Origin: Kiloniella litopenaei
GTDB taxonomy: Bacteria; Pseudomonadota; Alphaproteobacteria; Kiloniellales; Kiloniellaceae
Length of the DNA: 42,230 bases
NCBI RefSeq assembly: GCF_000982415.1
Contig: NZ_LANI01000034.1
Span: 1-42,230 of the forward strand
Reading direction: 5' to 3'
This document shows positions 1-42,230 of the stretch, piece by piece (positions within the stretch are counted from its first letter, which is position 1; the number at the start of each line of letters is the position of its first letter). The position numbers and the translations under genes are program-made. The notes under the pieces were generated by a model. The model was not told the DNA's origin, did no database searches, and saw only the letters and a program-made list of their open reading frames with translations.

Positions 1-1305
1 ATCCTTGCGGATATCGGCTTCTCCTGCGCGCATCATGTCTAGAACAGCATCGTTCATATAGATGATGTCAAAGTCATTGTCCGCCACCATCACATTGGCC
101 TTACAATTGTCCAGGGCTGATTTTATCCGAAGATTTTCAGTCGCTATCAGTGCGCTTTTTTTGGCTTCTTCAGTGAAAGCAACGAGCGCATTGCTTAAGA
201 TACCGATTTCATCTTTGCGGCTTGGATCAATCTTGACTTGGGCGTCCTGATCTACAACGATTTCAACAAGATTGGCCAAAGAGCGGCTGATGCCGATAAC
301 GATGATGGTGCCTAGACCAATGGCAAAGGTCAGTAATAAAATAGTACTAATCAAAAAGACTAGTTCGATATTGTAGGCGTCATCTCTAATGTGGGTAATA
401 TCTTCGATAAGAGAGTCTTCAGCTTTGATTTCAATTTCTCTTAATATGTTAATGCGAGAAGAGGTTACGTCGAAGAATTCTTGCCCACTGATACCCCTTA
501 GGTCAAAAGTGTCGGGATATTGCGCGATAACGTCTCGCATATCTGATAATCTCTGGGATACAGGGTTTGCAAGAAGATCATTATATCGTGAGTTTTGTTT
601 GTCAGAAGCATAGTTTTGAAAGATCCAGAAATAGCTTTGTTGTTTGCTGATCAGACTTGATATTTGTCTGTATTGATCGGTGTCAAAAGATCCCGATGTA
701 AAGCTGGCAGTACCTATGGCGCGTTCAATACCGGCATTTTCTTTTGCCTGTAGCAAGGCAATCAAAGCTGTGATTTCATTGGATATGCCACCATCTTTGC
801 TTTGATGAGGCATTTCTGCGATCAGATCAATCAAGCTTGCGATCGTTCTGGAATAATAACTGGCCATCTCTTTGGCCGATAATTCTATATTGATAACAGA
901 TGACCGATACTTTTCTAGTTCACGTGCTGTCGTCTGAACCTTATCAAGTTTGCTGATAAAACGGTCATTATCTGCGTGGGCGATAAGGTTTGTGAGTTGT
1001 GTTTGAAAAGCTTTTTGTGATTCATTTGTCCGGCGATGGCTATCGTCAAGCTGATTTTTGAGGGCACTTGAGCCATTTGCGCCAATGTAGCTTGCTGAGG
1101 CTCCTCTCTCTGCTTGTAGATTGTGAATATAAGCGCTCAGATCTGGGGCGGATTCTGCAATATTGAGAATCTTTTCCATAGAATTCACCGTCGCATTCTT
1201 TTCGAGCAAGGTGTAGGTGGAGTAGAATAGTAGGCCAAGCACTGGTGCGAGTAGCGCTATCCCAAATTTAAACTTTACTGGTAAGTTGTTTAAAAAAGTG
1301 ACCAT
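1..1305 (-). CDS. Methyl-accepting chemotaxis protein, NIT-HAMP-PAS (3' end outside window)
   Basis: This is the N-terminal 435 residues of a chemoreceptor; the reading frame runs open off the window edge. A membrane segment lies at about residues 14-31. A helical periplasmic region with the look of a NIT (nitrate/nitrite-sensing) domain fills about 45-300, including a QAERGAS motif near its start. A second membrane segment is at about 313-336, then a HAMP-like stretch with SRKDEIG, then a PAS domain from about 391 (NVMVADNDFDIIYMN). The methyl-accepting signalling domain is expected beyond the edge but is not seen. The ATG follows an AAGGACGGAG ribosome site. It is last of the visible che genes, 181 bp after cheW. 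Nitrate/nitrite as ligand is inferred from the domain type only. Confidence 0.9.
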   Translation of the reverse strand, partial: MVTFLNNLPVKFKFGIALLAPVLGLLFYSTYTLLEKNATVNSMEKILNIAESAPDLSAYIHNLQAERGASASYIGANGSSALKNQLDDSHRRTNESQKAFQTQLTNLIAHADNDRFISKLDKVQTTARELEKYRSSVINIELSAKEMASYYSRTIASLIDLIAEMPHQSKDGGISNEITALIALLQAKENAGIERAIGTASFTSGSFDTDQYRQISSLISKQQSYFWIFQNYASDKQNSRYNDLLANPVSQRLSDMRDVIAQYPDTFDLRGISGQEFFDVTSSRINILREIEIKAEDSLIEDITHIRDDAYNIELVFLISTILLLTFAIGLGTIIVIGISRSLANLVEIVVDQDAQVKIDPSRKDEIGILSNALVAFTEEAKKSALIATENLRIKSALDNCKANVMVADNDFDIIYMNDAVLDMMRAGEADIRKD

Positions 1306-1486
1306 TGTATCTCCGTCCTTATTTTGGCTTGGTCTTAAGGACCAATTTATTTTTCGTTTCTCGATTACGACGAAGGCTTCTTGGGCAAAACCATTTGATT
1401 AAAGGTTTAGTGGTTTGCTGCTAGATCCTTCTTTGGTTGTATTTTTTGTTAAAAAAATTGTTTCAATTTGTGTTGTTTGTTCGTCG

Positions 1487-2059
1487 TTATGTTTCATCCA
1501 TTTTGCTCATCGCTATACCGCTATCAATCATCTTGGCATCAAAGAGGCGTTCTTGATTAAGCAGGGCAACCATTCGTTCTTCGATAGTGACCAAACCGGA
1601 TAGGTATTCTTCTTCGATAAGCGTTTCCATTTTTGGAACATCGCGAATGTCAGAGTTGGAAACGGTGAGGATGTCAGAAACTGTGTCGACAAGAATACCG
1701 ACCATTCTGTTTTTTACGGCAATAATGACGATGACATGCAGGTTTGTGGCTTCTGTTTTTCCAAGGCCAAAACGACATCTAAGATCAAATATCGGAACAA
1801 TGACACCACGAAGGTTTAAGACACCGCGCATATATTCGGGTGTATTGGGTAAAAGTGTAGTTTCTACCCACCCCTTAATTTCGCGTACCGACATGATATC
1901 AACGCCATATTCCTGATCACCAACGGTAAAGGTGATGAACTGGTGGTGACTATTATCTTCCGCCATAGCAGCTTCACCCGGGGGATGGCCTTGTGAATTA
2001 GGTTCGCCCTGTGCAGGTAAGTTATTTTTTTCCTGTGTTACGAGGCTATTACTTTCCAT
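1487..2059 (-). CDS. cheW: Chemotaxis coupling protein CheW
   Basis: CheW is the SH3-like adaptor that links chemoreceptors to the CheA kinase at the inner membrane. The CheW fold spans about residues 38-180 (QFITFTVGDQEYGVDIMSV, then NLRGVIVPIFDLR). The 190-residue protein has a hydrophilic N-terminal extension of about 35 residues, longer than the usual CheW. The start was chosen because GGAG, inside the end of cheA, lies 9 bases upstream; an internal Met at residue 32 is a possible shorter start. It sits 6 bp after the cheA stop, so the two are almost certainly co-translated. Confidence 0.95.
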   Translation of the reverse strand: MESNSLVTQEKNNLPAQGEPNSQGHPPGEAAMAEDNSHHQFITFTVGDQEYGVDIMSVREIKGWVETTLLPNTPEYMRGVLNLRGVIVPIFDLRCRFGLGKTEATNLHVIVIIAVKNRMVGILVDTVSDILTVSNSDIRDVPKMETLIEEEYLSGLVTIEERMVALLNQERLFDAKMIDSGIAMSKMDET

Positions 2060-2065
2060 CCGCGC

Positions 2066-4336
2066 TTACTCCATTACTTCGTATTTTCGCGTTTCGTCTT
2101 CCGAGTGATCGTCAGCAGGAAGTGCTGATTTGTTATCTGTCAAAGAGGCCTTAAGCTGGTTCGGGGGATCTATCTTTTGTGGCGCTTTTTCTGTGTCTAA
2201 TAAGCCAGTTTGTTCTGGGGGCTCATGTTTGTGGCTTGCTTGTCGGGCCATTGCGTCCAGGCCATCTACATCAAGGATGAGGGCAACCATCCCGTTTCCG
2301 AGGATCGTTGCTGCCGAGATCCCTGCGACAGGGTCGTAGTTTTCCTCCAGGCTTTTAATCACAACCTGTTGCTGCCCAAGAAGTTCATCAACCAAAATGC
2401 CAACTTGTTTTCCGCCTTCAATCTCAACAACGACAACAAGGGCTTGGCTTGGATCTCTTTGAGCATCGGGAATGTTGAAAAGACGATGTAATTTGACAAG
2501 TCGAATGTATTCACCACGCAAAGCGACAACTTCGGCACCATTCGAAAGCTTGTGAAGTTCTGTTTTTGTCGGGCGTAAGCTTTCGATAATCGCGGTTAAA
2601 GAGATAATGAATTTTTCTTTTCCGACGGCAACGACCATTCCATCTAACACAGCGAGTGTCAGAGGAAGTGACATAATAAACTTGGTTCCTTTTCCCGGTG
2701 TGGACTGAACGGAAATTCGCCCCCCAAGGTTACTGATGTTTCGTCGAACAACATCCATGCCAACACCCCGGCCGGAAACATCTGTGACTTCTTCCGCGGT
2801 TGAAAAACCGGGACTGAAAATCAAGTCATCTATTGCTTCGTCAGAAAGGTTTTCATCGGGGCTAATTATACCTTTTTCAATGGCTTTGGCCTTTACACGT
2901 TCGCGGTTAATGCCACGGCCATCATCTGTAACGATGATATGAATGCGACCTGACCGATGCTCTGCGGATAACGTGACCGTGGCGAGTTCGGGCTTCCCTG
3001 CCTTCACACGATCGGCTGGTGTTTCCTCAATCCCGTGATCCAGGGAATTTCGTATCATATGGGTCAGTGGATCAGAAAGTTGTTCGATGACAGTTTTATC
3101 AACTTCTGTGTGTTCGCCGGATGTCTCTAGCTCAACTTTCTTGCCAAGCTTTGTTGCCAGCTCTCTTACTAGGCGTGGGATGCGCGCGAAAACGGACTTA
3201 ACCGGCTGCATGCGCACGGCCATAACCGATTCTTGAATTTCCCGTGTGTGCATACCAAGGTCTTCGAAACCTTTTGCCATAAAAGCAGCAAGTTCGGAGG
3301 GAAGGTTATCAACCTGTTGGCGCAACATTGCCTGGGTAATCACAAGTTCTCCGACCATGTTGACCAAACGGTCGACACGATCAAGTTCTACACGAATTGA
3401 AGAAACGCGCTGAGGGGCCTGATTATTACCTGTCGGCGTTGGTTTTCCAGAAGGTGGCGTTGGAATTGTTGGGGCCTGCATGGCCTCAACAGCTTGCTGT
3501 TTGGTGGCTTCAAGAGATTTCTTCGTGCCGCTGTCAGAAGGACTTTCAGAAACGAGTTCGGGCGAAGCTTGTTCTTGTTTTTCTGTCTTTGCTTCGGTTT
3601 CGTTGTGTATTTTTATCTCAAGGTCACAATCCTCTGTGACGAATTCGAAAACCTCTTCTACGTCCGATAAGCTACAATCCGATACAAGTTCAAAAACCCA
3701 GGAAAAATAAGCTTCATCAGAGATTATTTTCTGAATGGAGGGCAGGCGGTCGGTGTTCACTGTCGTAGTAAGCTGACCAAGTTCTTTCATCTCGCGTACA
3801 AGAAGGAGAGGTTCATTGGCGTGTTGTAATAGTTCAGGCTTGGGAATGAAGGAAATAATATATTTTTGAACCCTTTTTTCGCCAGAAGTGACGGTTTCAC
3901 TTTCGCTGGGTTCGGACGATGTGTTGGCGGGTTGATCAAAAGCAAGCAGGTTCAGTTTGTTTTTGACTTCTATAAAGTCTTCTTCGGGGAGTGTTGTTCC
4001 GTTTTGGGCGGCCTGAATAAGGTTTGTTAGAATGTCGTTGGCTGAAAGTAACAGCGTAACGATGTCTTCTGTAATTTGAATTTCACCCTGACGCATTCGG
4101 TCGAGTAGGGCTTCGTATATATGGGCAAAGCCAACGAGTTGATCGAAACTAAAAGCGCCCGCACCACCCTTTACAGAGTGGACGACACGGAAGATGGCAT
4201 TCAGGTCTTCTGCATCAACGCTCTCTGGGTTGTGTTGCAAGTCGGCAAGTCTTGTTTCTGCATCTATCAGCAGTTCAGCGCATTCTTCAAAATAGGTTGC
4301 TTTGAACTGATCAAGATCAAAATCGTTGGTACTCAC
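2066..4336 (-). CDS. cheA: Chemotaxis histidine kinase CheA
   Basis: This 756-residue kinase takes receptor signals, phosphorylates itself on the Hpt histidine and passes phosphate to CheY. The Hpt domain is at 1-105, with His53 in VVHSVKGGAG as the phospho-site. A P2-like CheY-docking domain lies at about 157-243, followed by an acidic then Pro-rich linker. The P3 dimerisation helices are at about 312-375. The ATPase domain is at about 385-560, with an N-box including N430 and H434, DDGRG at 471-475 and GRGVGM at 522-527. A CheW-like regulatory domain begins near 562. All catalytic boxes look intact. It lies between cheY and cheW, with a 113-bp gap and a hairpin before it. Confidence 0.97.
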   Translation of the reverse strand: MSTNDFDLDQFKATYFEECAELLIDAETRLADLQHNPESVDAEDLNAIFRVVHSVKGGAGAFSFDQLVGFAHIYEALLDRMRQGEIQITEDIVTLLLSANDILTNLIQAAQNGTTLPEEDFIEVKNKLNLLAFDQPANTSSEPSESETVTSGEKRVQKYIISFIPKPELLQHANEPLLLVREMKELGQLTTTVNTDRLPSIQKIISDEAYFSWVFELVSDCSLSDVEEVFEFVTEDCDLEIKIHNETEAKTEKQEQASPELVSESPSDSGTKKSLEATKQQAVEAMQAPTIPTPPSGKPTPTGNNQAPQRVSSIRVELDRVDRLVNMVGELVITQAMLRQQVDNLPSELAAFMAKGFEDLGMHTREIQESVMAVRMQPVKSVFARIPRLVRELATKLGKKVELETSGEHTEVDKTVIEQLSDPLTHMIRNSLDHGIEETPADRVKAGKPELATVTLSAEHRSGRIHIIVTDDGRGINRERVKAKAIEKGIISPDENLSDEAIDDLIFSPGFSTAEEVTDVSGRGVGMDVVRRNISNLGGRISVQSTPGKGTKFIMSLPLTLAVLDGMVVAVGKEKFIISLTAIIESLRPTKTELHKLSNGAEVVALRGEYIRLVKLHRLFNIPDAQRDPSQALVVVVEIEGGKQVGILVDELLGQQQVVIKSLEENYDPVAGISAATILGNGMVALILDVDGLDAMARQASHKHEPPEQTGLLDTEKAPQKIDPPNQLKASLTDNKSALPADDHSEDETRKYEVME

Positions 4337-4416
4337 TTTTCCCCCTTTTTACGAACAATTCGTAGATCGGCGATTAAATGATAATGTCCTGTACCAAAAT
4401 TTATTTCAGGAACCAG

Positions 4417-4440
4417 ATCGGGTGGTGCGAGACACCCGAT
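4417..4440 (-). other. Intercistronic hairpin between cheY and cheA
   Basis: A perfect 8-bp inverted repeat (ATCGGGTG / CACCCGAT, 8-nt loop) lies in the 113-bp gap between cheY and cheA. There is no T-run after it in the minus-strand transcript, so it is not a standard terminator. It could be a processing or mRNA-stability element that separates STAS-cheY levels from cheA-cheW levels. Confidence 0.45.
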
Positions 4441-4449
4441 GGGTTTGCA

Positions 4450-4815
4450 TCATGGGCAAACTTTATTTACTACTTGAAGCAGCTTTTCGGGGTTGAAAGG
4501 CTTCACGATCCAGCCAGTAGCCCCGACGCTTCGGCCTTCATTTTTTTTGTTTCCATCAGATTCCGTCGTCAGAACCAAAATAGGTGTTAGTCGATGCGTT
4601 GGATTAGATCGAATTTCTTTGCAAAGTGTCAGCCCATCCATGTTGGGCATGTTTACATCTGTTATAACCAGATCAACCCGATCACCGCCAAGAACGCGAA
4701 GGGCCTCACAGCCATCTGCGGCTTCGAGGACGTTGTGTCCTGCGCCTTTTAGGGTGAAGGAAACCATATCCCGCATTGTTTTTGAATCATCAACAGTTAA
4801 AACTTTTAACCCCAT
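4450..4815 (-). CDS. cheY: Chemotaxis response regulator CheY
   Basis: This is a single receiver domain of 121 residues with no output domain, as in CheY; when phosphorylated it would bind the flagellar switch. It has the acidic pair D9/D10 (TVDDSKTMR), phospho-acceptor D53 (ITDVNMPNMDG), the switch Thr at about 83 (VLTTES) and K105 (IVKPFNPEK). The start lies 3 bp after the STAS gene stop, so the two are probably translationally coupled. Its place ahead of cheA makes it the cognate regulator of this pathway. Confidence 0.95.
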   Translation of the reverse strand: MGLKVLTVDDSKTMRDMVSFTLKGAGHNVLEAADGCEALRVLGGDRVDLVITDVNMPNMDGLTLCKEIRSNPTHRLTPILVLTTESDGNKKNEGRSVGATGWIVKPFNPEKLLQVVNKVCP

Positions 4816-4818
4816 TTT

Positions 4819-5115
4819 TTAGCTCCGCATTGTGATTTTGGAATAAAGGCCGAGATCTTTGAAGGCTGTGACCAAAGCGTCTGAAGCTTCTGTGATCTGG
4901 AAAGCGCGATCAGCTTCTATACAGCTGACAGCCGCGGAATGAATAATTTGCAGACATGCGGTAGAAGCTTTTTCCACGCCCTGGGCATTAATGTTGAGAT
5001 CCAAGCTTTGATTGTCGGCATCGACAAATAAGGCGAGCAATTCTTCTGCAACAAAAATGTCCAAACTTGGCGCTAATTCAATTGTCGCTGTTTGGTCGGA
5101 TACTTCCAATTTCAT
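4819..5115 (-). CDS. STAS-domain protein at head of che operon
   Basis: This is a small STAS-domain protein (98 residues from this start), related to the SpoIIAA/MlaB fold, of the kind found first in many alphaproteobacterial che operons. The pattern TIELAPSLDIFVAEEL, then LNINAQGVEKASTACLQII, matches STAS strands and helices. The position where phosphorylated antagonists carry Ser in DSSG is here EKASTA. I chose the start at 5115 because the domain begins there; an upstream in-frame ATG at 5178 would add 21 residues, and neither has an ideal ribosome site. Its role in chemotaxis is not settled; it may tune kinase or receptor signalling. Confidence 0.8.
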   Translation of the reverse strand: MKLEVSDQTATIELAPSLDIFVAEELLALFVDADNQSLDLNINAQGVEKASTACLQIIHSAAVSCIEADRAFQITEASDALVTAFKDLGLYSKITMRS

Positions 5116-5647
5116 AGTCGTGTAGTACCCCCTGAAGTGAGGAATTAAACTCGTACCGTACTGATGAAAGTTATGCATACCCGTACAAAATGCATTCTAT
5201 GAGTGTGGGCTTTATTCGTTAATAAGCTCTTAAGTGTGCTTAGTAGCTTTATAAATAACCGTTTTTAATTAAATTTTTCCTATCTGCTAAAATTAGGATA
5301 TTTCTTTTTCGGTTTAAATGGAGTTAGAGTTTGTTTTTCTGTAAGTGGTTGATTTTAAATGGTGAGTTTATTTTTTATATAATTCTTGGTTATGATTTGA
5401 TTGATTTTTTGTTCGTTTCTCAACTCAAATTTTTTTTAAATAAAACAGAGCAGAACTTCGTTCATGGTGATTAAATTTTGGGTTCGAAAAAGGGATCAAT
5501 AAAAATCTATGAAATTAATGTTTCATTCCTTATGGTTGTGGTCATGTTTGGTGTGTCGTTGGTTTTTTTAATCGTTAAGATTTGTCTTTGTTTTACTGGC
5601 ACTTATGCTGACCAGGTTTAGATTTTTACATTTTTCTGAAAACTGTG

Positions 5648-5680
5648 TTTCAAATGAAAGTGTATTGTGCTTCAATTGAA
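5648..5680 (+). promoter_or_regulatory. Paired dyad sites upstream of phnD
   Basis: Two similar palindromic boxes, TTTCAAATGAAA (5648-5659) and TTCAATTGAA (5671-5680), have centres 22 bp apart, about two helical turns. This is the arrangement expected of a cooperative dimeric regulator. They do not match a Pho box, so control of the phn genes by another factor is possible. No cognate regulator is identified in the window. Confidence 0.4.
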
Positions 5681-5741
5681 ACTATTGGATGGGAAAAACA
5701 AAAATAAACTCATCTTTATTTGTAAAAGTCACCTTGAGCGT

Positions 5742-5767
5742 AAGTGCGTTTGATGTAATGCGCACTT
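5742..5767 (+). promoter_or_regulatory. Inverted repeat in the phnD leader
   Basis: Arms AAGTGCG and CGCACTT, 7 bp, are separated by 12 bases and end about 40 bases before the phnD start. This could be an operator or a leader hairpin. It has no T-run, so it is not a terminator. Confidence 0.3.
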
Positions 5768-5808
5768 TTAAACAAACAATGGGCGATACAATACTAAGGG
5801 AGGTATTG

Positions 5809-6786
5809 ATGAAACTTCGGGATATTCTATTTGGTTGCGCCAGTGTGCTGGCCTGTCTTTCTGTGAATCTATCAACTGCGACGGCTGAGGATTGTGCCCG
5901 TGGTGATCTGGATACGCGCTTTTGTGATGTAGATGGCGATTTGGTTGCAGATACACCAACAGATCCGGCGAAACAACTGGACCCAGATACACTTATTTTT
6001 GCTTATACACCTGTTGAAGATCCAGCTGTTTATAAAGAGGCATGGTCTGATTTTCTTGATTATCTAGAAGAGAAAACCGGTAAAGATGTGGTTTTCTTTC
6101 CAGTCCAATCAAATGCAGCTCAAATCGAAGCTATGCGATCTGGTCGTCTTCATATCGCAGGTTTCAACACGGGATCTAATCCGCTAGCAGTGAACTGTGC
6201 TGGTTTTAAACCATTTACGATTATGGCACGGGAAGACGGCAGTTTTGGATATGAGATGGAAATCATTACCTATCCGGGTAGTGGTATTGAAAAGGTTCAG
6301 GATTTGAAAGGTAAAGCATTGGCTTTTACCTCACCGACATCAAATTCTGGGTTTAAAGCGCCGTCAGCAATTCTCAAGGCTGATTTTGATATGATAAAAG
6401 ATCGCGACTTTGAGGCAGCATTCTCTGGAAAACACGATAATTCTATTCTTGGTGTTGCCAATAAAGATTATATCGCGGCTTCTATCGCAAACTCTGTGAA
6501 GTTTCGCATGATCTCGCGGGATGTGATTAAGGAAGATCAGGTTAAGACAATCTATAAATCGCAGACATTCCCGACAACAGGTTTTGGGGTAGCTTATAAT
6601 CTGAAACCGGAACTTCAGGACACAATTAAGGATGCGTTCTTCAGTTTTGAATGGGCGGGAACATCTTTGGAAAAAGAGTTTAAGAAATCCAAAGAAAGTC
6701 AGTTCATACCAATGACATACAAAAAATTCTGGGATGTTATCCGCAAAATTGATGCGGCTAACAACGTTTCTTACGCTTGTAAATAA
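5809..6786 (+). CDS. phnD: Phosphonate/phosphite-type ABC transporter substrate-binding protein
   Basis: This is the periplasmic binding protein of a PhnCDE-type importer. The start at 5809 gives 325 residues with a signal peptide (MKLRDILFGC to about STATAEDC) and follows a strong AGGGAGG site 5 bases away; an upstream in-frame ATG at 5689 would bury the signal. The mature protein opens with DLDTRFCDVDGDLVAD, an Asp-rich stretch like a calcium loop, before the binding-protein fold (LIFAYTPVEDPAVY, then SGRLHIAGFNTGSNP). Four Cys residues in the mature part, including one near the C terminus (YACK), could form two disulfides. The ligand could be a phosphonate, phosphite or related oxyanion; sequence alone does not decide. 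Confidence 0.9.
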   Translation: MKLRDILFGCASVLACLSVNLSTATAEDCARGDLDTRFCDVDGDLVADTPTDPAKQLDPDTLIFAYTPVEDPAVYKEAWSDFLDYLEEKTGKDVVFFPVQSNAAQIEAMRSGRLHIAGFNTGSNPLAVNCAGFKPFTIMAREDGSFGYEMEIITYPGSGIEKVQDLKGKALAFTSPTSNSGFKAPSAILKADFDMIKDRDFEAAFSGKHDNSILGVANKDYIAASIANSVKFRMISRDVIKEDQVKTIYKSQTFPTTGFGVAYNLKPELQDTIKDAFFSFEWAGTSLEKEFKKSKESQFIPMTYKKFWDVIRKIDAANNVSYACK

Positions 6787-6812
6787 CTAAAATCTTGAAC
6801 TTTTTTGTAACA

Positions 6813-6846
6813 ACCCGACACCTTTCATGGTGTCGGGTGTGTTTTT
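6813..6846 (+). terminator. Intra-operon terminator/attenuator after phnD
   Basis: A 10-bp perfect stem (ACCCGACACC / GGTGTCGGGT) with a 6-nt loop is followed by GTGTTTTT. It lies between phnD and phnC. Such a partial terminator or 3'-protecting hairpin would give more binding protein than membrane and ATPase subunits, as is common in binding-protein operons. Confidence 0.8.
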
Positions 6847-6865
6847 CATATGACAGGTAATTAGC

Positions 6866-7672
6866 ATGTTACACCTGAATAAACTTACCAAGCAGTATGC
6901 AACGGGTGATATGGCTCTCAAGGGGGTCGAGGTTGAGATTCCCAAAGGGCAGGTTGTTGCGTTAATCGGACCATCCGGGGCAGGAAAAAGTACGCTTATT
7001 CGCTGCATAAACCGCTTGGTTGAACCAACATCGGGCAGTGTTACGCTTAATGGTAAGGAGCTGACAAAACTTGGTTCTGGTGCATTGCGTCAGGCTCGGC
7101 GCCGTATGGGAATGATCTTCCAGGAATATGCGCTTGTAGAGCGACTTACAGTGATGGAGAATGTTCTTTCCGGGCGTCTAGGGTACGTTGGGTTCTGGCG
7201 TTCCTTTTTTCGTAAATACCCGCAAAGCGATGTTGACGAAGCCTTTCGTTTGTTAGAGAGGGTTGGTCTTGATCACATGGCGGACAAACGCGCCGATGAA
7301 CTGTCAGGGGGACAGCGGCAACGTGTAGGTATTGCCCGAGCATTGATTCAAGATCCAGAACTATTGCTTGTGGATGAGCCAACAGCTTCTCTTGATCCAA
7401 AAACATCTCGTCAGATTATGCGCTTGATCTGCGAACTATGTGCTGAACGTAATCTGGCAGCAATCATTAATATTCATGACGTTGCCTTGGCACAGATGTT
7501 TGTCCAGCGTGTCATTGGCTTGCGGTTTGGGGAAGTTGTTTATGATGGCCCTCCGGATCAGCTTAAGCCTGAAACCTTGACCGAAATCTATGGTGAAGAA
7601 GACTGGGAAGCCACAATCGAAACTGTTGACGAGGATGAAGACGAAGAGGCAGCACAGGGAGCTGTCGCATGA
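6866..7672 (+). CDS. phnC: Phosphonate-type ABC transporter ATP-binding protein
   Basis: This is the cytoplasmic ATPase that powers the PhnDE importer. It is 268 residues with Walker [10 protein letters not shown] at 35-43, Q-loop in IFQEYAL, signature LSGGQ at 146-150, Walker B LLLVDE at 166-171 and switch His204 (NIHD). The C terminus carries an unusual acidic tail ([10 protein letters not shown]). Its stop overlaps the next start as ATGA. It is intact and of normal length for PhnC. Confidence 0.95.
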
Positions 7673-8475
7673 GTGTTTCCATGACGGCTTCGAGAAAGTG
7701 GCGAAAGCCCCCGATGATCAAAAACCCACTTATGCGTTGGGGGCTGATTTCCGGGTGCTTGATTTATCTTGTACTGGCGTTTGGTTCTTTTGATGTTAAC
7801 TGGGCGCGTGTTTATGAAGGGTTGGACCGTGGCTGGCAATTCATTCTTGCCTTTTCCCAACCGGATTTTTTAAGCCGAAAATCAGATATTATCGATGGCA
7901 TGGCCGAATCTGCCATCATGACGATCACATCGACAGCTTGCGGTATCTTGATTTCTATTCCAATCGGTCTTGGGGCTGCGCGTAATATCGCACCGTTACC
8001 TGTATATCTTGTGTGTCGAGGAATTATTGCTATTTCCCGTGCCTTGCATGAAATTATCGTCGCAATTCTATTGGTTGCGATCTTTGGATTTGGTCCTTTC
8101 GCGGGTTTTGTGACTTTGTCTTTCGCGACAATCGGCTTTCTTGCAAAGCTTTTGGCTGAGGACATTGAAGATACTGATCGTTCACAGGCCGAAGCAATCA
8201 AGGCGACCGGGGCAAGCTGGTGGCAATGGGTTACCTATGGCATTCAACCACAAGTCATGCCGAGGTTGATTGGTTTGTCTATGTACAGATTGGATATCAA
8301 TTTCCGTGAATCAGCGATTCTTGGTCTCGTTGGCGCCGGGGGTATTGGCGCGACCCTGAATACGGCGTTTGATCGTTACGAATTTGATACGGCGGCTGCA
8401 ATTATAATTATGATTATTGCGATTGTTATGCTGCTTGAATATCTATCGGGCGTTATTCGGGCGAGGTTACAATAA
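7669..8475 (+). CDS. phnE: Phosphonate-type ABC transporter permease 1
   Basis: This inner-membrane permease has 268 residues and about six membrane segments. The cytoplasmic coupling (EAA) loop is [18 protein letters not shown], followed by the PhnE-typical [20 protein letters not shown]. Translation is coupled to phnC by a 4-bp ATGA overlap and to the second permease by a TAATG overlap. With the next gene it should form a heterodimeric channel. Confidence 0.93.
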
Positions 8476-9293
8476 TGGCTGTATCTATAAATAAAAATGG
8501 TCAGAAAATCTGGGCTGTTCGGGACAGGAATACACAGCTAACACGATGGTTTGTGTATTTTGTTGCGGTCGCTTTGATCGTGTACTGCTGGCAAACAATT
8601 TCAGAAGCCACGACTTGGTTTTTTGTTGTGGATGCCCCGCGAATCGCTGGTGACATTACCAGCCGGGCCATGCCGCCTAAATGGTCGTATATCAATGAGC
8701 TATGGAAACCACTTTGGGACACGATCAATATCGCCACGATTGGTACTGTTATGTCTTTGATCATCGCGGTGCCTGTTGCCTTTCTGGCGGCGCGTAACAC
8801 AACACCGCATCCCATTCTGTGCCGCTGGCCTGCTCTCTTGATTATTGTTTCATCGCGATCAATCAACTCATTGATTTGGGCGCTGTTGCTGGTGGCGATT
8901 ATTGGTCCCGGTATTTTTGCGGGAACCATTGCCATTGCTCTGCGATCCATTGGATTTTGCGCCAAGCTCTTGTACGAGGCGATTGAAGAGATCGATGAGA
9001 AGCAGGTCGAAGCGATAACAGCAACAGGGGCAAGCAGATGGCAAGTCATGGCCTATGCGATTGTGCCTCAGATAATGCCGTCATTTGCGGGAATTACCGT
9101 TTTCCGTTGGGATATCAATATTCGTGAGTCAACGGTTCTAGGGTTGGTCGGTGCCGGTGGGATTGGCCTTCAGATGCAATCTTCGCTTAACGTTCTGGCG
9201 TGGCCGCAGGTTTCCTTGATCCTGTTGGTTATCTTTGCAGCTGTTATTCTTAGTGAAATGGTTTCGGCAAAAGTTCGTGCGGCGATTATTTAA
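8475..9293 (+). CDS. phnE: Phosphonate-type ABC transporter permease 2
   Basis: This is a second PhnE-like permease of 272 residues, clearly paralogous to its neighbour: EAA loop EAITATGASRWQVMAYAI and signature [20 protein letters not shown]. Two-permease phn systems are a known variant of the single-PhnE importer. Its start shares one base with the upstream stop. A strong terminator 24 bp after its stop closes the operon; no C-P lyase or phosphonatase genes follow. Confidence 0.93.
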   Translation: MAVSINKNGQKIWAVRDRNTQLTRWFVYFVAVALIVYCWQTISEATTWFFVVDAPRIAGDITSRAMPPKWSYINELWKPLWDTINIATIGTVMSLIIAVPVAFLAARNTTPHPILCRWPALLIIVSSRSINSLIWALLLVAIIGPGIFAGTIAIALRSIGFCAKLLYEAIEEIDEKQVEAITATGASRWQVMAYAIVPQIMPSFAGITVFRWDINIRESTVLGLVGAGGIGLQMQSSLNVLAWPQVSLILLVIFAAVILSEMVSAKVRAAII

Positions 9294-9317
9294 TCGACGA
9301 ATACCGTTCATACAAAC

Positions 9318-9352
9318 AAAAGGCCCCGATAATGATTTCGGGGCCTTTTGTG
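9318..9352. terminator. Rho-independent terminator after the phn operon
   Basis: A 12-bp perfect stem (AAAAGGCCCCGA / TCGGGGCCTTTT) with an 8-nt loop has A/T tracts on both sides, so it can serve the phn operon (plus) and the SDR gene (minus). Confidence 0.92.
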
Positions 9353-9371
9353 TTTCGGCCTTTTGTGTTTC
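9342..9371. repeat. 15-bp tandem duplication overlapping the terminator
   Basis: GGCCTTTTGTGTTTC occurs twice head to tail (9342-9356 and 9357-9371). The first copy is the 3' arm of the terminator. This looks like a recent slippage or duplication event in the intergenic spacer. Confidence 0.9.
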
Positions 9372-9386
9372 GGAAAGATGTTGAAT

Positions 9387-10100
9387 TTACAGATAATCAT
9401 TAATACTGCGACCAGAGACATGTCCCCACAGGATTTTTTCGTCTGTGAGCATACGTTCGATCATACTGGCGGCATCGCCCGGTGTCATTGCCACTTCTAA
9501 ATCTCTGTCGATACCAGCTGTTGAATACATATTGGTATCAACCTTTCCCGGATAGAAACCCATGACGCGAACACCTTTGGGGGCGCATTCAACCTCCATA
9601 CATCCTGTAAAGCCCCTTATGGCCCACTTGCTTCCGGCATAGACGGAAATTGATTTACGGCAATAGAGAGCGCCGGTTGACACGACGTTGATAATTGCAC
9701 CTGATTTTCGTTTTAACATACCAGGTAATACTGCATGGGTCATAAACATGGTGCCGAGAGTATTGGTTTCCATAACAGAACGAATGTCGGCTATGCTATA
9801 GTCCTCGAAAGAGCCTTCCAGCCAAATGCCAGCATTGTTAACCAATCCCCAGATTGGTCCGATGTCCTGTTCCAGTGTTTCTATTATTTGTGCACAATCT
9901 TCTTCATTGGCAACATTAAGCTGATAGCCGGGTATATTCAGTTTTTCGGCGCTGGCTTTGACTTTCTCGGGGTTACGGCCAGTTAAAATAGGGCGGTACC
10001 CGGCATTTTTTAGTTCTTCGACTGTTGCCAAGCCAATGCCGCTGGTCGCACCTGTAATCAAAACAATTTTATTCTGGGTAGATGTTTTTTGTTGGGGCAT
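9387..10100 (-). CDS. Short-chain dehydrogenase/reductase (SDR)
   Basis: This is a classical cytoplasmic SDR of 237 residues that should use NAD(P)H to reduce or oxidise a small carbonyl/alcohol. The cofactor motif is TGATSGIG at 16-23, NNAG is at 88-91, and the catalytic residues are S141, Y154 and K158 (YAGSK). The substrate cannot be told from sequence. It is divergent from the flavodoxin-like gene at 10203 with about 100 bp between. No strong ribosome site is seen. Confidence 0.9.
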   Translation of the reverse strand: MPQQKTSTQNKIVLITGATSGIGLATVEELKNAGYRPILTGRNPEKVKASAEKLNIPGYQLNVANEEDCAQIIETLEQDIGPIWGLVNNAGIWLEGSFEDYSIADIRSVMETNTLGTMFMTHAVLPGMLKRKSGAIINVVSTGALYCRKSISVYAGSKWAIRGFTGCMEVECAPKGVRVMGFYPGKVDTNMYSTAGIDRDLEVAMTPGDAASMIERMLTDEKILWGHVSGRSINDYL

Positions 10101-10202
10101 ATTTGAAGGGACTTTCGAAATAAATCTGAAAATAGTTTGATAAGTGTTATCCTACTGGTATCGCAGCAATAAGTGTAGTCATCCTTTTCAAGATTTTGCC
10201 TT

Positions 10203-10670
10203 ATGAATAAAAGCCTTCTTATCGTCGCTCATGTTCCTTCGCCAAATACAATGGCATTGCGTGATGCTGTGGTGAAAGGGGCCAGCCATCCCGATATCAA
10301 GGAAATAGATGTTGTGGTTCGAACGCCTTTTGAAGCGTCCGCTGAAGATGTGCAGAAGGCAGATGGTATTATATTGGGGACTACAGAAAATCTGGGCTAT
10401 ATGAGCGGGGCATTAAAGGATTTTTTTGACCGTATCTATTACCCCTGCCTAGAAGTTAAGCAGGGTCTGCCCTATGGTGTCTATATCAGGGCTGGGCACG
10501 ACGGAACAGGTACCAAGCGTGCGGTTGAGACAATTATTACAGGGTTGCGATGGAACCCTGTACAGGAAGAGGCCTTGATATGTCGTGGTGATTATAAGCC
10601 AGACTTTGAAGACCAGTGCGAAGAGCTGGGCATGTTGATGGCGGCAGGTTTGGAAGCGGGTATATTTTAG
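10203..10670 (+). CDS. Flavodoxin-like / NAD(P)H-dependent FMN reductase family protein
   Basis: This small 155-residue protein has a flavodoxin fold. The N-terminal SLLIVAHVPSPNT fits the phosphate-binding loop of FMN, ADGIILGTTENLGYMSGALKDFFDR is the conserved second FMN-contacting region, and YGVYIRAGHDGTG the third. It is probably a cytoplasmic redox protein or reductase. It stands alone on the plus strand between two minus-strand genes, with its own small terminator. Confidence 0.85.
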   Translation: MNKSLLIVAHVPSPNTMALRDAVVKGASHPDIKEIDVVVRTPFEASAEDVQKADGIILGTTENLGYMSGALKDFFDRIYYPCLEVKQGLPYGVYIRAGHDGTGTKRAVETIITGLRWNPVQEEALICRGDYKPDFEDQCEELGMLMAAGLEAGIF

Positions 10671-10687
10671 TTGGCATCGTTTCGTTT

Positions 10688-10709
10688 TAGCTTTTAAAAG
10701 CTATTTTTT
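10688..10709 (+). terminator. Putative terminator after the flavodoxin-like gene
   Basis: The palindrome TAGCTTTTAAAAGCTA (10688-10703) is followed directly by TTTTTT. The stem is short and A/T rich, so it may be weak. Confidence 0.5.
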
Positions 10710-10716
10710 GATATGG

Positions 10717-11640
10717 TTACCCCGCATTTTCTTCGGTTAGCTCGACAGGGTAGCCTTCTGCACGCATGTCGATGCCACAGGCCTGTTCGATCATTCTGGC
10801 GACTTCCGGGGATTGAGCGTTCCCCCCAAATAACCCCTTTGCCCGGCGATAAATCTGTTGCGTAACGCTGCCAAGTTCCAGCGGAACGCCTGTTTTCTCT
10901 GCGATGCCTTGGGCAAGGCCCAGATCCTTCAAGACGAGATCGATAGGGAAATTGACGTTGTAACTACCACTTAGAATGAGCTTTGATTCGGTTTCATGGG
11001 CAAAGGAGTTGCCCGAACTATGACGAATGCCTTTCCAGATGGCATCCATGTCGACACCGTATTTGCGCGCAAGCATCATGCCTTCACTTGCAGCCACAAG
11101 GTTGATGAAAGCAAGCATGTTTGTGACAACCTTCACGACGGTTGCGTGACCTGTGGGGCCCATGTAGAGGATCTCGCCCCCCATGATTTCCAACACAGGT
11201 TTGACCTTGTTGTAAATGGTTTCTTCACCGCCGACCAGAATGGTAATGAGACCCGAGTGTGCTCGATGAACGCCACCGGTAACGGGACATTCCAATGCAT
11301 CGATGCCTTTCGTTTTTGCCAGATCAGTCAGACGTTGCAGATCCTCAAAATCTGTGGTGCTCATTTCTATCCAAGTTGCCCCGGGGGCCAGATTTTCAAA
11401 AACGCCGGTATCACCCTCTACGACAACTCGAGAGGCCGCCGGGGAGGGAAGGGCCGTAATAACGATCTCGGCATCCCGGCAGGTTCCCGCAATATCATCT
11501 GACCATTTGGCACCAGCTTCCAGCAACCGATTTGCCGCTTCTTTGTTGAGATCTGTTACCGTGACATGGCATCCTGCTTTGACAAGGTTCATCGCCAGTG
11601 GTTCACCCAGACTGCCCAGACCGATAAAACCAATTTTCAT
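10717..11640 (-). CDS. NAD(P)-dependent beta-hydroxyacid dehydrogenase (HIBADH family)
   Basis: This 307-residue enzyme belongs to the 3-hydroxyisobutyrate dehydrogenase/tartronate semialdehyde reductase family. It has a Rossmann motif GLGSLG at 7-12, the substrate loop ECPVTGGVHRAHSG (about 117-130) and catalytic K170 in GHATVVKVVTN. It lies 87 bp downstream of the enolase-superfamily gene on the same strand, suggesting one operon that dehydrates a sugar acid and then reduces or oxidises a hydroxyacid product. An AAGGGAG ribosome site supports the start. The exact substrate is unknown. Confidence 0.88.
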   Translation of the reverse strand: MKIGFIGLGSLGEPLAMNLVKAGCHVTVTDLNKEAANRLLEAGAKWSDDIAGTCRDAEIVITALPSPAASRVVVEGDTGVFENLAPGATWIEMSTTDFEDLQRLTDLAKTKGIDALECPVTGGVHRAHSGLITILVGGEETIYNKVKPVLEIMGGEILYMGPTGHATVVKVVTNMLAFINLVAASEGMMLARKYGVDMDAIWKGIRHSSGNSFAHETESKLILSGSYNVNFPIDLVLKDLGLAQGIAEKTGVPLELGSVTQQIYRRAKGLFGGNAQSPEVARMIEQACGIDMRAEGYPVELTEENAG

Positions 11641-11727
11641 GATACGCGCTCCCTTAATGCTCGGCCATCATAAAAAATAGGGCCAATACTTCTTTTTATT
11701 AAGTTTTATAAAGTCAGGGCGTTGAAC

Positions 11728-12912
11728 TCAGACAGGGTCTGGATGCATATCCAAATGAAGTGCAGTCCCATTGTAGGGATTGGCTTCAGCAACCTGTTCG
11801 TCCAGCTCAACGCCGATCCCCGGTTCTTTGGACGGGATGATATAGCCGTCTTCCCAAGCCATAGGTTTTTTCAGAATTTCGGAATGGAAGCCTTGCCACT
11901 GCTGGATGCTTTCCTGAATAAGGAAGTTCGGGCTACAGGCGCCGATCTGTACATTGGCGGCCCCTTCAATTGGACCGCAGTAGAGATGCGGGGCGATTTG
12001 TGCATAGCTTGCTTCTGCCATGGCTGAAATCTTTTTGGCTTCGAGAATGCCGCCAACCCGTCCCAGTGCAAACTGAAGGATAGACGCCGCGCCACTTTGC
12101 AACACGCGCTGGAATTCATATTTTGTTGCCAGACGTTCGCCTGTTGCAACAGGAATGGACGTGCCCCGTGCGACCTTGGCCATTTCTTCCTGATTGTCTG
12201 GTGGTGTCGGCTCTTCAAACCAAAGTGGATCATAAGGTTCCAGACGTTTTGCCAGCCTGATTGCCCCGGCTGCAGTCATTTGACCGTGGGTTCCGAACAG
12301 GAGGTCGCATCTATTCCCAACGGCTTCACGAATTTTGCGGACAAATTCTTCAGAGCGATCCAGCTCTTCCAAAGAAAGCTGCCGTGGGTCAAAGGCGGTG
12401 TAAGGCCCTGCGGGGTCAAACTTGACTGCCGTAAAGCCTTGTTTTGCGTAATCTGCGGCGCGTTCTGCGGCAAGATCCGCATCCATATAAACATCGGTTG
12501 TGTCGCCGTCTTGTGGATAGAGGTAGGTATAGGATCTTAGTTTCTCATGAACCTGTCCACCAAGAAGCTCGTAAACGGGCTTATCCAGAGCTTTGCCAAT
12601 AATATCCCAAAGGGCTGTTTCGAGGCCACTCAGGATACCCATCGTCGAAATGTCGGTTCGCTGTGTGAAGCCCCCGGAATAAACCCGACGCCAGAGTGTT
12701 TCAATTTTGAAAGGGTCCATGCCTTCGACGTGACGCGAAAACATGTCCTCGATCATGAGCTCGACAACTTTGGGGTGGAAGGGGACGGAATAAACTTCGC
12801 CTATCCCCTCTATCCCGGTGTCGGTTGTGAGTTTCGTGAAAATCCAGTACTTGCCACCAAAATGAGGAGGAGGATTGCCGACAACAAATGTTTTTAACTC
12901 GGTAATTTTCAT
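11728..12912 (-). CDS. Enolase-superfamily (mandelate racemase/muconate lactonizing type) enzyme
   Basis: This 394-residue protein has the N-terminal capping domain (1-125) and the beta-barrel of the MR/MLE family, closest in pattern to sugar-acid dehydratases. Recognisable sites are E234 (WFEEP), E259 (ATGER) and H309 (IAPHLYCG). The segment that normally holds the first metal-binding Asp reads LLFGTHGQM at 205-212, with Gly207 where mannonate/galactonate dehydratases have Asp, though the following His209 is kept. It may belong to a subfamily that binds metal differently. A GAGG ribosome site precedes the ATG. It is divergent from a LysR regulator. Confidence 0.88.
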   Translation of the reverse strand: MKITELKTFVVGNPPPHFGGKYWIFTKLTTDTGIEGIGEVYSVPFHPKVVELMIEDMFSRHVEGMDPFKIETLWRRVYSGGFTQRTDISTMGILSGLETALWDIIGKALDKPVYELLGGQVHEKLRSYTYLYPQDGDTTDVYMDADLAAERAADYAKQGFTAVKFDPAGPYTAFDPRQLSLEELDRSEEFVRKIREAVGNRCDLLFGTHGQMTAAGAIRLAKRLEPYDPLWFEEPTPPDNQEEMAKVARGTSIPVATGERLATKYEFQRVLQSGAASILQFALGRVGGILEAKKISAMAEASYAQIAPHLYCGPIEGAANVQIGACSPNFLIQESIQQWQGFHSEILKKPMAWEDGYIIPSKEPGIGVELDEQVAEANPYNGTALHLDMHPDPV

Positions 12913-13000
12913 TTTGGCCTCAATCTGATTGCGCTGATCGGTCAGTTGTCATTCTTGTTTCATCAACAATGAGCCTATCAAAAAAAAATCGCAATTGATG

Positions 13001-13024
13001 TTTTTAAGCCAAGTGGTTCAAAAA
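13001..13024. promoter_or_regulatory. Candidate LysR operator in the divergent promoter
   Basis: An imperfect 24-bp dyad with arms TTTTTAAGCC and GGTTCAAAAA (8 of 10 pairs match) and a 4-bp centre lies between the LysR gene and the enolase-superfamily gene. Position and form suit a LysR-type binding site controlling both genes. Confidence 0.4.
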
Positions 13025-13085
13025 ATATTCCAATTGTTTGTGTGCTGTGGGATTACTATCTGATTGGTTTTGTCTTGGGGTCATG

Positions 13086-13991
13086 ATGACTGAACAGATA
13101 GATTTAAAAAAGCTGCCCCCTTTGAAGGCTCTAAAGGGTTTTGAAGCAGCAGCAAGGATCCTGAGTTTCAGGGGCGCGGCAGAGGAGTTAAATCTGACGC
13201 ATACAGCGATCAGCCATCAGATTAAGGTTCTGGAAGAAGATCTTCGGGTTAAATTATTTCAACGGGACGGTCGGGGCGTAAAGCTGACAACTGAAGGGCA
13301 GCAGTTTTATCTTGTGATCCGAAATATTCTTGAGCAGTTGATTTCTTCTTCTGAATCTCTGCGGTCTAACAGACAAGGGCAAAAATTACGCGTTCAGGCT
13401 TTCGTGACTTTATCCATTCGCTGGCTAGCAAGGCGTATGTCCCGATTTCGGGCATTATATCCTGATCTGGATGTGCAAATCACATCCAGCATCCTCGATG
13501 GAACGTTTGATGAAACAAATGAAGATGTGGGGCTTATTTATAGTCCGGTCCCGGTAGCGAAACATCTGCACTGGATACCTTTGTTTGGCGCAGACCTTAT
13601 TCCGGTTTGCAGTCCTGATCTTTTGTCGGGAAAAGGAGAAATCTCTGCAGAGGAATTGCTGAACCTGCCACTTTTAGAAGTTTATACCGCAGATAATCAT
13701 TGGGAGGAATGGTTTCGGTCGCTTGGGATTTATGCGGAAGTATCCCGCAATTCAATTGCCGTTGATACCGTGGCAATCGCATTGGAAATGGCGCTGGACG
13801 GGGAAGGTGTGGCTATGGTCAATGGTCCTTTTGCAAATAGTGACCTAAAAGCGGGGCGTTTGGTGCTTCCTGTCGATCATACGGCAAAGGCGCCCGGCGG
13901 ATGGGGGATTGTTTGCCGACACGACCTTAAGGATACACCCAATATAAAGGCATTTACGTCCTGGTTGCTTGAAGACGTAAATACTTATTAG
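13086..13991 (+). CDS. LysR-family transcriptional regulator (GcvA-like)
   Basis: This 301-residue regulator has an N-terminal winged helix-turn-helix (LPPLKALKGFEAAARILSF, then AAEELNLTHTAISHQIKVLE) typical of the GcvA branch, and a LysR effector domain from about residue 90. I chose the ATG at 13086, which is 5 bases after GGGG; an adjacent ATG at 13083 and one at 13038 are in frame. It is divergent from the enolase-superfamily/dehydrogenase pair and probably controls it, with a sugar acid or related molecule as inducer. Confidence 0.92.
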   Translation: MTEQIDLKKLPPLKALKGFEAAARILSFRGAAEELNLTHTAISHQIKVLEEDLRVKLFQRDGRGVKLTTEGQQFYLVIRNILEQLISSSESLRSNRQGQKLRVQAFVTLSIRWLARRMSRFRALYPDLDVQITSSILDGTFDETNEDVGLIYSPVPVAKHLHWIPLFGADLIPVCSPDLLSGKGEISAEELLNLPLLEVYTADNHWEEWFRSLGIYAEVSRNSIAVDTVAIALEMALDGEGVAMVNGPFANSDLKAGRLVLPVDHTAKAPGGWGIVCRHDLKDTPNIKAFTSWLLEDVNTY

Positions 13992-14006
13992 TGCTGGTTT
14001 CAAATA

Positions 14007-14900
14007 CTATTTGTAGGCTTTGGATATGGTAATCAGTCCCATGCCAGCAAGAACAATTACCCCCGCAACAATCATGTGCAGGGTCAAGGGTTCATCAAAC
14101 ACGGTTACTGTTGCAAAGACTGCCAACACAGGAACAATAAGTGTTAAGGGGGCAAGAAAAGAGATCGGTTGCCGCCGTAACATCCATGCCCAGGAGCCAT
14201 GAGCGATAATGCTTGATGCTATGGCTGCATAGGCAATGCCAAGCCAGCTTTCTATGCTCGCTTTTTGTAAGGTTTCCGGGATTGGCGCTTCCATTGCGAG
14301 AGCCATTCCAAAGGAGAAAGGAATACCCAGGGCGGAAGACCAGCAAATAATCGCGAGGGGTGATATTTGATTTTTCCCGCGAACCAGAACCATATATGTG
14401 CCCATAAAAAATGCAGAGCCAAGACCAGCGATAAGGGCGTCAAGAGTGTCGAAAAAAGTTGGTTCATAAAACAGAAAAACGATACCGAAAAAGCCAATAA
14501 TCAGTCCGCTGATACGTTTAATGCCGGGTGTGTCTTTGAAGAAGATCCAGGCGAGGAGTACGGAAAAGGCGGGACCAACTTGTATGATGACAGAGATTGC
14601 CCCGACACTGGCTGTATTCTGGATTGACCAGAAGAGTAATCCAAAATGACCGGGCACAAGTGCTGCACTGATTAACAATAAAGAGCGAAACTGACCTTTG
14701 GGAAATTTAACAAAAGGCACCAGAAGCAAAACGATGATGCTAAAACGAACACCCAGAGCCGTCCATACAGGAAATTCATCGACACTGACTTTGACTGCGA
14801 TGTAGTTCAATGCCCAAAGCATGAAGATCATTGCCAGCACACTGTAGTCTATTAATCCAACAGGTTGATCTTTGCCGAATGGCGTTGTCTTTTGGGTCAT
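14007..14900 (-). CDS. EamA/DMT-family transporter
   Basis: This is a 297-residue inner-membrane protein with about ten hydrophobic helices in two EamA repeats (first SVLAMIFMLWALNYIAVKV, second from about residue 155). Proteins of this family export amino acids or related metabolites. It lies 56 bp downstream of an Lrp/AsnC regulator on the same strand, a common pairing for amino-acid exporters. The substrate is unknown. Confidence 0.9.
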   Translation of the reverse strand: MTQKTTPFGKDQPVGLIDYSVLAMIFMLWALNYIAVKVSVDEFPVWTALGVRFSIIVLLLVPFVKFPKGQFRSLLLISAALVPGHFGLLFWSIQNTASVGAISVIIQVGPAFSVLLAWIFFKDTPGIKRISGLIIGFFGIVFLFYEPTFFDTLDALIAGLGSAFFMGTYMVLVRGKNQISPLAIICWSSALGIPFSFGMALAMEAPIPETLQKASIESWLGIAYAAIASSIIAHGSWAWMLRRQPISFLAPLTLIVPVLAVFATVTVFDEPLTLHMIVAGVIVLAGMGLITISKAYK

Positions 14901-14956
14901 CTTTTACTTTCATCACGATGCTGTCTTGTCTGATGTACTTTGAAAATCAGACAGGC

Positions 14957-15454
14957 TTAGTCGGCTTGGTTTCCCTCAAGATAAAGGTGATCAAGAGGCA
15001 GGCTGGTGGTATCGACAAAACGGGTTAGGGCTGTTGAAGAGCTAATTTCCTGAACGCCTTCGATTTGCGATAAATCTTGCCAAAAGAAACGTTCATAATC
15101 CTCAATATCCTTAACGATGATCTTTAGCAAGAAATCAACGCTGCCCATAAGGGTATGGCATTCAATAACCTGTGGAAACTTTTGCACTGCCTTAACAAAA
15201 TCTGGCAAGGCATCCTTTACGTGGTGATGCATCTTGACCTGGGCAAAAACGGTAACGCCAAGGCCAATTTTCTTTTGATCAATGATGGCGACACGGTCCT
15301 TGATGACGCCTTCATCAAGCAGGCGCTGAATGCGACGCCAGCATACTGACTTTGACGATCCCAGTTTTTCGGCAAGCTCGGTCACCGGGATGGTAACGTC
15401 TTTTTGCAAGCATTCGAGAATACCTATGTCGAGTTTGTCCAGCTTAATGGTCAT
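14957..15454 (-). CDS. Lrp/AsnC-family transcriptional regulator
   Basis: This 165-residue protein has an N-terminal helix-turn-helix (KLDKLDIGILECLQKD, then LAEKLGSSKSVCWRRIQRL) and a C-terminal RAM/ACT-like ligand domain (about 68-150). The length is normal for the family. AGGA just upstream of the ATG supports the start. It leads a two-gene unit with the EamA exporter and probably senses an amino acid that this transporter moves. Confidence 0.93.
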   Translation of the reverse strand: MTIKLDKLDIGILECLQKDVTIPVTELAEKLGSSKSVCWRRIQRLLDEGVIKDRVAIIDQKKIGLGVTVFAQVKMHHHVKDALPDFVKAVQKFPQVIECHTLMGSVDFLLKIIVKDIEDYERFFWQDLSQIEGVQEISSSTALTRFVDTTSLPLDHLYLEGNQAD

Positions 15455-15588
15455 TTTTCCTGAAAATTTTTACTGATTCGGAATTTTGTTTCAAATAATA
15501 GCATGTTGAAAGTGTATTGGGGAAGAAATACCTGTCCCTTTCCGGGATACTGTTTTTATCTGGGGAAAGATTATGATCTTCACCTCTA

Positions 15589-15939
15589 ATGAAGAAACGA
15601 GTGATCGTCAGCGGGATGAATTTTGTGCTAAATACACCAAGTGAAAATACACGGGTCGAGTTTGATATCGACGCGATGAGTGAGCCCAACACCCTGTTAC
15701 GGGTACTGGAGTACTTTGCCTTGATTGGCGCGACGCCAAGTCATGTAAAGGCAGATGCTAATGCGGACGGTACTCAACGTATTTCTGTCATTGCCGAGGG
15801 ACTATCACAGCAACGGGCCTATATCCTTGCAGGCAAGATCAACGAAATCTTTACAGTGAATACGGCAAGTTATGTCGTTAAGCCTGTTGAGGCACGAGAT
15901 GATAATCCTGGCCAATCCGATATACGGATGTGTGCCTGA
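15589..15939 (+). CDS. Small ACT-like domain protein (start uncertain)
   Basis: The segment from about residue 23 (RVEFDIDAMSEPNTLLRVLEYFALIG) has the beta-alpha-beta pattern of an ACT domain, as in acetolactate synthase small subunits, and SEPNTLLRVLEYFA is typical of that ligand-binding helix. The protein is 116 residues from this ATG. No good ribosome site precedes this start or the in-frame ATG at 15616, so the true start is open. No synthase large subunit is nearby. It is convergent with the flavoenzyme gene at 15948, only 8 bp apart, and divergent from lrp. I do not know its function. Confidence 0.6.
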   Translation: MKKRVIVSGMNFVLNTPSENTRVEFDIDAMSEPNTLLRVLEYFALIGATPSHVKADANADGTQRISVIAEGLSQQRAYILAGKINEIFTVNTASYVVKPVEARDDNPGQSDIRMCA

Positions 15940-15947
15940 TCATTGGG

Positions 15948-18080
15948 TCAGGAAACCAAACCCGGCCTTTCTCCCTCAAACAGAGCAGTATCCCAACTTT
16001 CTCCTTCCAGACATCTCGCGGCCAGATGGCCGTAATAAACTGCTGATGCCAAAGACCCCGGAGAATAGGCATCTCCTGTAACTTCCAGTGTCTTGATGCC
16101 GGCTTGTTCCAACCTGTCAGGATCATGTCTTAGCTGATGGTACAAAGTGTCATTGGCATCCCTTGCGGTCACAAGTAACATGCAGTCACCTGTGATGTTT
16201 TTGGTTTTGCCTGTATAGCTACACGATAGCTCTATCTGATTTTGGGCAATATTTGATACAGCCTGATTTGTGATGAGTTCTACACCAAGATTGATAAGCC
16301 TTGCCTGTATTTTCTCCTGTTCAAGCGTGTATTCACTCCACGCTGATACCTTTGCCGCTGGTGTAACCAGTGTTACCTTTTTCCCCTCGCTCACAAGCTT
16401 TTCAGCGAGTACGCCACCCATGTAATAGTGATCATCATCAAAGATGATAATGTGTCCCGTTGGACTTTTTCCGTTCATCATATCATCAGGGGTAAAGATT
16501 GGCAGACTATCCAGCCCCGGAATGGGGTGATGATGATGTCGTCCGGTACCATCGCGCCGCCAACGAGAGCCGGTAGCAAGCAGAACATGTGGAAAACCAA
16601 AATCCAGTATGGCGGTTTCATCAAGCGGACTGTCTTTGTATATTTCTACATTGGCCATCTGGGTGAGGAGATTGACACGGTAGTCCCGAACCCGGGCATA
16701 GCTGAAAAGACCGGGAAGCTGGCTTTCCTTTGTTGCCCGCCCGCCAAGATCTTGTCCTGCTTCTGCCAAGGTGACCTGATAGCCTCGGTTGGCAAGTTGC
16801 AGGGCTGCTTCAAGTCCAGAGGGGCCAGACCCGACCACAAGTACCGAACTGTTCGATGCCTTTGGTTCAATCTTTTCCGGGTGCCATTTTCGCCGCCATT
16901 CTTCACCCATTGTCGGGTTTTGTGTGCAGCGAATGGGAACACTGAGATTGTCGCCACTGACACAGATATTACATCCAATGCATTCGCGTATTTCATCAAT
17001 GCGTCCCTGGGCAATTTTGTTTGGTAAGAAGGGATCGGCAATCGATGGCCGTGCGGCACCGATAATATCAAGAACGCCCCGCTTGATTTGGGAAACCATG
17101 GCATCAGGTGATGTAAATCTACCGACACCAACAACCGGTTTTGTGGTCAGAGATTTCACAAAAGATGTGTATTGTTCTTGATAGCCTTCGATTGGCTCGA
17201 AGCGTGCGGTTGACGAGTCATGGGACCATCCACTGATGTTTACATCCCATAGATCCGGCAGTTCGGCGAGAAGTCCTACGACTTCCTGTGCTTCACCCTC
17301 TGAAGTCATGCCGTGTTTGCCCATAAGTTCATCAACGGCAAAGCGAAAGGCTATGGCACATTGGTCACCAACAGCTTCTTTCACCTCGGAAATCACTTCA
17401 CGGGTAAGGCGCGCCCGGTTTTTCAGGGAACCGCCATAGTCATCGCTGCGGTGGTTATAGCGTGCCAGCATAAAATGCATGAGGGTCGTCATACAGTGGC
17501 CCGCATAGACATAGATAATGTCATAACCTGCATCGCGTGCATTTAATGCGGCCTGACGATACCACCTTCGAAAATTCTTGATATCGGTTAAATCCATCGC
17601 GCGTGCATGAACCGGATCATAGGCATCGACAGGGATGGCGGAAGGGGCCATCGGGGGCAGTCGCGATGTTCTGTTGGGGGCATGGAAGCCATTGTGAACA
17701 AGCTCGATACCTGCAAGTGCGCCGTGTTCGTGGACAGCCGATGTCATTAACTGATGGGCGGGAATATCGGATTTATCCCAAAGTCGTCCTTCGATATAAG
17801 GCGATATTTCCGAAGAGGGGTGAATTTCTACCTCTTCTGTACAGACAGCCGCCCAACCGCCTTCTGCCTTGATCCCGCGCATGGCAGCAAGGCTTTGCGG
17901 GCGGGCATACCCCAGTCCATTACAATGTGGCACCTGGTAAAAGCGATTTTTAAGCGTAACAGGGCCAATTTTAATCGGCTCGAAAAGGATATCATACCGA
18001 GAATTGCGAACGTTCGAGGAGGACATATTAGGTTTCCGGATATCTGCTGACGTACTTGCGGCTTGTTGCTTTAAGCTCAT
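15948..18080 (-). CDS. Dimethylamine/trimethylamine dehydrogenase-like iron-sulfur flavoprotein
   Basis: This 710-residue protein has the architecture of di/trimethylamine dehydrogenase: an FMN-binding Old Yellow Enzyme barrel, a [4Fe-4S] site and a C-terminal FAD/NAD-like domain. Cys53 in QVPHCNG is at the position where TMADH attaches FMN covalently. YGGSLKNRARL is the barrel signature. The cluster ligands are CIGCNIC followed 11 residues later by C. A dinucleotide motif VVGSGPSG follows. A second Met (residue 19) may be the true start, since neither has a clear ribosome site. It likely oxidises a methylated amine, passing electrons to ETF; the exact substrate is inferred only from family. 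Confidence 0.87.
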   Translation of the reverse strand: MSLKQQAASTSADIRKPNMSSSNVRNSRYDILFEPIKIGPVTLKNRFYQVPHCNGLGYARPQSLAAMRGIKAEGGWAAVCTEEVEIHPSSEISPYIEGRLWDKSDIPAHQLMTSAVHEHGALAGIELVHNGFHAPNRTSRLPPMAPSAIPVDAYDPVHARAMDLTDIKNFRRWYRQAALNARDAGYDIIYVYAGHCMTTLMHFMLARYNHRSDDYGGSLKNRARLTREVISEVKEAVGDQCAIAFRFAVDELMGKHGMTSEGEAQEVVGLLAELPDLWDVNISGWSHDSSTARFEPIEGYQEQYTSFVKSLTTKPVVGVGRFTSPDAMVSQIKRGVLDIIGAARPSIADPFLPNKIAQGRIDEIRECIGCNICVSGDNLSVPIRCTQNPTMGEEWRRKWHPEKIEPKASNSSVLVVGSGPSGLEAALQLANRGYQVTLAEAGQDLGGRATKESQLPGLFSYARVRDYRVNLLTQMANVEIYKDSPLDETAILDFGFPHVLLATGSRWRRDGTGRHHHHPIPGLDSLPIFTPDDMMNGKSPTGHIIIFDDDHYYMGGVLAEKLVSEGKKVTLVTPAAKVSAWSEYTLEQEKIQARLINLGVELITNQAVSNIAQNQIELSCSYTGKTKNITGDCMLLVTARDANDTLYHQLRHDPDRLEQAGIKTLEVTGDAYSPGSLASAVYYGHLAARCLEGESWDTALFEGERPGLVS

Positions 18081-18202
18081 TACAGTGATGATGTCAGAAG
18101 CCAGTAAGAGACACCAACAAGTTTTGTTTATGGTGCTTTTGTTTTGCTAATGGTGATTTCAGTGCGATGTTTGGGAAGCCGTCATGAAAAATTCATTTGC
18201 TT

Positions 18203-18230
18203 TATAATGTATTTCGAATATTTTCGAAAT
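18203..18230 (+). promoter_or_regulatory. ars promoter -10 with ArsR-like operator
   Basis: A consensus -10 TATAAT (18203-18208) is followed 2 bp later by a perfect dyad, ATTTCGAA - TATT - TTCGAAAT (18211-18230), which would cover the transcription start. This matches the form of ArsR/SmtB operators. It precedes the GAPDH-arsJ pair. The -35 is not clear. Confidence 0.65.
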
Positions 18231-18274
18231 AATGTTTGTACGAGATTTATCTCAAGCGTGGAAGGATCAAAAAA

Positions 18275-19288
18275 GTGGCAGTACGTGTAGGTATCAATGG
18301 CTTTGGCCGTATGGGGAAACTTGTGCTGCGGGCTGCGTGGGACATGGAAGGTATCGATATTGTCCATATCAATGAAATCAGTGGCGGTGTCGAGTGTGCT
18401 GCACATTTGTTGGAGTTTGATACGGTTCATGGCCATTGGAATAAGTCCATTGATGTTGACGGAAATAACATCATTGTCGAAGGGCAGGCGATCAGCTTTT
18501 CCGAAGAAAAAAATATTTCGCATGTCGGGTGGGCTGACCGCGGTGTGGATGTGGTGCTTGAATGTTCCGGTAAATTCAAAAGCCGAGAAGTTCTAACGCC
18601 TTATCTTGATGAAGGGGTCAAAAAGGTTCTGGTGGCTGCGCCTGTCAAGTCCGAAGGAGTGCCCAATCTGGTCTATGGTGTTAATGACGCGCTTTATGAC
18701 CCTGCGAAAGATGATATTTTGACGGCGGCATCCTGTACGACGAACTGCATTGCCCCTGTGATCAAGGTAATCCATGAAGCGCTGGGTATCGAACGTGGGT
18801 CGATAACAACGATACATGATGTTACCAACACACAGGTCATGGTGGATGCTCCGCATAAAGACTTGAGGCGGGCACGATCAGGACTTAATTCTTTGATCCC
18901 GACAACGACGGGGTCTGCAACCGCGATTACAATGATCTACCCTGAGCTAAAAGGGAAGTTGAACGGCCATGCAGTAAGAGTCCCCCTTCTGAATGCTTCG
19001 CTAACTGACTGTGTCTTTGAGCTGGCGCGGGATACAACAGCGGACGAAGTCAATCAGCTCTTCCAGGCTGCCGCCGACGGAGAGTTAAAAGATATCCTCG
19101 GGTTTGAAAGCCGACCGCTTGTCTCGACTGATTTTGTCAATGATCCCCGGTCTGTAATCATTGATGGGCCCAGCACGATGGTTGTGGATAAGCGCCATCT
19201 CAAAATCTATGCCTGGTATGATAATGAATGGGGATACGTCAATCGTATGGCAGATCTACTGTCCATGATCAGCCGTGATCTTCATTGA
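18275..19288 (+). CDS. ArsJ-associated glyceraldehyde-3-phosphate dehydrogenase
   Basis: This type I GAPDH has the NAD motif GINGFGRMG and catalytic Cys154 (SCTTNC) with His181. With arsenate in place of phosphate, such enzymes form 1-arseno-3-phosphoglycerate, which ArsJ then exports. I chose the GTG at 18275 (337 residues): AAGGA lies 8 bases upstream and the protein then begins at the expected VRVGINGF; an ATG at 18236 would add 13 residues. The arsJ gene follows directly, which marks this as the resistance copy rather than the glycolytic one. Confidence 0.9.
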
Positions 19289-19365
19289 TGCAAAAGGCCA
19301 TGCGTCAGGTCCGTCAGAGATCTGAGCATTTGGTGCAGGAACTGACAGGTAAATTCTATGTCTGA
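19288..19365 (+). CDS. Possible 25-codon coupling ORF between GAPDH and arsJ
   Basis: A short ORF starts inside the GAPDH stop (TGATG overlap) and ends at a TGA just inside arsJ, overlapping its start by 8 bases. It would encode 25 residues beginning [10 protein letters not shown]. The overlaps at both ends suggest a device for translational coupling across the 69-bp gap rather than a working peptide. No homology is recognised. Confidence 0.25.
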   Translation: MQKAMRQVRQRSEHLVQELTGKFYV

Positions 19366-20590
19366 TTTGCGAAGCTATGGTGCAGTAACCGCCGCCTATT
19401 GGGGTTTTACCCTGACGGATGGTGCCTTGCGCATGCTGGTGTTACTGCACTTCCATCGTTTGGGCTTTACACCACTTGATTTGGCCTATCTGTTTCTACT
19501 TTACGAGGCGATGGGCATTGTAACCAATTTTGTCGGTGGTTGGATTGCGGCACGTTTTGGCCTTCGGCTGACACTTTTTTTAGGCCTTACCACGCAAATT
19601 GTCGCCCTGGGATTACTCTCTCAATTGCGTGCAGACTGGTCGGTAGATTTTTCTATCATCTATGTTATGGGGGCACAGGCTCTGTCGGGTGTCGCCAAAG
19701 ATTTGACCAAGATGAGTTCAAAGTCTGCCGTAAAGCTCGTGGCTAAGGATGATGGTAAAGACAAAGGAACACTGTTCCGATGGGTAGCCATTTTAACCGG
19801 TTCCAAGAACGCCCTCAAAGGTCTCGGCTTTTTACTTGGTGGCGTTTTGCTGGAGTGGGTTGGATTTGAAAACTCTCTACTTTCAATGGCGTTGGGACTT
19901 GTCGCTGTTCTGGGGGTGACGTCGCTGGTGGTTAAGGTTGACTTGGGAAAGGCGAAACAAAAAATCCGCACCAAGGAACTTTTTTCAAAATCCAGAGCGA
20001 TAAACATTCTCTCCTTCGCGCGTATTTTTCTCTTTGCAGCAAGGGACGTGTGGTTCGTGGTCGGGTTGCCTGTTTTTCTCTATTCTTCTCTGGGATGGTC
20101 TTTTGATGAAGTGGGGGCTTTCATGGCGCTATGGGTGGTTGGTTATGGTATTGTTCAGGCGCTGGTACCCAAGCTGACAAAAAAAGTGAAAGACCCCCGC
20201 TCCGGGGTTGAGGCTGCGCGTCTGTGGGGGGGCGTATTGGCGGTTTTACCTGCCGTGATTGCTATTGTCCTGTGGCAGGATTTATCTTTTTCAGGCGCTT
20301 TTCTTCTGATCGGGCTTCTTGTCTTCGGCTTTGTCTTTGCGGTTAATTCTTCGTTGCATTCCTATCTGATTGTTGCCTGTTCTGATGCAGACAAAGTGGC
20401 GCTGAATGTTGGGTTCTATTACATGGCCAATGCAATTGGACGCCTTGTTGGAACCTTGCTTTCCGGGCTGGTTTTTCAATACGCTGGTCTTGAAGCTTGC
20501 TTGCTTGCCTCAACGGTGATGCTTGTTATTGCAACTTTTACAGCTTTTTTTCTGGAACCGGAAAATCCCTCTGTTTCATCGATGGTTTAA
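19358..20590 (+). CDS. arsJ: Organoarsenical efflux MFS transporter ArsJ
   Basis: This 410-residue major facilitator protein has about 12 hydrophobic helices. Its opening (GAVTAAYWGFTLTDGALRML) and the loop ALSGVAKDLTKMSSKSAVK are characteristic of ArsJ, which exports 1-arseno-3-phosphoglycerate made by the partner GAPDH. The two proteins give arsenate resistance without reduction to arsenite. AGG 8 bases before the ATG supports the start. No arsR, arsC or arsB is visible in the window. Confidence 0.92.
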   Translation: MSDLRSYGAVTAAYWGFTLTDGALRMLVLLHFHRLGFTPLDLAYLFLLYEAMGIVTNFVGGWIAARFGLRLTLFLGLTTQIVALGLLSQLRADWSVDFSIIYVMGAQALSGVAKDLTKMSSKSAVKLVAKDDGKDKGTLFRWVAILTGSKNALKGLGFLLGGVLLEWVGFENSLLSMALGLVAVLGVTSLVVKVDLGKAKQKIRTKELFSKSRAINILSFARIFLFAARDVWFVVGLPVFLYSSLGWSFDEVGAFMALWVVGYGIVQALVPKLTKKVKDPRSGVEAARLWGGVLAVLPAVIAIVLWQDLSFSGAFLLIGLLVFGFVFAVNSSLHSYLIVACSDADKVALNVGFYYMANAIGRLVGTLLSGLVFQYAGLEACLLASTVMLVIATFTAFFLEPENPSVSSMV

Positions 20591-20715
20591 GTGTTTTCAG
20601 TTCAAAGCGGGCCAAAGCTGCTTCGAAGTTATTTTTGTGTGATTGACCTTCTATGGCATTGCGTCTGATAGAGGAGAAGGTAAAGTGGTTTCTCGTATAA
20701 CCTATGAGGGCCGCT

Positions 20716-21858
20716 ATGACCGACAAAAAGATCACAACCGGAATTCGTAAAAATCAAGATCAGCAGTCCAAGGTTCTGGACCGCAGGCAAGCTCTTGGTG
20801 CTTTGGTCACAGCGGGTGTCGCGACACTTGCTGCCCCTGCAGTTGTTAAGGCCCAGGATACGATAACCTGGAAGATGGCCATGAGCTGGCCCCGTAACTC
20901 GCCCGGTGTGGGGATGAATGCCCAACGATTGGCCGAGATGATTACAACAATGTCCGGTGGTCGCTTGCAAGTTGACGTCTATGCAGGTGGAGAGCTGGTT
21001 CCCCCCTTTGAAGTTTTTGACGCGGTTTCAAATGGTGTTGCCCAGATGGGGCACGCAACCCCTTATTATTGGCAGGGGAAAGACAAGGCCTTTCATTTTT
21101 TTACGGGTGTTCCTTTTGGCTTGAGTGTTGCTGAATACACGGGGTGGCTTTATTTCGGCGGTGGTCAGGATCTTTGGCAAAAGGCCTATGAACCTTTTGG
21201 TGTTTTACCTTTTTATGCTGGATCTTCCGGGCCGCAGGCCGGGGGGTGGTTCCGTAAAGAAATCAACAGTCTGGAAGATCTGCAAGGCATCAAGATGCGT
21301 ATTGCGGGACTTGGCGGTGAAGCCATGAGGAAGTTGGGTGTGAATGTTGTTTTGATGCCACCGGGTGAAATTTTTGCGGCTATGAAGTCCGGTACTGTTG
21401 ATGCTGCGGAATGGGTTGGCCCCTGGAACGATATTGCCTTTGGTCTTTATAAAGTAGCGAATTATTACTACATGCCTGCCTTCCATGAAATTGGCCCCGC
21501 GCTGGAAGCAACAGTGAACAAAGCTGCGTATGATGCTTTGCCTGATGACTTGAAAGAGATTGTTAAGCGCGCAGTTATGGCATCGGCGAATGAAAGTTAC
21601 GCTGATTTTACCTATGGCAATGTAAAGTCTTTTGAACCCCTGTTGGCAAAAGAAGGTGTTGAGCTACGCCAATTCCCGGATGATGTGATGAAGGCGCTCT
21701 ATAAAGCGTCGGAAGAAACACTCACTGAAATCAGCGAAACAAGCCCGTTGGCAAAAGAAATTTTCGATAGTTTTGTTGCCTACAGGAAAGAAGCTAATAG
21801 CTATGCCAAAGCATCTGAACTTGCGGCGCTTAAAATGCGCGCCAAAGCTATGGAGTAG
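20716..21858 (+). CDS. TRAP transporter solute-binding protein (DctP/TakP-like)
   Basis: This periplasmic binding protein (380 residues) has a twin-arginine-like signal (DRRQALGALVTAG, cleavage near VVKAQ). The fold is DctP; MKMRIAGLGGE-type and PPGEIFAAMKSGTVDAAEWVGPWND segments resemble TakP-like binders of 2-oxo acids or other monocarboxylates. I chose the ATG at 20716, 5 bases after GAGGG; an in-frame ATG at 20704 is the longer choice. No DctQ or DctM genes adjoin it; the only TRAP permease in the window is at the far right edge. Confidence 0.9.
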   Translation: MTDKKITTGIRKNQDQQSKVLDRRQALGALVTAGVATLAAPAVVKAQDTITWKMAMSWPRNSPGVGMNAQRLAEMITTMSGGRLQVDVYAGGELVPPFEVFDAVSNGVAQMGHATPYYWQGKDKAFHFFTGVPFGLSVAEYTGWLYFGGGQDLWQKAYEPFGVLPFYAGSSGPQAGGWFRKEINSLEDLQGIKMRIAGLGGEAMRKLGVNVVLMPPGEIFAAMKSGTVDAAEWVGPWNDIAFGLYKVANYYYMPAFHEIGPALEATVNKAAYDALPDDLKEIVKRAVMASANESYADFTYGNVKSFEPLLAKEGVELRQFPDDVMKALYKASEETLTEISETSPLAKEIFDSFVAYRKEANSYAKASELAALKMRAKAME

Positions 21859-21916
21859 ATGTGAAAATAGCCTTTTATTCTTGATAGGGGTGTGAAACCG
21901 ATAACTTGTATTTTTA

Positions 21917-21937
21917 AAATGTTATAATATAACTATT
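21917..21937. promoter_or_regulatory. Zur box upstream of the DUF1007-NicO operon
   Basis: The core GTTATA-A-TATAAC (21921-21933) is a perfect 6-bp dyad with one central base. With its flanks (AAT before, T after) it fits the Zur consensus of proteobacteria closely. A -10-like TATAAT lies within it, so zinc-loaded Zur bound here would block the promoter. It is about 70 bp before the GTG start of the DUF1007 gene. Confidence 0.75.
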
Positions 21938-22003
21938 GTCGTTTTGCCGTCATAATTTTATGTAACATGAAATGACGATTGGCCCTTAAAGGAAAAGGTT
22001 AGA

Positions 22004-22693
22004 GTGATTTTTTGCATACGCAAGAGCATGCGCTGGATTAAAAGAAGTTGGAGACAGGTATTTCGTACGAGTCTTTTGCTTATCTTATTTTATCCTTCTT
22101 ATGCGCAATCCCATCCGCATGTTTGGGTTGATGCTGCGGTTATTATTCATCGGAATGATGCTGGTGAAATATCGGCGCTGGAACCTGTTTGGATTTTTGA
22201 TGATCTCTATACAGCATCTTTGTTGCCTGATTTGGATCAGGACCAAAGTGGTGAAGTAGAGAAAGCAGAGCTATTGACCTTTGCTCGCGATGCTATTGGA
22301 AACTTGCAGGAGTGGGATTATTTTTTGAAGGTTAAAAGGGATGATGAATTCGGTCCTCTTTACAGGAAAGAAATAATCGCTGATGCAGATGTATTAAACA
22401 ATCGCCTTTTGTTGAGGTTTAAGCTGGATCTTGAAAAACCGGTTGCTCTTGGAACTTCTGTCCAGATGCAAATGTATGATCCGTCCTATTTCATTGCCAT
22501 GGATGTTATCGAAAATCATGCGGTTTCTTATCTTCCGGCGGCGATGAATGCCTGTACTCATAGTGTTACCCATCCAGATGATAATCTAGAGGACGGAACG
22601 ACGCTTTCCGATTTGGTCTTCAGCGATGAAGAAGTGGCACAAAATCCTGATTTAGGATCAATTTTTGCCAAGACGGTGACCGTTACATGTTAA
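22004..22693 (+). CDS. DUF1007 family periplasmic protein
   Basis: This 229-residue exported protein has a signal segment (about 18-36) and a mature start SHPHVWVDA, the conserved histidine-containing N terminus of DUF1007. The remainder includes FDDLYTASLLPDLDQDQSGEV, with an EF-hand-like Asp-rich loop. DUF1007 genes usually precede NicO-type metal transporters and are thought to help them as periplasmic metal-binding partners. It starts with GTG, 5 bases after AAGG. It overlaps the next gene by 7 bp, and an upstream Zur box points to zinc. Confidence 0.88.
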   Translation: MIFCIRKSMRWIKRSWRQVFRTSLLLILFYPSYAQSHPHVWVDAAVIIHRNDAGEISALEPVWIFDDLYTASLLPDLDQDQSGEVEKAELLTFARDAIGNLQEWDYFLKVKRDDEFGPLYRKEIIADADVLNNRLLLRFKLDLEKPVALGTSVQMQMYDPSYFIAMDVIENHAVSYLPAAMNACTHSVTHPDDNLEDGTTLSDLVFSDEEVAQNPDLGSIFAKTVTVTC

Positions 22694-23673
22694 AATCATT
22701 TAGACTAAACACAAAGTTTGCCGCAGCTATTTTCAGTGTCTTGGTTCTCTTGTTCTTATTGGCTGGGATTACTGCATTACTTAATGTTTTTTCTGTCGAA
22801 GATCAGTCTTTAATTGATTTTGCGCTGAATGAAATTCGCCTCCAGCAAAGAAGTTTTTCAGACCTTTTGGGGCAGGGTGTACGGGCGCTTGGGGATGATA
22901 TCGGTTTTGATTCTGTACTTTATCTTGTCTGGATTTGCTTTCTTTATGGAATATTCCATGCCCTGGGACCCGGCCACGGGAAAGCTGTTATTGCCAGCTA
23001 TACCTTGACCACGGACACCAAGGTTTTACCCGCAGTATTATTATCCATGGCGTCCTCTTTTGTTCAGGGACTAACTGCCATAATAATCGTTGGGGCATGT
23101 TATTTTCTTTTGGAAACAAGCGTACGTAGTACATCGCTCGCAATTGAGGATGTAATGGAGCCACTTAGTTATGGTGCTGTTACGATTGTCGGACTTGTTC
23201 TGATTTGGCGTGGTATCAGGGGTGGCGGCCATGCAGGATGCGGGCACGATCATAGTGGAGATGATGCAGGAGGGCATCATTCTTGTTGCGGTCATAAAAA
23301 AGGTAAGTCGGAACCTGCCTCTGTTGAGGTGAAAGCAAGCAAACGGGATCTGGTTGCAATCATTCTCGCTATTGGTATTCGGCCTTGTACAGGGGCGTTG
23401 CTTGTTCTCATTCTCGCATTTGTTCTTGGGCATTGGGCGGGGGGCTTGGCCGCGGTTATGGCAATGTCTTTTGGTACTGGCATAACGGTGTCTCTTTTGG
23501 CGATTGGTGCACGTGGTATTCGCTTTCCGCTGATGAAAATCATGGATGAAATTGGCGTACATGTGGGGTATTTCGGACGCTATATTTCCCTGCTTGGGGG
23601 GATCGTTATCGTGGTGATTGGCCTGTTTCTTTTGGCTGATACACTAATGACACCCAAACATCCATTCGGCTAA
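22687..23673 (+). CDS. NicO-family (nickel/cobalt type) metal transporter, probably zinc
   Basis: This 328-residue inner-membrane protein has about six or seven helices. The family signature FHALGPGHGKAV is at about 96-107, and IRPCTGALLVLILAF marks the second half. Between them is a His/Cys-rich cytoplasmic or periplasmic loop (AGCGHDHSGDDAGGHHSCCGH) suited to metal binding. RcnA and NicO relatives move nickel or cobalt, but the Zur box ahead of this operon makes zinc uptake or homeostasis the better guess here. It is translationally coupled to the DUF1007 gene. Confidence 0.88.
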   Translation: MLKSFRLNTKFAAAIFSVLVLLFLLAGITALLNVFSVEDQSLIDFALNEIRLQQRSFSDLLGQGVRALGDDIGFDSVLYLVWICFLYGIFHALGPGHGKAVIASYTLTTDTKVLPAVLLSMASSFVQGLTAIIIVGACYFLLETSVRSTSLAIEDVMEPLSYGAVTIVGLVLIWRGIRGGGHAGCGHDHSGDDAGGHHSCCGHKKGKSEPASVEVKASKRDLVAIILAIGIRPCTGALLVLILAFVLGHWAGGLAAVMAMSFGTGITVSLLAIGARGIRFPLMKIMDEIGVHVGYFGRYISLLGGIVIVVIGLFLLADTLMTPKHPFG

Positions 23674-23792
23674 AGGTAGCTGTCTTGCCTGGGCAGATGG
23701 TGTTGAACTTCGTGATATAACCATTCTGGGGTAAACTGCTGTTTAGAAAGCAAGATAAACTTTGACCGATGGGGTGACCCAAGAGGACGAGT

Positions 23793-24110
23793 ATGTCGGA
23801 TTTATTTAAACAGGCATTTACTGTTGCAGGTATGATTGGCTTCGTTTTTTTGACCTTTCTTGGCATGTCAATTATTACGGGGCACTTCAACTCTATTCTG
23901 TTAAAGCAGCGCAAATTCTGGAAAGATCTTTGCGGAGGCCGAGGGGATGCACCTGTTTGTATTCTGGCAATAACGGCCCTTGGATTAGTTGTTATCGGAT
24001 ATGGTGTTGAAAGCCCGTGGATACTGGGCGTTGGCCTGAGTACAACGGTGTATTGTTATATTAAATACAGGGAAACAACGGTTACTGATCCCTTCGATGA
24101 TAAGGAGTAA
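23793..24110 (+). CDS. Small membrane protein of unknown function
   Basis: This is a 105-residue protein with three likely membrane segments (about 8-30, 55-70 and 72-88) joined by a basic loop (LLKQRKFWKDLCGGRGD), and an acidic C-terminal tail. GAGGACGAGT precedes the ATG, a good ribosome site. I do not recognise the family. It follows the NicO gene by 119 bp on the same strand and may or may not share its transcript. Confidence 0.7.
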   Translation: MSDLFKQAFTVAGMIGFVFLTFLGMSIITGHFNSILLKQRKFWKDLCGGRGDAPVCILAITALGLVVIGYGVESPWILGVGLSTTVYCYIKYRETTVTDPFDDKE

Positions 24111-24124
24111 CCGCCTTAGTTAAT

Positions 24125-24195
24125 CCCTGTGTATCATCTTATCCCGTGTATCACCTTACCCCGGGTATAATTTTTACCCTATGTATCATTTTTAC
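24125..24195. repeat. Four degenerate ~18-bp tandem repeats
   Basis: Four units of the form CCcrTGTATCAyyTTAy lie head to tail (24125-24142, 24143-24159, 24160-24177, 24178-24195), each 17 or 18 bp and sharing gTATcAttTTTAc. They sit between the small membrane protein and the arginase-family gene. They could be multiple binding sites for one protein or a decayed minisatellite. Confidence 0.75.
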
Positions 24196-24276
24196 TAGGC
24201 TTGACCTGGTTCTTTAAGGGCATAAGCTGGCCCCGAGACAATTCACTTGCGACAGACAAATTGATCAGGGGTGGTA

Positions 24277-25095
24277 ATGGATCTAAGGAATATTAAACAG
24301 GGTGATCTCGCTGTATTGGGGTTACCAGTCGATCACAACTCATCTTTTATGACGGGGCCTGCCATGGGGCCACAGCGTATGCGCGAAGCTTTGCATTGTG
24401 GTTCTGCCAATCTTACCTGTGAAAATGGGCATGATCTGGGGAACGATAAAAGGTGGAAAGATCTTGGTGATTTGGTTTTTGAAGACACAAATACCGCAAT
24501 CGCAGAGATTGAAACCCGGGCAGGTGAAATTATTGCCACGGGTGCAAAGCTTTTAAGTATCGGCGGCGATCATTCCGTCTCAGCGCCTTTGCTGCGGGCG
24601 CACAGTAAACGCTATCCGGACCTTAATATCCTTCATTTTGATGCTCATTCCGATTTGTATGATGAAATGCAGGGCAATAGGGATAGCCATGCCTGTCCAT
24701 TTGCAAGGGCGATGGAAACGGGCCGTGTAAAACGCCTTGTCCAGGTCGGCATACGTACCTTGAACAAACACCAGCAAGAACAGGCAGAAAAGTTTGGTGT
24801 TGAAATTATCGCAATGAAAGATTGGCATCCGGGGATAACGTTCAATTTTGACGGACCTGTGTATCTGTCGGTTGATTTGGATGTTTTCGACCCGGCTTTT
24901 GCGCCTGGGGTTTCACATCATGAACCCGGTGGTATGTCTGTGCGCGATTTAATCAATACGTTACATAAGCTGGATACTGATTTGATCGGGGCAGATATCG
25001 TGGAACTTAATCCCCATCGGGATCTTGTTGGTATGACAGCGATGGTTGCGGCTAAGATGACGAAAGAAATTTCCTCAAAACTGCTGGCCGGCTAA
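24277..25095 (+). CDS. Arginase/agmatinase-family ureohydrolase
   Basis: This cytoplasmic binuclear-manganese hydrolase has 272 residues. The metal ligands are all present: H99 (GGDHS), D122, H124, D126 (DAHSD) and D200, D202 (SVDLDVFDP). It cleaves a guanidino or formimino compound; arginase, agmatinase or formiminoglutamase cannot be separated by eye. I chose the ATG at 24277, 5 bases after AGGGG; a GTG two codons earlier is possible. A bidirectional terminator follows. It stands alone, with no arginine genes adjoining. Confidence 0.9.
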   Translation: MDLRNIKQGDLAVLGLPVDHNSSFMTGPAMGPQRMREALHCGSANLTCENGHDLGNDKRWKDLGDLVFEDTNTAIAEIETRAGEIIATGAKLLSIGGDHSVSAPLLRAHSKRYPDLNILHFDAHSDLYDEMQGNRDSHACPFARAMETGRVKRLVQVGIRTLNKHQQEQAEKFGVEIIAMKDWHPGITFNFDGPVYLSVDLDVFDPAFAPGVSHHEPGGMSVRDLINTLHKLDTDLIGADIVELNPHRDLVGMTAMVAAKMTKEISSKLLAG

Positions 25096-25114
25096 TTTTG
25101 ATTTAAACAGATAA

Positions 25115-25142
25115 AAAAGGCCTGCAAAAATGCAGGCCTTTT
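25115..25142. terminator. Bidirectional terminator between the ureohydrolase and MCP genes
   Basis: A perfect 12-bp stem (AAAAGGCCTGCA / TGCAGGCCTTTT) with an AAAA loop lies between convergent genes. There is a T-run on each strand, and the longer run (TTTTTT) is in the minus-strand transcript. Confidence 0.93.
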
Positions 25143-25167
25143 CGTTGATAGAAGCTATTTCACGCTC

Positions 25168-27246
25168 TCAAGCGCTGCGCACTTCTGATACGAGCCTTGA
25201 AGCTTCTTCGTTCAGGGCCTGGACTTTTTTGTCCAGATTGTTGATTGTTTCAACAACAGAATGTGCGGCGGTATCGGTCTGGATTGATACCTCGTCAACA
25301 CCGGAAATACTCTCCAGAATTGAACCGACACCAGAAGCGACCAGTTGAATTTTGGATGAAATATCCTGTGTTGCCGAACCCTGTTCCTCAACAGCACCAG
25401 CAATGACAGTGCTGATCTCATCAATTTTGCCGATAACGGTGCTGATGTGACCAATAGATTCAACGGCATTCTTGGTTTCGTTCTGGATAGCGATAACCTG
25501 CTGTTCGATCTCACCCGTAGCATTGGATGTCTGTGTTGCCAGTGATTTAACTTCACTTGCAACAACGGCAAAGCCTTTACCAGCTTCCCCGGCACGGGCG
25601 GCTTCGATTGTCGCGTTAAGTGCCAACAGGTTGGTTTGCTCTGCAATATCAGAGATGAGCTTTAATACCTCTCCGATGCGTTGAGCGGCCTGTGCAAGAG
25701 ACTGCACATTTTCATTTGATCTACTGGCTTCAGCAACAGCCTCGCTGGTGATCGATGTGGCTTGACCAACTTGACGTCCGATTTCGCCCACAGAAGCGGC
25801 AAGTTGTTCAGACGCACTGGCAACGGCCTGTGCGCTTTGATTTGCTGTGTCTGACGATGATGATGCTTCGGACGCACGGGTTCGGGTCTGTTGGGACATT
25901 ACGTTCATGTTGTCAGCAAAGGATTTCATATCATTTACCGAAGTCTCAATATCGTCGATCAAGGTACTAACACCTTGTTGGAACCGAGTTGCAACCTGAT
26001 CCAGAGTCGCTTTCTTTTCAGCTGCGGCAGCTTTTTGCAGTTGTATCTGTTCTGCTTCTAAGCGCTGTTTGTCCAAGGCGTTTGTACGGAAAACCTCGAC
26101 AGTTCTGGCAATTGCACCAATTTCATCGCTTCGGTCTCGCGCTGGAATCTGAATATCTGTCTCGCCCTCGGCAAGGCGTTGCATGCTATCGGTTACTTTT
26201 CGTAGTAGCGACATCGCTTTGGTCCCAATAAGACCATTGATCGCAATCACTGCGATGACAACCAAAAGAGAAAGAAGAATTGTCAGATTTCGTGAATCAT
26301 TAGCCGATGCCATGATTTCACTTTCCGGGGCGGAGACGATAACGCCCCAGATCGCGTCACTTTTACCAAATGTGACGGGCTGTACCGACAGGTATCTATC
26401 ACCGCCGACGGATGAATCATTTATGTTCCCATAAAAGCTTTTCCCCGCAGCCAATTCCTTGAGAACTGTCGCAAGGGCTGTACTTTTTTCGATGGTTGCC
26501 AGTTTTTTATCATCTGGGTGTGAAATCCACATACCCGTGGAAGTGATAAGAGAAACTGTTCCGCTTTCAAATAGTTTTAATTCTGACAGACGGACCTGAA
26601 TGTCTTTAAGGGCCATATCGGTTGTTGCGACACCGACAGCCTGATCCTTGGCGTTAAAAATGGGAACGGTAGCTGTTGTCATAACAACATCTTCCCCGTT
26701 TACCGGATACACGTAGGGTTCCGTTACGACTTCCTGTTTTGTATTTTTGGGGAGATCATACCAGAGTTCTGATCCACTATCACCGCCAAGCGCGAGCGGT
26801 TCCCAAGCAACGCCGCCGTTGCCATCTTGATAAAAATAAGGGAGTAAACGTCCCGCTTTATCGTTGTAACCCTTTCCGGCAAAATCATTGTCATTGCCCC
26901 CCACGTTACTGTCAAAGCCCACGGCGCCGCCTACTAGATTGGGGTAACGACGAATCGTATTTTCTACGATTTGGGCAAAGCTATCACGATCGGTCGAACC
27001 ATTTCTGAGAGGGCCTTCAATCGCATTTGCCATACCACGGGCTGCAACGAGCGCTTCTTCAATATCAAGCTGAACATCCAGTGCGTATTGTGCTGACAGA
27101 CTGGATAGATAGCTTTTGGCATTATCCTGTGCATTTTGATATTGGCTGACTGTTGAATAGGAAATGACAGCTGCAAATCCAAGAATAACCATAATCGCTG
27201 TCAATCCAACAAGCCTGAAGCTCAGGCTCTGGAAGGCATTTTTCAT
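25168..27246 (-). CDS. Methyl-accepting chemotaxis protein with dCache sensor
   Basis: This complete 692-residue chemoreceptor has a first membrane segment at about 11-33 and a double-Cache periplasmic sensor at about 35-315, with GRLLPYFYQDG, WYDLP, TEPYVYP and TTDMAL resembling the amino-acid/amine binding pattern. A second segment lies at about 322-345, HAMP at about 346-398 and the methyl-accepting domain to the end, with hairpin tip EQTNLLALNATIEAARAGE. It is an orphan receptor that probably feeds the che pathway at the left of the window. A small amino acid or amine as ligand is inferred. Confidence 0.95.
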   Translation of the reverse strand: MKNAFQSLSFRLVGLTAIMVILGFAAVISYSTVSQYQNAQDNAKSYLSSLSAQYALDVQLDIEEALVAARGMANAIEGPLRNGSTDRDSFAQIVENTIRRYPNLVGGAVGFDSNVGGNDNDFAGKGYNDKAGRLLPYFYQDGNGGVAWEPLALGGDSGSELWYDLPKNTKQEVVTEPYVYPVNGEDVVMTTATVPIFNAKDQAVGVATTDMALKDIQVRLSELKLFESGTVSLITSTGMWISHPDDKKLATIEKSTALATVLKELAAGKSFYGNINDSSVGGDRYLSVQPVTFGKSDAIWGVIVSAPESEIMASANDSRNLTILLSLLVVIAVIAINGLIGTKAMSLLRKVTDSMQRLAEGETDIQIPARDRSDEIGAIARTVEVFRTNALDKQRLEAEQIQLQKAAAAEKKATLDQVATRFQQGVSTLIDDIETSVNDMKSFADNMNVMSQQTRTRASEASSSSDTANQSAQAVASASEQLAASVGEIGRQVGQATSITSEAVAEASRSNENVQSLAQAAQRIGEVLKLISDIAEQTNLLALNATIEAARAGEAGKGFAVVASEVKSLATQTSNATGEIEQQVIAIQNETKNAVESIGHISTVIGKIDEISTVIAGAVEEQGSATQDISSKIQLVASGVGSILESISGVDEVSIQTDTAAHSVVETINNLDKKVQALNEEASRLVSEVRSA

Positions 27247-27694
27247 GTTTTTTACCTGTGTTTGTCGATGGTCATCATCTTCTTCATTCTGTGCTGATCC
27301 ATCTGTTCGGAAAGTTTAGGAACAGGCATTATTGAGGGCAAAAGACTAAAGAAACGTTTAATTTAAACGTAATACTTGTATTTATTTCTGTGCTAGAGAA
27401 TTGAGAGTGGTTTATTCACATCACAACCCCGTATTTCGTCCTGTTTTCTCTTGGCTCAAAGTTGATTGGTTCTTTCAAAAATAAAATCTTGAAGCCTATC
27501 ACTCTATCTTTGGTAGAGAGGATTTTGGTTCTTTTGGAACATAATTATTAATATAGGAGAATTCGATCTGATTCATTTAATATTAATTATTTGAGAACTT
27601 CATTGCTTCAAAATTTCATATAAGAGAGGCCGATAAAAGGTTGGTAACAGGATCTGATACATCAAAGCAGATCCTGTTAATACAATAGTCGAAA
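27247..27694. other. Intergenic region, about 450 bp, no gene seen
   Basis: This A/T-rich spacer lies upstream of the chemoreceptor gene and downstream of the oxidoreductase gene, both on the minus strand. It should hold the receptor promoter. Apart from the hairpin at 27645-27679, I see no ORF, repeat or RNA gene with support. Confidence 0.6.
27645..27679 (-). terminator. Putative terminator after the oxidoreductase gene
   Basis: A 12-bp perfect stem (TAACAGGATCTG / CAGATCCTGTTA) with an 11-nt loop lies just after the minus-strand oxidoreductase stop. The T-rich tract after it on that strand (CCTTTTATC) is poor, so termination may be partial. Confidence 0.6.
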
Positions 27695-28615
27695 TTACCA
27701 GTTTAAAATGATCCGTCCGCGCTTGCCGCTTTTTTGTAGGTGCGTGAGAGCCTCATTGTATTTGTTAAAGCGATAGACTTCTTCAACAACAGGTCTGAGG
27801 GCTTTGTTTTTTAACAGAGGTTCTACTGATTTCAGTCGGCTTGTATCGCCATGCATTACCATCAGGTAGGCGATGTGTTGGTCTTCTGATGTACCTCCAT
27901 TCTGATCGTTTGGCAGTGCCGGAATAAACTTCCCTGAAGCGCTCAGGAGAAAGCGGCAGTCCTCAAGGGTAAAGCGAGTGGAGAAGTCCAGAATAAGGTC
28001 GTAATTTCCTTCCAAATCACTTAGTAATTTTTCGGTGTATTCGTATGCTTCATCTGCACCCAGGTCTTTTAGGAAATCGGTATGTCCCTTTCCGGCAAGC
28101 GCTGTAGTATGATGCCCCCTTTGTTTTGCCAACTGTGTTGCATAGACGCCCACTCCACCAGAAGCACCGATAATTAAAACCTTTAAATCAGATGCTTTGG
28201 GGGAAAGATCTTCATAGATGGAAAGGGATGTCAGAACACCGATTGGTAGGGCTGCTGCTTCTTCAAAGCTCAGATCTGACGGTATTGTCGATATATATTC
28301 TTCGGGCAGGGTGATATATTCAGCGTGGGTTTTACAGCCCGTTATTAAGTGTGCATAGCCGTAGACGCGTTCGCCAATGTTGAATTTTGTACCGCCTGTC
28401 TCAAGGGTTCCTGCGAATTCAAGACCTGTTTGGACGGGATGATCAAAGCCGTACTCCTTGAAATAACTATCATATATGCCTGCTGCGCTTTCCAAATCAT
28501 AAGGATTAAGCGAAGCGCTATGTACTTTGATGAGGACTTCCCCCTTCCCCGGTTTTGGTTTTTTAAGACCATCGGTGAGAACAATGGTTTTTTCGTTGAC
28601 GATTAAGCCTTTCAT
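27695..28615 (-). CDS. Zinc-independent alcohol dehydrogenase / quinone oxidoreductase family protein
   Basis: This 306-residue cytoplasmic enzyme is of the medium-chain reductase superfamily. The GroES-like N-terminal half (VLIKVHSASLNPYDLE, then GLEFAGTLETGG) lacks the zinc Cys/His set, and the NADPH-binding half has IIGASGGVGVYATQLAK. This suggests reduction of quinones or enones. I chose the ATG at 28615, preceded by GAGGGA; the frame could be extended 21 residues to 28678, but that would run through the operator. It is divergent from a TetR regulator that probably controls it. Confidence 0.9.
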   Translation of the reverse strand: MKGLIVNEKTIVLTDGLKKPKPGKGEVLIKVHSASLNPYDLESAAGIYDSYFKEYGFDHPVQTGLEFAGTLETGGTKFNIGERVYGYAHLITGCKTHAEYITLPEEYISTIPSDLSFEEAAALPIGVLTSLSIYEDLSPKASDLKVLIIGASGGVGVYATQLAKQRGHHTTALAGKGHTDFLKDLGADEAYEYTEKLLSDLEGNYDLILDFSTRFTLEDCRFLLSASGKFIPALPNDQNGGTSEDQHIAYLMVMHGDTSRLKSVEPLLKNKALRPVVEEVYRFNKYNEALTHLQKSGKRGRIILNW

Positions 28616-28651
28616 GACTTCCCTCATGGTATATGTTGTATCGAGAACATT

Positions 28652-28673
28652 ATTTAGGTCATTAGACCTAAAT
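28652..28673. promoter_or_regulatory. TetR-type operator in the divergent promoter
   Basis: A perfect dyad, ATTTAGGTC - ATTA - GACCTAAAT, lies midway between the oxidoreductase and TetR genes. Its length and position are right for a TetR-family dimer that represses both genes. Confidence 0.7.
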
Positions 28674-28704
28674 TTCAATAGGGCTTAGAAAAGAACTGAA
28701 AAAG

Positions 28705-29295
28705 GTGAGGCCTGTGCCGACATCAAGAGAGCAGCAAAATAATTTGAAAAGGGCAGCAATTGCAGCGGCAACGCTCGCACTTCTTGAAGAATATGGTGGT
28801 GAAGGTTTGTCGATGCGACGGGTTGCCGAGCGATCCGGAATGAGCCTCGGCAATCTTCAATATCATTATAAAAACAAAGAAGAGCTATTAAGTGCCATCC
28901 TCCATAATTTTCTCACAGAGTACCTGGATGAAAATTGGGGAGAGCGAACGAATTGCTCTCTGGAGCAGATTTTTATAGAAATTCTTACTCACGATAGTTT
29001 TGATAGCTGTGCAGTTGTTTTTAAAGAACTCTGGTCTCTATCCACACGGCATGATGCAATTGAAGTCATGCTTGATACGTTTTATCAGCAAACACACAAA
29101 CTTTTTTGTCAGCTATTAACCATGTCTTGTCGTGTCTCTGTCGAACATGAAAAAATTACCCGAATTGTAAATATTCTTTTGCCGTTTTTTGAAGGGTATT
29201 GTGTGACCCAAAAAGCTTTACGAGCAGATCCCAAAATCCTGGCAAAAGATCTGGCAGCTCTTGTGGAGAGTTTTATAGAAGCGGGTGAAAAATAA
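28705..29295 (+). CDS. TetR/AcrR-family transcriptional regulator
   Basis: This 196-residue regulator has an N-terminal helix-turn-helix (GLSMRRVAERSGMSLGNLQYHYKNKEELL), close in style to BetI-like repressors, and an all-helical ligand domain. The start is a GTG at 28705 or another three codons later at 28714, the latter following GGTGAGG closely. It is divergent from the oxidoreductase gene, with a perfect 22-bp dyad between. It probably responds to an electrophile or quinone substrate of the enzyme, which is inference. Confidence 0.9.
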   Translation: MRPVPTSREQQNNLKRAAIAAATLALLEEYGGEGLSMRRVAERSGMSLGNLQYHYKNKEELLSAILHNFLTEYLDENWGERTNCSLEQIFIEILTHDSFDSCAVVFKELWSLSTRHDAIEVMLDTFYQQTHKLFCQLLTMSCRVSVEHEKITRIVNILLPFFEGYCVTQKALRADPKILAKDLAALVESFIEAGEK

Positions 29296-29322
29296 AATCA
29301 GATGAACGTGATCGCGATCTAA

Positions 29323-29592
29323 CTAAGCAACCATGCCAGTCCGTCGTTGGTTGATTGATTCCAAAAGGTCTTTTTTTTCATCCCCAGTCATGATGACCCA
29401 GTCTCTGATCTCGTCGATTGTACGATGACAGCCAATACATAGTTGTGTCAGATCATCCATCTGGCAGACCGATGTACAGGGAGATGGAATAGAAGAATCA
29501 AGTTCTTGAAGAAGCTTTTCGCGCCGCTTTTTACGACGAGCGGCTCTTTCTTCTCTGGATAATCTTGATGTCACGATACTTGTTTCCTGCAC
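29323..29592 (-). CDS. DUF1289 family protein
   Basis: This small 89-residue protein has the four-cysteine DUF1289 motif SPCTSVCQMD...CIGCHRTIDEI, which probably binds a metal or an iron-sulfur cluster. The N-terminal third is highly basic (EERAARRKKRREK). The start appears to be GTG at 29592; no in-frame ATG is suitable. It is convergent with the TetR gene. The function of the family is not established. Confidence 0.85.
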   Translation of the reverse strand: MQETSIVTSRLSREERAARRKKRREKLLQELDSSIPSPCTSVCQMDDLTQLCIGCHRTIDEIRDWVIMTGDEKKDLLESINQRRTGMVA

Positions 29593-29784
29593 TGGATATC
29601 ATTCCTATTCCCTATTATCCTACTTATCTATTAATTAATTACTCGTTCTTTTCGCGACAAGAATTTATAACTAGAACGACAATAAGCCCGGATAATTAAG
29701 GAAAAGTGCATGTTTTTATTGCTGGACGGCCCTTATCTTTGGGGCAAAGAAATAATAAAGAGATAGAGAGAAGGGTAAAACTAT

Positions 29785-31446
29785 ATGGTTCGGACAATTC
29801 GTCTCTATGGTGGGCTTGTACTTTTTATTTACATACTAACCCATCTTTTGAACCATGTTCTCGGGCTTCACTCTATCGCAGCTATGGATGAGGGGCGCAA
29901 AGCTTTTTTGGCTTTGTGGCGTAATCCGGTTGGCACTTTGCTTCTGTACTTTTCTTTATCCTCACATATGGCTCTTTCTTTGTGGGGTGTTTATCAGCGA
30001 CAGCATTTACATATGAAGTTTTGGGAAATGGCCCAGCTTCTTTCTGGTTTGCTTATTCCTTTTCTATTGATTCTGCATATCTTGGGTACCCGGTTTGCAC
30101 ATGAAATCTATGGTGTTGAAGATAATTATTTTTACGTGCTTTATGTCTTGATTGTTTACAATCTTGATACTGGCCTGCGACAGGCTGTATTGATGATTTT
30201 GGCCTGGGTGCACGGTTGTGTCGGTATTCACTATTGGCTCAGATATAAACCCGCTTATGAAAACTATAAATCGCTGGCACTTTCGTTTGCCGTGGTTATT
30301 CCTGTGCTTTCCATGGCGGGGTATTATGTTGCGGGCCTTGATATGCTTAAGCTGGCCGATGACCCCGAATGGTTGAAATCATTCTTTGGCGGTTACAATC
30401 TGCCTACGGCGGAAGAAGCACAGGAAATTTACGACCTGGAGAGAATTATTCAATGTGCCTTTGCTGTGGTGATTATTGTGATTGTCGTCGGGCGTTGGGC
30501 ACGGTTTGCTATTCAGCGATGGCAAGGTACTTTTAAGGTTACGTACCCCAACGGCAAGTCGTTTCGCGCGATAAAGGGCACAAGTTTACTTGATGTAAGC
30601 CACCTGAATAATATTCCCCATGCAGCAGTTTGTGGAGGGAAGGGACGTTGTTCTACCTGTCGCGTTCGGGTTGGTAAGGGGTTGGACCATTTGCCTGAAA
30701 GTGAAGCCGGTGAACTGAAGGTGCTTACCCGGATCGCTGCGTCAGATAATATGCGTTTGGCGTGCCAGACCTATCCCATTTCTGATGTCGAGGTGACACC
30801 TTTATTACCTGCGAAAAGTGGTTTGAAGGCAGCCCGACGGGAGCACAGTTCAATTTCACAAGGGCAGGAACGTGAAATTGCCATACTATTTGCTGATATT
30901 CGTGGATTTACGACCCTTTCTGAAAAGAAGCTTCCCTATGACATCGTGTTCATTCTGAATCGCTATTTTGAAGCAATGGGAACTGCAGTCGAAGAGTCTG
31001 GCGGACGTCTGGATAAATTTATTGGCGATGGTGTTATGGCGCTTTTTGGCATTGATCGCGGTGTGGAAACGGGGTGCAAAAATGCTTTGCGAGCAGCACG
31101 ACGAATGTCCGAAAAGCTGGATGAACTGAATGCACATCTTGCCCATGAATTGCCCGAACCTCTTCGTATTGGCATAGGTGTTCACACGGGACCGGTAATC
31201 GTGGGTGAATTGGGGTGGGGACAGGCAACATCTATTACGGCAATTGGTGATGCCGTGAATACCGCCAGTCGTCTAGAGGGAATGACCAAAGATTTGAAAG
31301 CGCAGCTTGTTGTATCTCAACCACTTGCAAAAATTGCCGGGGTCAATCTGGATGACTTTCCCCGGCAACATATTCAGGTCAGAGGGCGGCAGGACGGAAT
31401 GGATATCTGGTCACTTGAAAGTGCAAAGGATCTACCCGCGGTCTGA
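29785..31446 (+). CDS. cyaC: Redox-sensing adenylate cyclase (membrane cytochrome b-like anchor + ferredoxin + cyclase)
   Basis: This 553-residue protein joins three parts. Residues 1-245 form about six membrane helices rich in histidine (H20, H24, H61, H98, H106, H143, H149) and resembling a succinate-dehydrogenase-type diheme anchor. Residues 248-340 are a [2Fe-2S] ferredoxin domain with C283, C289, C292 and C327. Residues 362-545 are a class III cyclase with metal Asp371 and Asp415 and transition-state N492 and R496. The layout resembles Sinorhizobium meliloti CyaC, whose cyclase answers to the quinone pool. It would make cAMP at the inner membrane according to redox state. The symbol rests on architecture and is tentative. 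Confidence 0.88.
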   Translation: MVRTIRLYGGLVLFIYILTHLLNHVLGLHSIAAMDEGRKAFLALWRNPVGTLLLYFSLSSHMALSLWGVYQRQHLHMKFWEMAQLLSGLLIPFLLILHILGTRFAHEIYGVEDNYFYVLYVLIVYNLDTGLRQAVLMILAWVHGCVGIHYWLRYKPAYENYKSLALSFAVVIPVLSMAGYYVAGLDMLKLADDPEWLKSFFGGYNLPTAEEAQEIYDLERIIQCAFAVVIIVIVVGRWARFAIQRWQGTFKVTYPNGKSFRAIKGTSLLDVSHLNNIPHAAVCGGKGRCSTCRVRVGKGLDHLPESEAGELKVLTRIAASDNMRLACQTYPISDVEVTPLLPAKSGLKAARREHSSISQGQEREIAILFADIRGFTTLSEKKLPYDIVFILNRYFEAMGTAVEESGGRLDKFIGDGVMALFGIDRGVETGCKNALRAARRMSEKLDELNAHLAHELPEPLRIGIGVHTGPVIVGELGWGQATSITAIGDAVNTASRLEGMTKDLKAQLVVSQPLAKIAGVNLDDFPRQHIQVRGRQDGMDIWSLESAKDLPAV

Positions 31447-31471
31447 CGCAGAGTTTTATTTTGAGTTAGTT

Positions 31472-31936
31472 TTATTGAGTTTGTTCGTAAGCTTCGATAG
31501 CTTCTTTGAGTGATGTGTATTCATCGCATCCAAAGGTGCAGCTTTTATCCAGCACTTCCAAACGTTCTTTTGCTTTGGCTGGCTCATTAAGTTCCAGATA
31601 AAGTTGACCAAGATATTCATTTGCTCCGCGATGTCGCGGGTTCAAATCGAGCGCTTTGGTGTAATAGCCAAGGGCAACATCTTTGTTTCCCATTTTACGC
31701 TGGCTGTACCCCAGCATGTTATAGGCATCTGCATTATCCGGTTCTGCTTTTATAGCCTTTTGCAGCAAAGGTTGTGCGTCGCTGTATTTTTTATTTTCAA
31801 TCAACTCAATCGCATTTTTCAGGTCTGTGTTTGAGTTATTGCTCCAGCTACCACTGCCCGCGGCCAAACTTGGACCGGTTATACTCAATAGGAAACCGAG
31901 AAGCGAAATTGCTAAGGTGATTGTCTTTATTTTCAT
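31472..31936 (-). CDS. Secreted TPR-repeat protein
   Basis: From the ATG at 31936, preceded by AAGGGGA, this is a 154-residue protein with a signal peptide (cleavage near SLAAG) and about three tetratricopeptide repeats (residues 37-140: AIELIENKKYSDAQPLLQKA, then DAYNMLGYSQRKMGNKD). Near the C terminus is a C-x3-C pair (CTFGC) that might form a disulfide. It is probably a periplasmic scaffold. It is convergent with the cyclase gene, 25 bp apart. No partner is known. Confidence 0.85.
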   Translation of the reverse strand: MKIKTITLAISLLGFLLSITGPSLAAGSGSWSNNSNTDLKNAIELIENKKYSDAQPLLQKAIKAEPDNADAYNMLGYSQRKMGNKDVALGYYTKALDLNPRHRGANEYLGQLYLELNEPAKAKERLEVLDKSCTFGCDEYTSLKEAIEAYEQTQ

Positions 31937-32195
31937 GTGATCTGTTCCCCTTGGTAATATAATCGCGTTGGTTTTAGGGTTCTGTTGTCCTATAGTAATG
32001 ATTGTAGGTTTTGAGCAGGTTTTCAATGATCTATTGATCACATTATTCTGACATAAAAATAATGAATAAATTTCTGCTTCAGGTGTTAAGGCTCTCTTAT
32101 GCTTTAAATAGCAGGGCATTGGCGGACACCAACGCAATCAAACTTGCCATCCGGTAAGTTCGAGCTTTCAAGAATATTATTGATGGAAAAGAAAA

Positions 32196-32993
32196 ATGCG
32201 GGAAATCGGGAAAGTAAATTCTGATGGAATAGATTTTGGAAAAACTGCTCAGGATTACGCTAAACACAGGGCCGGATTTCCTGCAATTGTTTTTGATCTT
32301 TTACAAGAGCGGGGGATCGCTATTCCGGGACAATCCCTTGTTGATTTGGGAACTGGGACAGGAACCCTTGCCCGTGGATTTGCGGCACGGGGCGTCGACG
32401 TGATCGGGGTTGATCCTGCTGAGGCTATTTTGGAACAGGCGCGATTAATGGCGCAGGACGAAGGCGTTAGTGTTACTTTTCAACGGGGGAGTTCAGAAGA
32501 AACAGGTCTTGAAAGTGGCCGTTTTGACGTAGTAACAGCGGGGCAATGCTGGCATTGGTTCGAAGCCGCAAGGGCCACAAAAGAGTGCCAGAGGATACTC
32601 AGGCCCGGGGGGTATCTGGCTATTTGCCATTTTGACTGGCTTCCTTTGCCAGGCAATGTTGTATCGGCCACAGAAAGCCTTATCCAAAAGCACAATCCGA
32701 GGTGGGGGATGTCGGATGGAACCGGGATCTATCCGCAGTGGACGATTGACATGGCAAGGGGTGGCTTTGAAGAGATTGAAACCTTTAGTCAGGATCTGCT
32801 CGTTCGCTACAGCCACGAAGACTGGCGCGGGCGTATCAGGGCTTCCGCAGGTGTTTCAGCTTCCTTGTCCCCTGAAGATGTTGTTGCCTTTGACAAAGAG
32901 CATGCCGATTTGCTTCATCGAGAATTCCCCAATGATCCCTTGTTTATTCCGCACCGGCTGTGGTGTGCTGTTGCCAGAAAACCTAGAGAATAA
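32196..32993 (+). CDS. Class I SAM-dependent methyltransferase
   Basis: This 265-residue cytoplasmic enzyme has the SAM-binding motif I VDLGTGTGTLARGFAARG (about residues 49-66) and acidic motif II VIGVDPAE. FDVVTAGQCWHWFEAARA marks the methyltransferase-11 type core. The target molecule is unknown. It is convergent with recX, 32 bp apart. Confidence 0.88.
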   Translation: MREIGKVNSDGIDFGKTAQDYAKHRAGFPAIVFDLLQERGIAIPGQSLVDLGTGTGTLARGFAARGVDVIGVDPAEAILEQARLMAQDEGVSVTFQRGSSEETGLESGRFDVVTAGQCWHWFEAARATKECQRILRPGGYLAICHFDWLPLPGNVVSATESLIQKHNPRWGMSDGTGIYPQWTIDMARGGFEEIETFSQDLLVRYSHEDWRGRIRASAGVSASLSPEDVVAFDKEHADLLHREFPNDPLFIPHRLWCAVARKPRE

Positions 32994-33025
32994 AACTGAC
33001 TGGCAAGGTAAGTCCCGGTCGAAAG

Positions 33026-33652
33026 CTAGAGTCCTGCCTCGCTTTCCAGCTCTTCAATATCATCGGCGAGAATGACGCGTTCAGCGATGGCAAACGAAAA
33101 GCCTTTGCGGCCAAGTGCGGCAAGGTCCTTGTCGCGGCGTTCTTCCCGTTTATCATCTGTTCGGTAAGGGCCAAGGCGGCGTCTGCGCGCATAGGAAATC
33201 GCAGCTTCCAGATCGGGATTACTACTCTCTTCACGGATAAGGTCTATGGCAGTGTTAATGTGATGTTCGGGGACGCCTTTGACCGATAGGTCTTGTCGTA
33301 TCGCGCGAAGAGACATGCCTTTGCGATGTAAACTGCCACTTCGTCCCTCGGCATATCGTGCGTCGTTCAGGAAGTTCAAATCACGAAACTTTGTGATCAG
33401 ACCTTCAATGATCTCTGCCCCTTCTTGAGGGATTGTTCCGTGTTCTTTGGCCGAGAGGTTTACTTTGCGCATAAGATAGCGACGCAAGCCGGCCTCGGTC
33501 GTTGCGTAGCGTTCCAAATAGAACCTGGCAACGTTGCCCAGATATTTTGCTGTGGCTTTGCGCGGGACTTTGCGTTTGGGTTGTTCGCGGTTGTTTTTTT
33601 CTGGCCGTTCCATCATGTTCTTATACATGCCACGGAGAGGTTCCGGGGCCAA
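33026..33652 (-). CDS. recX: Regulatory protein RecX
   Basis: RecX limits RecA filament growth. This 208-residue protein has the three-helix RecX repeats: YLGNVARFYLERYATTEAGLRRYL, LNDARYAEGRSGSLHRKGMSLRAI and the Arg-rich RRRRLGPYR region. It has a basic N-terminal extension of about 35 residues, and Met13 or Met14 is a possible shorter start. It is not next to recA here. It is divergent from a TfoX C-terminal-domain gene, with only 26 bp between the starts. Confidence 0.88.
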   Translation of the reverse strand: MAPEPLRGMYKNMMERPEKNNREQPKRKVPRKATAKYLGNVARFYLERYATTEAGLRRYLMRKVNLSAKEHGTIPQEGAEIIEGLITKFRDLNFLNDARYAEGRSGSLHRKGMSLRAIRQDLSVKGVPEHHINTAIDLIREESSNPDLEAAISYARRRRLGPYRTDDKREERRDKDLAALGRKGFSFAIAERVILADDIEELESEAGL

Positions 33653-33678
33653 TTGTTTTGTCGAAAATTTATTTCATA

Positions 33679-33960
33679 ATGAATCCTGCTTCAAAAGAAG
33701 AGCTTCTTGCCCTGAAAAATCTGGGCCCTAAATCGGTTGCTCAATTGGTCGATATTGGCATTACGTCTTCTGATCAATTGATTGAGCTCGGCACAGAAGA
33801 GGTGTTCAGGCGGTTGTATTTTCGATTTTGCGATGAACAGCGACTTTCAGTGAACTATCTCTATGCATTGGAAGGGGCGATCATAGGCTGTGATTGGCGC
33901 TTAATACCTATGGACAGGAAGCAGGAACTCAAGAATTTGCTAAAAGGTTTAAAGTCCTAG
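33679..33960 (+). CDS. Stand-alone TfoX C-terminal domain protein
   Basis: This 93-residue protein matches the TfoX/Sxy C-terminal domain: LLALKNLGPKSVAQLVDIGITSSDQLIELG is a helix-hairpin-helix-like stretch found in that domain, and ALEGAIIGCDWRLI is its conserved end. The N-terminal TfoX domain is absent. I chose the ATG at 33679, where the domain begins; no ribosome site is clear, and upstream codons in frame run into recX. It is divergent from recX. A role in DNA uptake or nucleic-acid binding is only a guess. Confidence 0.8.
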   Translation: MNPASKEELLALKNLGPKSVAQLVDIGITSSDQLIELGTEEVFRRLYFRFCDEQRLSVNYLYALEGAIIGCDWRLIPMDRKQELKNLLKGLKS

Positions 33961-34061
33961 ATCGTTTATTTGGTGTTTCTTCATTGAGGCGGGAAATAAA
34001 AATGGCAAAAATAAGAAGTAATTAGGATCTTCCCCTTGAAGCCAGTGGAATGGTTGCGTAA

Positions 34062-34886
34062 ATGTGTCGCATGGCTTTGATCGATCAAAAACTCACCCAA
34101 ATCGCTCCCCGTACCATAGGTCGTGTGAACACCCTTGGTCTGTGGACACTCTACAGCCGTGAAGTAAAACGTTTTTTAAACGTTTTTACACAGACGCTTA
34201 TGGCCCCGGTTATCACAACGCTGTTGTTTTTGGCAGTGTTTGCGCTGGCACTTGGTGGCCTGGGTCGAACGGTGGGTGGTGTTGACTACATTACTTTTCT
34301 TGCGCCTGGTCTGATGATGATGACCATGACGCAAAACTCTTTTGCCAACACATCTTCGTCCATTCTCATTGCCAAGGTTCAGGGGAATATTGTTGATATT
34401 CTCATGCCCCCTTTGGCGCCTTGGGAAATGGCGCTGGGCATTGCGGCGGGTGGAATAACCCGTGGTCTGATGGTCGGGCTCACAGTGTTTTTCGCCATGA
34501 TGCTATTTTTGCCAGTTTCTATGGCGCACCCTTTATCAGTGCTGTGGTTTGCGATTAATGCCTGCATGATGTTGTCTCTTTTGGGTATGTTGGGAGGAAT
34601 CTGGGCGCAAAAATACGATCATATTGCTGCAGTGACCAACTTTATCATTACGCCACTATCCTTCCTTTCTGGAACATTCTATTCGATTGACCGCTTGCCT
34701 GACACCTGGGTTGCTGTGGCGCATTTCAACCCTTTCTTTTATATGATTGATGGGTTTCGTTACGGTTTTATCGGCCATGCTGATGGAAATATTTTGATCG
34801 GGGCTATTCTGTTACCTGTGGTTAATCTTATTCTATGGTTTGTCACGCATCGCTTGATTGCCACCGGCTATCGTTTAAAGGCCTGA
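34062..34886 (+). CDS. ABC-2 type transporter permease 1
   Basis: This 274-residue inner-membrane protein has six hydrophobic helices of the ABC-2 family used in export of lipids, polysaccharides or drugs. It has the typical YSREVKRFLNVFTQTLMAPV entry helix and a C-terminal FRYGFIGH loop. The start is uncertain (ATG 34062, or 34071). It precedes a paralogous permease by 4 bp. No ATPase gene is found beside the pair. Confidence 0.9.
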   Translation: MCRMALIDQKLTQIAPRTIGRVNTLGLWTLYSREVKRFLNVFTQTLMAPVITTLLFLAVFALALGGLGRTVGGVDYITFLAPGLMMMTMTQNSFANTSSSILIAKVQGNIVDILMPPLAPWEMALGIAAGGITRGLMVGLTVFFAMMLFLPVSMAHPLSVLWFAINACMMLSLLGMLGGIWAQKYDHIAAVTNFIITPLSFLSGTFYSIDRLPDTWVAVAHFNPFFYMIDGFRYGFIGHADGNILIGAILLPVVNLILWFVTHRLIATGYRLKA

Positions 34887-34890
34887 TGGT

Positions 34891-35718
34891 ATGAGTGACA
34901 CAACGCCAGATCAAAGTAGCAATATTGTGCACAGTGAAGGCGTGCGTATTATCGCATTCTTAAGAATATGGACTTTGTTCTACCGTCGTGGTGTTGTTCG
35001 GTTTATGAGGTTTTGGGTCGAGAGCCTTCTGGGGCCGATGGTATCGACCATGCTGTTCATGACCGTATTTGCTCTGGCTCTGGGGCCAGATGGTGAAATG
35101 GTCCCAGGGCTTTCTGCCCTGCAGTTTATTGCCCCCGGCCTTGCGGTTTTTGTGCTGTCGCAAACAGCTTTTCAAAATGTCTGTTTCATGCTGATCATCG
35201 ACAAGCAGGAAGGGGTGATAACCGATGTTCTTATGGCACCTCTGTCTCCTATCGAGCTCTTATTTGGCTACAGCTTGGCTGGTATTGCGAATGCGCTTCT
35301 TGTCGCGCTTTTACTTTTGGGGGCCATGACGGTCTTTACCGGACCGATGCTTTATAGCCTTGGTGTGACGCTTTTCTTTGCGATTTCTGCTGCACTGTTG
35401 TTTTCCATGATTGGTGTTCTTGTCGGTCTTTGGTCTGACAAGTGGGATCAGTTCTCTTTGGTGGATAATTTTCTTGTCCTCCCTCTTGGACTTTTATCCG
35501 GCACGTTTTTCACTTTGAATCGTATCCCTGAAAGCTGGCAATGGCTTTTCGAAGCCAACCCCATGTTCTGGATCATCAGCGGATTTCGCTATGGCATTAC
35601 CGGCTATGGATCTGTTGAAGATTTAATCTGGCAGGGTGGAACGCTTGTGTGCTTGATTTTGATTATGGTGTTCTGCGGCTGGCTGTTGTTCAAACGCGGT
35701 TATAAAATCAAGAGCTGA
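34891..35718 (+). CDS. ABC-2 type transporter permease 2
   Basis: This 275-residue paralog of the preceding permease shares the same plan (FYRRGVVRFMRFWVESLLGP at the entry, LPLGLLSGTFFTLNRIPESW before the last helices, FRYGITGYG near the end). The two would form a heterodimer. The start is 4 bp after the first stop, with AAGG about 9 bases away, so translation is coupled. The substrate is unknown, and the ATPase must be encoded elsewhere if the system is active. Confidence 0.9.
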   Translation: MSDTTPDQSSNIVHSEGVRIIAFLRIWTLFYRRGVVRFMRFWVESLLGPMVSTMLFMTVFALALGPDGEMVPGLSALQFIAPGLAVFVLSQTAFQNVCFMLIIDKQEGVITDVLMAPLSPIELLFGYSLAGIANALLVALLLLGAMTVFTGPMLYSLGVTLFFAISAALLFSMIGVLVGLWSDKWDQFSLVDNFLVLPLGLLSGTFFTLNRIPESWQWLFEANPMFWIISGFRYGITGYGSVEDLIWQGGTLVCLILIMVFCGWLLFKRGYKIKS

Positions 35719-35840
35719 CGGGCTGCTTCGGCCTTATCTTTTAGACTGCATTTGATCTATTTTTCACTTTTTATAAGGAAGTGATTGTTAGGTTATTCTC
35801 ATACGATGAGTGTGTAATCTGCACAGTATGAGAGCGTCCG

Positions 35841-36809
35841 ATGACTTTTCGCTGCTATAAGATTCTAGTTATTCTTATCTTTGCCAGCCAAGTACTGCTT
35901 TTGGGTAATGCGTGGGGAGATGCAACTATTCCCTATAGCAAGGGATTATTCTGGAAAATTGAAAAAGGGAACCGTGCACCCAGTTATCTTTTGGGTACGA
36001 TGCATGTCACAGACCCCCGTGTTCTCAAGATAAAAGACCGGGTTGAGCCATATATTGCAAATGCGGATCTTTTGAACCTGGAAATAGATCTTACGCCGCG
36101 TGAAGCTCGAGAATCATATAATGTCCGGATTAGAGATGACGGTAAAACGCTGGACGAGGTTTTACCCCAAGATCTGTATGAAAAAATAGTCCGTATCGCT
36201 AAAAAGCAAAATGTAGAAGAGGAGATCTTGCGAACCTTCGAGTTGTGGGCAATTTATCCGATTTTGAAGGCTCTGCCAAATGATCCTGATCAGGAAAAAC
36301 GGGAAAGCGGCGATGCCGTACTGGATTTCCAGTTGGGGGCTTTGGCTCATGAGCAAGGGGTTAAAGTGAATGGTTTAGAGACTGTTCGAGAACAGCTTTC
36401 TGTTTTTAGAGATCGAGATCGTAAAATTTATTTGGATGCAATGATACGAGCGCTTGAAAAACCTGAAGCTGAACAAAAACATGAAGATTTGATGGAGCAG
36501 TACGTTCAAATGTATCTTGCTGAGGATACAAACAGCTTCTATCAGACCCTTCTGGATGATTTAAAAGAAGAGCCGCCTGAAATGTATGACATTTGGATAA
36601 CGCGGCTTTTAGACAAACGAAACCTAAACATGATAAATGGTATGACGAAGGGGCTGATAAAAGGGAACTCGTTTACAGCTGTAGGAGCGCTTCATTTACC
36701 GGGCGAAAAGGGGATTTTAAATATGCTTGTGCAGCGGGGATACCAAGTTTCCCGAGTACCATGCAAAGATGGTGAAAAAAGTAGTTTTTGCCCAAATCAA
36801 GACATGTAA
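35841..36809 (+). CDS. TraB/GumN family protein (motif histidines present)
   Basis: This 322-residue exported protein has a signal peptide (cleavage near NAWGD). It has both family motifs: GTMH at 52-55 (H55) and GALH with H285 near the C terminus, plus the acidic LNLEIDL strand. TraB/GumN relatives include Tiki-type metalloproteases, so periplasmic protease activity is possible but not proven for the bacterial members. A paralog without these histidines follows 71 bp later. Confidence 0.87.
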   Translation: MTFRCYKILVILIFASQVLLLGNAWGDATIPYSKGLFWKIEKGNRAPSYLLGTMHVTDPRVLKIKDRVEPYIANADLLNLEIDLTPREARESYNVRIRDDGKTLDEVLPQDLYEKIVRIAKKQNVEEEILRTFELWAIYPILKALPNDPDQEKRESGDAVLDFQLGALAHEQGVKVNGLETVREQLSVFRDRDRKIYLDAMIRALEKPEAEQKHEDLMEQYVQMYLAEDTNSFYQTLLDDLKEEPPEMYDIWITRLLDKRNLNMINGMTKGLIKGNSFTAVGALHLPGEKGILNMLVQRGYQVSRVPCKDGEKSSFCPNQDM

Positions 36810-36880
36810 TTTGCACGAATATCTGTAACAATGGCCTAAATTCAACGTGGTTTATTTAACTCATTCCTTCAGGAATCAAG

Positions 36881-37828
36881 ATGGCTTTGTCGCAGATTGG
36901 CCAATACCGAAAATTGGCTGAAAATATGTTTTTTGATCGTTTCTTTCTCAGTGTTTTATTTTTACTTACGGTTGTTTTTACGTGGCAGTCCAGTGTTGCT
37001 GAACCATTAAGTAATGGCGATGCAGTGTTGTGGAAGATTGATAAACAAGGCGTTCAGCCAAGTTATATATACGGGACATTGAACAGCAGTGATCGCCGGG
37101 TTGTTGATGCCGGGGCTTTTACGCATACCATCTTGAAAAACGCTGATTATCTTATGGTTGATATCCTCGATGATGATGCGATCAAGCAAAAGCTGTTTAG
37201 CGTGATGCTGTATAATGATAACCGCCGATTAAGAGACCTTGTCTCGCCAGAAACCTTCGAAAAAATCAAGGTCATTGGTTATGAGTATGGATATTTGGCC
37301 CGACAGATGGATGTGCTAAAACCTTGGGCCGCGCGGGTTGTCTTTTCGTCCCCTCCGTCCGAAGCATCACGTATTTCGTTGGGGATAAGAACGCTTAATC
37401 AAACATTTCAGGATGCCGCCAAAAAGCTTGGAATAGAAATCTTGCAATTACAAACTATCGAAGAGCAGCTTCAAATTGCGGATGCATCAAATGAAGCTGA
37501 TCAATTAAGATTATTGGATACATTACCCGCTGATATTCAAACTGTGGAAGCGATCTACCAAACCCGAATTAATAATTTCCTCTTGCAGTCATCCGGCGCT
37601 CTTTATCAGGAAGTTCTGGATGAGATATCTGTCTTGCCACCGGAATCACAGGCAAGCTATATGGAAAGTCTTGTTTATGGCCGTAATCTTCAAATGGTTT
37701 CACGCATGGGCGAGACCCTTGAAAAGGGAAATAGCTTAGCTGTGATTGATGCGGTCTATTTGCCGGGGCAACAAGGCGTTTTGAAGCTTTTGCAGGATAA
37801 AGGCTTTACCATCACACCAGTGAAATAG
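36881..37828 (+). CDS. TraB/GumN family protein, degenerate motifs (probable pseudoenzyme)
   Basis: This 315-residue paralog of the preceding gene keeps the fold (LWKIDKQGVQPSYIYGTL; the C-terminal LPGQQGVLKLLQDKGF). Where the family has GxxH it reads GTLN (N68), and the C-terminal motif is DAVY with Tyr293 in place of His; the acidic strand is LMVDIL. A membrane or signal segment is at about 20-40. AGGA 6 bases before the ATG supports the start. The frame is intact, so it is not a decayed gene; it may be a binding or regulatory partner of its neighbour. Confidence 0.85.
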   Translation: MALSQIGQYRKLAENMFFDRFFLSVLFLLTVVFTWQSSVAEPLSNGDAVLWKIDKQGVQPSYIYGTLNSSDRRVVDAGAFTHTILKNADYLMVDILDDDAIKQKLFSVMLYNDNRRLRDLVSPETFEKIKVIGYEYGYLARQMDVLKPWAARVVFSSPPSEASRISLGIRTLNQTFQDAAKKLGIEILQLQTIEEQLQIADASNEADQLRLLDTLPADIQTVEAIYQTRINNFLLQSSGALYQEVLDEISVLPPESQASYMESLVYGRNLQMVSRMGETLEKGNSLAVIDAVYLPGQQGVLKLLQDKGFTITPVK

Positions 37829-37905
37829 ATTTATCTGCTAAAAACCTTGTGAATCCTGCTTGTTCAGGTTGACAGGGGGCATTGATATTGGGTTAATACG
37901 TTGCT

Positions 37906-37942
37906 CCGGGGTGACTGACTGTCGCCCCGGGCTTTGTTTTTT
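37906..37942 (+). terminator. Terminator between the TraB/GumN pair and argD
   Basis: A 10-bp stem (CCGGGGTGAC / GTCGCCCCGG, one G-T pair) with a 5-nt loop is followed by GCTTTGTTTTTT. It lies 24 bases before the argD start. It most likely ends the TraB/GumN transcript, but its closeness to argD leaves room for attenuation of the arg operon. Confidence 0.8.
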
Positions 37943-37966
37943 CAGCAGATATAAAAGAGAGATACC

Positions 37967-39145
37967 ATGAGTGACGCAGTAATGCCCACCTACGCACGTA
38001 TCGACCTCGCATTTGAGCGGGGCGAAGGTCCTTATTTATACACTGCTGAAAACCGACGATATCTTGATTTTGCTGGTGGTATTGCGGTTAATTCGCTGGG
38101 GCACAGTCATCCAAAGCTGGTTGCTGCACTAGAGGAACAGGGGCGTAAGCTGTGGCATGTCTCTAATCTCTACAGAATTACAGGCGGGGAAACACTGGCA
38201 GAACGTCTTGTTGCGAACTCTTTTGCTGACAAGGTTTTCTTTACCAACTCTGGAACCGAAGCGTTGGAAGGTGCCATTAAACTGGCACGCAAGTATCACA
38301 GCCATAATGGTAATCCGCAGAAGTACCGGATCATCACCTGCGACAGTGCTTTCCATGGTCGGACCATGACAGCTCTTTCAGCCGCCGGGAATGCCAAGCA
38401 TCTTGATGGTTTTGGTCCGCAGACACCCGGATTTGACCACGTTGCTTTTGAAAACCTTAATGAGTTGCGTGCCGCTATTGGTGATGAAACCGCGGCGATA
38501 ATGGTTGAACCAATCCAGGGTGAAGGTGGTATCCGTGCTGCATCCATGGACTTTTTGAAAGACTTAAGAACCGTTTGTGATGAATTTGGTCTCTTGCTGA
38601 TCTTTGATGAAGTTCAGTGTGGTAATGGTCGTACCGGGAAACTCTTTGCGCACGAGTGGGCTGACATAGAACCTGATGTTCTGGCGACAGCTAAAGGGCT
38701 TGGCGGCGGTTTCCCAATGGGCGCATTCATGGCAACCAATAAAGCTGCTGCTGGTATGGTGCCGGGTACCCATGGCAGTACATACGGCGGTAATCCCTTG
38801 GCTATGGCGATCGGGAATGCTGTTCTGGATGTCTTGCTCGAAGATGGTTTTATGGAAAGTGTTATTTCCATTTCGGATTACACACGCACCAAATTAGAAA
38901 ACCTGGTTGCTAATAATCCCGCGATCTTTGAAGAAGTAAGAGGCGCGGGCCTTATGCTTGGGTTAAAATGTCGTGTGCCCAATACAGATGTAATTGCAGC
39001 CATGCGCGAAGGCGGTCTTCTCAGTGTTGGTGCTGCGGACAATGTGATCCGATTATTGCCACCGCTTGTTATCGAGCGATCCCATGTTGATGAAGCTATC
39101 GCAATTCTCGAAGACGTCTGTAAAGGAATGTCCCAGGCAGCCTGA
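37967..39145 (+). CDS. argD: Acetylornithine aminotransferase
   Basis: This PLP enzyme of arginine synthesis converts N-acetylglutamate semialdehyde to N-acetylornithine. It is 392 residues with NSGTEALEGAIKLAR (phosphate-binding), D214 in IFDEVQ and Schiff-base K243 (ATAKGLGGGFPMG). GAGAG upstream supports the start. It opens the argD-argF-hslO operon, an order common in alphaproteobacteria. Confidence 0.95.
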   Translation: MSDAVMPTYARIDLAFERGEGPYLYTAENRRYLDFAGGIAVNSLGHSHPKLVAALEEQGRKLWHVSNLYRITGGETLAERLVANSFADKVFFTNSGTEALEGAIKLARKYHSHNGNPQKYRIITCDSAFHGRTMTALSAAGNAKHLDGFGPQTPGFDHVAFENLNELRAAIGDETAAIMVEPIQGEGGIRAASMDFLKDLRTVCDEFGLLLIFDEVQCGNGRTGKLFAHEWADIEPDVLATAKGLGGGFPMGAFMATNKAAAGMVPGTHGSTYGGNPLAMAIGNAVLDVLLEDGFMESVISISDYTRTKLENLVANNPAIFEEVRGAGLMLGLKCRVPNTDVIAAMREGGLLSVGAADNVIRLLPPLVIERSHVDEAIAILEDVCKGMSQAA

Positions 39146-39175
39146 TGAGGCGCCGGGACTTAAAGGTGTAATAAC

Positions 39176-40084
39176 ATGACAAGTACCAAACATTTTTTAG
39201 ATCTAAATCGGTTTGAAACCAGCAAACTCCGGGAGATCCTGGGGTATGGATCCAAGTTAAAATCCGGGGAGATTTCCGGTCGCCCGCTAGAGGGTAAATC
39301 TCTGGCGATGATTTTCGAAAAACCGTCAACCCGTACCCGTGTTTCCTTTGAAGTTGGTATTAATCAGCTTGGGGGAAATGCGGTTTTGCTTGATCCCAGC
39401 AGTTCACAGATGGGACATGGCGAAACCATCGCGGATACCGCCCGGGTTCTGTCGCGTTTTGTGGACGCAATCATGATCCGGACATCGTCCGAAGAAATCC
39501 TTCATGAATTGGCCGAGTATGCGACGGTTCCTGTTATCAATGGCCTGACAGATGAATCGCATCCATGTCAGTTGATGGCTGATGTTATGACGTACGAGGA
39601 ACATCGTGGTGCGATTGCGGGTAAAACAGTGACCTGGTGCGGAGATGGTAATAACGTTGCGACATCGTGGATACATGCGGCGACACGCTTTGATTTTGAA
39701 TTGAAATTGGCTACACCGGCCGAGCTGGCACCGGATCAGAAAGCTCTTGATTGGGCAAAATCTCAGGGTGGGAAAATTTCGGTTACCAGATCAATAGATG
39801 AAGCTGTGGAGAATAGTGATTGTATTGTTGCCGACACATGGGTATCCATGGGCGATAAGGACGCTGCGAACCGTCATAACCTGTTAAAACCCTATCAGGT
39901 TGATGAACGGGTAATGTCCTTGGCTAAAAATGACGCGTTGTTCATGCACTGCTTACCCGCGCATCGTGGCGAAGAAGTTGTTGCAGATGTGATCGATGGC
40001 CCACAATCCGTTGTATTTGACGAAGCTGAAAACAGATTACATGCCCAAAAAGGTATTCTCTATTGGTGTATGAGTAACCTTTAA
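39176..40084 (+). CDS. argF: Ornithine carbamoyltransferase
   Basis: This cytoplasmic enzyme makes citrulline from ornithine and carbamoyl phosphate. It has 302 residues, carbamoyl-phosphate loop STRTR at 51-55, HPCQL, and the ornithine-site segment [11 protein letters not shown]. It lies 30 bp after argD and 18 bp before hslO, so the three genes are probably one transcript. Confidence 0.96.
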
Positions 40085-40102
40085 GGGCGTTGGAGACGAA
40101 AG

Positions 40103-41065
40103 ATGAGTGACACCGTTGGGGAAAATGTTGAGACCGGGTTTTTAAGGGATGATGTTATTCAGCCCTTTTTGCTTGAATCAAGCGGGATCAGGGGGCGCGT
40201 TGCCCGCATGGGGCCGGCTATTGACGAGATCCTCAAACGCCACAACTATCCACAAATTGTGAATGAGTTGTTAGGCGAGGTTCTTGCCCTGACGAGTGTC
40301 CTTTCTTCGCTAATGAAATTTTCAGGCTGTTTTACTTTGCAAAGCAAAAGTGATGGCCCGGTAAAAATGCTTGTCAGTGATATGACGTCCGAAGGTGTTA
40401 TCAGAGGATGCGCCGGGATAGATGAAGTGGCATTGAAAGAACTGCTTGATAAAACGGAAGATCATTCAACTCTGTCGCTCACCGATTTGACGGGCAAAGG
40501 CTATATTGCCTTTACTGTGGATCAGGGTGAGCATATGGAACGATACCAAGGAATTGTTGAGCTGGAAGGCGACAGTCTATCCGAATGTATTCAAGGATAT
40601 TTCAAACAGTCTGATCAGATCAATACAGGTGTTCTTGTAAAGGTCGCTCAAAATGAGGGATCTTGGCATGCTGGTGGCATGATATTGCAATACGTACCGG
40701 GTGATGGCGGGATCAATCAGCAAGCTGACAAGGATGACGACGAAATTAAGGAAGATTGGCAACGATCCATGATTTTGATGTCCAGTTGTACAGAAAATGA
40801 ACTGTTGGACCATGATCTTAGTATTTCTGATTTACTCTATCGTCTATTTCATGATGAACAGGTCAGGGTTTATGATCAGCGACCAGTGAAAGAAGGATGT
40901 CGCTGTTCACGGGAAAAGCTGGCCAATGTAATCAAAACTGTTTCGCCAGAAGAAGTTGATTCTTACAAGGTTGATGGCGTTATTGATGCTAGGTGTGAGT
41001 TCTGTGGTCGCTCATATGTTTTTGACGATGCTGCGATTGCTGAGATTCAAAACGAAACAATCTGA
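40103..41065 (+). CDS. hslO: Redox-regulated chaperone Hsp33
   Basis: Hsp33 is a cytoplasmic holdase switched on by oxidation. This 320-residue protein has the zinc-binding redox switch near its end: C266-R-C268 and C298-EF-C301. The N-terminal chaperone core (LESSGIRGRVARMG, GCFTLQSKSDGPVKMLVSD) is intact. GGAG 9 bases from the ATG supports the start. It is the last gene of the arg operon, as in many relatives. Confidence 0.96.
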   Translation: MSDTVGENVETGFLRDDVIQPFLLESSGIRGRVARMGPAIDEILKRHNYPQIVNELLGEVLALTSVLSSLMKFSGCFTLQSKSDGPVKMLVSDMTSEGVIRGCAGIDEVALKELLDKTEDHSTLSLTDLTGKGYIAFTVDQGEHMERYQGIVELEGDSLSECIQGYFKQSDQINTGVLVKVAQNEGSWHAGGMILQYVPGDGGINQQADKDDDEIKEDWQRSMILMSSCTENELLDHDLSISDLLYRLFHDEQVRVYDQRPVKEGCRCSREKLANVIKTVSPEEVDSYKVDGVIDARCEFCGRSYVFDDAAIAEIQNETI

Positions 41066-41197
41066 ACGAAATTAACCTTATGAGCCAAAGGCCTTTGTCA
41101 TGCCATATTGTGTTTGTAGGTATTAGGTTGATCTTGTCCTGTATGTTTTTTGGGTTCAGGCAGAATTCTCATGTTTGTGCAGAGGTGAAATTTCAGA

Positions 41198-41791
41198 ATG
41201 TTAAGTCGACGGTCATTTGTTTTTAGTGGATTAGCCCTTGGTGGCGCAGTTCTATCGGGGTGCAAAACGGCTCCCTCTAGCTATGAATATGCCGAGCTTA
41301 CCTATACACATTTGCCACCTTATAATCTTTTGGTGCAGGACGTCGTGGTTGATCAGGCTTATGTCAGCCCGGCAAAATCACCGAATGTTGAACACCTGTT
41401 TGATATTCCCCCGGCGCAGGCATCCGAACGTTGGGCGAGGGACAGACTGTATCCGCAAGGTAACAGCAATGTCCTGAATTTTGTTATTAAAAACGCGGCG
41501 GTGACTGAAAGTAAACTGGAACAGCAAAAGGGTATTACGGGATTGTTCACGTATGATCAATCCGAACGCTACACTGGTGTGCTAGAGGTGGAATTACAGG
41601 TTTTGAATGATCAGGGCTTTAAGGAAGCATCTGTGATCGCCAAGGCAGAGCGCTCTGTCACTGTTGCTGAAAACATCAAACTGCGGGATAGAGAGAAAGT
41701 TTGGTACAAGCTAACAGAAGATTTGATGATGGAAATTGACCGTCAGCTGCAACAGGGAATTGCTAAGCACCTTAGCCACTATGTCCTATAG
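41198..41791 (+). CDS. Tat-type lipoprotein of unknown function
   Basis: This 197-residue protein begins with a twin-arginine-like signal (SRRSFVFSG) ending in a lipobox (VLSGC, Cys at about 22), so it is probably an exported, lipid-anchored protein. The mature part is mixed alpha/beta, with a middle segment ERWARDRLYPQG and a long C-terminal helix. I do not assign a family. A strong terminator follows. It is separated from hslO by 132 bp. Confidence 0.8.
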   Translation: MLSRRSFVFSGLALGGAVLSGCKTAPSSYEYAELTYTHLPPYNLLVQDVVVDQAYVSPAKSPNVEHLFDIPPAQASERWARDRLYPQGNSNVLNFVIKNAAVTESKLEQQKGITGLFTYDQSERYTGVLEVELQVLNDQGFKEASVIAKAERSVTVAENIKLRDREKVWYKLTEDLMMEIDRQLQQGIAKHLSHYVL

Positions 41792-41823
41792 TTGGTAAGA
41801 AGTTATTTGGTTTGTTGGAAAAC

Positions 41824-41861
41824 AAAAAAGCCGCTGAAGTTTATCTTCAGCGGCTTTTTTT
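41824..41861. terminator. Strong bidirectional terminator
   Basis: A 16-bp perfect stem (AAAAAAGCCGCTGAAG / CTTCAGCGGCTTTTTT) with a TTTAT loop lies between the convergent lipoprotein and TRAP permease genes. A/T tracts on both sides let it end both transcripts. Confidence 0.97.
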
Positions 41862-41884
41862 GATGTATCTTCAGGCTGTTTTAT

Positions 41885-42230
41885 TTAGCCAAAGATGACT
41901 TTCGGTAACCATGTCGCGAGTTCTGGAAAGAGCGCCAGAATAAGTAAGGCGATGATCTGGATAAAGACAAAGGGAATGACACCCTTGTAGATCTGCATGG
42001 TCGTGACTTCCTTTGGTGCCACGCCCCTTAGGTAGAAGAGCGCAAAGCCAAAAGGCGGTGTGAGGAAGGATGTTTGCAGGTTCATTGCCATCATCACGCC
42101 GAGCCATACCGGGCTGATATCACTCATCAACAGGATTGGGGCAACGATAGGCACCACGACGAAGGTGATTTCAATAAAGTCGAGGAAGAAACCAAGGACA
42201 AACATCACCAGCATCACGATCACAAGCGCA
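41885..42230 (-). CDS. TRAP transporter large permease DctM (5' end outside window)
   Basis: These are the last 114 residues of a TRAP large membrane subunit; the frame is open to the window edge. The segment FLDFIEITFVVVPIVAPIL, and MNLQTSFLTPPFGFALFYLRGVAP are hallmarks of DctM of the mannitol/2-oxo-acid-type branch. The sodium-driven permease would need a DctP and a DctQ, probably beyond the edge. The orphan DctP at 20716 is a possible partner. Confidence 0.93.
   Translation of the reverse strand, partial: ALVIVMLVMFVLGFFLDFIEITFVVVPIVAPILLMSDISPVWLGVMMAMNLQTSFLTPPFGFALFYLRGVAPKEVTTMQIYKGVIPFVFIQIIALLILALFPELATWLPKVIFG

Follow-up and report, generated by a model that had tools for sequence, protein, structure and literature searches.

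A conserved Zur-type box ahead of a DUF1007-NicO gene pair in Kiloniella litopenaei points to a probable ZevAB-type system for zinc scavenging

In the marine bacterium Kiloniella litopenaei, a DUF1007 gene and the NicO gene that follows it probably make up a ZevAB-type system, repressed by Zur, for scavenging zinc. The pair lies in a stretch of 42,230 nucleotides (contig NZ_LANI01000034.1), referred to here as the window, and a short palindrome stands in front of it. The initial annotation of this DNA had read the palindrome as a Zur box and the pair as a likely zinc transporter. That reading was largely right, and it is less novel at the level that a NicO protein can serve zinc; a system of the ZevAB type has been reported but is little understood. 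What is new is a mechanistic lead, namely a predicted N-terminal histidine in the mature DUF1007 protein that resembles the arrangement in the anglerases. The positions of the features are collected in Table 1.

Table 1. Features of the DUF1007-NicO operon and of the fused frames (window coordinates, except for the fused frames, which are numbered within their own loci)
Feature	Position	Strand	Remarks
-35-like TTGTAT	21906..21911	+	inferred promoter; 16 bases upstream of TATAAC
Zur box (putative) GTTATAATATAAC	21921..21933	none	exact genus conservation; overlaps -10 region
DUF1007 (ZevA-like) exported protein gene	22004..22693	+	GTG start; alternative ATG 22028
His-Pro-His codons	22112..22120	+	predicted mature N-terminus, cleavage after AQS
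EF-hand-like loop DQDQSGEVEKAE	22235..22270	+	between two predicted helices
NicO (ZevB-like) membrane transporter gene	22687..23673	+	PF03824, E 4.9e-20; model pLDDT 83.9
HALGPGHGK motif	22957..22983	+	His91 and His97 invariant, 55/55
His/Cys-rich loop	23221..23340	+	between predicted helices
RPC motif	23380..23388	+	Cys234 invariant, 55/55
Fused DUF1007-NicO frame, Stappia	L239 3053-4996
Fused DUF1007-NicO frame, Pseudovibrio	L249 2978-4897
Fused DUF1007-NicO frame, Roseibium	L276 2891-4837

The box is a perfect 13-base palindrome and the sole match with up to two mismatches in a scan of the window, in which about 1.1 such matches were expected. None of 300 order-1 simulated windows contained an exact copy, and the probability of one in the 145-bp intergenic stretch, at the stretch's own 30% GC, is about 6e-5. 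Upstream, in the same orientation, lies a gene for a DctP-type TRAP binding protein (20704-21858). A palindrome about 70 bp before the DUF1007 gene and enclosing TATAAT had been claimed, and this was exact: the end of the box is 70 bases from the GTG start and 94 bases from the alternative ATG, and TATAAT occupies 21923-21928. The claimed fit to the Zur consensus also held, since the box matches GTTA-5N-TAAC, a pattern that an excerpt of a Caulobacter paper describes as conserved in the Zur sites of many proteobacteria (PMC4176598). The TTG of the -35-like element is invariant in all eight aligned genus promoters, and this, together with its spacing to TATAAC, suggests that the -10 element would lie beneath the box; the TTGTAT/TATAAC pair was not among the predictions of a promoter scan of the window. 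In the 4.31-Mb genome, of which the window is contig 28, the exact box occurs once. At one mismatch, five places were found for the box against 14 for a reversed control pattern, so that by itself the motif shows no genome-wide enrichment at this level.

Conservation of the box in orthologous promoters had been proposed as a test in the initial annotation, and the outcome was in favour of a Zur site, with full conservation in the genus and conservation in only a minority of loci beyond it. The exact box stands upstream of DUF1007 in all eight genus members having the gene; in a ninth genus genome, which is 77% complete, DUF1007 was not found. In the alignment of the eight promoters the two arms do not vary, nor do a few bases next to them, whereas the centre is A, C or T, and in three members (G042, G043 and G047) the flanks and the spacing have diverged around the invariant arms. 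Across the nine genomes there are 10 exact copies of the box, eight of them upstream of DUF1007, and five of the reversed control pattern. The two remaining copies, in G046 and G049, are located inside a lipoprotein-like hydrolase gene (the two loci being L286 1510-1522 and L287 1540-1552), and by this location they are probably incidental. The closest named relatives by NicO, among the matches listed, were Kiloniella spongiae (75%) and Kiloniella sp. EL199 (73%). The same-genus genomes G049 and G046 encode the identical DUF1007 proteins, which identifies the genus as Kiloniella. Upstream of DUF1007 in 22 other loci of the same order, the exact box was found in none (30 of 32 matches were scanned, comprising the eight genus members and these 22; G024 and a second match in G056 were left out).

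We extended the scan to 188 loci and to 79 of 80 named loci, reading at most 450 bp ahead of the His-Pro-His codons in each, which gave 260 distinct loci after seven duplicates were removed. The named loci were the best 80 of at least 574 NicO relatives in a NicO-alignment search, and the one not used (L248) is without DUF1007. A class search supplied 102 rows (90 new, three already in the set, nine left out) and a phylum search another 102 (68 new, 11 already in the set, 23 left out). Among the 260 distinct DUF1007 loci the box was exact in 17, had one mismatch in five and two mismatches in six. Four control palindromes gave no exact and no one-mismatch copies in the same loci and two to four copies with two mismatches, and about 0.025 exact matches would be expected by chance in 266 upstream stretches. 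Box-positive loci include L162, L177 and L180 from genomes of another class, two uncultured Photobacterium loci with one mismatch (L258 and L270), and two alphaproteobacterial loci, L065 and L097, whose upstream regions have 60-65% GC. We placed the label of zero to one mismatch (24 rows) on a FastTree tree of 244 of the 267 DUF1007-NicO rows (23 were dropped for having no adjacent or typical NicO, and duplicates were kept). At least 10 changes of the label were needed, which implies repeated gain or loss of the box. The box as a family-wide feature of DUF1007 was rejected, because most of the 260 loci are without it.

The same genome encodes a Zur-like protein (PRK11639, E 1.9e-36; 125.4 bits, under the cut-off of 167). 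Its gene adjoins znuC and znuB and is divergent from znuA; the matches of znuC and znuB fall just under the NCBIfam cut-offs and that of znuA is over its cut-off. A related site, GATATGTTATAACATTTAC, lies in the zur/znuA intergenic region. The window box is one of the five genome places within one mismatch. A near-copy lies between the divergent genes folE (GTP cyclohydrolase I) and hisI (L004 1501-1513; G000:C34:121996-122008), both of which are Zur targets elsewhere. Another precedes an SBP_bac_5 ABC operon (L005 1501-1513; G000:C85:136928-136940), whose binding protein matches NikA and CntA at scores under the cut-off, so that the operon possibly serves metallophore-type metal uptake. The site GTTATAACATAAC (L012 about 1970-1982; G000:C1:280969-280981) stands about 20 bp upstream of a BtuCDF/FecCDE-like ABC operon, probably a second zinc importer comparable to the znuGHI of Caulobacter (PMC4176598). 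The last of the five places is upstream of a 259-aa frame. A literature search covering titles and abstract openings of open-licence papers found no link between Zur and DUF1007. Taken at the level of sequence, Zur control of the DUF1007-NicO operon is strongly supported by the conservation in the genus, the recurrence in other lineages, the fit to GTTA-5N-TAAC and the near-copies at genes of the zinc-starvation type.

The first gene of the operon encodes a DUF1007 protein (PF06226, E 5.6e-47) and overlaps the NicO gene by 7 bp. An exported protein with an N-terminal SHPHVWVDA had been claimed, and the product indeed reads YAQ-SHPHVWVDA in its N-terminal region, with export predicted. The His-Pro-His triplet is present in 188/188 loci and in 78 of the 79 named loci, and of 259 distinct DUF1007 sequences, 243 satisfy the -3/-1 rule of signal peptides for a cleavage just before it. 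An EF-hand-like pattern is found at the same place in 87 of these 259 proteins and nowhere else in them; the loop in the window protein is a possible site for calcium or another metal. Structure alignments comprised 57 (A4) and 54 (A5) of 73 related loci, plus the window. When the DUF1007 model was searched with Foldseek, the best match was 9gce, a metal-binding Ang-1 domain (E 1.8e-4), at a modest TM of 0.32-0.36. The next Foldseek matches were domains of ligand-gated channels or similar beta-sandwich domains, as were all 50 VIA rows listed, which did not include 9gce. Three points go beyond the initial annotation: the His-Pro-His that is invariant where the mature protein is predicted to begin, the possible anglerase-like fold and the gene fusions.

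The NicO-family permease with a His/Cys-rich loop was likewise found as described, with six His and three Cys in the 44 residues counted. At position 205 the window's NicO has Lys, where 54 of 55 aligned proteins have His. NicO is directly downstream of DUF1007 in 171/188 loci and in 74 of the 79 named loci, and in three of 267 loci the two are fused in one open frame. NicO is followed in the window by a gene for a 105-aa protein (23793-24110) that has hydrophobic stretches and matched neither Pfam nor NCBIfam, and by an agmatinase-like gene.

The nearest known counterpart is ZevAB of Haemophilus influenzae, in which we take ZevA to be a DUF1007 protein and ZevB a NicO protein, a make-up that we assume to define the system. 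By this layout the window pair is of the ZevAB type, as its DUF1007 gene is adjoined by a NicO permease gene. Excerpts of reviews describe ZevAB as a zinc system aiding zinc acquisition or low-zinc growth (PMC8000910, PMC10563805, PMC3872050), so the likeness would extend to a zinc role under limitation, and the earlier remark that the family is not usually credited with zinc was overstated. A Pasteurellaceae study names a "zinc transporter binding subunit ZevA" (PMC12616744), and another paper gives HI1248 as "Nickel/cobalt transporter" (PMC3877243). An Aggregatibacter pair of the same layout, the one used for the comparison, is homologous to the window pair at low identity (DUF1007 24%, E 7e-11; NicO 29%). 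No ZevA or ZevB model matched the window proteins in the NCBIfam search. In contrast to Kiloniella, the Pasteurellaceae-like loci scanned lack a Zur box of the window kind, the best match having three mismatches in all five; they are called Pasteurellaceae-like from one locus that is 64% identical to Aggregatibacter kilianii.

The anglerases, which carry Ang-1/Ang-2 domains and HupE/UreJ-2, share several properties with DUF1007. They have an N-terminal His after signal cleavage (predicted for DUF1007) and a coupling to a metal permease, which the three fusions recall; a beta-rich fold may also be common to both, going by the modest structural match given above. The permease differs, being NicO and usually a separate gene here and HupE/UreJ-2 (PF13795) in the anglerases; no C-terminal domain of the latter kind is joined to the window's DUF1007 protein, whose partner is encoded by a separate NicO gene. 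In comparison with the anglerases, DUF1007 has an additional invariant His3, Asp30 and two Cys. A point against the zinc model is the preference for Cu reported for those Ang domains that have been characterised; Ang-1 was slightly destabilised by Zn. ZrgA, a zinc-binding protein of Vibrio cholerae, serves an ABC importer and in this is unlike DUF1007; a comparison of DUF1007 with all PDB chains, including ZrgA (8EZW, 8F1B), gave no sequence match indicating a relation.

The metal is likely zinc rather than nickel on genomic grounds. We considered nickel against the organism's own genome, and the search gave no urease alpha, no NiFe hydrogenase large subunit and no NicO gene beyond that of the window. 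Predicted Zur control, a single NicO gene and the lack of matches for the two nickel enzymes together favour zinc. An importer of nickel or cobalt, as the NicO name implies, with Zur control being incidental or serving to replace zinc by another metal, would be in line with the sole NCBIfam match of the permease, the nickel/cobalt efflux model PRK10019 (E 1e-7), although the score of 31.5 bits is far under the cut-off of 195. It would also agree with the NikA-like binding protein encoded by another near-box operon, and most DUF1007-NicO loci are without the box, so that other metals may be carried by the family at large. Given the conserved Zur box and a genome in which neither urease alpha nor NiFe hydrogenase was found, however, we regard a nickel or cobalt importer as improbable here. 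A chance AT-rich -10 region or a site of another regulator could produce a palindrome with TATAAT inside it in a stretch of such low GC, and the absence of enrichment at one mismatch would fit this. Yet the arms are invariant in the eight genus members where the flanks diverge, the box recurs before DUF1007 in other lineages, even in GC-rich upstream regions, and its label changes many times on the tree; we consider this explanation very unlikely.

The direction of transport is a separate matter, and NicO might export metal, or the pair might only buffer periplasmic zinc. RcnA, a nickel/cobalt exporter that is regulated by RcnR and for which we know of no DUF1007 partner, is related to the window's NicO by Pfam family, and the efflux model matched above is of this kind, at a score much below its cut-off. 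Moreover, Zur can act also on an export system, as reported for Pseudomonas (PMC9827704). On the other hand, a box over the presumed -10 element fits repression, genes made in zinc-poor cells would be expected to gain zinc, and the available accounts of ZevAB speak of acquisition or growth at low zinc. Export or buffering is thus unlikely in our judgment, and we infer uptake.

If the pair is a zinc-scavenging system, zinc-loaded Zur would bind the box over the -10 region in zinc-replete cells and block transcription, and the operon would be expressed when zinc is poor. On export of the DUF1007 protein, cleavage of the signal peptide directly ahead of His-Pro-His would expose a histidine as the new N-terminus. 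This His1 may then form an accessible site, in which His3 and/or Asp30 or Asp123 probably take part, that captures periplasmic zinc, which DUF1007 would pass to NicO to be carried inwards. More tentatively, and with somewhat less than even confidence, we suggest that DUF1007 is a family of metal "fishing" proteins with an N-terminal His (His1-Pro2-His3 with Asp30 or Asp123), placed beside or fused to NicO in the way of the anglerases with HupE/UreJ-2. Such a protein could have become part of a dedicated zinc importer where Zur took the operon over, repeatedly among alphaproteobacteria and also in one or more other classes.

The usual name for NicO proteins is nickel/cobalt transporter, and the relatives of the window's NicO are numerous even in one scan. 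The conserved Zur box sets apart some of the DUF1007-NicO pairs, and for these a reading as zinc scavengers is to be preferred. For DUF1007, a family of unknown function, the invariant His-Pro-His offers a concrete candidate site for metal, and it ties ZevAB to the anglerases, a recently described group. If true, the reading of an N-terminal His that fishes for metal would give ZevAB its missing mechanism.
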